Positions 1 through 64,000 of a stretch of 64,000 nucleotides of DNA are shown here, piece after piece. This DNA comes from Macrolepiota albuminosa. Its lineage: Eukaryota > Basidiomycota > Agaricomycetes > Agaricales > Agaricaceae. The stretch's first letter is position 1. Each line of letters begins with the position of its first letter. The notes under the pieces were generated by a model. It was not told the origin of the DNA. It searched no databases and saw only the letters and a list, made by a program, of their open reading frames with translations. The position numbers were made by a program, and so were the translations under genes. Where the stretch lies: contig JAMWFC010000106.1 in NCBI GenBank assembly GCA_027475525.1, positions 124,001 through 188,000 of the forward strand, given 5' to 3'.

Positions 1-3000
1 CAGGCTAGGGTCAGCAGCAAAATGGTACCATATAGGTATCTTATTCAGGATATCGCGGCTAAATGCGATACCTTCTGGGCGTACATTAAATTCTTTTGCC
101 GTTTTGAACAGGTTCGTGATATCATGGCATATTTCCTTGCGTGTTGAAACAAGTGTTTTCCAGGACTGCAGAAACGGACTTATTCTGATACTGTCGTCAA
201 TGTGTCCTTCACTCTTTGGGACATTCAAAGATATCAGTGCATCAGCCACATAGGCCCACAGGGGGCGGTCTGGTCCGAGATTCAGGTATGCTTTGAGCCA
301 CATTATGTTGATTGCTTTGTTTCTGCTTTTAATGTCCACTAGGGCACGTCCTCCTTCGTCAAATGATTTAAACATTGTGCCCTCGTTTACTAGTGAGTTT
401 TTGCCAGCCCACATGAACTTATTAGCTCTCTTTGACAGCAGGTTTTCTATGTGCGCAGGGATACCCTGCACCTGTGCAAGATACTGTGACATACCCGCAA
501 CTATCATTTGGACAATTAGCCTCCTTCCTTCCATAGTAGGGTTACTCTTTTCCCACATTGCCAGGCTCTTATCTATCTTCTCCAGGACATTGGCCCAGGG
601 GGCACTCATGTCTGTGTCGTTACCATACCATGCTCCCAAAATGCGGATTGAGGTTCCTTCCTCAACAATGTGTATATTGTCTGGGATCCTTGCGCCACCC
701 GGCTTTGTTCTTCTTTCCCGTAATACCATGTTGCGGTACTCTGGTGTGCCAATTGGGATGATTTCAGTTTTTCCAGTGTTAAAGTTAGCCCTAGAGGCTA
801 TGCACCAATCATCGAGAACCTTGTTAAGCTGATCTAGATCGTCGTCTTCGGATAAAAAGGTGGTAGTGTCATCAGCGAAAAGGCTCGCAATAAGTTTTTC
901 CACTTGGCCTGGGATTTTGTAGCCATTTAGTTCCGATTTTCTCAAACTTGCTGCTAACGGTTCTATCGCCAGGTCAAATAGGAGGCATGATAGGGGGTCA
1001 CCTTGACGTACTCCACGAGTTACTTTCCATGGTGAGCTAAGAATGCCGTTTATCATTATTCGGGTAGTAGCTTTAGTATACAAGGCTTTTATAGTGTCGA
1101 TAAAGGATTTTGGTATGCCAAACTTATCGAGTGCACGCCATAAGTACCCATGGTCAATCTTATCGTACGCCTTCTCCTGGTCCAACGCTACTATTAGGCC
1201 GTTTTGCTCCTTAGCTTCAGCGAAATGAATCATCATACGGATCAACCTGGTCTGTTCAGATATGCTGCGTTTTGGGATAAAGCCGGCTTGGCTTGGATGA
1301 ATTAGGTCACCGATAATGGTAGAGAGCCTCGTGGCCAAAGATTTAGTGAAAATTTTGTAGTCAGTGTTTAGACAGGTAATAGGTCTGTAGTTCGCTATTT
1401 CAGTCCTTTCATTTTTCTTGTAAAGGGGACACATCCACCCTTCTGCAAAGGCAGATTCCGAATCTATGCCAAATCTTTGGATGTCTTCACAAAGCAAGCT
1501 CAGAATTTCTATTACGTTACATGTAGTGCGCTGTGATCCTCCTTGTTGGTTCAGTCTACAGTCATTAACGAATTGACCCTGCATAGACTTCCAGAAGTCA
1601 TACGGGATGCCATCAGGTCCGGGGGCTGAGCTATTGTTCGAGGTCTTAAGAGCCTTCAGTAGTTCGGCTTCCTCAATGAGTTTTCCCAGATCGTTGTGCT
1701 GGGCCTCGGTGGTATGAGCGTCGACGTTACTTAGGACTTGTACAATCTTTTCCTCCCTGACACCTTCTGCATCGTCCCGATGTTGGTATTGTAGGTTGTC
1801 GTGGTATTGTTTCGACAGTTCAGCCATCTTATGAGAGTCTTTCTCATATACACTATCGAAGGGGCCCGGATTATTCCTCTTCAGGGCATAGATCAGATCT
1901 CTTGGGCCCGACTGCTTGTTAGATCTCGTCCAGTACTTGCATAACGTTTCGCCCTCTATCCTATTTTTTATAGCTATTCTCTCTCTAGTTAGGGTATGGT
2001 ACTTTCTCTCCAGGGCTGATAGCTTATTCGTCACACTATTTAGCGATTTCCTCGCACTTTCGTCGTCCAAACTGGTCTCCAAGAGGATCGTCTCCTTCTC
2101 CGCTTCAAGGATTCTTTTTTCCTCCCTGTACTTTGGGACGATGACCTTGTCCCTTTCTTTCGCCATAGTGATCAAACCTGCTTTCCATTTAGCATAGATC
2201 TTCTGTGGGTTTTCTTCATTGGTTCGGCATCTCTTCAGCCTATCCATTTCACTCAGAGCTTCTGCACCGGATCTGATCACAAATTTCCTGAATTTCTCGT
2301 CACGTAGAACGTGGGGTTTTAATGTCCATCTGCCCCTACCCAGGTTGGGAGAGTCGGCATGTGCAATTCTAACTGTGGCTAAGAGATGGTCCGTACCAGG
2401 TATGCCTGTCGGGGATAACTCCCATTCATGAGCAGAGATAGCAATCACATCTGTCATATAAAACCTATCAATTCGGGACATAGACGATGTGGCATTTTGG
2501 AAAAAGGTGAAGGCACGTTCAGTCGGGAATGTATCTCTCCAAGCATCTTTGACATATAGGGTTTGTTTTAGAGCGTCAAGAGCCTCAGTTGCCTCATTTG
2601 GGTCACATCTGGAGGGGGCACGATCAATAGCATCCTCGACAACGTTGAAGTCCCCGGCCAGAACATCTACACATGTGTTAGGATTATTAATGAAGTACCT
2701 TCTTAGGGTCCTCCAGAAGGCTCCGTTTTCACTTCCATCATGCTCCGAGACATTCGGAGCATATATTACTAGTATATTCAGAACCTGGTCCTTATGCCAG
2801 TTTGATGACACTAAGAGTGCTCTTCCCGGGACTATTTCTACCATTTCAGCACCCTGTACATTGATCAAGTTTCGGTTCAGCACTACAGCCACACCACCCC
2901 TATTTGTAGGGTTCTCTGAGTCGCAGGAGTGCAAAATCTTTAACCTCTTTCCGAAAAGTTGTTCCAAGCTGTCCTTTCTTTCGTCTGATAGGTGTGTTTC

Positions 3001-3312
3001 TTGTACCATCAGAATGCCTATCTTTTTGTCTCTCATCACCTGGTTGACATGATTCCATTTCGTTTCAGATCTTGAGGATCCAGTATAGCGGTAGCCACGT
3101 AGATTCAAGGTTCCAATTTTTATCGCAGCTTTAGTATTTTTTGTAGACGCCCTGTTTGGAGTGTTTCTTCTATGCCCACTGTTTATATCTGAGTCTCGTC
3201 TCTGAGAGTGGGGGGAGTGGGCTTGTATTGGGGCATCCTCGAGATTTAAGCTTCCTATTCTATTATTACCCTGTGAGCTATTCAGCTCGTGATTGTCCCC
3301 CATTAGAGTCAT
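1..3312 (-). CDS. LINE ORF2: endonuclease-reverse transcriptase (partial)
   Basis: The minus frame is open from an upstream TAA to the window edge, so the C-terminus is missing. I take the first in-frame ATG at 3312. From about residue 65 there is an APE-type endonuclease: KIGTLNLRGYR, the QETHL glutamate, AGDFNVVED, IDRFY and GTDHL are all visible. From about residue 560 there is a non-LTR reverse transcriptase, with ANYRPITCLN, ALDQEKAYDK, GVRQGDPLS and the catalytic FADD at residues 812-815. The endonuclease nicks the target and the RT copies the element RNA there (family knowledge). ORF1 lies upstream on the same strand, giving the two-ORF layout of fungal Tad-like LINEs. No stop or frameshift is seen in 1104 codons, so the copy may be young. 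Clade assignment is inference. Confidence 0.93.
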   Translation of the reverse strand, partial: MTLMGDNHELNSSQGNNRIGSLNLEDAPIQAHSPHSQRRDSDINSGHRRNTPNRASTKNTKAAIKIGTLNLRGYRYTGSSRSETKWNHVNQVMRDKKIGILMVQETHLSDERKDSLEQLFGKRLKILHSCDSENPTNRGGVAVVLNRNLINVQGAEMVEIVPGRALLVSSNWHKDQVLNILVIYAPNVSEHDGSENGAFWRTLRRYFINNPNTCVDVLAGDFNVVEDAIDRAPSRCDPNEATEALDALKQTLYVKDAWRDTFPTERAFTFFQNATSSMSRIDRFYMTDVIAISAHEWELSPTGIPGTDHLLATVRIAHADSPNLGRGRWTLKPHVLRDEKFRKFVIRSGAEALSEMDRLKRCRTNEENPQKIYAKWKAGLITMAKERDKVIVPKYREEKRILEAEKETILLETSLDDESARKSLNSVTNKLSALERKYHTLTRERIAIKNRIEGETLCKYWTRSNKQSGPRDLIYALKRNNPGPFDSVYEKDSHKMAELSKQYHDNLQYQHRDDAEGVREEKIVQVLSNVDAHTTEAQHNDLGKLIEEAELLKALKTSNNSSAPGPDGIPYDFWKSMQGQFVNDCRLNQQGGSQRTTCNVIEILSLLCEDIQRFGIDSESAFAEGWMCPLYKKNERTEIANYRPITCLNTDYKIFTKSLATRLSTIIGDLIHPSQAGFIPKRSISEQTRLIRMMIHFAEAKEQNGLIVALDQEKAYDKIDHGYLWRALDKFGIPKSFIDTIKALYTKATTRIMINGILSSPWKVTRGVRQGDPLSCLLFDLAIEPLAASLRKSELNGYKIPGQVEKLIASLFADDTTTFLSEDDDLDQLNKVLDDWCIASRANFNTGKTEIIPIGTPEYRNMVLRERRTKPGGARIPDNIHIVEEGTSIRILGAWYGNDTDMSAPWANVLEKIDKSLAMWEKSNPTMEGRRLIVQMIVAGMSQYLAQVQGIPAHIENLLSKRANKFMWAGKNSLVNEGTMFKSFDEGGRALVDIKSRNKAINIMWLKAYLNLGPDRPLWAYVADALISLNVPKSEGHIDDSIRISPFLQSWKTLVSTRKEICHDITNLFKTAKEFNVRPEGIAFSRDILNKIPIWYHFAADPSL

Positions 3313-3931
3313 ATATGGTTGTTCTCCCGCCGGAGCAGGAGGAACAGTTGTGGATCCACCTCCGTAATCTCCATTACCAGCGTCATAGACCAGAGCGGTG
3401 GCATGCTCACTTGGCCTGCTGGGCCTGGAGAAGCTCGAACCGATGCCAGGAATAAAATGACCGTAGTTATTATCTTGGGGTGTTGATGTGGTTGGTAAGA
3501 CTTACCGAGTAGCCAACCATGCTATCTCGGGGTGAGCACATTTCCCAAGTGCTCAGGGGGGACGTTGCTTTGAGACTCGGCGGTATGTAGTGGGAACAGA
3601 ACCACAGAGACTCTAGGCTTAAGCAGGACTGCTGCACGGCACCTTCCTCTATTGTTTATAGACTGCCGTTGTTTGTCTTACGACTGGGCTTCAGACTTAC
3701 ATGCACCACATGTGGCCAATATATTTCGGTCTGTTACCATAAGTTGTTTACCATCCCTGCCAGAAATTACCCACATTAACTGGCACGGTAGCGCTCTCAG
3801 TTGTTTATACCAACTTGGGAAGATGGGATTCCGATTCGTGCTAATCCCAATGTTACTTGGTGTTGGACACTACGTGAAATTATTTTGTCGTATACAGCTA
3901 ATTCTGGTCACATGGTAGAGAGGCGACGATT
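3313..3931 (-). other. spacer between LINE ORF1 and ORF2
   Basis: No coding signal is evident. A GTTGGTAAGACTTACC palindrome-like stretch lies at about 3490-3506 and a small GAGCAC/GTGCTC hairpin at about 3534-3554. The sequence just before the ORF2 frame contains GGTAAG, which could be a splice donor or chance. Confidence 0.45.
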
Positions 3932-5986
3932 CTACATCCATTGGCCTCTGAAACTACGACGACCATAAGGCCTTCCACCTCTACCACCTCTTCCTCTGCC
4001 TCTTCCCCTGAAACCGGAGTAATCGTCATGGTAGTATGTGGTATTGTCTCCGTACGCTCTAGTTGACACCTGGTTCAGTTGTTCCGCAGGTGCTCGGTAA
4101 CCTAGCCATCCAGGTAAGTCAGGGAACGGGCAGTTTAGCATGTCGTGGTCAATGGATTTACAGTTGACACACAAGAGAGTGTCTTTACCGCGAAGGGGGA
4201 CACCGAAACCAGATGTGGCTGAAGGGAATGTACATGTCCTCATTAACTGTATGAGCTTAACATGATCGTCGTCCGAAAGATAGGAGTGGTGGAGTAGGAC
4301 GTTCCAGCCCCTGAAGTCGCCTCCGTTCGCATTACTCCTTTTGACATTAAGGAATTTCACAGAGATACTGTTGATAATGTCGTTGGTTACTCTTTCCTTG
4401 AGTTTCGGTGCGCATTCCATAATGTGTTTCATAATTGCATCAGAGTCCTTGATGCAGGACTTCACTAGATTCGTGACGGCTTGGCTGGCCTCGTTCGAGT
4501 CATTAAATGTGAGGCCATAGATGGTGAGGACAAAGGAGGGGCGCTGGTCCTTGAATGATCTAAAGATTACGGTAATTTCCTTTGTAGACACAACTTCGAG
4601 GCCTATTAAGTGGTCCACTTGGATTGGGGCGAGGCCTGATACGAGCATGTGATATGGTGTGGGGAAGCGGTCGAAGTCGGAACCGCGTTCTTGTTGGGGA
4701 AACGAAACACCCAGTGAAACGTCATTTTCTACCCGGACGAGGCTTTTTATCAGAGCGCGCGTTTTGTCAACGGTGGCCAGACTGTTGTTCTCATATCTTC
4801 CCCTGAAAACCCGAGCCCAGAGTTTGCCAGTGGAGACCTTGTTCCACGCCGCGACCTGAGACGAGACTACATTGTCCAGTGGGTTAGCGTCCAAGTGAAT
4901 CTTGGGCCAGCCACCATTCGGAGTCGCCGTTCTTTGCAGACCAGCAGTGTTGGTGATGATGTGGTCCTCGTTCTTTAAGTCCCTGTGAATGTTTTCATAC
5001 AGGGATCTCATGCCGGCTCGACTGGAAGGATGGGAGAGGCCATCGTGGGAGTCTGGGGCACCCTTTCTAGATGCCTTGTCTCCTAAGTGCTGGGAGGCAG
5101 GTGTCGGAGAGTTATGGATGGTGGGAGGGTTTATGAACTGGAACTGTGTGTTCAATTGACGGGGAATCACCGAGGGGCTGCGGAGGATCGCGTTCCACTC
5201 CTCATCGGCTACAGCAGTGTTGCTATGGTCCAGGAACTCGTCATCTATGTCCATTGAGTCTCTCCTTGTGACCAGCTCTCTCGCATTTGGGGTTCCAGCT
5301 GTGCTGTCGGGGCTGGAGATGGCTTGACTACTGGCAGCCGAGACATTGAGGGGAATGCCAGGGATGTTTAATTCGTGGGGCAGCGGGTTTTCCTGCATGT
5401 TGGGGCCATGTGGCCTGTGGGGGGGAGTGGAGGACAGTTCGTCTTCAGCACCGAGGAATTGGGACGGAAAATCAGGAGGGTAGTTCTCGGGGTCAGCCTC
5501 AGAGGTGTGACGCTTTGCGGTTCTATCTTTCATGGGGCTGGGTGGCTGAGGGCGTTTTGCGTTCTCCTGGTCCTTAGGGTGATTCCTCCCGAAGACTAGT
5601 TTAACCCTGCCAGCATTTGGCTTCGGGGCCGGTTCTTTTTCGATGCATTCTCTAGATGGGAGTGGTGGAAAGGCTTCATTAGCCGGGGATGGGCGTTGGG
5701 TAGCTTCTACACACTGAGGGGATATCAGCTCTGGGCCAGATAAGTTGCTAGGTGGCAGGGTATTCTGGGTGCGATTAGTGTCCATAGTGTTGTATGCACT
5801 CGACATGCGGGGTGGTGCTGGTTCGAGGGGAATAGGAATATATCTGAAACGATATTGACCTGTGGGACAGGCTTCCGTGTCGCTAGATGGACCTTGGAAA
5901 ATTTTCTGTGTGTCCCTGGATTTGCTCTTACCCGGTGTTCGCTTCACCCTGTGTGTTCGCAGTGTCACGCAATTTGTCAAGTACAT
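3932..5986 (-). CDS. LINE ORF1: nucleic-acid-binding Gag-like protein
   Basis: This 684-residue ORF lies upstream of ORF2 on the same strand. Its first 350 residues are low-complexity and rich in P, S, N and charged residues. The middle (about 380-600) looks globular. A single zinc knuckle of type CX2CX4HX4C (CVNCKSIDHDMLNC) sits near residue 617. The C-terminus is an RGG-type tract (GFRGRGRGRGGRGGRPYGRR), typical of RNA binding. Tad-like LINEs have an ORF1 with zinc knuckles that coats the element RNA (family knowledge). The first ATG is used; a second at MSSAYNTMDTN, about 60 residues in, is an alternative start. The frame is intact, as in ORF2. Confidence 0.85.
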   Translation of the reverse strand: MYLTNCVTLRTHRVKRTPGKSKSRDTQKIFQGPSSDTEACPTGQYRFRYIPIPLEPAPPRMSSAYNTMDTNRTQNTLPPSNLSGPELISPQCVEATQRPSPANEAFPPLPSRECIEKEPAPKPNAGRVKLVFGRNHPKDQENAKRPQPPSPMKDRTAKRHTSEADPENYPPDFPSQFLGAEDELSSTPPHRPHGPNMQENPLPHELNIPGIPLNVSAASSQAISSPDSTAGTPNARELVTRRDSMDIDDEFLDHSNTAVADEEWNAILRSPSVIPRQLNTQFQFINPPTIHNSPTPASQHLGDKASRKGAPDSHDGLSHPSSRAGMRSLYENIHRDLKNEDHIITNTAGLQRTATPNGGWPKIHLDANPLDNVVSSQVAAWNKVSTGKLWARVFRGRYENNSLATVDKTRALIKSLVRVENDVSLGVSFPQQERGSDFDRFPTPYHMLVSGLAPIQVDHLIGLEVVSTKEITVIFRSFKDQRPSFVLTIYGLTFNDSNEASQAVTNLVKSCIKDSDAIMKHIMECAPKLKERVTNDIINSISVKFLNVKRSNANGGDFRGWNVLLHHSYLSDDDHVKLIQLMRTCTFPSATSGFGVPLRGKDTLLCVNCKSIDHDMLNCPFPDLPGWLGYRAPAEQLNQVSTRAYGDNTTYYHDDYSGFRGRGRGRGGRGGRPYGRRSFRGQWM

Positions 5987-6435
5987 TGGGACATAAAGTT
6001 CAGTGGGTTGGGGGTTAGGCTCCTCATATCATCAGGTATCCAACAAGTTAGCTGGTTCACCTCAGTGAGCGAAGGTGTTACGGCTTGCGGTCTGGGGTGT
6101 GTCATGACAGGGGTTATGCCCCTGAAGTGGGGCCGGTTTCCTCCGAGAAACTCTGCAATTCGTGCTAGGACGCACTAGTTGGTATTGGAGGTTGGGGGGG
6201 GGCATTGACTACACCTTTCGGTGTTGGCATCTTTCGACGCAATGACACCTTTCGGTGTGGCTCCCGTTGGGGAGCCGCAGTACAGCGTTAGCTGCCTGCT
6301 TTGTGTGTATAATTTGTATAAGTTTATCGGTACCACATGGTGGTTACCGGTCAAGGGGCCCCCCGAGTCCGCAGTTGTTGAATGAATGAAAGAGGTGTAA
6401 ACAAAGGTCGTTCCAGAAAATTTCCATTCCTGCAC
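5987..6435 (-). promoter_or_regulatory. probable LINE 5' region with a hairpin cluster
   Basis: Read on the minus strand, 6182-6350 holds several hairpins: ACACC-GAAA-GGTGT twice (6245-6258 and 6211-6224 in plus coordinates), a GCGTC-GAAA-GATGC hairpin with one mismatch between them, GGCTCCC-CAAC-GGGAGCC at about 6259-6276, and a CGGTA/TACCG stem near 6328-6349. GAAA is a GNRA tetraloop, which suggests structured RNA. The element's 5' boundary is not defined; I saw no target-site duplication because the other end is outside the window. Confidence 0.45.
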
Positions 6436-8413
6436 ACTTGAACTTGGCTTCTACTTCGCTAGCTCATATTCTCCAGTGGCTGATAGGAAACAATGCTTGC
6501 GCTAGGGTAGGAAGTCTCGCATCCCACTAGTAAAGAGTCCTTTGTGTGAGCACACTCACGCGTCTGGCTTGGTCATCTTTTATCAAGTGCTCGTGCCTTC
6601 TAGGGTCTTGCTAATCATGTCTATGTCCTAACCTTTTTGAACGAACACATACCCGACTACGACTTATTCTCGTGTAAACTTGATAAGTGGTCTTAGTGAT
6701 GATCAGGCCAAGAATATCTGTATCATTGATTATGTTCCAAACGAGCTCCGAATTGTTCACTTGATCACATCTGGGAAGGAGGAAAGCTTGTTGTTTACCT
6801 TGATGATGACGTGTCACCACGCTCTTGCTTGAGTCTCTTCCTCTGAATCTTCTGGTGGTGTATGTTGACTTTTCCAGCTCAAACTTGACTCGTTTGCATG
6901 CTATTTTACGCCCACCTTTTGAATCCCATGCCGTTAAATCTTGCACTTACCACTTCATCCGATCACATGTACCAGTAGTTGGTCCAGCGAGGACTATGTG
7001 ACGACCCATCAGGTAAAATTGATTTACACAAAGGCAAATGAGGCCTCGCGCGTTATTGTAGACAGGGAGAGGGTCTGAAAGTTCCATTGGTCTTGATAAG
7101 TCTACTACTGACACATGACAGAAGCGTCCTTGAAGCAGGGAAATCATCGACGCTACGGTCCGGAAAGCAAATGGTCCTGAAGCCTACTGGGTAAAGAAGT
7201 CCTCGGAAAACCTAGATGAACGTAGATCCTAAGACGGCCAAGCATATGAAGGAAGTCGTGGTCATAGGTCTAGTTGAGCAAGCGCCGGTTTCCTTGAAAA
7301 CTCATGGCAAGCAGAATATGGTGATTGTCCCGGGAGATGCTTTCATACTTGCGAATGCGTGAGCGGTGTGTGCCCACCTGCCCATAGGGAGTCCCACAGA
7401 AGAAAGTGTATTGAGTCTAGTAGGGAACTTACTATCTTCCAGTCATCTTGGTGAGGCAGAGCAAGCACACGACGCACGAGTGGCGCTCAACCAGATGAAA
7501 ACACCGGACAATCGAAAGTTACGAGGTCATTGTCTTGGCCATCCCTTGTTGTTTGCTTCTTTATTTCCTCGGGGTCTCAAAAATAGGGTTCTCATGGTGC
7601 CATCTTACCATTTCCCAGTCTAACTCTCCAATCCTCAGAATCGGGGCTGAGCCTTTTGGGGAAAGGTAATATCTCAAAGTAAGAAGAGTTAGGTTGGCGT
7701 TCTGGATCTCTCCGCCGGTGTATCGTATTGGAATCACTTGTTTCGAACGCTACCTTGGAAACAATCGTCCAGGGACAACGTCCAAATCAATGTTAGGTGA
7801 GCTTTGGAGCTGTGAAGTGACGTTTCAATAAACCATTTGACGCTTCTTCCGGTAAGCTTCTCTCATCCTCCCTCCTATTCCTTATTTGACCAGGCAAGGG
7901 ACCTCGATGACAATATTTCGATGTATCACCTTCATGGATCAATGTGAGTTTTACGTCATTTATTAAACGCACCGCATGGAGATGTACAAGGAAGCGATCC
8001 CCGTGTTGTCCACTTGTACAAAGTTCACGTACTTGAGCAAATGAGTTGCATGAACAGGACATCCAGCTTGCGCAGAACAAGAACACTCTGTGGCCAAAAG
8101 CATCTACAGAAAGAAATGTTGGAACGAAACAAGTGGTCCACTTGTAACCATCACCATGCGCAATGAGTCGCGGTGACTGATGCCCTATTGCCACGCGATC
8201 CGTCCAAAAGCATAATGGTAACAAGCGCCCTGAGCGCCAATTCTTAGGGCCTGTTACACGGAACGTCCTGCCCGGTACGCCGCATTATCACACACCTCAA
8301 TCAGACCTAAAGGAGGACTTTGCCCTCCGAGTCTTTAGCTACGTACAGAAACATAAAATAACAAGTAAAGGAATTTAGATAAAAGGACTTAGCCCTCGGG
8401 AGTGCCCAGCACA
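6436..8413. other. stretch with no recognised gene
   Basis: Only short ORFs with no family resemblance occur. The one hint of a gene is on the minus strand at 7147-6611, listed separately. A 143-residue minus ORF at 7793-8224 looks like chance. No repeat boundaries were found. Confidence 0.4.
6611..7147 (-). CDS. possible two-exon gene fragment, unknown
   Basis: Two minus-strand ORFs abut. The first ends in CDRMKW, exactly where a good donor (GTAAGTGC) begins. About 50 nt further on is an AAAATAG acceptor, and the second ORF continues past it (VKFELEKSTYTTRRF). The simplest acceptor does not keep the frame, so the model is uncertain. I do not recognise the protein. It could be a decayed host gene or a chance pair of ORFs. 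Confidence 0.2.
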
Positions 8414-9006
8414 ATGTCTCCTTTGTTCGTCAGTCTCTTATCTTCGCCTTCTCTCCTGCCAGCGCTTAGTGCAGTCGTACCTCCACGTCTAGCCAGCGCG
8501 ATAGTAGGTGCAACAATCGCTGGATATATGCTAGGGGTCATTCTTGATTATACTCGACCAAAATCCGTCGTTCAACGCGTGACAAACTCTCTTGGTGAAG
8601 TTTCAGGTAGATTCTACGAGATAGAACATGTATGCAATGCAAATGATGTTCACAGGATCAGAATATCACTTAACAAGTGAGTATACTCCGTTGCACTCCT
8701 CTTCTCAGAAGAGATCACTCACTACTGAGCCCTATGCGTTCAGTTTGAGAACTCGTGTACTCAAATTTCGTCAAAAGACCCTTCTAGCGTCAGCTACATC
8801 GAAAGAGCTTCGACTTTTTCTGACCGGGCATCTATTCCGTGCCGCTGCGTTGATGGAGGAAATTGAGGTTGTAGACATGCAAATAGAGGTACTGTCGTTG
8901 ACTTGAATTCCACGCGTTCGTCCTAAATCTATTTCTGATAATTGATTAGATGGCAAGGATACGCGAAGAATCACGTCAAATAGGAAACGCGGAACATGCG
9001 ATATAG
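8414..9006 (+). CDS. small membrane protein, three exons, paralog 1
   Basis: Exons 8414-8676, 8744-8888 and 8950-9006 encode 154 residues. Donors are GTGAGT and a weaker GTACTG; acceptors are TTCAG and ATTAG. The model is supported by the paralog at 12335-12939, which has the same phases (2 and 0) and a second exon of the same length (145 nt). The ATG at 8414 is the first in frame. Residues 8-45 are hydrophobic (PRLASAIVGATIAGYMLGVI) and probably form one or two membrane segments. The rest is helical and charged (LRTRVLKFRQKTLLASATSK, then EEIEVVDMQIE) and may form a coiled coil. The function is unknown; I recognise no family. It lies 1 kb upstream of the thiolase gene in the same orientation. 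Confidence 0.72.
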
Positions 9007-9278
9007 TCCAAGGTTCCTAATCCCGTACACAAGGACACTTTTTTCCCCGCCCGCATAGCTCTCTGTGACCTTATTTAATCTACGCTACATGTCTCCTAAT
9101 TCACAGAGCCGCGTACAGATTTTCGTGAAAAAAATATCGTTATGTCCCCATTTTTAGTCAAAGTCAGAAAAAAACTAAACCGGCAAACGAAACGTTGTAC
9201 GCGGTTAAGGCGGGTGGAAACATTGTTGTATGGATCAGGTCGTTTAGATAGGTGGGTTGGCGTGTCTAGTTGAGCCTG

Positions 9279-9614
9279 TGTTAGATTACAGACCCTAAGA
9301 ACACGTATAAGATTCCCTCAGTCCGGTGTAATTGACTACTATTTCACTGTACCTAAGAACATGTATAAGAAGATTCTACGGCACAGTCAGTAAATCTATA
9401 GTATCTCTAGTTTGTAGTTCGACGTACCCCTCAGTCCGGTGTAATTGACTGAGGGTTCCTATGTAAAGTTGTCCAACATAAAGTATTCTGGTGGATAATG
9501 GGTCCATTGTCCACTTGTGCGATATTTAGTAGCACGATCGAATGTGACGGCCCTATTGTGATGGCCCTATGTGACGGGTGGCGAGTGTCTGTGTGATATG
9601 TCCAAAGTCCAACA
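9279..9614 (-). mobile_element. solo LTR inside duplication copy 1
   Basis: The element starts TGTTAG and ends CCAACA, with a near-perfect 5-bp target duplication: GCCTG at 9274-9278 and GTCTG at 9615-9619. The paralogous segment at 45257 is the empty site (GAGCCTGTTCACA). Read on the minus strand it contains segment B (9448-9428), an intron-like stretch (9427-9376, GTACGT to CCGTAG), segment A (9375-9353), a 17-nt spacer, and B plus A joined (9335-9295). Orientation is inferred from that layout. Confidence 0.8.
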
Positions 9615-10011
9615 GTCTGTTCACACTCGGGTAAATGCAAACGGTGGACTTGAAAAATTGAAGATAACTTTCCTGGGCATATCCTTGCATCCTGGTTCGA
9701 ACAGGCAACCAAGGGATTCTCTGTCAGACTTTCAAAGCCCGCGTGAAAGCCGCAGAGGTATTCTGCCGTGTGAGATCTCTGTCTTACCTACATCGAATCA
9801 TGGTGTTCAGGGTTTTGATTGACACAAAGATCAACTTGTGTTGGACCTGATGAATTGGCTGGTAACAAACGCGGCGTTTGCGGATTACATGGGTGAGCCA
9901 CTAAGTCCGTGAATCGCCATGATTACCGGATAGTGGCCGGGATTACACATGTTTGGCAGTGGCTTCCAATTTTGCATGTGATTTCGCGCGGATCCAGGTA
10001 TCGAAATCCTT

Positions 10012-10017
10012 TATAAA
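10012..10017 (+). promoter_or_regulatory. TATA box of the thiolase gene
   Basis: TATAAA lies 40 bp upstream of the start codon, in a pyrimidine-rich leader (TCTTTCTCTCTTCC). The ATG has a good context (CCACCATGT). The whole region is deleted in copy 2. Confidence 0.6.
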
Positions 10018-10056
10018 CCTCGTCTTCAAATCTTTCTCTCTTCCATCCTGCCCACC

Positions 10057-11579
10057 ATGTCTCTCTCCCTATCCACCTCCGTCTCCCCCGCAAAGGCCAA
10101 GGTCCTTGCCAAACGTCCCAACGACGTTGTCATCGTCTCCGCCGTCCGCACCGCCATCACCAAAGCCCGAAAGGGCGGCTTCAAGGACACCTACGCCGAG
10201 CATCTCCTCTCCCATGTCCTCCGCGCTGCATATGCCTCTGTCAACCTCGATCCTAAGCTCATTGATGACATCAGTGTGGGTAACGTCCTTCCGCCGGGTG
10301 GAGGCGCCAACGCCGCCCGCATGGCCGCGCTTCATGCAGGTATTCCGGAGACGACCAGCTTGAACACGGTCAACCGCCAGTGCTCGAGCGGGCTTACAAG
10401 TGTCAACCAGATTGCAAATCAGATCAAGGCTGGTGAGATCAACATTGGAATTGGTGCGTTTTATTCTTTCCCTCCAGAATTCGCGTGTTGATCCCTCCAT
10501 TTAGGCGCCGGCGTGGAAAGCATGACCATGGGATACGGACCCTCAAGCATGCCCTCCTCCTTCTCTCCTGAAGTCCTCACCAACCCACTCGCTGAAGACT
10601 GTCTCCTCCCCATGGGTCTCACCTCCGAAGCCGTTGCGAACGACTTCTCCGTCTCCCGTGCGGACCAAGACGCATTCGCAGCCGCTTCCTTCCAAAAAGC
10701 CAGTGCTGCCCAAAAAGCCGGTAAATTCAAATCTGAGATCCTTCCTGTAAAAGCCACGATACTTGTCAAGAACAAGAACGGCGACGAGGAGGAGAAGGAG
10801 TTGATTGTGGATGCTGATGATGGGATCAGGGACGGCGTGACAAAGGAGAGTTTGGCCAAGTTGAAGCCGGCGTTTGCGAAGGATGGCACGACACATGCGG
10901 GCAATGCGAGCCAAGTTAGTGATGGTGCCGCTGCGGTGTTGCTTGCACGACGGGATGTCGCCGAGAGACTTGGATTGCCAATCAAGGGCAAGTTTGTATT
11001 TGCAGCGACGGTCGGTGTTCCGCCTAGAATTATGGGTGTTGGTCCGGCATATGCTATTCCAAAGGTGCGCAATCCTACTTCATTATTCTTGTGCTTAGCG
11101 CCACTCATGCAATTTTCTTCACTAGGTTCTTGAAAAGACGGGTCTCACGAAAGATGACGTCGATTTCTTTGAAATTAACGAGGCCTTCGCGAGTCAGGCT
11201 GTTTACAGTATCCGAGCTCTCGGTATCCCCTTTGAGAAGGTCAATGTACACGGTGGCGCAATTGCTATCGGACATCCATTGGGTTGCAGTGAGTATCTTC
11301 ACTTATTGTCCTTTACGCTTCTCTCTCTTCCCACTTTTTTCACCCTGTCAATTTCGTTATCTATATCAATGATCCTGACACGTCGCACTTCTAAATTTAC
11401 TCTTCTTGCTTATCTGATCTCCCTCCGACATCGACTGATCCACCATGTCTCCAGCCGGCGCACGCCAAATTGCGACAGGCCTCAACATTGCGAAGCAGTA
11501 TGGTGCACGCGTATTTGTTACTTCAATGTGTATCGGTAGTGGGATGGGTATGGCGGCCGTGTTTGTCAGCGAACAGTAG
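10057..11579 (+). CDS. 3-ketoacyl-CoA thiolase (acetyl-CoA acyltransferase)
   Basis: Four exons (10057-10453, 10505-11064, 11126-11288, 11455-11579) encode 414 residues, the usual length for peroxisomal-type thiolases. The enzyme cleaves 3-ketoacyl-CoA with CoA, releasing acetyl-CoA in the last step of beta-oxidation. The nucleophile Cys109 lies in NRQCSSGL. His369 lies in [12 protein letters not shown] and Cys399 in [12 protein letters not shown], so all catalytic residues are present. The typical motifs [15 protein letters not shown] and [11 protein letters not shown] are seen. All introns are GT-AG (51-166 nt). No clear PTS2 (RLx5HL) is visible at the N-terminus and the C-terminus (VSEQ) is no PTS1, so the compartment is uncertain. 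A second copy without its 5' end is at 45634-47096. Confidence 0.93.
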
Positions 11580-11869
11580 TAGTTTTTTCCTTGTTTCTTG
11601 CTTTCATTTATATTCTGGGATTGCTTATTAGATCTACATTCCTTTATGTAAAGAAATTTTGTTCGATGTTCTATGTGGTTCTGTACTTCGATAGCCAGAT
11701 TGGATTGATGAATGCCGCCGAGTGCGTGCGACTCTAGTCGAAGTACTCCACAGAATGAATGATGTACCATTTCTAAAGGATGCTAATCATCAATTTTAAA
11801 TATCCCGGAGTTTTTCGATACTGACTCGAGCTTGAGGGCTGTCCACATAGCTTCGCACTCAGAGATCAT

Positions 11870-12190
11870 CTCCAGCTCTACAGCAAGCGCTGGAGATTAC
11901 ATCGCTGCTATCTCCTGCTTCCCCTTGACTAACTTAGGGATCAACTGATGCAAGGGGAGATTAAATGGTTGCTACCTCCTGCTACCCCTTTACTAATTTA
12001 CGGATCCACTGATGCAAGGGAGATCAAATCGCTGCTATCTCCTGCTTCCCCTTTACTAACTTAGAGATCAAGGGAGATTAAATGGCTGCCACCTCCTGCC
12101 TCCCCTTGACTAACTTAGGGATCAAATGATGCAAGGGAGATCAAATGGTTACTTTCTCCTGCTTCCCCTTAGCCCGCTGCGGTTAGGGGC
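11870..12190 (+). repeat. minisatellite, copy 1
   Basis: About five imperfect units of 55-70 bp follow the thiolase gene. Each has the pattern CAAGGGAGAT(C/T)AAATGG, CTACCTCCTGCTTCCCC, then TTACTAACTTAGGGATC. The same array is at 47460-47775 in the duplicated segment. Confidence 0.75.
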
Positions 12191-12334
12191 ATCAATCAAT
12201 TCCCACGAATTGCTTAGCCAAATGTGGGTATACTTTTCTCTTGGACAGTGGACAACAATGACTATCTTGCTGTGATAAGTCCGGACTCTGTCCATGTTTA
12301 TAAAGACTGGCAACCCAAACAGCACTGCACCCAA

Positions 12335-12939
12335 ATGCCTCCGTCTTTTTTTCTTGCACTCATTAGCTCCCCAGTACTGTGGCCCGCCGTCACGTCAGTC
12401 ATACCTGCTCGATGGCTAGGCCCGGTCATTTGCCTAGCGATTCTTTTCTACCTTGTCTGTGACGTCATCAGCGTTGTAAAGCCCAAGAGGGCAATACTAC
12501 GCGTCGACGAGTCCTTTTCCAACGTCGAAGAAATCTTTCATCAAATGGAATACACTTGCGAAGCATGTGAAGTACAGCGAATAAGGACAATGCTTTTCAA
12601 GTGAGTTAACTATCCTCCATGAACTATCCTCTAATTTTGATGGGTATTGTGGATCACGAATAGTCTGCAATTACGCATTCTCACCTTCAAAAAAGACACA
12701 ATCCTGGCATCATCCATGTGGAAGGAACTGCGTCTTTTCTTTACAGGCCATAGCTTTACAGTAATGAGATTCCTGAATGATATCGACGCACTGCAAGACG
12801 AGATCGAAGTATGTATTAATTGGACCCAATTTACATCTATTGGGTACTAAACGATCTCTAGATTGTCAACATGAATGGGGAAGCAAGACGAATCTACAGA
12901 GCTGCAGGCTTACAGGTTCCTTTATCCGTGGTTGTCTGA
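12335..12939 (+). CDS. small membrane protein, three exons, paralog 2
   Basis: Exons 12335-12600, 12664-12808 and 12862-12939 encode 162 residues. The donors are GTGAGT and GTATGT, the acceptors AATAG and TCTAG. Exon phases match the paralog at 8414-9006, and exon 2 is 145 nt in both. Shared features are a hydrophobic N-terminal half (residues 8-45, WLGPVICLAILFYLVCDVIS), then an acidic stretch, then LRILTFKKDTILASSMWKEL (compare LRTRVLKFRQKTLLASATSK) and the block KELRLFFTGHSF (KELRLFLTGHLF in paralog 1). Function unknown. The pair flanks the thiolase gene in tandem orientation. Confidence 0.72.
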
Positions 12940-13324
12940 TGAACGGAGCTTAAGCACCCTGAACGGTCAGGGAGTCATGATCTTTACACAATTAAGCGCT
13001 TACCTTAAGCTACAGATAGGCACCAGACCTCTTTGCATTTTTAGCTGACAGAATCTCTCTGGAAATTGAATGATAATACAAGTACGGACTCTAGAAACAC
13101 TTTCAGAAGGCAGTTTATTACCTATAGCTACCACATGTTGAGCCTTTTTAGTCACCTCTGTTAAAAGAGATGTCCAGCCCGTCAGAGTGACTCATATATT
13201 TTCCTTTTTTTTTTCTCTGCTTCACTTCACGAGATACATTAGTGTCGATGCCGCCACACTCGTGGTATTTTGTTTGCGCTTAGGTAAACTTTATTGATAT
13301 AAAATTTACAGCCATCGGCCGAAC
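12940..13324. other. no gene seen
   Basis: An AT-rich stretch with a T-run near 13207. Nothing coding was recognised. It may include part of the LTR relic that follows. Confidence 0.4.
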
Positions 13325-13510
13325 ACCCTCAGCTGACTTTACTCATCGTGTAAAGCCTCTGAGGGTGGGCCAATGTCTTGTTACTATTTTCCTCGGCCAA
13401 TACTTACCAATACCTGTAGTCTTATTGTTACCTTTACACTACAGGTTAATATATCTGACTTTACTCATCGTGTAAAGCCTCTGAGGCCTTATTGTTACCT
13501 TTACACTACA
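13325..13510 (+). repeat. LTR relic with the B-intron-A-BA layout
   Basis: B is 13333-13364, the intron-like stretch 13365-13419 (GTGGGC to CCTGTAG), A 13420-13444, the spacer 13445-13454, and B plus A joined 13455-13510. Both B copies are identical over 32 nt. B is flanked by CCCTCAG and CTGAGGG; A by ACCTGTAG and CTACAGGT, so each sits on a hairpin. LTR ends were not found. Confidence 0.6.
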
Positions 13511-13649
13511 ACCTATAATGTATAACTTATGATGAGAACGCTGACCGGCAATTACAACTGTTGGTACTGAGGCCAATCAGGTAGGTTGTCAACGGTTGTC
13601 TGTTGAGAGACATTCCACTAAGCTGCGTGGCTTTGTGGAATGTCTTGAA

Positions 13650-13803
13650 GACAATAATGATATTAAAGAGCCAGTAAGTACTGAATTATAGCTTAGAAAA
13701 AATTAATACTTATTAAAACATAACTTGACAATAATGATATTAAAGAGCCAGTAAGTACTGAATTATAGCTTAGAAAAAATTAATACTTATTAAAACATAA
13801 CTT
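13650..13803. repeat. exact 77-bp tandem duplication (likely assembly artefact)
   Basis: Copies 13650-13726 and 13727-13803 are identical and neither flank extends the match. It is one of 18 duplications in this window with a period of exactly 77. Confidence 0.9.
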
Positions 13804-14071
13804 TCTGTACCAGTTTTATATCTGCCTCAATGCAGTCTCTCAGTATGAAACCTCATTACCAAACCTACACTATTACCTTACTGACTATTTGCTGACAAAT
13901 ACTAGCCATTTTTGTGAACTTCTATCATGGCAATAACAAATCAATAATGAATGAATGATGAATACAAACCTAATGCTGAAGAGTAATTATGCAGTTTCTC
14001 TTTCTCTATTATCAGCTACTTTTTTGTATGTACAACTTGTAAAATGTATCTAATCAGCTTTTGCAATCTTC
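13804..14071. other. AT-rich stretch, nothing recognised
   Basis: No gene and no repeat boundary seen. Its last five bases (TCTTC, 14067-14071) are the left target-site duplication of Copia-1. Confidence 0.4.
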
Positions 14072-14333
14072 TGTTGAGGCAGGACCGGTCTCGGGGGATC
14101 TCGGGTGACTGTAGTTAACAAAGGAAACTTCAGTGGTTAGGAACACTGATATGTATTGGATATTCCTACCTGTAGTTAACAAAGGGAACTACAGGTAATG
14201 AGTAACGTATTAAGTGTGATATAAAAGATTGACTTACACCTCAGTGGTTAGGAACACTGAGGTGTGACATGTAATGAACGGAAGAAAACATATGATAACT
14301 GAATGGGGAAGTAGTCGACTGTTGTCCTCAACA
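14072..14333 (-). repeat. Copia-1 3' LTR
   Basis: In minus orientation: B 14256-14240, intron-like stretch 14239-14189, A 14188-14170, spacer 14169-14146, joined B plus A 14145-14109. The B hairpin has 10-bp arms (CACCTCAGTG) and the A hairpin 9-bp arms (CCTGTAGTT). Confidence 0.9.
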
Positions 14334-17300
14334 CTCCCCCTCGATATGAACATGGATTATGCAACACCAAGCAGTTCATGGAACTTCTCAAACTTAACCC
14401 GGGCCAATGACTTTGTAAATACATCTGCAATCATATTGGCAGTGGGAAGGTGGTAGATGTGAACGTGACCAGAGGAAACAGATGGATAAAGTGAGAATGG
14501 ACATCAATGTGTTTTGTGCATGCATGCAATGTCACATCCTTCAAGAGTCGGATAGCGCCATCATTGTCACAATAAAGATTAGTAGGAAGAGAAAAAGAAT
14601 TGAAAAATGAAAGATCTTTAAGCAATTTGTGAATCCAGATTATGTCTTTCACGGCATGCATTAGAGCGACATATTCGGACTCTGTGCTGGAGAGCATGAT
14701 GTTTGGCTGTTTTTTTGAGCTCCAGGATACAGCACTGCAACCAACAAAGAATGTGAAGCTGGAAATGGAGTGTTGATGGAGGTGTGAAGCCCAGTCAGCA
14801 TCAGAATAGCCAGAGATTTCAAGATCTGGACTGCCAAGAGTGAGCTTCATATTGGATGTTCTGCACAGGTAGCAGAAAACACGAGTGACAGCTACCATGT
14901 GAGTAGATCAGGGAGCGTTGAGATATTGGGAGAGGATGCAGACAGTGTAAGCAATATCTGGACATGTCATGATGGCGGCATACATGAGTGAGCCTATCAT
15001 TTCATGATAGCATGTTTTCTCTGCGGGCGACAGAACCATGGGAGAGACTAAAGGTGAATCAGGTGTGAAGTCAGCTCTGGGCTCCATAGGCATGACAGCA
15101 GTGTGTGAGTCTTCTAGACCAAAACGTTTGATGATCTGTTCAACGTAGGCTTGTTGGCTGAGCAAAATGGTGTGAGCATTGTGGTCTCGTGTGAGACTAA
15201 CTCCAAGAAGCCAGTTGATAGGACCAAGATCTATGATCTCAAAGCATTTGCTGAGTTGCCTCTTGATCAGAGATGTTGAATCAGTAGAGTCACTGATTAT
15301 GGTGAAGTCATCAGTCACGACAGCAACAATTGTGTAACTTTTGCCATTAGTCTTGTAGAAGACGGTGACGTCAGCTTGGCAGACTGAATAACCAAGATTA
15401 GTGAATGTGTCAAAGACCTCTTTATACCAGTGGTGTGTGCCTTGCTTTGTTCCATAAAGCAGGTATTTCAAATGGCATGCCAGCTTTGAATCTGGAAGAT
15501 TGGTGAATTCGAGAGGTAAGCTGCAAAATCATCAGTAGTATGGTAGGAACTGCATAAATATGATTTTGTTTTCTTTGAGTGATGAGTTTAGATACGCTTT
15601 TTTGACATCAGCTTATTCAATGGCTGCACTGCAAGATGCTGCAACAGATAGGAGGACACAAAGTGTGGCAGCATATACAGTGGGTGCAAATGTTTTGGAG
15701 TAGTCAACTCCAAACTGTTGTTTGAACCCTTTTGCAACCAGTCTGGCCTTGTATTGAACAATCTGGCCATCAGCACTGCATTTATGGTGCAAGACATACC
15801 TGCAAGGTATTATATTTGCATCTGCTGATGCCTTGATTATATCTCACATGCCTAGCTTCTCAATCTGATTAAGTTCAGTGTCAATGGCGGATGACCAGTC
15901 AGCCTTTTCATCACCATTTAATGCTTCCTTTATTGTTGGCACGTCTTTGCTAATAGCCAGTGCATGTTCAACAGCTTTTTTGATCCACTCAGCACACATT
16001 CCCTCAAACTCAATACCACTGGTCTCCAAGATGTCTGCAGTATTGACGATAAATATGGTTTCTGCTATATTTGATGTCTTTGTGGTTCATTTTTGCTGTC
16101 CTCAACTATACTTTTCAGAGTCATACTGAGGAAGTCCTACGAGGGAGTTTTGGCACGTTTGGAAATGTGGAGCATTGGTAGGTGGTTGATTCTGGTCAGT
16201 TGATGCGCTCTCAATGGTGTTTTTGTCAGTTTCTGTTGCATTTTGACTCGGTTTGGCTTGTATGGGTGTGTTATGAGCATTGGTAACAGGTTCAGCTTTA
16301 GTGATTTCAGCTGTAGGCTTTGGCGGTGGTGTTTGGGGACTGTCTGGATTGGGTGAACCCCACTTCCCCTCAATCTGGACATTGTCTGGGATCAGGGCAG
16401 CTTCTTTGCTGAAATAAACATCTCTTTCAACAGTTACTATGTTTTTACCAGGCCAGTAGATCCTGTACCCTTTTGACTGATCATCGATTCCAACTACTTT
16501 GGCTTCTTTGACCTTAGATTCAAGTTTTCTGGCCCTTCACAGCTTAATGTAAGCACTTTTTCCCCACTTGCAGACTTTGGATAGATTAGGCTTTTGTCCT
16601 GTAGCCATTTGATATGGTGTCATATTGCCAGGAAGAGAGCTTGTTGGTGTGCAATTATGCAGCCAGACCATGTGGTATTTAGCCTCTGCCCAGAGGAATT
16701 TTGGGAGTCCTGCAGCTATCATCATTGTGTGGGCACCCTCAACAATGGTGCGGTTAGCACGTTCCGCAACACTGTTTGATTGTGGAGAATCATGGACTGT
16801 GAAATCACATGTTGTACCAGCAGCATCTTGATGGGTTTTGATTTGTATGCTTGTAAACTCACCGCCACAATTGCTGCCATATACTTTTATAGCTGCATTT
16901 CTGTGGACTTTTACCCATGCCTCGTAATTGCAGTATGCTTTGAAGGTGTCTGACTTTTGAGGTAAGAACATGATCCGTTCTTCATGAGTGTACAGGTCAA
17001 CATTTGTGTATGAATACAGGTTTCCTCCAATGGAGCGCACCTGAGCTGGACCCCACAGGTTCTCAACAATCTTCTTCCCGTAGTGTGTGTATACTGTTTT
17101 ACTCTTCTTTGAAAAAGACTGACACTGCACTTTGCCTTTGATGCATGACTTGCAGATTTTGGATTTTGATGACATGTCAAGCTCAATGCCAGTAATCATT
17201 CTGAGGCAGACAGCCTCTTATAAGTTGCTGTGATTAATATGCCCCATTTGACAGTGGAGCTCACTGATTGAGATAGATTTTGATGCAACGCTTACAACAT

Positions 17301-18756
17301 GACTTTTGAAAATGATGGTTGATCCATCAGCATGATATAATCCGCAGATTGTGGGGACATGACCAATGACCTGATGTTGTGGCTTTGGACTTCTGATGAC
17401 ACACACTCTGTCCTCAATAAGGAGAGAGCAACCAGCACTATCAAGACATGATACAGACACCAGTGTGAAAGCCATAGTAGGTGCATAATAAACCCTTTTA
17501 AGAAATTTGCAGATCTCCTCTGCCAAGAGCACTAAAAGTATGTCTATCTGCTGCACGGACCAGTTCAGGGTTGATTTCCTGATAGTTTTTAAATCTTTCA
17601 CAAGACGGTGAAAAATAGCTGCTGGCACCACAGTCAATGATGACACCAATGGATGAAGATGCAACATGGGCTTCATGGCTGTGTCCAGATGTAATTGCAA
17701 GTGCAATGTTTTTGCCTGTAACATCATCATGGGCATCAATGAAGGGAGGTGAGGAAAGCGTAATTTTCTTTCTTCTTCTCAGTTTCAGCAGCATTTGCTG
17801 ATTTGCTTTTATCTGCCTTATCTTTTTCCTTTCCTTTGTGCTTTTTCAGCTACCATTTGGGTGCTTTGCTTGCCATACCGCTGCCTTCCTCAAAACATTT
17901 GTCCTTTGTGTGTCCATCCTTCTTGCAATTTTTGCAGTGTTACTTACTCTTGTCTTTGGATCTAGGTTTCCCCTTTCTCTTTGTATCTTTGGGATCACCA
18001 TGAGCCTTTGCATGTGCAGCAATCATTGCCTCATGCTGGCGATTAATGCTCATTTCAATAGCAGCACTATTCACTTCCTCATCAAGATGCCAGATGAGAT
18101 CCTGGCTTGAGACTAGTTTTCCAGAGGTGCATGCAGATGTTGCGAGCATGGTGAACAAAGGTTTGTATGTGGGGGCAAGAGATAGTGATGTGTGGATGTA
18201 GCTTGTAAATGATGCATCAGACAGCAGACAACCGATTTCAGCAAGACATTCTTTAATTACAACCATACTAGCGAGATGTGTATGCATGTCAATTTTGCTA
18301 TTCTTGACAAAGCAGGTGTTTGCAGTTGAGCAAGGAGATCAGTTTTGTATATGGCCCCTTTACTGCCATGAATTGACATGAACTTTTTTCACACAGCAGC
18401 AACCGGTGGGTTTACCTTTAACTTGGTGAAAGGTAGACTGATTGACTATGCTGTAGATAATCTCACAAACTTGAGCCTCTTTCTGCAACCACTCCTCCAT
18501 GGCATCCTCAATTTCATCAATCTGATTGTCAGACAACAGAGCCAGGGATTTTTCATCACAATAAAAGGATCCCTTGTGCTCAACAAGCATGACCAGTTTA
18601 TGTGTGGTACCTGTAAGGTGTCTCTGGAGCTTCTTTGATGTTATGGCATTAGTGACACATTCCTGGTATGTAGGCCAGTTCGAACCATTAGCTACAAGCA
18701 TTGGGACAGTCAACTTTGTTGACAAGATGTCATAGGTAACTTTGGGGCCCATAACC
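14334..18756 (-). pseudogene. Copia-1 gag-pol, broken
   Basis: Reading from 18756 down, Gag pieces start at MGPKVTYDILSTKL and lead to a zinc knuckle (CKNCKKDGHTKDKC, near 17930) with a stop just before it. A protease follows with IIDCGASS (near 17630). The integrase at 17199-16537 shows GGEFTS, DSPQSNSVAERANRT and LPKFLWAEA. The reverse transcriptase at about 16030-14908 has VVTDDFTI where VxVDD is usual, and DLGPINWLLGV. The Copia RNase H at 14898-14431 has SGYSDADWA, SSTESEYVAL and CDNDGAI. Several stops and frameshifts separate the parts, so no full polyprotein can be made. The order integrase before RT defines Copia/Ty1. Confidence 0.9.
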
Positions 18757-19018
18757 TGTTGAGGCAGGACTGGTCTCAGGGGATCTTGGGTGACTGTAGT
18801 TAACAAAGGGAACTTCAGTGGTTAGAAATACTGATATGTATTGGATATTTCTACCTTTAGTTAACATAGGAAACTACAGATAATGAGTAACGTATTAAGT
18901 GTGATATAAAAGATTGACTTACACCTCAGTGGTTAGGAACACTGAGGTGTGACATGTAACAAATGGAAGAAAACATACAATAACTGAATGGGGAAGTAGT
19001 CGACTGTTGTCCTCAACA
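18757..19018 (-). repeat. Copia-1 5' LTR
   Basis: Same layout as the other LTR, shifted by 4685 bp, with the B-A block at 18794-18941. Here the joined copy reads CTGAAG then TTCCC, one base away from an exact splice of B to A. Confidence 0.9.
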
Positions 19019-19690
19019 TCTTCATCTATAATGTGAGATAGTAATACACAGCATTCTTGTAGAAATCCTCCTCCTATTTGTGAAAAAAGTAATAGTGAGG
19101 AAGATAATAGAGATTCTAATAGCAATAGTGATGAATTTGTGAAAAATAGTATAGATGCATAACTTTAGATTGAGAATGACAAAATATGTACTTCCATTTT
19201 GAGTTACTATAGAGGAACACATTAAAACTATTCACCTGTGATATTCACATATCTCCTCATATTAGAGGTGGATATAGTTTGGTATCTTGACCTCTAACTA
19301 GGGGTTGTTTTAAGGTCTATTCGCTTCCATGAATAAACATATATTAATTGCCATTGACTTTAGTTTTTACATGGCCCATCACATGGCCCATCATTCCTCA
19401 TATCTGGGTGTTGCCATCAATACCCATCAGCACGTCGCTTAGTTGACATCAGCAGGTGCCCTGCCCATCATTGCACCCCTCCCATTGTCATTCATCACAG
19501 CAAGCTCAACCATACATTCAAAATGTATATAAAGATCTTGAAAAAATCAGAATAAATTTTGTTTTTGCAGTCAGCTAAGGTTGAATGTTTGCCAAGTGGC
19601 TGTCTGTAATTTGTCATCATTGATAGCACTGATTCAACCATTGCTGTTGCTGTTGCCAACAGCAAGCTCACATACATATCACCTCAAAAT
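19019..19690. other. no gene recognised
   Basis: AT-rich DNA flanking Copia-1. Short ORFs only. It may be the 3' part of the KDZ element that follows on the minus strand. Confidence 0.35.
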
Positions 19691-20891
19691 GACCCCAAAA
19701 ACTTTGGAAAAAGGCAGTCAATATGACTAAGTAAATCTCATACAAGCAATTAGACATTAGAAGAAATTTGTAATACTTGATGCACCATCTCGGCAAGCAC
19801 AGCTTCATCATCATTACTATCCTCATCATCACTCTCCTTGCCATCATTGTTGATCTGACTGCCTCAACTTCTCTCATCCTTCCTGTTATTGATTTCCATA
19901 TCATCTTCTTCTTGTCCCTCAAGATTGGCATTGTGGAAGACATTTTCTTTGCTTGTTCCAGGCTGAAGAGTCCAGATAGAGTTGTAGCCTCTGAAGCCTC
20001 CACCTGTGCTGTGCATTGAAATTTTTGAGGCATCTTCCTCATCTTGTATATAAGTGATGAAGTGCCATATCTCAACAGTAAGGCATTTGATTTCTTCATG
20101 GGCTCATTCTATCTTGAAATATTCATCTATAAGGATTCATGCTGCTGGAGTGGACCAGGAACACTCATGAATGTCTTGGAAAGCATCAGAAAGTAAGTTA
20201 AAGTAGCCTATATTATATGGTCATTGCTATAATGCTTGATTTGTTTAATAAGATACTTACCTGTCTGAGACATATTCATTTTTGTAAGCTCAAACATTCA
20301 AGAGATAATCAAGGCCTCAAGTTTGTCCAAGCATTGTTGGTATTGATGCTTGGAGGCCATTTCTGCAGCCTGAGCCCATTCAGTGCTTGTGGGTGTCCAT
20401 TGCTCTGTTATTCCAAGCCTCAGCTCCAAATCATGCATAATTTTAAGATCTTTTTTGAAATTCTCCAATGCATGGTGGTGCCCAGTCTCTTTTGATGTAA
20501 TGTAATTATGTGCATTGTAGTTTTGCAGAGTAATGATGTCTCAGACTGCCAATGCATCATCCAACTTTTTCCTGCTTTTCATTTTTGAATTGTATCACAA
20601 AGTAAGCAGACAACTTTTTTGCTTGTATTGAGATTGACAAGTTTCTGGTAATATTCCATTTCAAGTGTCTCTTGGATAGGCTCCTGAGAAAGGCCTTGCA
20701 AATATTCATGCTTTGGCAGTTAGTAATGATCTTGTCTATCATTTGATTTTTCAGAGCTTCTTGACCACAAAGAAGTTCGGGAGTTTGTTTATAATTATTG
20801 ACAAGGAAATTACCTGCCAATATATATCAGAAACATTTTGGCAAGAGCAAAGAACTGACCAAACTGACTGAGACTTTGATTGTAAAGACAA
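19690..20891 (-). pseudogene. KDZ-type transposase C-terminus, decayed
   Basis: Minus-strand frames contain blocks characteristic of the C-terminal part of Kyakuja-Dileera-Zisupton transposases of basidiomycetes: EYLQGLSQEPIQETLEMEYY (near 20680), WTPTSTEWAQAA followed by YQQCLDKLEALI and FELTKMNMSQTGKYLIKQI (20400-20230), then DAFQDIHECSW and DEYFKIE, and an acidic tail. Several stops and frame changes interrupt it. The catalytic N-terminal part is missing, and the piece is cut at its upstream end by the 0.45-kb repeat at 20892. Assignment is from memory of the family pattern. Confidence 0.7.
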
Positions 20892-21336
20892 CCTCTGGAG
20901 GCTATGGCTTAGTCATACAGCTGGCAGAGGGAGATCCAAAGAGAATAAGTCTAGGAATTCCCTATACCAGGTCGGATGCTTCTGGGGTTTCTGAAGCATG
21001 AAAAACAACTGTATCGTACAATAAAATCTTAAAAACTCAAAAATTGCCTAAATATACAACTGTACAAATAAAGCAAGAAAACTTCGGACTTTGGAAGTCA
21101 GAAAGGCAAACTCTGGCTTATATAAGCAGTTTGGAAGCAGTGCTGAAGGGACCACACTTGTCTGAATGATAGATAAAGAATCAGAGCACCTCAAGGGCTG
21201 AGAATAATACTAACAGATAGTGTGGAAAGAATAGAAATAGTAAAATGAGAGAATGACAGAAGAAATAAGAGAATGGATGAAAGAAAAGTGAAGAGATAAG
21301 AAGTGAAAAAAAGAAGAAATGAGGAGTCTTCTGACA
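20892..21336 (-). repeat. 0.45-kb dispersed repeat, intron-less copy
   Basis: This is the reverse complement of 41941-42448. It begins TGTCAGAAGACTCC (minus strand) and has a TATA-like CTTATATAAGCC in the middle and an ATGCTTC/GAAGCAT hairpin. It lacks 63 nt present in the other copy. It is probably a solo LTR, but its 3' end is not a clear CA and no target duplication is evident. Confidence 0.75.
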
Positions 21337-21443
21337 CCCACTAAAATCCAGTAGTTGTCTGAAATGGCAGTGACCAGCATGTAGGTCAAGGAACATATGT
21401 GTTAATATATCACACTAATCACACCAGAAACTAACAATATCAC

Positions 21444-21725
21444 TGTTATTCCACTCTCCTTTCATTCATTGTTACAACACGTCCATTGTTACACACACAT
21501 ATATATACAACTATACTAGACACTCTACCCTCAGTCAATTAATATTGAACTGAGAGTGAGTCTGAAATACTTACACTATGACAAGCAGTCTGACATAACT
21601 ACCCATAGATAGATTATTTATCATTTATCAGGTAATTATACATCAGTCAATTAATATTGAACTGAGGATAAATTACTTATCATCTATCAGGTCATTGAAA
21701 AGTATCGGAGTGTTGAGTTCTAACA
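21444..21725 (+). repeat. Copia-2 left LTR
   Basis: B 21535-21555, intron-like stretch 21556-21608 (GTGAGT to CCATAG), A 21609-21631, spacer 21632-21646, joined B plus A 21647-21690. The start at 21444 is inferred from the TGTTA/TAACA end pair; the match to the right LTR begins only at about 21456. Confidence 0.75.
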
Positions 21726-21879
21726 GGTTGTGAGCTATTGCTGACAATGAAATACTCTCATATATTTGTGACCACTACACCTATCACTCCAATCAAGCTA
21801 CTCTGTCCTTTTCAGATATCACCTTTTGGCATACTCAGATCCTGCAGGCACTGATCATGCCTATCACCACCTTGTACTT

Positions 21880-24800
21880 TCATGCTTGAGCCCAATTCTC
21901 TTTGTCTACTCTTGCAACTAGCACTAGAGGATCAGTTTTCTCTCCTTTTCCTATGTCTATCAATAGCACCTACCCATGCATTTGTCCAGCCAAACTGGAC
22001 ACACACTGGCCTTTGTCAGAATCTCTCTTTGATTGCACCACTAGTGAATTTACAAAATAGTTAATGAGACTTGAGATCTTTCTCCAGCAGAGCAGCCTGG
22101 ACTGCTATGTCTTTGCTTCTGAAAAGAATCCTGGTTGCCTTATCACTAGTCCTGGCCTTGTTGCAGAACCAGATGTATATGCTAACTGGCTCTCCAACAA
22201 CAACTTGATTATTGGCATTATCCATGCTGCAATATCTGATGCTGAGCAGGAAGGTCTGAAGACCAATAGGACTGCTAAGCAATGCTATGATGCCCTGAAA
22301 GCTAGGGCTCACCATGAGAGTCTGATAAAACAGGTTGCATTCATTTGCAAGGCCTTTTTCACATATGCCCCTTTCACAAAGCCTACTGATATGACAGCCT
22401 GGAAGATCTGCAAGTTGATTGATTGCACCTTTGCCATAGAACCATAGATAAAAATCTTCTGAAATATATTGCTTTGCTCAATACAAGTCATACAAATCAA
22501 TCCAAATACAGGTATCACATAGCCTTGCTAACTCTACAGTCTCCTCACCATACACATCTTTCCAGATCTGCAAACTCTTCCAGACAGTTGACAGCATTGC
22601 TATGCTTTCCAGGCCCACTGACTCTACCTTTGCTGCTTGCAATCTTAAGAATGGTCACAATCATGGACTCAATTTTCCTTGCTGTAGCGTATGTTATGCC
22701 CTGGGCTTGTTGTGCTGTAGCCACACAAAGGAGTGGTGTGTCAGGCCAGGAGAAGGCATGGCTGGCAAGACAATTGAAGAATTCAAAGCTGCACAAGGAG
22801 GAGATCACAAGAGAGAAAAGCCAGCAAACATATTATCTGATAAAACTGTTAAAAACAGCATTGCAGTTAAAGGTCTGGATAGCCAGGCATACATCATTGA
22901 CATGATATACCTTCAAAAGATTCAGTTGGATGCAAAACCCACCAAATTTGCTGGAGTAGCCAACTCCATGGCTAACAACAGCACAGAATACTTTGAGTAT
23001 CAGGGCTTCATGACAATCAACAATAACCCCAGTGACAATTGCAAACTCAGAGCTAGTGTCAACTGAGATATGCACACAATCCCTGCAATTCCTGGTTGTG
23101 AAACCATTCTAGCAACCATGGCAGATTACCTACCAACCTTTTCAGTAACACGTGACTTATTCTCATAGCTGAGAAGCCATTCTATATAGACTCAGGAGCT
23201 ACTGTGCATATCTCCCTCTGCTTCAGACTTCATCACTTTACAACCAATTCTGCCACAAGCTGTCAAAGGGGTGAGCAGCACATTTATACAAGCAGTGGGC
23301 ATAAGACAAATTCATCTACAAGTGCAAAATAATATATCTTGAAGATGCACTTTACATCTCAAACTCCACTGTACAACTCATTTCTATATTGGCATTGGTC
23401 ATAAATATGCACACAATCATCACTTTCAGTTGCACTAGTATCACAATTCTTGACAAAAACAGCAAAACACTTCTTGCAGCAGACCTTATTCTGGGACAAT
23501 GACTATATACTCTAGAGCTGCAATCAGCATTCACTGAGCATGCTATGACTGCTGCACAGACCCTAATCAGCATGAATATCTGGCACTGACACCTTGGACA
23601 TGCAAATTACGAAGTTATTGCAACCATGGCCCACATAGGCCTACTATCAGATATGCCATCCACCTCCCTCCTTGCACAACCTAAATGTGATGTCTGTATT
23701 TTAAGAAATCAGACAAGAGCACCAGTGCACAAGGTATGGGAAGAAGAGTATAGGGTGGTCAAGAGGTTACAAATAGTCTGAATAGATTTAGCTAGGCCTA
23801 TGGCTGTACAGTTGTGTACTGATAACAAATACATCATGGATCTTGTAGATGACTACACAAACATGCCCTAGTCAATACCTCTGAAATCTAAAAGCAATGT
23901 GTTTGAAGCACTCAAAATGTGGCAGAAGGCTTAGAAACTCTAAACAGGTTTCAAAGTCAGGATCTACCATACAGGTCACAACACTGAGTTAAAGAGCCAT
24001 TAGATGGAAGCCTGGACCACATTGACCAAAAATAAAACATTGTTGCAAATTTGCCACGCCATACACCTCTGAACACATGGGACATGTTGAGTGCATGCAT
24101 TGAATGCTTCAGAGCAAAGCTAGAATGATGAGACTAGCTGCTAAGTGTCCCAATACACTATGAGATGAATTCTACTTAACAGCTGCTCACCTTCATGCTA
24201 AAACAGCAACAAAATCACTGAACAGAAAAACCCCCTTCAAGCTATAGTACAGATGCACCCTGAACTATTCTCACATGTATGAAACTGGCTGCTAAGCATT
24301 TGTTCTTATTCAAAACCAGTATAATTCAATGATCAATCTACATGGAATATAGTGTGTTCTTATTGGGTATGCTCAAAACTCAAAGGCCTATAGATGCTAC
24401 TATCTCAGAACACAGAAGGTATATGAGTCGTACCATGTCAGATTTTTTAAACATCATGATGGACATGCACTTTTCATGCTGATCAAGCCTGCATCCACAG
24501 TGCCTATTGCACTTACAATGCTAAGCAAACTGATAATAAACAATAATGTTAGAGATATCTCTGCAGATGCTCTCTTTATCACCAATGATGACAAAGAAAA
24601 TAAACCAGTGCCGCTGCCTGCATTGATGCCCAACAATAAACCTAATGTACTACCCAATATACCAGAACCAACTCTTTAACACTCAAGCAGAGTACCTATT
24701 CCAACTGTCAAGACACAACCAGATGACACACTGCAGACACACCTCAAACTTGCAGTACAAGAGTCTTGAGCAGCAGATGACAGACTGCATGCTGCAAGGG

Positions 24801-27745
24801 CCAACAAACACCAGAACAACAACCCAGCACTCTTAGTTCCAGAGCCAGCAACAATGGTGGAAGATGAAGATCTCACTCCTGATACAGTGAATTTGGCATC
24901 CCTAGAAGACATCAAACACCTGTTAGCCATGGCAGAATCACTGGGTGACCTAGCTGTCATTGATCTGGACAACAAACCTCAGACATGGCATGAGGCAATA
25001 AAGTTGCCTTATGCCAAAGAATGGGAAGCAGAATATTGAGACAAGCTTGAGTCCCTAAAGGAAATGGGCGTGTACAGGTTAATTCTTTATGATCAGGTGC
25101 CTGTAGGCCACAAAATTTGCAAAAGTAGACCAGTCTTCAAGATTAAGTGTGACAAGAATAGTAAGGCTGTACACTTTAAGGTATGATTGGTCTTTAAAGG
25201 ATACAAACAAATCTATGGACAAGACTACATGAGGACAACTTTGCTGACAGCATGCATGGAGTCATGGCAGGTACTCCTACATCTTGCTGCTGCTCAAAGA
25301 TAGAATACATCACAGATAGACATCAGGACAGCATTCCTGTATAGCCCCCTACCTGAGGAGGAGATCCAGTATATGTTACAGCTAAAGGGTTTTGAAGAAC
25401 CTAGAAAGGAGAGCTAGGTCTGATTGTATCTGGAACCACACTCTCAATGACAACATGATGTCATGGGGCTTCATGCATCTATCCTGCAAATTGTGCATAT
25501 ACTACTATAAAACTGACACAGGCACTATAATAGTGGCAGTGCATGTTGACAACTTTCTCTCAATTGCAAGCAGCAGGGATAAAAACAAGTGGTTCAAAGC
25601 CCAGCTACAATCTGTCTGGACTATATCAGATCTTGGATTGCCCAGATTTGTTGTTGGCATTGTGATAGAGTGGGACCATGAGAAACACAGTTAAGCTCTC
25701 ACAAATAGCCTTCATCAACAAGATTATCTCTCAATTTGGACAGTCAAATGCAATGCTGCTATCACTCTCCATGGAACCTGGCCTCAAACTTTGCAGAGTG
25801 GACAGGTCCTCCTTTCTTTCTTGTCAGATGCCTGCTCTACATTGCCATCTCCACCTGCCCCAACATTGCTTATGCTATCCAACAGCTAACACAATATGTT
25901 AATTCTTACATGGGCATATACTGAAGAGCTGCCATATGGCTTGTGCAGTAATAATGCTCAAAAGTAGATCAGTAGCAGATACGGTTTATGCCTACTAACC
26001 TATACAAAATGTGTTGGGCATGCCAAGGGTTAAAAAAGTCCCAGGTAGTTCCCAGAGAACAAGTCAGAAAATGAGTTGAACAGCAAGATTTATTAAAGGT
26101 TAGTAATGAGAGTTGGTAAGGATGTGCAGCAAGGAAAAATATAGGTAAGTGCAGCAGAGGACATGGCAGAGAAACTAGAGGCTTAGCAATGACTAAGCTG
26201 TGTGATGCCTGCCATAGGTGCAAGACACATAGGTTCTATAAGCATAACTGCAGCAAGCAGGCTCAGAGTGTTCAGACAGTTGGCAACTATGAACTTAGTT
26301 GGCTCAAAAGAAATGTGAACTGTGAAGTGAACTGAGGAGTGTAAACTGGGGTACTCTGTTCTCTTAACTAGTAGCAATGGTAAATATTTATAGTAGACTG
26401 AGTTCATCATTGCTAAGCAACTAAGCATTGTGAAGGAGTGGTGAACTGGAAAGAATGTAAGTATTTGCCATGCATTAAACTAAATAATGAGTGGTTAATG
26501 AGAATGCTGTCTGTCCAAGTAAAAAGAAGGCACCAAGGTGAAATGCCAGGCTGTCAGTCACAGAAAAATACCATCATTCCAACTCATAAGTACTGCTGCA
26601 GGCCAGCAGTACCACATGCTACCTGAGTGATGCCATCTGTAAATGCTTGCTGATGGCATGATGCCAGCTGTCACTTGTTATTCTAGCTGCCACTGGCACT
26701 ATCACTGATTGAGTATGTTGCTTGCCATGCATAGCCATTGGAAATAGCTTAAAATGGATAAACCATGTGCACCAAGTTCAGCACAAGGGTAGCAAGGTGT
26801 CCAGAGCCAATGCCAAGTCTGCTGTTGATGCACCTAGCCTGTGTGGAGTCCTATTAGTGGTATTTCAAAGGCACATAGAATCTCAAACTCACTCTTGGAG
26901 GCAAGGGCAACCCTGTGAATTTGACAGGCTTTACCAACTCAGACTGAGATAACTGCCTGGATACCAGGCAAAGCATAGGAGGCTATGCCTGGGGCCTAAG
27001 ATCAGGAGCCATCTCCTGGGCAGCATACAAGCAGAAATTGATTACTGCATCTTCCTGCAAAGCCAAGTATATGGCCACTTTTGAGAGTGCTACATGCTCT
27101 TCTCAAAGGAATTGGATGCTGTAAGGACAACACTGAACGTCTGCAAAACTCCTTCTACAGACTAGCAGGTGCTGGTGACGAGTAAAAATCAAGCAGGTGT
27201 GGAAGCAAGCAAGAGTCAGGCAGAAGACCAGCAAGGCTAATCAAGCAGTCAGACATTGCTAGAGAGCTTACAGTCAATTTGGTATATAGGCTAAGAGAAC
27301 ACTGCTATTGTTCAGCCTGAGGATATTCTATTCCACAGGCTGCCTATATATACTACATTGGTTGCTGTGCTATTACTAATACTGTTTACTAAGCAGGCCC
27401 TAGTATGTAAAGGAGTAAAACTTACAATAATTGATGCTAAGTAAGGTCCATGCATATGACTCATCAAGGCTGACTACTAAGAGACAGATGGAGAAAAAGT
27501 GGGCCAAGCAGCCAGTCAGATCAGCTAGGTATAGGCATATTATTAGAATAAGCTCAGAATAGGTTTGGACACAGTCTGAAAACTGGTTTCCTGACAGATG
27601 CAACATGACAGATAAACACACACTCATTCTGTGCAACAACAATGTGGCCATCAATTTTTCTGAGGACCCCATGCTCCACGCATATATGAAACACATAGAC
27701 ATCAAGTATCATTTCTTATGTGAACATCTTCAGGCTAGTAAGATA
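21880..27745 (+). pseudogene. Copia-2 gag-pol, heavily broken
   Basis: Gag remains are at 22064-22447 and 22600-23066 with a degenerate cysteine cluster. The protease motif YIDSGATVHIS is near 23190. Integrase traces lie around 23600-24500, the reverse transcriptase around 25080-25900 (VHVDNFLSIA, DLGLPRFVVGI) and RNase H around 26910-27130 (TNSD, TRQSIGGYAWG, AISWAA). The end HIDIKYHFLCEHLQ is followed almost at once by the right LTR. Stops and frameshifts are frequent. RNase H is split from the RT by an insertion at about 25950-26860. Confidence 0.85.
25950..26862. mobile_element. unclassified insertion inside Copia-2 pol
   Basis: Copia-2 reads AAIWLVQ up to about 25950 and resumes as YFKGT near 26863. 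The 0.9 kb between has no Copia coding signal and no clear ORF. It begins near GTAATAATGCTC. Ends and class could not be defined. Confidence 0.5.
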
Positions 27746-27770
27746 TGCATACAATAGTCCTTTCATACAT

Positions 27771-27973
27771 TGTTACAACACTTCTATTGTTACAGACACA
27801 CATATATATGACCATACTGGACACTCTACTCTCAGTCAATTAATATTAATATTGAACTGAGGGTGAGTTCAAAATACTTACACTATGACAAGCAGTCTGA
27901 GATAACTATCTATAGATAAATTACTTATCATCTATCAGGTCATTGAAAAGTATTGGAGTGTCAAGTTTTAACA
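27771..27973 (+). repeat. Copia-2 right LTR, one B-A copy only
   Basis: B 27836-27862, intron-like stretch 27863-27915 (GTGAGT to CTATAG), A 27916-27938. The spacer and joined copy found in the left LTR are absent. Its A matches the left LTR's joined A exactly, as expected from recombination between the two A copies. Confidence 0.8.
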
Positions 27974-28430
27974 AATGTTGCACCTGAGTCAAGGAGCATG
28001 TTACCACTACAATCAAGTTTTCTAGCCATGTACACTTGCCTGGGCTCATGACAGAGCTTTCAGAGGTCAGTGATGGCATGGTTGGCAACTCCTAAACCTT
28101 TGCTGGCTTTTTTTTTTTGTCATTGATTTGCTTTGGGCACTTGTTGATCCAATGACCAGGTCCCTGGCAATAGCAACATTTGTTGTCAGCTGCAGACTTT
28201 TGGGCCTTTTTCTTGCCTTTGGACTTCTTTGAGGCAAGCAGAGCTGTTTTGCTCTCTTTCTTGTGGAACCAGTGGTTGTATTCAGCCTGAAGTCAGGTCA
28301 ACACATCTTCAGAGGTGAGTTGTTCTATTCCAAACAGTTGGACCTTGATGAGATCCCATGACAAAGTGCACAGTAACAAAAGAACAAGTGCATGGGTGAT
28401 GTGGATATCTGGGAGTTTTTTGGAAGGAAA
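27974..28430 (-). pseudogene. Copia gag-protease fragment, minus strand
   Basis: Minus-strand frames show Gag residues (LPDIHITHALVLLLLCTLSW, then QLTSEDVLT), a basic region, a zinc knuckle CCYCQGPGHWINKC (near 28160) and the protease start LLDSGAT (near 27985). It stops at the right LTR of Copia-2 and has no continuation on the left side of that element. It faces the Copia-3 fragment next to it. Confidence 0.75.
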
Positions 28431-28439
28431 AAGATGTGT

Positions 28440-28618
28440 GAACACTAGGGCTCATCTATACAACACTAAAACCCAGTCAGACTGGGCATCAAAATGGACA
28501 GCACAGCAGCAGAGGCTTGAAAAACACTTACCAACAACTACAGAGTATTTTCCAAGATTGCAGCTATGAACGCTGAGAAGTGACTATGCACCACAGAGTT
28601 CAAAGACAGCATGGACTT
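28440..28618 (+). pseudogene. Copia-3 gag, part left of the Gypsy insertion
   Basis: Removing the Gypsy element and one GACTT joins FKDSMD at 28618 to FLKHVEDMWEKW at 40403, a continuous Gag stretch. The left limit, where the opposite Copia fragment begins, is approximate. Confidence 0.65.
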
Positions 28619-28853
28619 TGTAGCGTAGTCCGCTATGTGGCGTTGGCCACATAGCCTTACTTACTGTATTAGGTATTATATTATATTTATTATAATAAAT
28701 ATAATATATTAATTACTTTACTATATATACGTACATATGTGCTGCTTATTAAGCAGCTTAATTTTGTTTTACACTACATAGTCAATAGACCGGTCTGGTC
28801 TGATTCTGTACTGTGTGAACTTAAGCTCTCACAAATCCTGTAACTTCGTTACA
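28619..28853 (+). repeat. Gypsy 5' LTR
   Basis: 235 bp. It contains GCTATGTGG-N6-CCACATAGC (28632-28655), a long AT palindrome near 28675-28705, GCTGCTT-ATT-AAGCAGC (28741-28757) and, at its end, TGTAAC-TTC-GTTACA (28839-28853), which the other LTR lacks. Confidence 0.95.
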
Positions 28854-28947
28854 TTTTTTTGAATCCGCCAGCTAGGATCTATTGCCTAGCATCCGACGTC
28901 AGTCGTTGAGTTCGTTGACAGAACTCTATCAGCTTCTCGAGCTTCTT

Positions 28948-29101
28948 GCACAGCCACACCATGCAAATTTCAAACAGGGGATCGATGAGTAATCCCATAC
29001 CTGCAGCGCCCACTGACGGCGGGCGCACAGCCACACCGTGCAAATTTCAAACAGGGGATCGATGAGTAATCCCATACCTGCAGCGCCCACTGACGGCGGG
29101 C
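28948..29101. repeat. 77-bp tandem duplication (likely assembly artefact)
   Basis: Second copy starts at 29025. One mismatch (CACCATGC against CACCGTGC). It lies in the Gypsy 5' leader and Gag start. Confidence 0.9.
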
Positions 29102-29411
29102 GAAATGCCCATGACCTACGGGGAGACCCAGCAGACACCCAGGACGCGTCAGCGTCCAATGCGGGTCAGGTAAGACCCAAGGCTCGAGACCGAGGTCAGA
29201 GTACCGACCTAGCCGGGAATGAGAGCGAGGCCCGGAGAGCTGAAAGCTCACAGCAGGACGGCGAGACCGAGGTCAGAGTACCGACCTAGCCGGGAATGAG
29301 AGCGAGGCCCGGAGAGCTGAAAGCTCACAGCAGGACGGCCCACAACGCCTCCAAGACAAGATGCCCGGGGGATTAACGCCCCCAGTTATGCAGTTGCCAG
29401 GAGGACCGTGA
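29002..29411 (+). CDS. Gypsy Gag, N-terminal part up to an in-frame TGA
   Basis: The probable Gag start is the ATG of MSNPIPAAPTDGG; it exists in both copies of the 77-bp duplication (about 28986 and 29063), so the coordinate is approximate. The frame runs through acidic, low-complexity sequence. After allowing for the duplication at 29185 it reaches TGA at 29409-29411, and continues in the same frame into the long Gag-protease ORF. Confidence 0.55.
29185..29338. repeat. exact 77-bp tandem duplication (likely assembly artefact)
   Basis: Second copy starts at 29262. It shifts the Gag frame. Confidence 0.9.
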
Positions 29412-29423
29412 CGGTCTAGCCGA

Positions 29424-32400
29424 TTGGCGTCCAAAGGACCCCCGCAGGACGGCCGACAGTCAACCGGCGCCTATGGCGCCCCAGGAGACGCTGAGTCATC
29501 AGTACGGACTGGGAGAACCCTCCCTGCAAACCGGAGCAGTGGGACCAGGCGGTCCACAGCGGGCCCAATGCCTTCTAAAGTAGCGGAAGCCCGCTTAGAA
29601 GAGGTACCAGAGGAGGCTGCAAGGCCTGAAGGATACCGCGCGGAAGATCGATTTCCGTGCACACCAGCAGTGGAGGAAGCTCCGGAGGTTGTAGAGCTTC
29701 CAGAGGAGGTGATGGAGTCGTCAAGTGACGACGACGTCGGAGCAGAGGAACAGCGGCTGAAAACCGCGTACACCGTGCGCTTGCGGGTGTTCTGGGACTT
29801 GCACCCAGAGGTGATGAAATACACCACCCAAGCACGACTCGAGCGCTACGTGTCAGCCCATATAGTAGCACTTAGGCGACAAGGGCACGAAGTGCCCAAT
29901 GTATTCAGTACGAAATATACTGACTTGATGGTGAGAGTGCTCACTATGGAGCTGCAAATGTATGTGCAGCGTAAGGCCACACGGCAATCGGGGGTCTCGA
30001 CCCCCTGGAGCCACACGTCCGAGGAATGCTTGGCACGACGCAATCAAGACGTCGGAATCGAGCTAGTGGAGGCACTAGCACGGGCGCAAGAAGTGCCCGA
30101 AGTAAGACCGGTGAGTACTTTTTATACTCCAGCAGGACAAGGGTGGCGTGAGGAGCCCCCGCACATGCGTAACCATGACCGTAGGACAGATATGTCAGGT
30201 CCGGATGGGCACAATAGCACTGTGCTCAAAGTGGAAAGCGAGGCATCCGTGATGCCGCACGTGCCCATGGCCGAAACGTTGAGCGACAGAGTCGCGTACC
30301 AACGTATGCGCAATGGCGACCTCAGGACTAAGGGACAGTCCCTTATAGACGATCAGGGCATCGTATTCGAGGGCACTAAGCCCATTGACGAGATGCGTCG
30401 TCAATTCGTCACGCAGGGTCAGGAGAATCAAGCTTCTCCAGGTCCAGGGCGGCGCAACGATCATGATCGAGGAGACTTCCTCGATCGAGATGGCGCCACG
30501 AGACGTGATGTCCCTGGTAACGGCCGGGATGACGGCCCTAGGTCGATTCCTCGAGACGAGGGCAATTATGCCCACAGTCGAGGAGGCTCGGGACGTCCCC
30601 CGCAAGGTGGACGGGGAAAGTCACTTCCCCATGCCGCTGATTTGGCGACTAGATCCCCGGGTCAGTGGGAAGCCATCCAAATGCATCGTGAAGCCATGCA
30701 CGATCGCCTGCATCGAGTAGTCGATGATGCCCTGGGCGTAACCTTACGGTTACCAGACGGAGTGAAGCTGCGTAAAGCAGACAGTAGGCACATTTGCGCC
30801 TATACAGGCGCGTCCAAGTTCAGCGACCTGGAAGATTGGGCGATGGATGTATGCACCCATCTTGCCATGTGCTTATACGGAGGTGACCGTATGGAACGAG
30901 AACAAATTTTCGTTCTGCCTGAGTTCTTGGCCGGAGAGGCCATGGGTTGGTTTCGACGGGCAGTACTGCACGTCAATCGTGTCCAATATGACTGGACGTT
31001 TAAAGGAGTCCTTACAGGACTGTATGATCGATTCGTACACCCCTCAACGCTCCAGGATGCAAGGCGGGACTTCCAGTCCACCAAGTACACCGAGAAGTTG
31101 GGAGTACAAGGGTTCTATGATACCCTTAATGACCATGCCCAGAACATGGCAGTATACCCGGACGGGTATACAATGCTCGAAACGTTCTTGGATGGCATTC
31201 CAGCGGATATGCGCCGCTATTTGATACGTGAGGACGGCTTGTCCCCAGAAGTCAACGATGTGGAAGAATTCGTGGCATACGCCATCCGGTATGAGCAGTC
31301 TCTGAAGACTGCTAACCACTACGAACATCGGAGTGGACACAAAGGGGGATCCAGGCAACTACCGCCTGGTGGGACGCCCTCACGGGGTCAGCATGTGGGG
31401 ACCTTCCTGGCCAAGAAGACCGATTTGGATCGTGACCGCAACACGCGGTTTGTTGTACGCAAGACCCCTGTTGCGAACCGAGGGCGGAGCCGCCCACGCC
31501 CAGAGCGGGCGCCGGATGGAGAACGTCCTAAATCAAGGCCGGACTTCAAACTGGCCAACCCACCAGGTCAGACGGGGACTTGTTTCGCGTGTGGCCAACC
31601 AGGCCACTACGCTACCAACTGCCCTGCGAAGCCAGGACCCCCGAGGAAGGGGTATACACCCCGCGCCCACCTTCGAGCTGCACATACTGCAGCCGCGAGT
31701 GGGAGTGACGGAGACGTATCTGCCGATTCTGAGGCGGAGAACCCCACAAACGACCAGGAGCCCCCAGAGGAGGCATCGGGCGCCGAGCCCGAGAGTGTGG
31801 TCGTGGAGGGGGAGGAGTACGTCACAGTCGACGTATATGACGACGTCTACGACAATGAGTATTACAGTCGCGACAGCAACTCTGAGTGCCTAGCGGCGAT
31901 GACGGATTGGCCGTCCACAAATGATCCCGAACGGGATAACGTAGTTCGGATGAAGAAGGTGACCCTTCGTCGTGCAGAGGGCACTTTGCAGCGCCCTACA
32001 TTGAAGCGAGCAGACAAGGAGTGCCTGGTCTCGTATGTGGACGTAGACGGCCACAAGGCATGGACCCTATGGGACTCTGGGAGTACCACATCGGGCATAA
32101 CGCCCCAGTTCGCCCATGTGTACGGAATATCCGTGCAGGAGTTGGATATGCCATTGGCGTTACAGCTGGGCACCGTAGGGAGCCGAGCCATGGTGCAGTA
32201 CGGGACAAATGTGAATGTCCAAACGCCGGGCTCACGTAGCCGTGAATACATGGATGTAGCGAACTTTGATCGCTACGACATGATACTGGGAACGCCATTC
32301 ATGCGGCGTAACAAAGTCATACTAGACTTTGACCAATGCCAGGTACTAGTGAATGGGAAAGTGATCCCAGCCGAACGAGCAACAGCAGACGACACTGATA

Positions 32401-32426
32401 ATCGTCTGCGACATCACAGGTACTAG
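29424..32426 (+). CDS. Gypsy Gag-protease
   Basis: The frame is open for 1000 codons; 29424 is a TTG just after an in-frame TGA, so translation probably starts upstream or at a later ATG. Residues 1-400 are acidic and low-complexity. A capsid-like Retrotrans_gag domain spans about 450-640 (GEAMGWFRRAVLHVNRVQYDW, then YDRFVHPSTLQDARRDFQ). A zinc knuckle CFACGQPGHYATNC is near residue 720. A retropepsin-like protease with LWDSGSTTSG follows near 880. The last residues are altered by the 77-bp duplication at 32341. Without it the frame runs on to TGA at 32525 and, beyond it, into the RT ORF in the same frame. Confidence 0.9.
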   Translation: MASKGPPQDGRQSTGAYGAPGDAESSVRTGRTLPANRSSGTRRSTAGPMPSKVAEARLEEVPEEAARPEGYRAEDRFPCTPAVEEAPEVVELPEEVMESSSDDDVGAEEQRLKTAYTVRLRVFWDLHPEVMKYTTQARLERYVSAHIVALRRQGHEVPNVFSTKYTDLMVRVLTMELQMYVQRKATRQSGVSTPWSHTSEECLARRNQDVGIELVEALARAQEVPEVRPVSTFYTPAGQGWREEPPHMRNHDRRTDMSGPDGHNSTVLKVESEASVMPHVPMAETLSDRVAYQRMRNGDLRTKGQSLIDDQGIVFEGTKPIDEMRRQFVTQGQENQASPGPGRRNDHDRGDFLDRDGATRRDVPGNGRDDGPRSIPRDEGNYAHSRGGSGRPPQGGRGKSLPHAADLATRSPGQWEAIQMHREAMHDRLHRVVDDALGVTLRLPDGVKLRKADSRHICAYTGASKFSDLEDWAMDVCTHLAMCLYGGDRMEREQIFVLPEFLAGEAMGWFRRAVLHVNRVQYDWTFKGVLTGLYDRFVHPSTLQDARRDFQSTKYTEKLGVQGFYDTLNDHAQNMAVYPDGYTMLETFLDGIPADMRRYLIREDGLSPEVNDVEEFVAYAIRYEQSLKTANHYEHRSGHKGGSRQLPPGGTPSRGQHVGTFLAKKTDLDRDRNTRFVVRKTPVANRGRSRPRPERAPDGERPKSRPDFKLANPPGQTGTCFACGQPGHYATNCPAKPGPPRKGYTPRAHLRAAHTAAASGSDGDVSADSEAENPTNDQEPPEEASGAEPESVVVEGEEYVTVDVYDDVYDNEYYSRDSNSECLAAMTDWPSTNDPERDNVVRMKKVTLRRAEGTLQRPTLKRADKECLVSYVDVDGHKAWTLWDSGSTTSGITPQFAHVYGISVQELDMPLALQLGTVGSRAMVQYGTNVNVQTPGSRSREYMDVANFDRYDMILGTPFMRRNKVILDFDQCQVLVNGKVIPAERATADDTDNRLRHHRY

Positions 32427-32494
32427 TGAATGGGAAAGTGATCCCAGCCGAACGAGCAACAGCAGACGACACTGATAATCGTCTGCGACATCAT
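32341..32494. repeat. 77-bp tandem duplication (likely assembly artefact)
   Basis: Second copy starts at 32418 and matches at 76 of 77 positions. It truncates the Gag-protease frame. Confidence 0.9.
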
Positions 32495-32542
32495 CGCACT
32501 ACGGAGAAACGCAAGGACTCTCCATGACTTGGCCGGCGCAGA

Positions 32543-34882
32543 GTGCCGGCCGTGGAGGATGTGGAGGAGGAAGTGCAGGCTATGCCTGGACTGAGAGCAG
32601 ACCACAACGTGGTAATGATGAGCGAGGAGGAGTATCAAACCTCCAAGAGGAGCAACGAGCGAATAATCGCTCCTGAGATTCGAGGCGCAAGGCCTCCAGA
32701 CAAACGCCATCGCAAGGCGAGACGACGGGAGGACTCAGTGGACGTATGTCCACCTACGTCCTCACGAGTCAAGTTGGAAGACTTGAAAGACAGCATCCGA
32801 GAGGTGGAAGCCTCAGTAGAGGGGGACACACGGTCCCTATGGGAGCGACCAGCTCCCCTACCGGAGTACGACTGGGCATACGACCCCCGAATGCCGCAAG
32901 AGTGGAACGAGCTGGTGGCAGCCACGTGTGCGCGAAATGCGCACCAGAGACGGATGACCGTCAAACCAGCGTATCGCCAGCCAGCCCCGGACGAGGTATC
33001 CGTAGCGTACTCGCTTGTACGTGAGGGAAGAAGCCTCGTGGCTTATAAGGCAGCGGCAGCGGGTGCTCCGCTGAGACTACATATACCTGATGACAGTGTC
33101 AATCGGGTGCTCGCAATGCGCGAGCAGTATGCACCGCCGCCTCGGCCACCCTCAGAGACGGTGGAAGTACTTCCCCCGGTACGCATGAAGGGGAAGCAGA
33201 AGGCGACAAGCCTTCGTGAGGAAGATATCCCTCAGTTGCGTCAGCAATGGCAAGAAGAATTTGCCGACATGGTCAATGGGACCAAGGAGGAGCTCCCGCC
33301 GTGGCGGGAGGTGAACCATGAGATTAATCTCATAGACGAGAACAAGCAGTATAAGTACCACTTGCCGCGCTGTCCGCGCGCCCTCCAGGAGCAACTACGC
33401 GATAAGACTAATCGCTACTTGAATGCTCAATGGTGGTCCCCATGCACCACCGCTCAAGCTGCACCGTTATTGTGCATCCCGAAGAAGGATGGAACCCTTC
33501 GAACAGCTCTTGATGCGCGTCAGCGCAATGACAATACTATAAAGGATGTAACTCCTTTACCAGATCAAGAGGTGATCCGGGAAGATGTGGCTCGGGCGAA
33601 GTATCGCTCGAAGATTGACCTTACTGACGCTTACAAGCAGGTGCGCATTCGCACCGAGGACGTACCCAAGACCGTATTTGCGTCGATCATGGGTACGTTC
33701 ACGAGCAATATAATGCAGATTGGAGACTGCAATGCTCCAGCAACTTTCCAGAGGCTAATGACCTCTATCTTCCGAGACGTAATAGGACGTTTCATGCACG
33801 TCTACTTAGATGACATATTCATCTACTCGGATACCATGGAGGAGCATGAGCAGCACCTCAGAGTCGTATTCGAACGACTGCGCAAGTACAAGTTGTACTT
33901 GAAGTGGAAAAAATGTGAGCTCTACGCTCAGAGTATAGACTGCCTAGGGCATGTCATAGACGAGCGGGGTATCCACCCTGATCAGGACAAGCTCGATCGT
34001 ATTCGGGAGTGGCGCATGCCCCGAAACTACAATGACATCCAACGATTCGTTGGCCTTGTCAACTACATATCGAGCTTCTTGCCCGATGTCACAGCCTATA
34101 CTGGGCCACTTATGGCCATGACGCAGAACGGATCACCGTTCAATTGGAGGCCGTTGCACCAGCGGTGCTTCGAGATGGTCAAACGGATCTGTACGAAGAC
34201 TCCGGTGATTCGACCAATCGACCCTAGACGGGACGAGCCAATATGGCTCATTTGCGACGCGTCCAAGACAGGCGTCGGGGCCATGTATGGCCAGGGAAGC
34301 AGCTGGCAGACGTGCCGCCCAGCAGGGTTCATGTCGAAGAAGTTTACGACGGCCCAGCAAAACTATGCAGTGCACAAGCTGGAGACTCTTGCCATACTCG
34401 AGGCCCTCCTCAAGTGGGAGGATAAGCTGATGGGATACCCCATCCACATCATAACGGACCACAAGGCCCTTGAGTTCTTTAAAACTCAGGTGAACTTGTC
34501 GCCGCGTCAGCGACGGTGGATAGACTACATGTCGAGATACCAGTTCGACATCACCTATGTTAAAGGTGAACTCAACAAAGTGGCAGACTGCTTGTCACGC
34601 TACTTTGAGAGTGATGTAGTCGGGGAGGCTCACGAGCCTCATGAGTATGTGCAGGCAGACTGCCGCATAGACCCTGATGGAGAGGATTTACCTCTCCACC
34701 GATACCAGGAGCTCAGGGAGCATGTCCTGGAAGTACGCGCTATGCGTGTCGATGAACGGAGGCGAAGCACTCGCCTCAGAGAGCAGCGCTCAGGGAGCAT
34801 GTCCTGGAAGTACGCGCTATGCGTGTCGATGAACGGAGGCGAAGCACTCGCCTCAGAGAGCAGCGCGAAGAACGGGACGTAG
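32543..34882 (+). CDS. Gypsy reverse transcriptase-RNase H
   Basis: The open frame starts after an in-frame TGA at about 32525, so it is probably the middle of the polyprotein rather than a separate gene. After a 240-residue linker, RT motifs appear in order: APLLCIPKKDGTLR, DLTDAYKQVRI, NAPATFQRLM, YLDDIFIYS (catalytic YLDD, near 33800) and LGHVIDERGI. A Ty3-type RNase H follows with LICDASKTGVGAM, HKLETLAILEAL and ITDHKALEF. The frame is lost at the 77-bp duplication at 34711; removing one copy joins it to the integrase ORF. Confidence 0.93.
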   Translation: MPAVEDVEEEVQAMPGLRADHNVVMMSEEEYQTSKRSNERIIAPEIRGARPPDKRHRKARRREDSVDVCPPTSSRVKLEDLKDSIREVEASVEGDTRSLWERPAPLPEYDWAYDPRMPQEWNELVAATCARNAHQRRMTVKPAYRQPAPDEVSVAYSLVREGRSLVAYKAAAAGAPLRLHIPDDSVNRVLAMREQYAPPPRPPSETVEVLPPVRMKGKQKATSLREEDIPQLRQQWQEEFADMVNGTKEELPPWREVNHEINLIDENKQYKYHLPRCPRALQEQLRDKTNRYLNAQWWSPCTTAQAAPLLCIPKKDGTLRTALDARQRNDNTIKDVTPLPDQEVIREDVARAKYRSKIDLTDAYKQVRIRTEDVPKTVFASIMGTFTSNIMQIGDCNAPATFQRLMTSIFRDVIGRFMHVYLDDIFIYSDTMEEHEQHLRVVFERLRKYKLYLKWKKCELYAQSIDCLGHVIDERGIHPDQDKLDRIREWRMPRNYNDIQRFVGLVNYISSFLPDVTAYTGPLMAMTQNGSPFNWRPLHQRCFEMVKRICTKTPVIRPIDPRRDEPIWLICDASKTGVGAMYGQGSSWQTCRPAGFMSKKFTTAQQNYAVHKLETLAILEALLKWEDKLMGYPIHIITDHKALEFFKTQVNLSPRQRRWIDYMSRYQFDITYVKGELNKVADCLSRYFESDVVGEAHEPHEYVQADCRIDPDGEDLPLHRYQELREHVLEVRAMRVDERRRSTRLREQRSGSMSWKYALCVSMNGGEALASESSAKNGT
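34711..34864. repeat. exact 77-bp tandem duplication (likely assembly artefact)
   Basis: Second copy starts at 34788. It separates the RNase H and integrase frames. Confidence 0.9.
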
Positions 34883-35979
34883 CCGCCCAGTTGCTCAAGG
34901 AGCATGAAGCCGTGGACCCAGCATCCACTAGGGAGCATGAGCGCCACGATGTACCCGTTACGCTTGCGGAGATGCTCGAAGGCGAATTGCCTTCATCCCA
35001 GCCTCCTAGCCTGGTCAATGACGACTTCCGGCAGGAGGTGGTGCAGGACTATGGCGATGATCCTCTCTTCGCCGAGATAATCGCCAATCCTGACGACCAT
35101 CCTCGGTTCAGGCATGAGCCTGGTGGACTCATCACGACGGAGAACCGTCAAGGGGTGGCAGTGGTATGCCTCCCCCGTACGCGTACCATTGTTACGCGGG
35201 TCTTGGACCAGGCCCATGCCCTGGTGGGGCACTTTGGTGCCGCCCGGACATTGGGCTACATCCGGCGATGGTATTGGTGGCCACGTATGGCCCAAGAAGT
35301 GACTAAGTTTTGCGCGTCCTGCGCAGCGTGTCAGAGGGCAAAGTTGCCCCCTGGATCCCCTCTCGGGAAGCTACACCAGCTACCCATGCCGGTGAAACCC
35401 TGGGACTCAATTGGAATGGACTTTGTAGGTCCCTTTCCCGAGTCCAGAGGGTTCGATTACCTCTGGGTAGTCATATGTCGTATGACAAGCATGGTGCACC
35501 TCATACCGGTGCGAACTACGCTGACGGCTAAGGAGCTGTCGTGGATCTACCTGAGGGAGATCGTTAGGCTGCATGGGCTGCCTAGCACCATTGTGAGCGA
35601 TCGTGACTCAAAGTTCACGTCTCAATGGTGGAGAGAACTCCACAAACTGCTAGGAGCGCGACTCCTCATGTCGACGTCCTTCCATCCGCAGACGGATGGG
35701 CAGACAGAGCGGGTTAACCGCAGTATAGGTCAGATTTTGAGGGCAGTTGTTCGCCCTGACCAACGGGACTGGGTGGACTGGTGTCCACTCACTGAGTTCG
35801 CGATTAACGCGAGTATCTCGGAGACCACAGGGTATGCGCCCTTTGAACTCAACGGAGGGTACTTGCCCTCCATGCTGCACGAAGTTCGTGCTGATACGGT
35901 AGCTCACCGTGGAGTCCCTTTGAACTCAACGGAGGGTACTTGCCCTCCATGCTGCACGAAGTTCGTGCTGATACGGTAG
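34819..35979 (+). CDS. Gypsy integrase
   Basis: The HHCC zinc domain is HALVGHFGAARTLGY with CASCAACQ. The catalytic core shows the first Asp in GMDFVGPFP, the second in IVSDRDSKFTSQWW and the Glu in TDGQTERVNR, so the D,D,E triad is intact. The N-terminal part of this ORF is the continuation of the RT ORF. The end is altered by the 77-bp duplication at 35839 and a small indel near 35990. The enzyme inserts the cDNA into the genome. Confidence 0.92.
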   Translation: MRVDERRRSTRLREQREERDVAAQLLKEHEAVDPASTREHERHDVPVTLAEMLEGELPSSQPPSLVNDDFRQEVVQDYGDDPLFAEIIANPDDHPRFRHEPGGLITTENRQGVAVVCLPRTRTIVTRVLDQAHALVGHFGAARTLGYIRRWYWWPRMAQEVTKFCASCAACQRAKLPPGSPLGKLHQLPMPVKPWDSIGMDFVGPFPESRGFDYLWVVICRMTSMVHLIPVRTTLTAKELSWIYLREIVRLHGLPSTIVSDRDSKFTSQWWRELHKLLGARLLMSTSFHPQTDGQTERVNRSIGQILRAVVRPDQRDWVDWCPLTEFAINASISETTGYAPFELNGGYLPSMLHEVRADTVAHRGVPLNSTEGTCPPCCTKFVLIR

Positions 35980-35992
35980 CTCACTGTGGAGT
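35839..35992. repeat. 77-bp tandem duplication (likely assembly artefact)
   Basis: Second copy starts at 35916, with one mismatch (CACCGTGG against CACTGTGG). It breaks the integrase frame. Confidence 0.9.
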
Positions 35993-36540
35993 GTCGAGTT
36001 CGCCAGGCAGGCCCTGGAGAACATCGCGGCGGCGCATGACGCCATCATAGAGGCGCAAGTCTTTCAGGCGAAGAACGCCAATCACCGTAGGCGAACAGAC
36101 CCGCCAATAGCTGTAGGAGCGTTGGTGTACTTATCAACGCGTAATCTGAGGCTCCCGAAGGGACGGGCGAGTAAACTCTGCCCGAAATGGGTAGGCCCAT
36201 ACCGCGTCCTAGACGCAGAGCCAAGTACCTCCAACTACGTGTTGGAGCTGCCTCTGGCATTACAGGAACGACGCATCGTTCCTAAGTTCCATGTGTCGCT
36301 GTTGCGACCTTATAGCGCGTCTGACGATGCGCTGTTCCCTAACAGGGCGACCCCGGGCCCCTATGATTTTGGGGCTCGAGACGACGACGAATGGTTCGTC
36401 GAGTGCATAATTGGGCACCGGTGGACTGAGCGTAACACACTCGAGTTTGAGGTATGATGGTCCCTGGGGGACACAACATGGGAGCCACACTCCCATTGCT
36501 CCAAGCTAGCGGCACTTGACCGTTATTTGGAGTTGAAGGG
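35993..36540 (+). CDS. Gypsy integrase C-terminus with chromodomain
   Basis: In the frame from about 35995, EFARQALENIAAAHD, VGPYRVLDAEP and PKFHVSLLRPY are typical of the Ty3 integrase C-terminus. A chromodomain follows: EWFVECIIGHRW, then LEFEV, a TGA (36456-36458), then WSLGDTTWEPHSHC. The position of the TGA corresponds to the R or K of the usual LV(K/R)WKGY motif, so it most likely replaces an Arg codon. Chromodomains direct integration to marked chromatin (family knowledge). It ends at the TGA near 36518 or shortly after in-frame sequence ELKG. Confidence 0.8.
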
Positions 36541-36630
36541 CGTTAAGCGCCCACATCAATTAAGTAAGCGTGCCGGCGCTTAATTTGATTGGCAGTGCCG
36601 ATCGCGGCTTGGCTGAGTTGGTCAGCAGCT

Positions 36631-36784
36631 GTGGCTGAAACACGTCTTAAAAGGCGAAATTTCTTTTTTGCCTTTTTTCCCAACCATGGACAGCATGCCC
36701 GTGGACAGTGGCTGAAACACGTCTTAAAAGGCGAAATTTCTTTTTTGCCTTTTTTCCCAACCATGGACAGCATGCCCGTGGACA
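36631..36784. repeat. exact 77-bp tandem duplication (likely assembly artefact)
   Basis: Second copy starts at 36708. It lies between the chromodomain and the extra ORFs and duplicates the start codon region of the first extra ORF. Confidence 0.9.
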
Positions 36785-37409
36785 TAAGTGAGCAGCAGCA
36801 GCAGCAGCTACAGCAGCAGCAATTTGAGAGTACGCCGTCGGTCTTACCGTCGCTGAAGGGGGGGGGCAGATGGCTCCCCCGCTGACCCAAAATGCGCCCC
36901 AGTGGGGACAATCGCAACAGGCGGTGGGCTTCCCACAGCAGCAGCAACAACCAGCGGCGGGCTACCCGCCGCAGCAGCCGGTGATCAGTGGCTATCCGCC
37001 ACTTCAAACCATGCAGGGCAACTTCATGCCCCAGAACGCACCTGTGGGCGGCTATCAGCCCCAACAACCAGCATCGGGCGCTTATGCGCCACATCACACC
37101 GAGGGCCAATTCCAGCAACAGGCCTACGGGGGGCTATTCAGCCCCCAAGCAGCGCCGGCATGGAGGCAGCTTGCCCCTGTACCGGCAACAGGGCAACTGG
37201 GGACACATCCTTTTCCCCAGTTTACCGCCCCGGCGCACTACCCTGGGATGGGTGGTGTGCCCGTAATGATGCCGTACCCCCCGGCTTGGATGGGGGCTTG
37301 GGGCGCAATGCCCCAGTACAGCGACTCGCATGAGTCGCAAGCCAAGGGAGGCCGGTCGATTTCCCTGTCGACCACAGTACCAACCGATAACCTCCACCGC
37401 GGCCATTGA
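36763..37409 (+). CDS. Gypsy extra ORF, Pro/Gln-rich N-terminal part
   Basis: An ATG at 36763 begins MDSMPVDISEQQQQQ. At a run of nine G (36858-36866) the frame must shift by one base to continue into a 180-residue P/Q/G/A-rich stretch (QQQQQPAAGYPPQQ, GGYQPQQPASGAYAP). Such composition suggests a disordered, possibly phase-separating or prion-like region. I know no Gypsy domain like it. A perfect 8-bp hairpin (ATTGAGAG/CTCTCAAT) is at 37407-37430, where the next frame takes over. Confidence 0.5.
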
Positions 37410-38589
37410 GAGAGCAGAAACTCTCAATACAGAACGAAGCGTCGGATCATCGTCCGATGCGCCGACGGAGAGCCTGGCCAAGCTCTCCTTGCTACAGCGG
37501 CTGGAAATGCCGCACCAATCCGAGCCCAGCTCAGAAGAAGAGTCGCGTCCTCGACGCGACAAAGGAAAAGCACGGGCTGTCGAGCCCACTCACAGCCAGG
37601 ACTTAGTCCTGGCTACCCTTCTCCAACGTCTTGGAGATAACGGGTACGATGTACCCGCAGAGTCGTCATTCCTCCGCGATGCGGAGGCAGTCGTCCTCAT
37701 CTGCCGGATGATGGACGACATGGATCATATGCGCGCTCAGCGCAAAACTGATCTCCTTGCCATTTCGGCCGCTCGTAAGCGGCAGACTACACCCCCGAGT
37801 CGGGACACCGACTCCAGCAAAAGGGCGCGTCGGCAAGGAGTGGAGGACGCGCCCTCCCGCTCGATTACGTCGAGCGTTGCTGCCCCCGGCCGGGAGGCCG
37901 GTCTAGGACAGGACATCCTCCCTTATGAAGATGTTCCTGCTCCAGCCGCCCCCCGGCTTATCCAGCGCCTCGCCAGCGGCGCATCTGAGGTCGCGTCTTC
38001 GCGACCAGTATCCGTGGTATCCACCACGTACTCTGGGGAGCAGAGTTCCAGGGGTGTGAGCACACGTCCTGCTGAGGCCAAGGCCTCACAACCCCGAAAG
38101 GATCGTCGGGGTAAGCAACCGGAAGTGCACGCCTACGTCAATGTGCACTTCCCCGAGGATGCCCCGAAAGGGGCCCCAGGGGCTAACATCCCCTTTTTAC
38201 CCGCTATACTGGTAGAGGGCCTGCCAGCCCGACTCCCGCGGTGTGTGTGGGCAATGGACCCACGATCTGAGAAGTCGGAGCCGGAGAGGCTGCCTTCCCC
38301 TCCCTCCGACGACGATTGGTATGAGGAGCCTGAAGAGGCTCGTATGGAATCCCCAGTGCCGCACGAGACGGCGGCACAGCGTATGGCGCGCGAACGGCGC
38401 AACAGCAATCGACGAGCCAAGATGGAGCGTCGGGCGCAGAACAGCGCCAAACGAGGGGCCGCCCTCCTTGAGGACGAAACTGGGCGCATCCCTGATGCGC
38501 TCGGTGTGGTGATCTACCGTGATCACACTATTGAGCGCCAGAACTCATTCTTTGGCGCGGGGTTGGCCCTGATGCGCTCGGTGTGGTGA
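37330..38589 (+). CDS. Gypsy extra ORF, middle part
   Basis: 420 codons open. It contains helical blocks (ESLAKLSLLQRLE, LVLATLLQRLGDNGYDVPA) and long acidic and basic low-complexity parts (AQRMARERRNSNRRAKMERR). It ends at the 77-bp duplication at 38491, so the stop is artificial. No catalytic motif or membrane segment is seen, so it is not env-like. The overlap with the previous ORF makes the junction uncertain. Confidence 0.5.
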   Translation: MSRKPREAGRFPCRPQYQPITSTAAIERAETLNTERSVGSSSDAPTESLAKLSLLQRLEMPHQSEPSSEEESRPRRDKGKARAVEPTHSQDLVLATLLQRLGDNGYDVPAESSFLRDAEAVVLICRMMDDMDHMRAQRKTDLLAISAARKRQTTPPSRDTDSSKRARRQGVEDAPSRSITSSVAAPGREAGLGQDILPYEDVPAPAAPRLIQRLASGASEVASSRPVSVVSTTYSGEQSSRGVSTRPAEAKASQPRKDRRGKQPEVHAYVNVHFPEDAPKGAPGANIPFLPAILVEGLPARLPRCVWAMDPRSEKSEPERLPSPPSDDDWYEEPEEARMESPVPHETAAQRMARERRNSNRRAKMERRAQNSAKRGAALLEDETGRIPDALGVVIYRDHTIERQNSFFGAGLALMRSVW

Positions 38590-38644
38590 TCTACCGTGAT
38601 CACACTATTGAGCGCCAGAACTCATTCTTTGGCGCGGGGTTGGC
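38491..38644. repeat. exact 77-bp tandem duplication (likely assembly artefact)
   Basis: Second copy starts at 38568. It breaks the middle extra ORF. Confidence 0.9.
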
Positions 38645-38764
38645 CCCCAATTCTATTGGTCGCCAAGGACCAATACCATCTTCGTCGGGCAAGAGGCCCG
38701 CGCAGCCAGGTCCTTCGAGGACGACAAACCGGGCAATGCCGCCGCAACGCCCCACAACAGTAAG

Positions 38765-40048
38765 GTGTACCAAGTTGCACCTCGCGGGTTTCCCCGCAGC
38801 CCTCGAGAAGTCCGCAGACTTCACGCACTGGTCAACAACCAGTTTACGCCGCTTTGTCAGCGTCAGTTGGGCTACCTCTTGCTCAACGAATTCAAGCGGG
38901 TGGCGCTCAACTGCCACCCTACGGCCCAAGACAGAGCTATGTCTCATTTACTCGACGAGGTCGAGTATCGGACTATCGCGGTACCCTTCGCGAGTCCAGA
39001 GGAGCGGGAGAGTTTCCCGTGAATGATTGTGCCGTCGCGGCTCTATCGCCGCAAAGAGGGAGGGAAGATTGCCTTCGTCGGCCTTACCCCCCCTGATCCA
39101 AAGCAACCATTTGCTTTGGACTACCTGGGCTCATACGCCCTCCTCTATGGACGTCCTGGGACGTCCAATGTGTGGACCGGTCTGGCCATGGACCGAGCCA
39201 TGCGCATTCATTGGCGCAGCCTCTTTGGGTTTGCGCTTGTACGCGCCCTCAGCGCCAGCCGCCCCTCTAAGGCCACGGTACACAAGTACCTGGCCTACGT
39301 CTTCGCCAGGCCAGGCCTCTATAAAGAGGCCGTGGCCGAGTACGAGGCGGCCACGGGGCGAGTCTTTGAGCCCATCCACGCCGATGACCCTACCTTCGAG
39401 GTTCGGGCTGTGGACATTCCGGAAGCGTCAGCTTCCGTGTTCTCCACTTCGGACGCGTTACGCGTCCTTCTCCACAATCAAATCCCGGTCAGCTGGGCTG
39501 ACCACGCGTACACTTATGGGGTCACCTACTTGGCCCATCTATTCTTCAGCGACAGCCGGCTCTACAACGAGGTGGCTGCTATCAACGACGAGAGGCTACA
39601 ACGCCTCGATCACTACGGTACACCCCAGTCCATCCCTCAGTGGGATGGGTGGCACGAGGGCACCATCGGCGATCGTCAACGCCTGATGCTCCAGCAGCAA
39701 GACAGTCGTCGTGCATACGACGACGCACTCGCCAAAGGGATGTACCTCTCTATCGGGCAAGACATTCATGCCCGCAAAATCTGGACGCGCCAGTACCCGT
39801 CCGACACCGGGGATCTGCCTGATCCCCAACCAACCGTCTCGGGGTCGACCATCGACCCCAATCTCACACTGTCCCCCCTCCGGGACTACAACGATTCCCT
39901 GCCAGTAGCAGGGCCTTCGGGCACTTCTTACGCGCCCGCACCCGAGGATGAACTCCTCGACTACGACATGGACGACGCGACTGCCGATCCATTCCGGGAG
40001 CCTGGGGACTCTCCCATTGCCCCCGTCCCAGACTTACCGACGGCATGA
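38765..40048 (+). CDS. Gypsy extra ORF, C-terminal globular part
   Basis: One frame runs from about 38765 to 40048 with a single in-frame TGA at 39020. The first part (HALVNNQFTPLCQRQLGYLL, then HLLDEVEYRTIAVPF) and the second (DYLGSYALLYGRP, FGFALVRALSAS, YLAYVFARPGLYKEAVAEYE) look like a folded helical domain. The tail is acidic and P/S-rich. I do not recognise the fold. As it sits between the chromodomain and the 3' LTR, it is part of the element and not a host gene. Confidence 0.55.
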
Positions 40049-40052
40049 CCGT

Positions 40053-40206
40053 CGTATTATCTCGAGACCGTAGCTCGGTCTGATTGGGGGGTGTGTAGCG
40101 TAGTCCGCTATGTGGCGTTGGCCACATAGCGTATTATCTCGAGACCGTAGCTCGGTCTGATTGGGGGGTGTGTAGCGTAGTCCGCTATGTGGCGTTGGCC
40201 ACATAG
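40053..40206. repeat. 77-bp tandem duplication at the Gypsy 3' LTR start
   Basis: Second copy starts at 40130. It duplicates the polypurine tract (GGGGGGTG) and the first bases of the LTR. The true LTR is the copy from 40171. Confidence 0.9.
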
Positions 40207-40397
40207 CCTTACTTACTGTATTAGGTATTATATTATATTTATTATAATAAATATAATATATTAATTACTTTACTATATATACGTACATATGTGCTGCTTA
40301 TTAAGCAGCTTAATTTTGTTTTACACTACATAGTCAATAGACCGGTCTGGTCTGATTCTGTACTGTGTGAACTTAAGCTCTCACAAATCCTGTTACA
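40171..40397 (+). repeat. Gypsy 3' LTR
   Basis: 227 bp, the same as the 5' LTR except that it ends CCTGTTACA, lacking the hairpin TGTAAC-TTC-GTTACA. Confidence 0.95.
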
Positions 40398-43300
40398 GAC
40401 TTCCTCAAGCATGTGGAGGACATGTGGGAGAAGTGGAGATTGGCAGTAAAGAAGAGAGCAAAAGTCGATGATGCAACCTTCTACACTACTCTCATGTTGT
40501 TACTACTAGAATCCTGGAATGCTGTGGTAGCAGAATGTTACACCATGAAAGAGACAAAAGATGTGGTAGCAGCACTCACTATACATTGGAATCATCTTGT
40601 CCTACAGAAGCAGAAAGCAGGAATATCTACAACAGCCCTGCAAGCACAAGCAAAGCCAAAGCTGATTTGTGTAAACCCAAACTGCAAAAAGATGGGCCAT
40701 GCCATTGAAAATTGTTACTAGAAGGGAGGAGGAAAAGAGGGACAATTCCCACCTAATTTCTGCAACAGGTCAAAAACCCCTAGGACACCTTCAAGCAAAA
40801 GTGCACTAACCACCCCTCCTCCTATAGCAAAAGTAGCAACAACCACTGACTTACTGCCCAAAACACCACACGCCACATACACACTATCTGCTACCCTGCA
40901 GGATCAATCTGATGGACAGGGGCAGAAAGCACTGGTCAGATGGATGGGATCAAATGCCATGATCACTCCAGAGATACCCACCTATGCCAACTTGGGGGCG
41001 ACCAATCATTTTTTTGTGAACCATGAAGATTTCTTGGAGTATGAGGAGCTGGACACCTCAATGGAAGGCCATGCAGTGCCCAGAAAAGCCTGGTTTTGCC
41101 TAGTAGGCTGAGAGACAGTGAAAAGGACCTGCTATATGCCCCTAGGAGTATCCAAACTGCTTTTCAAGAATGCCCTGCATGCACCTGAACTCACATTTAA
41201 TCTAATCTCAATGAACCATTTCAACAAAGCCAGTTTCAAGGTGGGTATTTGGAGGTGGTCAAGTCTCATTCCATGACCCACTGGGAAGGAAAATCCTGCA
41301 TGGGAAAGGTGAGGGTGGCATGTACCTCTTAAGTCCTCTCCATAGCCAGAAGAAGACCAGTGCTCTCATTGCCAAGTCCCAGCTGAAGCCAACCACTCTC
41401 GAGGTCTGGCATAGATATTTCAGCCATGCTAGCATTAAAACTATCAAAAATGTTTTGGCCACAACTTAGTTGACGGTTTGGTGATCAGAGATGAACTTAG
41501 CACACTGGGTCTATGCAAAGATTGCATATATAGGAAGCATGCAGCAAGACCCTACAATGCTGACATTAAACCAGAAAGCCTGCCAAATAAGCACATCCAC
41601 ATCGACCTATGGGGACCCACAAGCATTGTATCTTTGGAGAGAGCAATGTACATGATGATTGCAGTAGATAGAGACACTTCCAATATGTCAGGATTCTTCT
41701 TGGCATGGAAGGATGCAATGACAACCCTAGCAGCATTTACCTCATATCACACTGAGTCAGAATGGCAGACTGGGCAGAAACTCCATGAGATCCATGTTGA
41801 TGCAGGACAGAAATGGATAAATGAAGCATGGACAACATATCTTGGCACACATAGTATAATCCTCAGAATTACGACTCCCTATGTGCATGCTCAGAACGGT
41901 GTGGCAAAAAGGGCAAACTGCACTATCCTCAATAGGATACTGTCAGGGGACTCCTCATTTCTTCCTTTTCTCACTCCTTGTCTCTTCACTCTCCCTTCAT
42001 TCATTCTCTTATTTCTTCTGACATTATTTCATTTTACTGTTTCTATTCTTTCAACACTATCTGTTAGTACTACTCTCAGCCCTTGAGGTGCTCTGGTTCT
42101 TTAGCTACCATTCAGACAAGTGTGGGCCCTTCAGCACTGCTTCCAGATTGCTTATATAAGCCAGAGTTTGCCTTTCTGACTTCTAAAGTCCGGAGTTTTC
42201 CTGCCTTGTTTACACAGTTGTTTGGTTAGTCAATTTTCGAGTTTTTAAGGTTTTGTTGTACTGTACAGTTGTTTCCCATGCTTCAGAAGCCCCAGAAGCA
42301 TCCAACCTGGCATAGGGAATCCCTAAACTTGTTCTCTTTGAATCTCCCTCTGCCAGGTGAGTAGTTATTATGATATTGTCAGTACATACTCTAATACACT
42401 TTGGATCTCCCTCTGCCAGCTGTGTGACTGAGCCACAGCCTCTAGAGAGGTACGCTTTATGCTCATAGAGAGTGAACTGCCTAAAAACTTGTGGGCTGAG
42501 GCAGCCACAATGCAAATCTACACAAGAAACTTACTTCCATCTTTGTGTCATCTGGGGATTATCCCTGAAGAGGCATAGACAAGCTGGCAGCAGAGAGTTG
42601 ATCATGTGAGGCCTTGGGGGTGTTTAGCATGAGCGAAGGTACCAACTGAGTTGGTGAGATCAAAACTGGACCCATGGTCAGTGAAGACTCATCTTGTGGG
42701 CTATGCAAACAGCAGATATTGGTTGTACAATGCTAGGTCCCAGACTATTGTGACATCACATGACATCATCTTTGAGGAGGGGACTGGGCACAGGTCACTC
42801 ACTGTTCTAGATGAACCAGACGAGCAACAACAGCCCCCATCTCCGATGTAGCAGTAGCCAGACAACAGCTACCAACTATCCTTTCCACAGGCTAGCCTGT
42901 CGCACCACAAATCTGGCCAGATAATGGCCTGCTGCACCCAGACCCCACCCCTACAATAGAACTCCCAGGAGACTGCTGAATCCTCACACCAGGCCTACTG
43001 ACCCAGACCCAGCAACAACCCATACAGCCCCTAAGGTGCTCATCTCAGCTGACAAGGCCTATGCCAGCCCTCATTGCTGCAAGAGACACTATCCAGAGGG
43101 AAACTGCTGCATGCAGTCAAGGGGAGGAATGGGCTATGGGCAATGACCTTCCAACTGCCCTGATGGTGGGAGGCCTATATACATTTCTGACAGAGGGTGA
43201 GGATATGAGTGCCCTCAAGACCTTATGGTGAAGCTATGAGACAACTGGACCTTTGGTGGCCCCTGATGGAAGAAGAGCTGAAGATGATGAAAGATCAAGG

Positions 43301-44782
43301 CGTGTTTGAGTTGGTGGATGAGAGGTCAGTTCCAAGGAGGAAAATGTAGTGGGGTTTAGATGGGTGTACACTAATAAATTCACAGCTGAGGGCAAAGTGG
43401 TGAGAAGGAAGGCACAAGTTGTGGCAAAGGGTTTCTCCCATGTTGCAGGCAAGAACTTCAATGAAACTTACATAGTGGTTGTCCAACTTGAGTTTTTGTG
43501 CATGTCCACAGCCATTGTGGCCCAGGAAGGTCTAGAGATTTGGCAGGTGGATTTTGTCTCTGCCTATCTGAACAGCATACTGGAGCATGAGGTATGCATG
43601 CACCTGCCACCTGGTTTTCTGGGGGGAGAGGGGAAGCTAGCATGACTCTGTAAAACCATTTATGGCCTTATGCAAGGTGGTTTCAACTGGTACTGGACTT
43701 TGGATGGGGAATACACAGAACTGGGCTATAAGAAATTGAGGGCTGGCCCATGCATGCACTTGAGGAAGATAGGATCTGAAGTAATGATCACAAATATGTT
43801 TAACCATGATACATTTGGACTATCTTTGACTACACAGGGTGCAGATCTGGTGAAAAAGCAACTTACATGTATTTAAGAAGTTAAAAACCTAGGAAAGCCA
43901 ATGTTTATCCTAGGAATAGCTATTGAGCAAGATTGAAACACCAGCTCAATTTCTCTATCCCAGAAGGCATACCTCACATGCATTGTTGAACAGTTCAACA
44001 TGACAGAATGCAATCCCTGATACATGCCACTGTCATTAGGAATCATCCTCACAGCCAACATGGCCCCAAAAAGCAATGTGGAGCAACTATTTATGCAAGA
44101 CAAGCCATATAGACAACTCTTAGGTGTGCTGATGTGGGCCCAGGCAGCCACTCAGCCAGACTTATCTTTTGCAATCACTCTACTCACACATTTCCAGTTG
44201 AACCCAGGCCCTGCCCATTGGAAGGCACTTCTCCACATCCTAGCTTACATCAAAGGCACACTCAACTACAAAATCCTATATTCCAAGGAGCTGGGAGGGT
44301 CTACCAAACCATTGGGATAGATCAATGTGGACTATGGAGGAAACATTGACACTAGGCAGTCAACATCTGGATATGTGTTCCTCATGGCAGGCAGACCAGT
44401 CTCCTGGAGCTCCAAGCACCAGCAAACGGTGGCATTGTCAACAACTGAAGCTGAGTACATGGCAATGATGTGGGGCTCACAACAGGCTTTGTGGATGCAC
44501 AACTTCCTTCTGGAAATAAACATGGCACAGCCACTACTGGCAACCATCATGGTCGACAATAACTCTTCTATTGCACTCCCCAGTCTACAAAAGGTCAGTC
44601 TCATGCCAAGCACATCAATATCAGGCACCATTACAATTTGGGAGTGCATCCAGGAGGGGGACATTGAGGTTATCCATGTACCCTCCTCTGAGAACATCGC
44701 TGACATCTGTACCAAACCTTTGCCTCACGCGACTCACAATTACCTCACTTCTCTTATGGGCATCAAACATATTGACGGTTGA
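40398..44782 (+). pseudogene. Copia-3 gag-pol, broken
   Basis: Gag continues from 40403 (FLKHVEDMWEKW) to a zinc knuckle CVNPNCKKMGHAIENC (near 40680) that ends in a stop. Protease traces lie near 40985 (NLGATNHFF). The integrase at 41478-41940 (HIDLWGP, VAKRANCTILNR) is interrupted by the 0.45-kb repeat and resumes at 42449 (MLIESELPKNLWAEA). The RT at 43230-43900 has GFRWVYTNKF, VVAKGFSHVAGKNF, WQVDFVSAYLNS and KTIYGLMQGG. RNase H at 44327-44782 has DTRQSTSGYVFLM, ALSTTEAEYMAM and DNNSSIAL, and ends SSENIADICTKPLP. Several stops and frameshifts are present. The 5' LTR was not found. Confidence 0.88.
41941..42448 (+). repeat. 0.5-kb dispersed repeat, copy with intron-like insert
   Basis: It begins TGTCAGGGGACTCC and interrupts the Copia-3 integrase. 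Flanks GATAC (41936-41940) and GGTAC (42449-42453) may be a target duplication with one mismatch. At 42357-42419 it has 63 nt (GTGAGT to CTGCCAG) absent from the copy at 20892-21336. The 20 nt before this insert are repeated at its end. Confidence 0.8.
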
Positions 44783-44797
44783 ACAAGTCAAGGGGAG

Positions 44798-45190
44798 TGT
44801 TGAGCAAGCGACTCATTCAACCAACAGCTCAACATCCAAGACTGTAATTATCATTTGTTTATTTTTCTTATTGCACTTACCTCTTTCGGTGGCATAAGCC
44901 ACATTACACAAATGATCAGTATTTACCAGTCTTTGTTTTCTTTTCTCTTTTTTTTTTCGTAGACACAAACAATCAGCCCTCAGTCAACTACATCTTTTGT
45001 GAGTGACTGAGGGTGAGTCACCTTTATCCTACTTACAGAAATATTTACTCATATGACCTGTAGAATAACCGTACTGTTCTACAGGTAAATTAATATATTA
45101 ATCAACTACATATTTTGTGAGTGACTGAGGAATACCTGTACTGTTCTACACAGGTGAGTAACAATGAAATCTTGACTTAATTCATGCAGG
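44798..45190 (+). repeat. Copia-3 3' LTR
   Basis: It follows a polypurine tract (AAGGGGAG) and begins TGTTGAGC. A pyrimidine run (near 44950) leads to CCCTCAG, then B 44984-45012, the intron-like stretch 45013-45063 (GTGAGT to CCTGTAG), A 45064-45084, spacer 45085-45101, and joined B plus A 45102-45153, followed by another GTGAGT. The 3' end of the LTR is not defined. Confidence 0.75.
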
Positions 45191-45633
45191 AAACTGGAGT
45201 TCAATGTAAGAAGTTTTATGGGTAAGTGTAGGTGTGCACTTTTGTCAGTTGTGTACATAGGTGGGTTGGCATGTCTAGTTGAGCCTGTTCACAGTCACGT
45301 CAATGCAAACGGTGGTGATGTTTCAACTTAAAAAATTGAAGATGACTGGCATATCTTTGCTTTCTGATTTGAACAGGCAACCAAGAGATTCTCTGTCAGA
45401 CTTTCAAAGCCCACATGAAAGCCGCAAAGGTATTCTGCCATGTGGGATCTCTGTCTTACCTACATCGAATCATGGTGTTCAGGGTTTTGATTGACCACGA
45501 AGATCAACTTGTGTTGTACCTGATGAATTGGCTGGTTACAAACGCGGCGTTTGTGGATTACAATGCTAAGTCCGTGAATCGCCGTGATTACCGGATAATG
45601 GCCGGGATTACACATGTTTGGTGTCATGTCTCC

Positions 45634-47096
45634 GCCGTCCGCACCGCCTTCACCAAAGCCCGAAAGGGCGGCTTCAAGGACACCTACCCCGAGCATCTCC
45701 TCTCCCACGTCCTCCGCGCTGCATACGCCTCGGCCAGCCTGGATCCCAAGCTTATTGATGACATCAGTGTGGGTAACGTCCTTCCGCCGGGTGGAGGCGC
45801 CAACGCCGCCCGCATGGCCGCGCTTCATGCAGGTATTCCGGAGACGACCAGCTTGAACACGGTCAACCGCCAGTGCTCGAGCGGGCTTACAAGTGTCAAC
45901 CAGATTGCAAATCAGATCAAGGCTGGTGAGATCAACATTGGAACTGGTGCGTTTTATCTTTTCCCTCCAGAATTCGCGTGTTGATCCCTCCATTTAGGCG
46001 CCGGCGTCGAAAGCATGACCATGGGCTACGGACCCTCAAGCATGCCCTCCTCCTTTTCCCCTGAAGTCGTCACCAACCCACTCGCCGAAGACTGTCTCCC
46101 CCCCATGGGTCTCACCTCCGAAGCCGTTGCGAACGACTTCTCCGTCTCCCGTGCAGACCAAGACGCATTCGCAGCCGCCTCCTTCCAAAAAGCCAGTGCT
46201 GCCCAAAAAGCCGGTAAATTCAAATCCGAGATCCTTCCTGTAAAAGCCACGATACTTGTCAAGAACAAGAACGGCGACGAGGAGGAGAAGGAGTTGATTG
46301 TGGATGCTGATGATGGGATCAGGGACGGCGTGACAAAGGAGAGTTTGGCCAAGTTGAAGCCGGCGTTTGCGAAGGATGGCACGACACATGCGGGCAATGC
46401 GAGTCAAGTTAGTGATGGTGCCGCTGCGGTGTTGCTTGCACGACGTGATGTCGCCGAGAGACTTGGATTGCCGATCAAGGGCAAGTTTGTATTTGCAGCG
46501 ACGGTCGGTGTCCCGCCTAGAATTATGGGTGTTGGTCCGGCATATGCTATTCCAAAGGTGCGCAATCCTACTTCATTATTCTTGTGCTTAGCGCCACTCA
46601 TGCAATTTTCTTCGATAGGTTCTTGAAGAGACGGGTCTCACGAAAGATGACGTCGATTTCTTTGAAATTAACGAGGCCTTCGCGAGCCAGGCTGTTTATA
46701 GTATCCGAGCGCTTGGTATCCCCTTTGAGAAGGTCAACGTGCACGGTGGCGCAATTGCTATCGGACATCCATTGGGTTGCAGTGAGTATCTTCACTTATT
46801 GTCCTTTACGCTTCTTTCTCTTCCCACCTTTTTCACCCTGTGAATTTCTTTATCTATATCAATGATCCTGACACGTCGCACTTCTAAAATTACTCATTCT
46901 GCCGCGAAACCCTTGCACTTCTTTGTTATCTCATCATCCTCTGACATCGGCTGATCACACCGTGTCTCCAGCCGGTGCACGCCAAATTGCGACAGGCCTC
47001 AACATCGCGAAGCAGTATGGCGCACGCGTCTTTGTTACTTCAATGTGTATCGGTAGTGGGATGGGTATGGCGGCCGTCTTTGTTAGCGAACAGTAG
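45634..47096 (+). pseudogene. 3-ketoacyl-CoA thiolase, 5'-truncated copy
   Basis: Exon 1 (to 45946) lacks the TATA box, leader, start codon and first 25 codons. Exons 45998-46557, 46619-46781 and 46972-47096 have the same lengths as in copy 1 (560, 163, 125 nt) and the same splice sites. All catalytic residues remain ([20 protein letters not shown]) and no internal stop is seen. An in-frame ATG upstream (MAGITHVWCHVSAVRT, 45598) could start a protein with a different N-terminus if a promoter is present. It reads RTAFTKARKGG where copy 1 has [12 protein letters not shown] is the usual residue in the family. It may be a recent pseudogene or an altered gene. Confidence 0.85.
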
Positions 47097-47327
47097 TTTT
47101 TCCCTTGTTTCCTTGCTTTCATTTATATTCTGGGATTGCTTATTAGATCTACATTCCTTTATGTAAAGAAATTTTGTTAAATGTTCTATGTGGTTCTGTA
47201 CTTCGATAGCCAGATTGGATTGATGAATGCCGCCGAGTGCGTGCGAATCTAGTCGAAGTACTCCACAATAATGTACTATTTCGAGAGGATGCTAATCATC
47301 AATTCTAAATATCCCGGAGTTTTTCGG

Positions 47328-47481
47328 TACTGACTCGAGCTTGAGGGTTGTCCACATAGCTTCGCAGTTATGGATCATCTCCAATTCTCCAGCAAGCGCT
47401 GGAGTACTGACTCGAGCTTGAGGGTTGTCCACATAGCTTCGCAGTTATGGATCATCTCCAATTCTCCAGCAAGCGCTGGAG
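47328..47481. repeat. exact 77-bp tandem duplication (likely assembly artefact)
   Basis: Second copy starts at 47405. It lies downstream of the truncated thiolase copy. Confidence 0.9.
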
Positions 47482-47775
47482 ATTAAATCGCTGCTACCTC
47501 CTGCTTCCCCTTGACTAACTTAGGGATCAACTGATGCAAGGGGAGATTAAATGGTTGCTACCTCCTGCTACCCCTTTACTAATTTACGGATCCACTGATG
47601 CAAGGGAGATCAAATCGCTGCTATCTCCTGCTTCCCCTTTACTAACTTAGAGATCAAGGGAGATTAAATGGCTGCCACCTCCTGCCTCCCCTTGACTAAC
47701 TTAGGGATCAAATGATGCAAGGGAGATCAAATGGTTGCTTTCTCCTGCTTCCCCTTAGCCCGCTGCGGTTAGGGG
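47460..47775 (+). repeat. minisatellite, copy 2
   Basis: The same 55-70 bp units as at 11870-12190, in the same order. Confidence 0.75.
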
Positions 47776-47950
47776 CATCAAAGGGGATGGGCCGCTGCGA
47801 CGCACGGCGAGACCGAGGTCTACGCGGCTGGGTGTTATGGGAGGCGACGTGGCAGTGCCAGTGTGACAGCGCTAGCGTGACGTGCCAGCGCGGCAATACA
47901 GTGCAGGCTAGCTCACGACATAGGGAGAAATCGAGACCGTATTTGTGTGT

Positions 47951-48115
47951 ATATCGGTATATAGATTGTACGTATTGCTGTCCGTAAGCATAATTCGAAA
48001 AAAATAGTCCGTAAATGTATAAAAAAAAACGTATCGGTATATAGATTGTACGTATTGCTGTAAGCATAATTCGAAAAAAATAGTCCGTAAATGTATAAAA
48101 AAAAACGTATAAATT
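47951..48115. repeat. two 76-80 bp tandem units, AT-rich
   Basis: TATCGGTATATAG starts at 47952 and 48032, period 80. The second unit lacks four bases. Unlike the 77-bp duplications it has another period and internal indels, so it may be a real tandem repeat. Confidence 0.7.
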
Positions 48116-48589
48116 CGAAAATTGTAATGTTCATTTATCTTCGTCGTCCCTGTACGCGTAGAACGTGTTGACGTCGACACGACCGCCGTACAAGAGCAGG
48201 TACATCCCTGTGCGACGCGGCTTCGAGTTCCTGGCCTGTAAAGAGGTTCTATATGGCGTAACACGCTAAAAACAGGCAACGAACCTGATCTTGCCTGTTG
48301 AATAGCTTAACCCTCCCCATCATCTCCTTGCAGCACGTGAATGCTCGAATAACGAGCGCGTGCGCTGACCTAGCCGTATGTTAGTCATATAGAGCCAAAA
48401 AAAAAGGCACAAAGGTACGTACTTCATACCCTGAACCACACCAGTCCCTTTGCCTTCACTTTTTTCGAATTTATTCAACGAGTCGTCGTCGACAGACCGG
48501 GAAACAGCGTGGGAGGATTCATCGGAAGTCGACAAGTGATTCATGGACGGTGTTAGGGCGAAAATGACGTTTAATGTGTAGAGTTCAGC

Positions 48590-49175
48590 TTGAGCAAGGT
48601 TGAGCAATGTCTGGCACAGTGTGACGGTCTGCGTCACGCGTAACAACACTTATACGCATCAGCGTCGCTCGCCTTGGCTCTTGAACAGCCAACGTTGGCC
48701 CCCCTCGTCGTCCTTGGAGCGTCCGCACGCGAGGTGAAGAGGTTCTTCATGACCTAAAATCGAAATTGTGAGTTCAATGTCTGGCACGCCGTGATGGTCC
48801 GAATCACGCGTGACAGCCACTAATACGCATCAGCGTCGCTCGCGTTGGCTTTTAGACAGCCTACGTTTGGCCCACTTGTCGTCCTTGAAGCGTCCGCACG
48901 TGAGTTGCATATGTTATTAATATCCTAGAATAGAAATAATCAGTTCAGGGTGCGGATAAAAGTCCTACGTAACAGTTGACGACGAAACCCCGCCCGGGCA
49001 TCCGCGTCGCTCCCGTTAGCTTGTCATTAGCCCCCGCGTCGTCCTTGGAGCATACGCACGCGAGCTGGGGCTTTAATGCACGTACTGTAGTCGAAATGGT
49101 GAGTTCGGGTGCCGTTAACAAGTCCGACGCAGCCTTTCCTCATAAATACCCGCCCACGCATCAGTAGTGGGAAAG
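48590..49175. repeat. satellite-like tandem repeat, period about 171 bp
   Basis: Three to four diverged units share GCATCAGCGTCGCTCGC at 48656 and 48827, a variant at 48998 and a trace at 49158 (spacing 171, 171 and 160). CGTCGTCCTTGGAGCGTCCGC is another shared block. No ORF spans it. Confidence 0.65.
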
Positions 49176-50562
49176 GTTCTCGTTGTTCAGGCAGCAGGTG
49201 GCAAACGGGAGAGGGTAGGTTTGTTGTCCATGATAGATATATTTCGAGTGTCCTGTAAATCCCGAGGAGTGCGTGATAATAGCATTCGAATCGTCGTGCT
49301 TCAAACTCGTGTACATAGAGCGTATTGTGATATATTTCCTGTCATGGTCAAGGGTCAGGAGGTCGTCGTTTCCAGGTCGTCGTTTCCAAGAGCGTGTACA
49401 GAGGTTGGTACAAGAATTGAGCCTTCTGAGAGAATATAATGTAGTAAGATGAGTTGTCACCAGTGCCAGTCTGGACGCCGAAGGTATGGCTGGGATGATG
49501 CAAAGCAGTGAATTCTACAGGCTCTAGCACAGATTTAGCACCAAGAGGATGGTCCTGGCCATACCCAAGGGTTATGCGCGGTTCTACAGCTCTAGCACAG
49601 ATTTAACACCCAGATGATGGTTTTGGCCATACCTACGCTTTTTACCGTCATAATTTGCCAATGTTAAATAGAAACCAACTTGTGTAAATGGTTTTCTTCT
49701 CTGCTGCATTCTGGAACAGAGATGGAGAGTAGAATATTGAAGGCAAGAAATAGAAACGGTGACTCCGATCCCTCGACATCTAGTAGGATAATTAAGAATA
49801 TACATATGTTAGTTATTGAAGAAATGGAAGGGACAACCTCGAACCTCTGTCAACATCGAATTGGGGCTTTTCATTTTTCGTCTGAATCGGGTCTGATGAG
49901 ACCCTGTTGAGTTTCTACTCGTAATTCAGCGGATAAAACGGTATCGTGGGTAGATAAGCTGTGTCGCCTGCTTCGCCGCGGTGCAGGCGGAATACGAATG
50001 CGTCTGTGGGGGGAAGGGGAAGTGAGTAAGTTTTTATTTTTCTTAGATGGGTGAGACGTAGGATATTCAACCACCAGCTTCAAAGCTTACATTCAGCTGT
50101 AATCCAACGACGTCAATGCTATCAAACATGGAAAGAATCAATAAGAACGAACTGTACCGTAGTACTGGACACGTAGAGCCCTTCATCTATATGCTGGCTT
50201 TACCCACATTTGGGATTGGCTGCATATGACCCGCCAGTGGGACTATATGGATTTCTTAGAACATATAATCGTGCGGGTGGAGGAGACATACCTAGCACTT
50301 TGAATGCCAGCAACGCATGCTTGAGACTCCATGGCTGACAAACGATACTGCTCACGGTTACATGGAGATTGCCGCAGAGCTGTCATGTCACGTTATCTAA
50401 AATCTTCCTTCTAGAATAATCCGCTGGTTCCAGAAACATGTTCCATCAGAAAGTGCCAGGTCGTAGCTCCAGCAGCGGATGACAAATGAATGTGTATGTT
50501 TATCGTTGTTGTATGATTCGTGTTTGATTGTTCAAATCCGTTCTTGTTCTTCAATTGTCACC
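49176..50562. other. no gene recognised; upstream region of the JmjC gene
   Basis: Only short ORFs without known motifs. A TTCTACAGCTCTAGCACAGA-like block occurs twice (about 49512 and 49580). No TATA box close to the JmjC start is obvious. Confidence 0.4.
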
Positions 50563-53500
50563 ATGGACGGTATAATGTCATCTCACCACCCTCGCCTCGA
50601 CAACTCTAAGTTTTATAATCACTCATGGTATTCAGACGTTATTCCTAACACTCATGACCTGTCTTCTCACTTTGACAGCACACCTGTGGCGGCAAGTTAC
50701 TTAGATATTCTTTATGTATGCTCTGCTGACCTATTTAAGGCGCTTGCACGTGTGTTGTCTGAGGCAGAAAAAAATATTTCTCTTGCTAGCCGTTCAGACG
50801 TATTCTCCATATTTCGAGATACTATAAATGATGTCCCTGTTTATTGTGTACCGAAAGATAAGGCACTCGAAGCCTTTTTCAAAGTTATTATGTCATATCG
50901 TGTACTCGACATATACACGCTTGTATGTGAGGATGAGATGCGCCCTCCACGAACCTCGGGGCCGATGATGGAGAATAGCCGTTCAGTAGGTTCATCTTCT
51001 ATTATCTATTTCATTGTTTGAGTTTGTATTTTAGCTGGTAAACCCTTTAAACTCACTCCCAAACCTTATTGGGAAATTCCATAAAAACCTCGTACAACAT
51101 CTGAAAAAAATAAATGCCAAATCTAGAGGAGAACGACCGAGAGACCGTCCCACTCCCAAGTTTACGGGTCCTCGCATGAAGCTGTACTCCGAACTCACTT
51201 CTCGGGTCAGCAATAAGGGTGTTCAAAACACCATAATCAATCTTACCAGTGCGGCGTTACATCTAAGTTGCCTATTAAAGGTAACTTTAATTGATATCAG
51301 TTCGAATGTCCATTAAAGTTGCCTCAGGGTAACCTTTATCTACCGTCCGATATCACGGCAATCGAAGATATCATCGTTGACGAGTATTTCCCTTCTCGAC
51401 CTTATTATAATGGCTGCTCATTGTCTTTGTTGTGTATAGCGAAAGCAGATCTAGCGATCAAGACCAATTGAAATATCTCCATACTACGCATGGCGGTGCC
51501 ATCGACGGTGCCAGTTCATATGGTTGCTCGACTATTATGCACAACTCCCTTTATCTGGCATTACTCGTATCCCCCCTAATGTTACTTCTTCCTCGCAAAT
51601 ATGGTACACTAACCGGTAAAGACTCCCTGCTACAGGTAAATTGATATATATATTTTATTTTGTTTGAGCAGCTCTGATTGCTTTTCAAGCTTTGGAGGCA
51701 TGTTGGTGGGCTGGAACGTCCACGTATCGTCGTCGAGGCGGATCGAGCATTGTGGAGAGTGTTGTTCTCGGCAGCTCAGGGTGGTGACCTGCTAACCGAG
51801 CTGTCATCTGCCTTGAATACCTTAACTGATCAAATCAACGAAGCGGCTCCTGCTTGGATTGAAATCGTATCTGTCCCTTCACCTTCTAAGAAGCCCCCGC
51901 CTGATGCTTCGCGTGTTCCTTTGATTGCTGCATCGACCACTTCAACGAGCGACGAAGCCGAACACGATGATGATGCAAGCCCGTTGTTTGGACCCGCTCC
52001 GTTCCCTGTTGGATTGGTTGACTTACCAGGACCCCTTATTCGCTCGGCAAGCCCGTCAGGTCACTTGGACCCGCTCCGTTCCCTGTTGGATTGGTTGACT
52101 TACCAGGACCCCTTATTCGCTCGGCAAGCCCGTCAGGTCATGTAGATATTCCTCATCCAACCGTCGGTGACAAGCCTCATGGTAATGAGCAGTCTTCACC
52201 TACGCGACCTGAAAATTCAGACAACTCGACCATTTCTCCAGATTTAGGGGACCTTATGGACGTGTCACCTGATATCTCCAATAACGATGCTGAGGATACC
52301 CGTCTTGACCCGTCCCCTTGTACAGACGCACTCGACCGTGCATTGGAAGACCCCACGGGATCCGAAAACTATAACAAGTTAACCGATGTCCCTTCCTCTC
52401 CGAATACCGTCCATGCCTTGGATGACGCTATGGACGTGTCGCCCGTTATTTCGAATCGTGAAGTTGAGGATTCCCCCGAACCGGACCCCATGGACGTGGC
52501 ACCCGACGTTTCGAATTGTGATATTGAGGATTCCCCTGCAGGTGCCCGTGAGCATACTAATTCCAATACGGCACCTGCTACTGGGGCATTTATTCCCAGG
52601 ACAGACGTACCGGATGGAGAACAGGTGACACCCGTAGTTACCGGTATTGGTTCACTAACTTTAGACAACGCCTCCGAGACAGCAGTTAACGACGATTTGC
52701 CTACTTCCGACCCGGCGGTGACTGTCGGCTCCGCTAAGACTTCGAAAGGAAAGCGGAGAAAGTCAGCGCGTATTGCCCTACTTCCGACCCGGCGGTGACT
52801 GTCAGCTTCGCTAAGACTTCGAAAGGAAAGCGGAGAAAGTCAGCACATATTGCGGCCAAAAACAAGCGACGTAATACGGCACCCTTGACACCTAGGAAGA
52901 GGAAACGAAACTACACGAGTAAGGCTCATGTAGACTCTGATAGCGCTAGCGAGCCTCCCACGATGGACTCAGATAACGATAGCGATTCCTCCAACGACTC
53001 CCTCATGTAGACTCTGATAGCGCTAGCGAGCCTCCCACAATGGACTCAGATAACAATAGCGATTCCTCCAACGACTCCACTGAGGGAACGGCGGTTGCTT
53101 CACCTTGAAAATGTTGAGACGGATCGGGGTTACATTGACCTGACCCTTGAGTCTACGGTGAGTTACTGTCTATGCGTTGATCAACTGGCTGTGATTCTGG
53201 GTTTAGGATGATGAGGATAGCCATACCGTCAAAGCTCCGAATCGTCTTGATCTCTCAGAACCATGGATTCTCCGCGAAGGGGACACCGTACATATACCAT
53301 TGTCTGGCGGCGATGGGATGTTTGAATACACACCAAGATTTCACGTGCGTATATATTCTATTCCGTTCTAGTAGCCTTCCGTTCACTGCTCTGTAGCTCA
53401 ACAGGGACCTTGTTTGGTTTCACAGATTGTATGCCGCATCTGTTGCCCATCGGGTTCGACCCTCATCTGTGAAGGTGATGACTCAAACTGAGTATCACTC

Positions 53501-55601
53501 TTCCTCTTCACTTGCTCTCTCCAAAACCTTAACGTCGCATTCTTGTATTCTTGTCATTGGGGACCAGCATATTGACCCAGGTTTCAATGCACGCTCCTTA
53601 TCAGACGTATGCGTCTTGGACAATGTTATCCAGGTGCATGGTACGCTCAAGCTCCTTTGTAACATTTTTATTATCTTTAATTTTAATTCCTTTTCCCACA
53701 GATTTCACCATATCTGGTACCGAGCGTTTAAAGCATGCGACACCTCGGGATCTTCTAAGGACGCTAGAATCTTCGTACCCAAGATCATTAAGTGCTTTGG
53801 ATATCCCTGCCTCCCTAGAAACTTTCCCGCGCCTCCCGTTCTCGAGCGACTCGGCTGTCTGGGGAAAAGTTCAAGGTCACGGGTACTGTAAAGTGGACGA
53901 TTTTTATCCAATTTCCGATATGCGATGGAATCTTGCTTCCACCAGTGGCACCCACCATTACTGGCACATCGACGCCAATGGTTTTGCTACGTTCGTCTTC
54001 ATCGAGACTGGCGCGAAGTTGTGGTTCGTGGCGGCGCCCAAGTCTGGAAATTACGATGACTTCGGAGCATGGGACCTTTACGTTAACGATTTCTACACCA
54101 GAAAGCCAAACGATGAAAAGTGGGACGTCGAGCTCCTTGTTCTGCAGCCGGGTTCCATGCTGTTTGTCAACTGATTATTTCTTTTCCTTGTATTATTTAC
54201 TGATAATGTATTATTACAGCATCATGCGCCCGTGCTTGCCTCATGCCGTAGTTACTCCAATACCTACAATATGCCGTGGGGGTCATTTCTACAATACATC
54301 GACTCTCGCTGCCTCAATAATCGGCTTGTATCACCATTACATCGCTTCGACATCAATATCCAACACGGACCACGGTCCCGCATCAGACACGGTGCTGATG
54401 CGCCTCCTCACGTATTTCGTCCTTGTTCTCGTTGATTCAGTGACCGATCACGGTACGTGAAGTCATCGTCACATCTGTTTATACCATTCACGTATGTGCA
54501 GATTACGACAATGGTCACGTTCCGAACACAAACTCATGGGACGGCGTGCTGATACTTCTTCATTTATGCAACTATTTTGAATTGCATGATGCACTTGCGC
54601 CTTCGGACCATGCTTGGAACGGCGATCTTCGATCCTTTGAGGTGTCCGTAAAAAACCGGGTCCGCGCACGAAGGCTGATGTACTGGTTCTTCTCCAATCA
54701 CGAACTCGAAAGCGAGTCCGATGGCAGTATCATAACGGGTCTGCCTGCGCTTGAACACATATCGTCTTGGTTCCTGGCTATCCATGCTTGTGTACTTATG
54801 CACTACAAAAAAATCGCATGGCTGAATCATATACGCGGTTCCGACGCAGATACACCCCCCATGCTTGTGTACTTATGCACTACAAAAAAATCGCATGGCT
54901 GAATCATATACGCGGTTCCGATGCAGATACACCCCCGTCAACAACTTGTATCAATATCCAATCCGTCCTCCGTGACGGACCTGCCTGGAAGGCGTACACC
55001 CTTGTCCGTCCGCGTCTTGGTGCTTCCGATGTCGATCCTGCTGAATTAACGTTTGCCTGGAGGGGCAGCCGATACATTATTCGCAAAGTTCCAACAGTTG
55101 ACTTCCGTGAGTGTTTTCCGCATATAAGTTCTGACATTTTTTCATACTTCCTCAGCTTATCCGTACATCGATGGTTATGTTTGGCGGGATTCCACGATTG
55201 CACGCCAACTCGGCGTCACACTCACAAATTTCAATCCCCGACGCAAAGAAGACGCTGACTTGTCTTGCTGGGTCTTGCACGCCAACTCGGCGTCACACTC
55301 ACAAATTTCAATCCCCGACGCAAAGAAGACGCTGACTTGTCTTGCTGGGTCAATTTTCTGTCGATGAATTAAAAACTTACAATGCCTGCCCCGAGGCCGT
55401 TATATCAGTGACACCCCCCCCGAATCTCCCGTTCTCGCTCCTACAGATACGCCCCGTAGTCCCAGCCAAGCAAGTGATAAATCGAGTAGCTCAAGCAGTG
55501 AAGACGAATCATCAGACAGGCCTGGTAAGTTGCTCAGTACAGGTGTCGATATTGTACTCATTCGCTTAATCTAGCTGCTAAGCGAATCCGACGGTCGTAG
55601 C
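50563..55601 (+). CDS. JmjC-domain protein (2-oxoglutarate/Fe(II) dioxygenase-like), multi-exon
   Basis: The start ATG at 50563 has a good context (GTCACCATGG). Probable exons: 50563-50985, 51035-51280, 51328-51383, 51440-51615, one or more from about 51690 to 53400, one ending at 53640, 53702-54161, 54220-54452, 54502-55106 and 55156 onward. The middle is acidic and low-complexity with a basic, NLS-like run (KGKRRKSARIA, PRKRKRN). The JmjC domain shows the iron ligands in HHYWHIDANG, a possible 2-oxoglutarate Lys in GAKLWFVAAPK, and the distal His in MRPCLPHAVV followed by GGHFY, joined across an intron. The set HxD...H suggests an active enzyme, such as a protein or histone hydroxylase or demethylase; the substrate is unknown. 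Five 77-bp duplications break the frames. A frame change near 51700 is unresolved, and the C-terminus may end at 55368 or at 55601. Confidence 0.75.
51991..52144. repeat. 77-bp tandem duplication (likely assembly artefact)
   Basis: Second copy starts at 52068; about 76 bases match. It breaks the acidic region of the JmjC gene. Confidence 0.85.
52701..52854. repeat. 77-bp tandem duplication with several mismatches
   Basis: Second copy starts at 52778. A few bases differ (GTCGGCTCC against GTCAGCTTC), so the two copies may come from different alleles. Confidence 0.85.
52925..53078. repeat. 77-bp tandem duplication with two mismatches
   Basis: Second copy starts at 53002 (CACGATGG against CACAATGG, and AACGATAG against AACAATAG). 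It introduces a stop in the JmjC frame. Confidence 0.88.
54784..54937. repeat. 77-bp tandem duplication (likely assembly artefact)
   Basis: Second copy starts at 54861. It falls in the exon after the JmjC domain. Confidence 0.9.
55201..55354. repeat. 77-bp tandem duplication (likely assembly artefact)
   Basis: Second copy starts at 55278. Removing one copy lets the frame read LGVTLTNFNPRRKEDADLSC and onward. Confidence 0.9.
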
Positions 55602-55784
55602 GTTTGTTATTTGTTGTAGTTTATGTCGCCACCTTTTTTTAGTCCGTTTGTCCAATTATCGTGTATACCATCAAACAAGACGGTAACAACATCCAGTGTC
55701 TGAAACAAATAAGATTGGTAAATTGTTTACCATGCAGAAGACGGTAAAAACGCTCGATCCAATATTTATGTCACGCTAGAGTAA

Positions 55785-55912
55785 CCTGCTGTTGTAAGCT
55801 GCTCCAGCAGCGGTTTATGTAAGCTGACACTACAGCAACAGTTTATGTAAGCCGATGCTCCATCAGTAGGTTATGTAAGCTGATGCTCCAGCAGTCGTTT
55901 ACGTAATCTACC
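55785..55912 (+). repeat. left 28-bp repeat array of the Helitron
   Basis: At least four units of GTTTATGTAAGCTGATGCTC type, with TTATG or TTACG at 55815, 55843, 55871 and 55899 (spacing exactly 28). They resemble iterons. Confidence 0.8.
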
Positions 55913-55928
55913 ACTTCCATTAACGTGA

Positions 55929-56372
55929 TCAATCTCTCCTGATGTATACAGCCAACGTGGCTGTCCTGGAATTGCACTTTGACATATCAATCAAGCTCAT
56001 AGATTCACTTTCCTTTGTCATTTTATATCCAGTTGTCAATCCGTCATGATGCCAAGACTCGTTAGATGAAGATACGTAGCGGCTTGAAAAATGAGAGTTG
56101 CCAAAATATATAACTCCTTTTAGTGTGTACTTACTCACCCTCGAAGAATCAACGGTCGTGATTTCAAGCCTCTTATCCACGTCGACTGATACACTTGATA
56201 TATCGAAATAGATAATCGGAGGGGCCATCAGAAACTGAGAAACCTTGATTAGTCGTCTCGCACATGAATCACACCTTGTGCTTGTATAGCACCAAAAGTC
56301 ATCAACATGCTCACGAATGGATGGTCTTCCTGGCATCAGTATGATCATTACTGATTTCTTGTATAGCACCAA
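55929..56372 (-). CDS. Helitron protein, C-terminal part (USP-like His box)
   Basis: This ORF is most likely the end of the Helitron protein, cut off by the two 77-bp duplications at 56281 and 56481. It shows a CDSC pair, then APPIIYFDIS, then YTLKGVIYFGNSHFSSRYV and SWHHDG. In ubiquitin-specific proteases (family C19) the corresponding pieces are PPVLxIHLKRF, Y-L-AVI-H-G---GHYTAYV and WY-FDD. Together with NSCAYDSVLSIIYNLW near residue 1925 of the main ORF (Cys box) this suggests a cysteine-protease domain. The assignment is inference. Confidence 0.5.
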   Translation of the reverse strand: MVLYKKSVMIILMPGRPSIREHVDDFWCYTSTRCDSCARRLIKVSQFLMAPPIIYFDISSVSVDVDKRLEITTVDSSRVSKYTLKGVIYFGNSHFSSRYVSSSNESWHHDGLTTGYKMTKESESMSLIDMSKCNSRTATLAVYIRRD

Positions 56373-56434
56373 AAGTCATCAACATGCTCACGAATGGATG
56401 GTCTTCCTGGCATCAGTATGATCATTACTGATTT
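56281..56434. repeat. 77-bp tandem duplication (likely assembly artefact)
   Basis: Second copy starts at 56358. It separates the C-terminal Helitron ORF from the rest. Confidence 0.9.
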
Positions 56435-56480
56435 GATTTCACTCTCCGACGGGCCGTGGCATGGTGAGCTGGACAGACCA

Positions 56481-56634
56481 TAAACGAATCAAGCACATCT
56501 GACACGTTGACAGATAGTTCGTTAATCAAAGAGTGTACAGACGTGTATTCACCAAAATAAACGAATCAAGCACATCTGACACGTTGACAGATAGTTCGTT
56601 AATCAAAGAGTGTACAGACGTGTATTCACCAAAC
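56481..56634. repeat. 77-bp tandem duplication (likely assembly artefact)
   Basis: Second copy starts at 56558. The main Helitron ORF stops inside it. Confidence 0.9.
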
Positions 56635-59600
56635 AGGAACTCTCTGTCTCCTCAAGGGCCTTGGGGCGATACTATGGAAATCCTTCACTAGATGTTTGTT
56701 TAGACGCGGGCTCAATGCACTAAGCTTTTGAGACCATTCTAGAGGATCTTCTCGCCATAAATTGTATATAATAGACAATACAGAATCGTATGCGCAACTG
56801 TTCAGCTTCCATGAACAGGCAAAGGGGGGACAAGTACCTTGCAAAATAGACAGACTATCTGCGTGACTCAACCGTCGGCGTTTGCTTGGACCATGCTCAA
56901 TGTCTTCCTGCATCTTCCGTTTTCCTGTGCTGCATGGATCCTTGTATACCTTGGCCCCTCTGGCAGGGATGAAAGTGTTTTTGGGCAATGGCCTTTCTTG
57001 TAGCGGCCTCTCTCTTGATATTATATGCCAATTGATATCTATGTACCCTGAATCATCAAATTGATCGTTTTTACCCCATCTCAGGGACGGATGCAAATGA
57101 GGAGGAAAGTATGTGTCACTTTTGCATTGTCTAAACGATGCTATCAAATCGGACCGTCTTGGAGCGTCATGGAAACCCTTTGGCAGCTTCCCTACATACC
57201 TCAGCCTCGTTATCTCATCCAGCAACTCTAAATCCCGGAACTCCTGACGTAGTGCGCCAGTTGCTTTTCCTTGAATGACGGTTCTGTCAAATCCACGTAT
57301 TATAATAGTGCCGGCTGCAGTAGCGCTTCGGGACAGTGCTGTATAGTAAGCCTGATGGGATTGACATTTGAACAAGTCAACAGGATTAAAAGGCCTAGTC
57401 TTCCCTTGGCTAGCGTAATCGGTTATAGCATAGTTGACGAGTATTTCGATTTGTGATCGCGAAATTGTAATCTTTTGGTCGTTAGGTAGACTGCATTCAG
57501 TCGAAACAGTGCTTCTAGTTATTGGTACTACGTCTTCAGGAAGACCTTCTATTTGTACGTGATGCGGTGGATTCTTCAGTTTTACAAACAGCGTGTCTAT
57601 CATACGTTGACCAACAGAACCCGTACATGACTTCCATCCATATACGTAACCTTCTTGACCATTTGTGATACAGAGCTCGGTGGCAATGTTAGTCTTAATG
57701 ATAATAGGTAAGTCGACGCATAGCGACAGTTTGCCTGCAACTTGACCAGATGTGGATGACGGAGGCTGCTCCCATAGAATATTCTGAATAGAGGAGTGTA
57801 GAGGAACTCTGTTTCTACCTGATGCTCCTCGACCTTTACCTTGGCATGTGCTCTCGTCACCCTTGTCAAGTACAGTATCTTCGCTAAAGAAATCTGTCAG
57901 CTCGAGTCCACTCTCCAGGGCAAATCTGCTACTTCCAACCACATTGACAGCATCTTTATCTATGTTGTGTGCTGTTATGATAGACACATTACGGAAGTCA
58001 TCATTGAGAAGCGAGGAGTCTGAAAGATTGGAGACTCGCCGAGACTCCAGGAACTGGATATCGTCTTTGGTGCATGCTCGATACCTCATGTTAGCGAGGG
58101 CCGTTCTAAAGGATTTGTCGTCTGGACTTTGCATTGTCTGTCTCATATTCTGTCTCAATATGACTACTGTAGTAACCTGGTGCCAAACTGCTTTACCCAA
58201 TGCAGCCTTTTGTTCGTTCAGATCTATAGATCGCATACCCACACTGCGACTGTACAGCGCTGCATTCTCACGGCCAGTTACTGGCGGCAGCTGAGCAAAA
58301 TCACCAGCAAACACCATGTTCATACCACCAAAAGGGAGGTGCGACAGACCTGTAATCTGAGCAAGGCACGCTGATATCTTGTACATATCCCTGCAAGACA
58401 ACATGGACACTTCGTCAAAAAATACATATTGCACCCCGATAAGGCGTGACTTTACTTGAGCCAGTTGTGCCGGAGAGTCGCGTACCATATCATTAATTCC
58501 AAACAGATAATGGTAAGTCGATCCACCTAACAATGATGCTGCGGTGCCGGTAGGAGCAACCACTGCAAACCTATGAGATTCTCCACGGGCTGCAAAGTAT
58601 TGGGACAGCGCCTTAAGCACCTGCGTTTTCCCGGTGCCCCCCATACCCCCCATATACATTCTCAACTGTTCGGGGTTAGAAGTGGCAGCGTGGTTAGCCA
58701 CTATTCTAAATGCTCTGGTTTGTTCCTCATTGAGATTGAAACTGGTAGTAATTTCGGATATGGTGGGTTCCCATTTGATATTTAAATGTTTTTTCTCTAG
58801 GAAACTACGATCACATACTTCCACAATGCCCGGCTTGTTTTGTTCGTCCGATCTTCCAACGCGCTGTTCACGAACAGACGACATGTCTTTTTGCCTATCT
58901 TTTAGTATGGACGCACGAGTTTCACTGACCTTATGTCTCCAGTAAGTACTGGGCATGTCTGACACAGAAGGTGAATGCTTCGTTGTAACAGGGGAGGTTT
59001 GGCCCATTACAGGCTTATCCCAATTCAGGCTCGTCATGGTGGAAGTCATAATAGCCATATCTCTCCGACGTTTTAGTTCGGTTTTGCCAAGCTCATTACT
59101 ACAGTCAAGGTCTATCCCGTAGTCCTCAGGTTGTCCGTTATCTTCGTCGTCCATATGATCCTTTTGTTCGATATCTCTGACATTGGAAACTGAATTGTCC
59201 ATTCCCGGGAATGCCACACCGCCTCGCTTCAACTGTGCATAGAAATCGTCACGGGCATCCAAACACTCATACTTAATATTCATATTAGCCATAAGACACA
59301 GTTGCCTTTCGGTAAAATGATGGTTGTCGAATGCCGTGCTCCATAAATCATACTTGTTTTTTAAATCAGCACCTGAACACCAAGGCTTGAATAAGGTAAG
59401 CATTGTGACGCAGTATTCGTCTCTATCCCCTTTATCACGCCTTGGAAGAGTAGGACCAATGAAATTGGGCACGCGCTTCTGCCCTGGCGGATATACAAGG
59501 GTAGCATGGGAGTCCGACAAGGGATGATCGTCTGTAAAGTTGACGGTCAGCGTGTTGGCCGATTTAGACTTGCAACTTTTGTTCCCTCTACGAGTTGATT

Positions 59601-62583
59601 TTACTCGTTCGCATCTAGAAGCCCATTCGTACAATGTCATGTTGCGCAATTCTATGCCACGGTATATGTAGTCAAACACAGGAGATAGTCCCACCACTCG
59701 GCCTTTCTTTCTGATGATCGCTATTTTGTCAGATCCGTATGAACTGTCAGTTGGCTGATCGTCGGGCCAAGCACGTTTGACCTCGCGGACGAAGCTGGGC
59801 CAATGAAGATTGGTGAATTTATGGTCGGTGTAATGATCGGGGTTACCAAGAAGGTACATACATATCATCGGGGAACCCATTTCTGACTTTGCACTCATTA
59901 CATTAGCCATTTTTGTCATGAGAGACCTTGCTTTTTCTTGCTGTGGGAGAGGTCCGTTAACAATATCTTGGTATTTTGTGAGCACTGTGCCAACAGCCTC
60001 AAATGCTGTGTACGTTTTAAGCGATGATTTAGTTATATATTTAGTGACATATAAAAGGACACCCCTGACCGCCGTTCCTGAACGAAGACTAGTTACATCA
60101 GTGTTGCATCTAAACAAATAACTCAAAGATGCGGTGAATGTGTTCAGCCATGGTTCCGCTTTACGCATATTGAGCGCACCTGTTAGAGGGTCGACTTCAG
60201 TCTGTTGAAAGAGTTCTTTGGGAAACCGAGCCTTACATCTGCCCCATTTGTTGTCTAGACACCCTTTATTCTCTTTGCCTAATTTTTTACTTCCGTCCTT
60301 CTTATATGATGTATGGCAGGTATGCACATTTGACCTAAATACAATGTCATCTACAGTGTTACGGAATTGAGTCCACCAATTAGATGTCTCCTCACATCCG
60401 ACACACTCCTGGGGCAGTGCCTGAGGGTCAGATTGACCAGCATCGGGTATATTGTCCGTAGAAGCATCACGGGCTGTTGGTACTGAGAGTTTGTTGATTG
60501 AAGTTTCTTGTTTACTCCGACACAAATGATCGGGAGGAGGGGGCTGGGGCATCGTCCGCGTGGGATCAATATATTCTGGCATCTTCTTGGATTTTTCAAT
60601 GTTATCTATTACTTCGTCCATTGTCCCAGTAAGGAAGTCACCGGTGAAGGCAGATTCCAGATATTCCACTAGGGCCCTCTGAAAATCAGATGAGGGGTCC
60701 ATGATTTTCCGACGAGCTTCCTCAGGTGATAGACTTCCACGAAGCCAAAGGAGCATATGCAGATGCAAGGTAAGTCTACCTTGCTGCTCGACTGTCCCGT
60801 AGTATGCAGACGTGTGACCGTACAAGCCTTCGTGTTCAGTATCAACACCCAATACGTGCTTTATGAAAGCAGACACCATAAAATGAAAGAATCTGGCCCC
60901 TGCAACAGGATTACGTGCAATAAGTCGATATGCAGTGTCAGAAGGTAATAATATATCAGGTTCAAACTTTATATTATCACCGGCATAGTACAGACATATA
61001 GGGTGTCTGATATCCACAGGCGACAACGTTATAAACCAAGAAGGCGCGCCTTTGTCAATCACTAATGACCATATCTCGTTTCTCATATGTTTTTTTGTTA
61101 TTGGAGACCTGTCGATCCGGCCCGACACAGCATCAACGTCTTCAATAACTTTGAAACATTTCTGTTCCTCCTGGTTTGTGGGCTTGATAATCTCGCCTTT
61201 GGCCATACGATCAGCCATACTTCTGAGTAATTCCACGTCGAGACTTGCTATGCATTCAGCAATATGAGCAAAGTCGTTTCTTTCAATCGCCAGAAACCCC
61301 CCTGTAGTTGCGGCTCTGATCTGCTTGTGACTGAATGCCGCAAAGGGAAAGCCAGTATCTCTCTGGAACCGCTTATCATGATACATGAGGAGATTGCCTT
61401 TGTGAACCTTAACAGAGATACAGCCTTTTACACAGCCTGGACCCCCAAAGCCATATGGAAACAACCAGGGAAACATTTGAGGATAAACAGTTGCGTCCTT
61501 CATCCAATTAACCGGACGGGATGAATGTCCAACTAGCAGTGCTTTGCCATTGGAGTGCCAGTGCTTTAAAGCAATACCTTTAAGCTCATCTTTTGTTTTT
61601 GCTGATAGGCTCTCACCCGTCAGTCCATGCACGACAAAAGGACAATCCCCGGCTGATACCCCATTATCTCCATCAACTTTGTAAACGGCAGGGTCAACTG
61701 TTCTGTTTTCCTCCAGAGACTCTTTGTAAACGATCTTTACTGGTGGTGTATCTTCTGGATAGTCGTCAAGATTGCTATCGCATATTTCAATGTCCGTATA
61801 AGCAGAATGATTAAGCTTGAGCCATTCCAATGCCTGCTTCACAGCGTTTCGGCGGACAAGCAAAGGCAATCGTTTGAGATCTTCCCCAGTAGGCTGACAA
61901 GGCCCTGTAAATAGAATAGCTAAAACATCATCCATGTCAGCCCTCGGAGGAGGCAGTACATGGTAAACCTTTTCAACGGGAGATTCAAAAGCAATCAAAT
62001 GTGCGTTCATTTTGCTGAGACCTGAGGACGACACGTGTGTGAAACAGAGAGACCTACGTACTTTGGCGACAAGGAGCTGTTCAACCCAATTTAAACGGGA
62101 TAAAACAACTGGAACAGCACCAATCCAAAAACCGTTTGCAAGTGCATACTTAGGAACTTTGCCCTTCAACAATGGGATCCTGCACTCTGAACAGACAGAA
62201 TTGCATCTATGATCCAACACCGGGCCTTTTATTTCTCTCACAGATTCCGTTCCTGAACGCCTCTCCACTCTGGTAACTCCTTTGGCAGATAACACACCGA
62301 GAAACCCTTTCATACTTTTTAGAGTATGCATATCCTTAACTGGGCGCAGCAAACCACAAACAGCGCAACCACTTTCTTCTAATTGTGCTGGACCTGTTTT
62401 GTTGCAAAAGTCGCGTATGATTTGAGTAGTTAGGCTTGGTGTAAGAGGCTTTCTTCTAATTGTGCTGGACCTGTTTTGTTGCAAAAGTCGCGTATGATTT
62501 GAGTAGTTAGGCTTGGTGTAAGAGGCGCAGGAGAAATTCGGGCTTGTCAGGGCCCCGAACATCTGCCTCAAGAACAACTTCAT
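56626..62583 (-). CDS. Helitron Rep-helicase
   Basis: 1985 codons are open. Cysteine pairs (CAVC, CSEC) mark the N-terminal zinc-binding region. The HUH nickase motif HLH is in GRLTLHLHMLLW near residue 603, and the two-tyrosine motif YVTKYITK near residue 843. A PIF1-type helicase follows with Walker A GGMGGTGKT (near 1310), Walker B FFDEVSML (near 1387) and the C-terminal motif YASQGKTRPF. The protein nicks, unwinds and transfers one strand in rolling-circle-like transposition (family knowledge). At the end a SCAYDSVLSIIYNLW block begins a possible cysteine protease. The first about 45 residues and the last about 20 are altered by 77-bp duplications (62372 and 56481). Confidence 0.94.
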   Translation of the reverse strand: MKLFLRQMFGALTSPNFSCASYTKPNYSNHTRLLQQNRSSTIRRKPLTPSLTTQIIRDFCNKTGPAQLEESGCAVCGLLRPVKDMHTLKSMKGFLGVLSAKGVTRVERRSGTESVREIKGPVLDHRCNSVCSECRIPLLKGKVPKYALANGFWIGAVPVVLSRLNWVEQLLVAKVRRSLCFTHVSSSGLSKMNAHLIAFESPVEKVYHVLPPPRADMDDVLAILFTGPCQPTGEDLKRLPLLVRRNAVKQALEWLKLNHSAYTDIEICDSNLDDYPEDTPPVKIVYKESLEENRTVDPAVYKVDGDNGVSAGDCPFVVHGLTGESLSAKTKDELKGIALKHWHSNGKALLVGHSSRPVNWMKDATVYPQMFPWLFPYGFGGPGCVKGCISVKVHKGNLLMYHDKRFQRDTGFPFAAFSHKQIRAATTGGFLAIERNDFAHIAECIASLDVELLRSMADRMAKGEIIKPTNQEEQKCFKVIEDVDAVSGRIDRSPITKKHMRNEIWSLVIDKGAPSWFITLSPVDIRHPICLYYAGDNIKFEPDILLPSDTAYRLIARNPVAGARFFHFMVSAFIKHVLGVDTEHEGLYGHTSAYYGTVEQQGRLTLHLHMLLWLRGSLSPEEARRKIMDPSSDFQRALVEYLESAFTGDFLTGTMDEVIDNIEKSKKMPEYIDPTRTMPQPPPPDHLCRSKQETSINKLSVPTARDASTDNIPDAGQSDPQALPQECVGCEETSNWWTQFRNTVDDIVFRSNVHTCHTSYKKDGSKKLGKENKGCLDNKWGRCKARFPKELFQQTEVDPLTGALNMRKAEPWLNTFTASLSYLFRCNTDVTSLRSGTAVRGVLLYVTKYITKSSLKTYTAFEAVGTVLTKYQDIVNGPLPQQEKARSLMTKMANVMSAKSEMGSPMICMYLLGNPDHYTDHKFTNLHWPSFVREVKRAWPDDQPTDSSYGSDKIAIIRKKGRVVGLSPVFDYIYRGIELRNMTLYEWASRCERVKSTRRGNKSCKSKSANTLTVNFTDDHPLSDSHATLVYPPGQKRVPNFIGPTLPRRDKGDRDEYCVTMLTLFKPWCSGADLKNKYDLWSTAFDNHHFTERQLCLMANMNIKYECLDARDDFYAQLKRGGVAFPGMDNSVSNVRDIEQKDHMDDEDNGQPEDYGIDLDCSNELGKTELKRRRDMAIMTSTMTSLNWDKPVMGQTSPVTTKHSPSVSDMPSTYWRHKVSETRASILKDRQKDMSSVREQRVGRSDEQNKPGIVEVCDRSFLEKKHLNIKWEPTISEITTSFNLNEEQTRAFRIVANHAATSNPEQLRMYMGGMGGTGKTQVLKALSQYFAARGESHRFAVVAPTGTAASLLGGSTYHYLFGINDMVRDSPAQLAQVKSRLIGVQYVFFDEVSMLSCRDMYKISACLAQITGLSHLPFGGMNMVFAGDFAQLPPVTGRENAALYSRSVGMRSIDLNEQKAALGKAVWHQVTTVVILRQNMRQTMQSPDDKSFRTALANMRYRACTKDDIQFLESRRVSNLSDSSLLNDDFRNVSIITAHNIDKDAVNVVGSSRFALESGLELTDFFSEDTVLDKGDESTCQGKGRGASGRNRVPLHSSIQNILWEQPPSSTSGQVAGKLSLCVDLPIIIKTNIATELCITNGQEGYVYGWKSCTGSVGQRMIDTLFVKLKNPPHHVQIEGLPEDVVPITRSTVSTECSLPNDQKITISRSQIEILVNYAITDYASQGKTRPFNPVDLFKCQSHQAYYTALSRSATAAGTIIIRGFDRTVIQGKATGALRQEFRDLELLDEITRLRYVGKLPKGFHDAPRRSDLIASFRQCKSDTYFPPHLHPSLRWGKNDQFDDSGYIDINWHIISRERPLQERPLPKNTFIPARGAKVYKDPCSTGKRKMQEDIEHGPSKRRRLSHADSLSILQGTCPPFACSWKLNSCAYDSVLSIIYNLWREDPLEWSQKLSALSPRLNKHLVKDFHSIAPRPLRRQRVPVW
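62372..62525. repeat. exact 77-bp tandem duplication (likely assembly artefact)
   Basis: Second copy starts at 62449. It splits the Helitron N-terminus from the main ORF. Confidence 0.9.
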
Positions 62584-63757
62584 GCTTTTGATTACGCACC
62601 ACGGAGCGTCTCAGCGTGTTTCTTGCTTGTGAACTGAGATCAGCCGTCAATACAGTAGACCAACTAACACATTTTGAGCAACTGTGAGAATTAAACAAAT
62701 CACTTGGATGTGACGCTCTAAAACGCTTAGGGAGCGCAATCCCATGTATACGCGCTACGGATCGTAGCTGCTTCAACGTGAGATGTTGTGAAAGGGTAGA
62801 CAAAGGCAGCCTAGCATGCACGTACCCTGCAGTAATCGGGTACGACAGCAAACCAACATCATCTGCATGATTGATGAATTTGAATACGTGCCGCGGGTTG
62901 TGTTTGCCCTGACTCGCGTCGATGTACGTATCTACTTGTGCAAAGGAGAACGCATAAGTTTTACCACCGCCTATCGGTCTGAGGACACGTTTAGGTTTAC
63001 GAAGCGATCTTTGACGTCCAAGGGACTTGTGCGCGGACAATCGACCACTCCTACGGTAAGCTCTAGACGCAGATAGATGCGAATACCCTAATATTCTAAG
63101 CCCAGGTACCACAAATGATTTTACTGCAGAAAGGGTTGAGCTAATAACAACGTGTTGGTCCAAACAAGGCCACGTATCAGGCAAACGGTATCCACGCAGT
63201 AAAGTTTCGATAGCAAATGCAACATTACATACATTGTTCCTCATCGCGCGGTTACACAACATAGGACCTAGGTGGCATCGACGCAGGCACGCTAGAAAAT
63301 CGTGACGGGACATGAGGGATCGCATCACAAAAAGTCGCGTTATCCTGCATCGTTTGAATGTCGTGGGAACAGTCAAAACTCTACAATAATATAACCAGGG
63401 CATATAGAACCGACAAAAAACATAGCACCGATTAGGTATGTTGACCCTAAAAAAGGGAAATATCCAATGTGTGTGTGTCCTGGTGCCCATAGAGTCTCGA
63501 ATCGCAAGGAAACATGTACACTGATTTGTGTTTGTATCAATCCGTATGGTAGTATGCCATTCTGTATAGGTATGATAGCATCGTTCAGTGTCACGGATCG
63601 AGCATCGCTCAGTATCATAGATCGAGCATTGCTCGGCGTTCGACAGAACACATAGGTATTGAGAGCGCGCATGTTGAATTACTGTAGGCCCCCTATCAAC
63701 CGTACATGAGAGATGTTGCGCCAAATTAGATACATGCATACCTTGTGAACGACGCAT
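62507..63757 (-). CDS. Helitron protein, probable N-terminal part
   Basis: 416 codons are open, ending at the 77-bp duplication. The last third contains LTLKQLRSVARIHGIALPKR, a SAP-like helix-turn pattern, followed by HSCSKC; such a block is common near the N-terminus of fungal Helitron proteins (from memory). The first 200 residues look less protein-like, so the true start is probably inside. How this frame joins the main ORF is unresolved; a short intron near 62540-62580 is possible. Confidence 0.5.
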   Translation of the reverse strand: MRRSQGMHVSNLAQHLSCTVDRGPTVIQHARSQYLCVLSNAEQCSIYDTERCSIRDTERCYHTYTEWHTTIRIDTNTNQCTCFLAIRDSMGTRTHTHWIFPFFRVNIPNRCYVFCRFYMPWLYYCRVLTVPTTFKRCRITRLFVMRSLMSRHDFLACLRRCHLGPMLCNRAMRNNVCNVAFAIETLLRGYRLPDTWPCLDQHVVISSTLSAVKSFVVPGLRILGYSHLSASRAYRRSGRLSAHKSLGRQRSLRKPKRVLRPIGGGKTYAFSFAQVDTYIDASQGKHNPRHVFKFINHADDVGLLSYPITAGYVHARLPLSTLSQHLTLKQLRSVARIHGIALPKRFRASHPSDLFNSHSCSKCVSWSTVLTADLSSQARNTLRRSVVRNQKHEVVLEADVRGPDKPEFLLRLLHQA

Positions 63758-63921
63758 GTTTTAAAACAACGAGCAATATACGGACTAATAGCCAGGCACC
63801 GTACACAGACAATATCATCGTTGAAATCAACGCACGAGTACAAAACAAGTTACATATGAAGCAACCATCAATATGGTCACCTGAACTAACATTACATCAT
63901 AGCTCAAAACCATCAAAGTGA

Positions 63922-64000
63922 GTGATAGCTTATATAAACCATGTCCAGAGTAGCGGCTTATATAAACCATTGCTGGAGCGACAGCTTACATAAACCATCG
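63922..64000 (-). repeat. right 28-bp repeat array of the Helitron, cut by the window edge
   Basis: Units of (A/G)GCTTATATAAACCAT type, with GCT at 63928, 63956 and 63984 (spacing exactly 28). They are the reverse complement of the left array units. Confidence 0.75.

Follow-up and report, generated by a model that had tools for sequence, protein, structure and literature searches.

The LTRs of many retrotransposon families in this genome carry a block in which two short predicted exons (B and A) are separated by a predicted intron and then, after a spacer, repeated in joined form (B'A'). The block is real and genome-wide. The sequence shows two predicted introns in the LTR, the second of which ends in an already joined BA copy. 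This copy is probably re-made from spliced element RNA at every reverse transcription, and in the 3' LTR it would be the site (R) on which that RNA lands. On balance, we also favour a splice-compensated R, in which spliced RNA would be the regular genome. At every first-strand transfer it would dock on a DNA copy of the element's own spliced exons, and the 3' LTR would serve as template for restoring the introns. Each LTR would in that case hold two versions of the leader, an intron-containing one to be transcribed and a pre-spliced one used in replication.

Within the window, which is the whole 64-kb stretch of DNA that was analysed, one such block occupies the end of an LTR with the following layout.

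44798..45150, plus strand: 3' LTR of a decayed copia element, TGTTGAGC...TGTTCTACA (BLAST and alignment with 35 relatives)
44977..44981, plus strand: CCCTC, left arm of the donor hairpin, 5' of the predicted start (arm-donor covariation over families and direct reading)
44982..45012, plus strand: B, predicted exon 1, from the predicted +1 to the donor (identity step at +1 in 46 representatives)
45013..45063, plus strand: predicted intron 1, 51 nt, GTGAGT...TTACTCAT...CCTGTAG (split-repeat placement)
45064..45084, plus strand: A, predicted exon 2, AATAACC...CTACAG, followed by GTAAAT (split-repeat placement and AG/GT analysis)
45085..45099, plus strand: spacer s, with the predicted intron 2 donor and an AATA-rich stretch (AATA excess in spacers and AG/GTA at the A end)
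45100..45130, plus strand: B', copy of B (direct reading and split-repeat search)
45131..45150, plus strand: A', copy of A, reaching the LTR end (alignment with relatives)

The succession of B, intron, A and joined BA, first proposed in a sequence-only reading of this DNA, was borne out on direct reading with boundaries shifted by at most 3 bases. B had been placed at 44984-45012; its end stands, whereas the match begins at 44982, the A of CCCTC-AGTC. The joined copy, given as 45102-45153, is present and runs from 45100 to 45150. Alignment with relatives puts the LTR end at 45150, and the last 3 nt of the block as first drawn are therefore flank. The CCCTCAG before B, initially read as splice acceptor-like, is better read as an initiator plus hairpin arm, and the acceptor was dropped. 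In this family, B ends in CTGAGG and the intron in CTGTAG, a loose microhomology that is absent in families such as L107 and L111. The element is copia-type with broken reading frames: an RVT_2 piece (43349-43642; 72.9 bits, cut-off 31.6) lies upstream of the LTR, and BLAST of the block in the host genome revealed the 3' LTR alone and no 5' LTR.

Further blocks were found elsewhere in the window.

13331..13510, plus strand: block in another LTR (B 13331-13364, intron 13365-13419, A from 13420, B' 13453-13486, A' 13487-13510)
21533..21690, plus strand: block in the 5' LTR of another element (B 21533-21555, intron 21556-21608, B' 21645-21667; one exon-end mismatch)
27834..27944, plus strand: partner LTR of the 21533 block, with B, intron and A present and without a joined copy
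14072..14333, minus strand: LTR of a minus-strand element with a block whose join is one nucleotide off GT...AG
18756..19018, minus strand: 5' LTR of the same minus-strand element, with the same one-nucleotide deviation, followed by the PBS GGTTATGGGCCCC

Recurrence in four other LTR loci had been reported, and these loci belong to three other elements. An exact GT...AG join is present at 13364; there is one mismatch at 21555, and the 14194/18870 LTRs are one nucleotide off. As unconstrained split-repeat scans of the window were swamped by tandem repeats, the scan was limited to GT...AG and compared with nine other dinucleotide pairs as a chance control. GT...AG gave 7 matches and eight of the nine controls gave 0-2; the remaining pair, CT...AC, also gave 7, because it is GT...AG on the opposite strand. 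The 7 matches are three blocks in element sense (45012, 13364, 21555), three blocks read antisense to the element and a 77-nt tandem duplication (34824).

Exact 77-nt tandem duplications stand at unrelated places in the window (13650, 29185, 32340, 34711, 36631, 38490, 40053, 47327); a similar one was seen by eye in L150 and one inside an actin-type gene. They look like assembly artefacts arising from fixed-length overlaps. Given at least eight of them in the window, the block could be suspected of being one more, but it is extremely improbable that it is: the repeat spacing of the window block is 118 rather than 77 and varies by family, one arm of the block lacks the intron, and the block recurs in 47 clusters with different sequences. 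The window additionally holds a Helitron on the minus strand (56629-62583), with a long intact frame of 1985 aa that contains Helitron_like_N, PIF1 helicase and DUF6570.

BLAST of the block against the window's own 100-Mb genome returned 40 matches, namely the window, 35 relatives and 4 flank-only matches. A previous statement that no relative shows the design is wrong, since the layout is kept in most of the 35 relatives aligned. B, A and the intron differ between these copies, and B/B' and A/A' match inside each copy. The expectation that family alignments would show the joined block at GT-AG boundaries holds for most joins; some copies lack the joined block or depart from GT...AG. Relatives possess an LTR pair with TG...CA ends and a PBS adjoining the 5' LTR, whose sequence, GGTTATGGGCCC, resembles a half-tRNA initiator site. 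Variants of the PBS at 5' LTR ends (GGTTATGGG, GGTTATAGG, GGTTATTGG, GGTTATCGG) may reflect different primers or decay. RVT_2 scored above the cut-off in L108, L122, L113 and L115, and the profile test assigned no family to the piece of L112. Two copies are young and intact, each with an ORF in copia frame: L108, with the two-intron layout (LTRs 377/377 alike, 1550 aa), and L122, with a one-intron layout (LTRs 232/232 alike, 1526 aa).

Pattern searches extended this census. The hairpin-plus-donor pattern has 502 exact matches in the genome (reversed control 0) and no exact match in the viral collection, and the PBS pattern has 599 genome matches (control 11). The PBS sample, which involved no selection for the block, comprised 20 of the first 21 among the matches listed; by eye, 14 of these 20 hold the full block, 2 the one-intron layout and 2 B-intron-A without a copy, with 1 degenerate and 1 non-LTR. 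The donor-pattern sample took 60 of 100 among the matches listed, out of 502. A total of 161 LTR sequences, some loci being entered twice, were searched for their best split repeat without splice sites being required. The samples overlap and come from one genome, the clusters and the B start were set by our own rules, and the scanner missed blocks evident by eye in L104 (5') and L068/L120 (5').

One split repeat was found in 104 of the 161 sequences, 96 times with a gap of 45-75 nt, and none in the other 57. Its best placement is GT...AG in 78 of the 96, representing 47 of 56 clusters. By sample, this is the case for 26/34 of the BLAST relatives plus the window, 33/37 of the donor-pattern sample, 18/21 of the PBS sample and 1/4 of the others. 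Junctions usually permit two equal placements one base apart, one of which is GT...AG. Among the 18 structures that are not GT...AG, a splice dinucleotide has changed in L038, L049/L106, L118 (3'), L128 and L142, the placements of L077, L083 and L144 are false or triple, and the 14194/18870 element is off by one in both LTRs. A mismatch or indel lies near the join in L015, L019, L020, L028, L099, L111 (3') and window 21555 (L010 was counted as GT...AG).

The joined copy also follows the position of the donor. Across 46 cluster representatives the donor lies 0, 1, 2 and 3 nt past CTGAG in 2, 41, 2 and 1 cases, with the joined copy in the same register, as in L115 (GAG/GTACAT, copy GAG/CATC), L112 (GAGGG/GTACAT, copy GAGGG/ATAT) and L107 (GAGGCT/GTAAGT, copy GAGGCT/TTTC); 23 of the 46 come from the donor-pattern sample, so their donor was given in advance. 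Intron 1 measures 50-59 nt in 76 of the 78 cases and 70 nt in 2, and the four introns of a host actin-type gene measure 47-54 nt; judged by eye, genes and introns here are of fungal appearance. CTNAY occurs near its 3' end in 43/45 (shuffled mean 15.6, maximum 24). The GT...AG ends, branch-point motif and host-like length of predicted intron 1 fit a spliceosomal intron.

At its other boundary, the copy begins where transcription is predicted to start. B and B' agree at position -4 in 4 of the 46 representatives, at -3 in 15, at -2 in 22 and at -1 in 24, and then at the A of CTC-A-GTC (+1) in 45. The TCAGTY around this position resembles an initiator. A TATA box lies 28-36 nt before the +1 of B in 18/46, compared with 0/46 at the same distance before B'; in the window copy, no TATA box was seen and there is a pyrimidine tract. 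Because of this identity step and the TATA box before B, the joined copy would start at the predicted RNA start, a site that the sequence-only reading had missed. Transcription could alternatively start at B', with B'A' as an ordinary R and the upstream B-intron-A as a decayed older LTR end; B'A' does sit where R and U5 would be, adjoining the PBS. This is very unlikely given the TATA counts and the covarying stem and splice signals that B retains. Moreover, B equals B' at insertion (see below) and is thus not decayed.

A second predicted intron, which had likewise been overlooked, would close the cycle without growth. A and A' are alike up to an AG after which A continues GTA in 32/46, and in 29 of these the site is no more than 3 nt from where identity stops; counts for 35 other dinucleotide pairs were 0-2. 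Predicted intron 2 comprises the spacer, B' and A' (50-74 nt). Candidate branch points in A' are enriched for ACTYAY (16/32; shuffled 1.1, maximum 4) and CTNAY (19/32; shuffled 6.4, maximum 14), and the YTRAY form shows no excess there (9/32 vs 8.3 shuffled). AG/GT fails at the A end in 14/46: it is changed in 4, and in the other 10 A has ACAG/GT but A' runs into flank. Where a 5' LTR ends in CTACA, the PBS supplies, with its first G, the final base of the predicted intron 2 acceptor. Since the joined copy ends at the second predicted splice site, the DNA sequence B'A'-tail corresponds to the leader with both predicted introns removed, B-A-tail.

Although the exons are diverse, each remains close to its own copy: mean identity of A is 34% between representatives and 94% with its own copy. 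In the 1035 pairs of representatives, 11,786 sites show the same difference in both copies, 1,411 a difference in one copy alone, and 959 some other pattern; as these pairs are not independent, the site counts are sizes rather than tests. Comparison of the 5' and 3' LTRs of single elements (8 pairs) gave 1 inherited B/B' or A/A' mismatch in 353 sites and 15 later changes, with 0 changes common to both copies, 14 in one and 1 other. The script handled a ninth pair, L111, out of register; including that pair brings the totals to 1 in 371 and 28 later changes. Within clusters, there are 23 mismatches common to two loci vs 29 concerted changes in 1830 sites, a count that neither supports nor refutes re-copying because copies of one insertion are included. 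As far as these LTR pairs tell, B/B' and A/A' behave like two LTRs, equal on arrival and drifting later. Equality at insertion thus points to re-copying of B'A' in every cycle.

The first donor lies in a stem whose left arm is 5' of the predicted start, an arm not noticed in the sequence-only reading. Pairing between the upstream and donor sides amounts to 193 pairs, compared with 174.6 +/- 3.5 when permuted (maximum 188 in 2000 permutations), a signal that stems from a few families with other donors (L105, L107, L111, L113, L115). The stem is predicted at -20.5 kcal/mol when 8 bases upstream are included and at -3.8 when the RNA begins at +1, with shuffled upstream bases still giving -12.1; the difference made by the upstream bases is 11-20 kcal/mol in 46/46. 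In longer RNA, the donor has an unpaired probability of 0.29 from +1, 0.17 with upstream bases (lower in 36/46) and 0.23 with shuffled upstream bases. Because the left arm is upstream of the start, the full hairpin would be formed only by 3'-LTR RNA. The first acceptor can also pair, with the sequence that follows A (longest run 6.7 on average; 5.3 when permuted, maximum 5.7), and this pairing is lost on joining (4.1 on average). Predicted accessibility is 0.52 for A' and 0.42 for A, with little difference between B' (0.36) and B (0.33). The spacers contain 37 AATA, vs 9.9 expected, and could place a poly(A) site within or after B'A'.

These features could also serve leader control. The spliced 5' end would be used for translation, the donor would block the poly(A) site of the 5' LTR and be hidden in the 3' LTR as in foamy viruses, and B'A' would be a by-product of occasional reverse transcription of spliced RNA. 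The dependence of the stem on bases upstream of the start, the AATA-rich spacers and the foamy virus parallel, as excerpted from its published account (PMC3694450), are all consistent with this explanation. However, an occasional by-product should hold inherited mismatches, of which we found 1 in 353 sites, and upkeep of B'A' across diverse families is left unexplained. We therefore consider leader control with an incidental copy to be rather improbable.

In canonical first-strand transfer, R begins at the transcription start, and the minus strong-stop cDNA copied from the 5' end of the RNA anneals to the repeat at the 3' end. The cycle that we infer here builds on boundaries, joins, concerted change, equality at insertion and a covarying stem that are read in the DNA; its start site, splicing, RNA ends, poly(A) site, packaging of spliced RNA and strand transfer are predictions. 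Transcription would start at B, and removal of both introns at the RNA 5' end would give B-A-tail-PBS. In the RNA of the 3' LTR, the hairpin with its arm upstream of the start would hide the first donor, such that U3-B-intron-A-s-B'A' is kept. Minus strong-stop cDNA made on the spliced 5' end would carry the complement of B-A at its terminus and pair with B'A'; its extension would copy s, A, intron 1, B and U3 in turn. This would yield U3-B-intron-A-s-BA-tail, the same LTR with its introns restored and B'A' newly copied. A cycle with intron 1 alone was rejected as a full answer: it would add a BA unit per round, and 6 true joined-unit repeats were picked out by eye. An origin by template switching involving spliced RNA, with a landing site in the 3' LTR, had been suggested for the block; it is partly supported, in that it fits the predicted cap-site start, the splice-site end, the donor register and equality at insertion.

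A second layout occurs in L109 and L122, which have other sequences. It consists of a 23-nt B, one intron of 55-57 nt and then A, with the B start set by eye at the A of (TTC or CTT)-A-TTCTG. A long left arm lies wholly upstream of B, and the last 23 nt of the intron are B', with 0 mismatches in L122 and 2 in L109. The B-A join again equals B'A, and the B part is copied only from the start predicted by eye.

Aberrant forms are likewise seen. The proposed cycle would generate BA alone by landing at B, B-intron-A alone by landing at A, triples by retention of intron 2, and BA-s-BA, the form of L145, by removal of intron 1 alone. An intron-less pattern gave 137 matches (control 3), many of the 100 listed being palindromic hairpins on the other strand. 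Twenty candidates were picked by eye among the matches listed: 12 are BA alone, and 8 have other sequence after GGA, mostly with the donor changed from GGGT to GGAT. A neighbour 5.1 kb from L139 matches the same pattern. The true joined-unit repeats were identified by eye among 78 pattern matches (control 44) and comprise five triples (L144, L146-L149) and one intron-less double (L145). In two triples from two families, L148 and L149, the 3'-terminal 9-14 nt of intron 1 are present inside the middle unit, where they separate B from A; no AG precedes this piece, and a cryptic acceptor hence does not explain it. The 3' LTR of L123 has a long insertion with its own repeats in intron 1. The 5' and 3' LTRs disagree on the joined copy, in both directions, in L106, L121 and window 21533-27944, which ordinary reverse transcription should not give. 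A generalization from the first sample, that all 5' LTRs carry the joined copy, is ruled out by L121 and L119.

Forms of this type raise the alternative that B'A' arose once from spliced RNA, or by duplication and deletion, and has since stayed the same as B and A only because slippage or conversion acts on the direct repeats while they are reverse transcribed; there would then be no landing site, and genomic RNA would be unspliced. Reverse transcriptases do delete between repeats, according to the excerpted text of one study (PMC3678115), the expected forms occur (B-intron-A alone, BA alone, triples), and LTR pairs sometimes disagree (L106, L121). As repeat slippage and the splicing cycle yield the same aberrant forms, these do not decide between them. 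Against slippage, it removes the joined copy, making 14 full blocks at 20 PBS sites unexpected unless the copy is rebuilt. The copy also starts at the predicted +1 and shifts with the donor across four register classes. We view upkeep by slippage as unlikely, and continue to prefer re-copying from spliced RNA.

Foamy virus splice acceptors lie outside the LTR. Their splice donor lies just past the start of R, and the excerpted account describes a different fold there for RNA beginning at +1 than for RNA extended by 13 nt in the upstream direction (Schrom et al. 2013, PMC3694450); the 3' fold is presented in the same excerpts as blocking U1 snRNP (PMC3694450). The elements described here are similar in having a predicted donor near the predicted RNA start and, by covariation and stem energies, a predicted fold change with upstream bases that is weaker in longer folds. 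They differ in that both predicted introns are inside the LTR and accompanied by a spliced copy, the latter not being described for foamy virus in the excerpted text (PMC3694450). With a copia-type RVT_2 polymerase they are no members of the foamy virus lineage, though they may work like the foamy switch.

Among LTR retrotransposons, BARE1, EVADE and Ogre resemble these elements in having both spliced and unspliced RNA, which is predicted here. For BARE1, the excerpted source places the introns within or close to coding sequence, links them to the production of Gag or Pol, and argues that only unspliced RNA is replicated (PMC3735527). The excerpted text on EVADE and Ogre likewise puts their introns within or close to coding sequence, with a role in making Gag or Pol (PMC12786077). 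Spliced RNAs of HIV-1 are reverse transcribed and, as far as the excerpted report goes, accompany an unspliced genome (PMC1868081), whereas spliced RNA here would be the regular strong-stop template. In contrast to a canonical R, the R proposed here would occur twice per LTR, with introns for transcription and pre-spliced for transfer. Among the titles and opening parts of abstracts listed from the open-licence literature, there was no account of a spliced copy inside an LTR.

Intron loss is expected when the spliced RNA of a retroelement is copied, and has provided the classic proof of an RNA intermediate. Many families in this genome appear to solve this problem inside the LTR, using two different layouts. 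If the proposed cycle is true, they would provide a first-strand transfer that spans a splice event, a DNA record of the RNA start site and a hairpin that distinguishes the two ends of one RNA. A simple test is available for other genomes, in which B/B' and A/A' would be equal at insertion, like LTRs.
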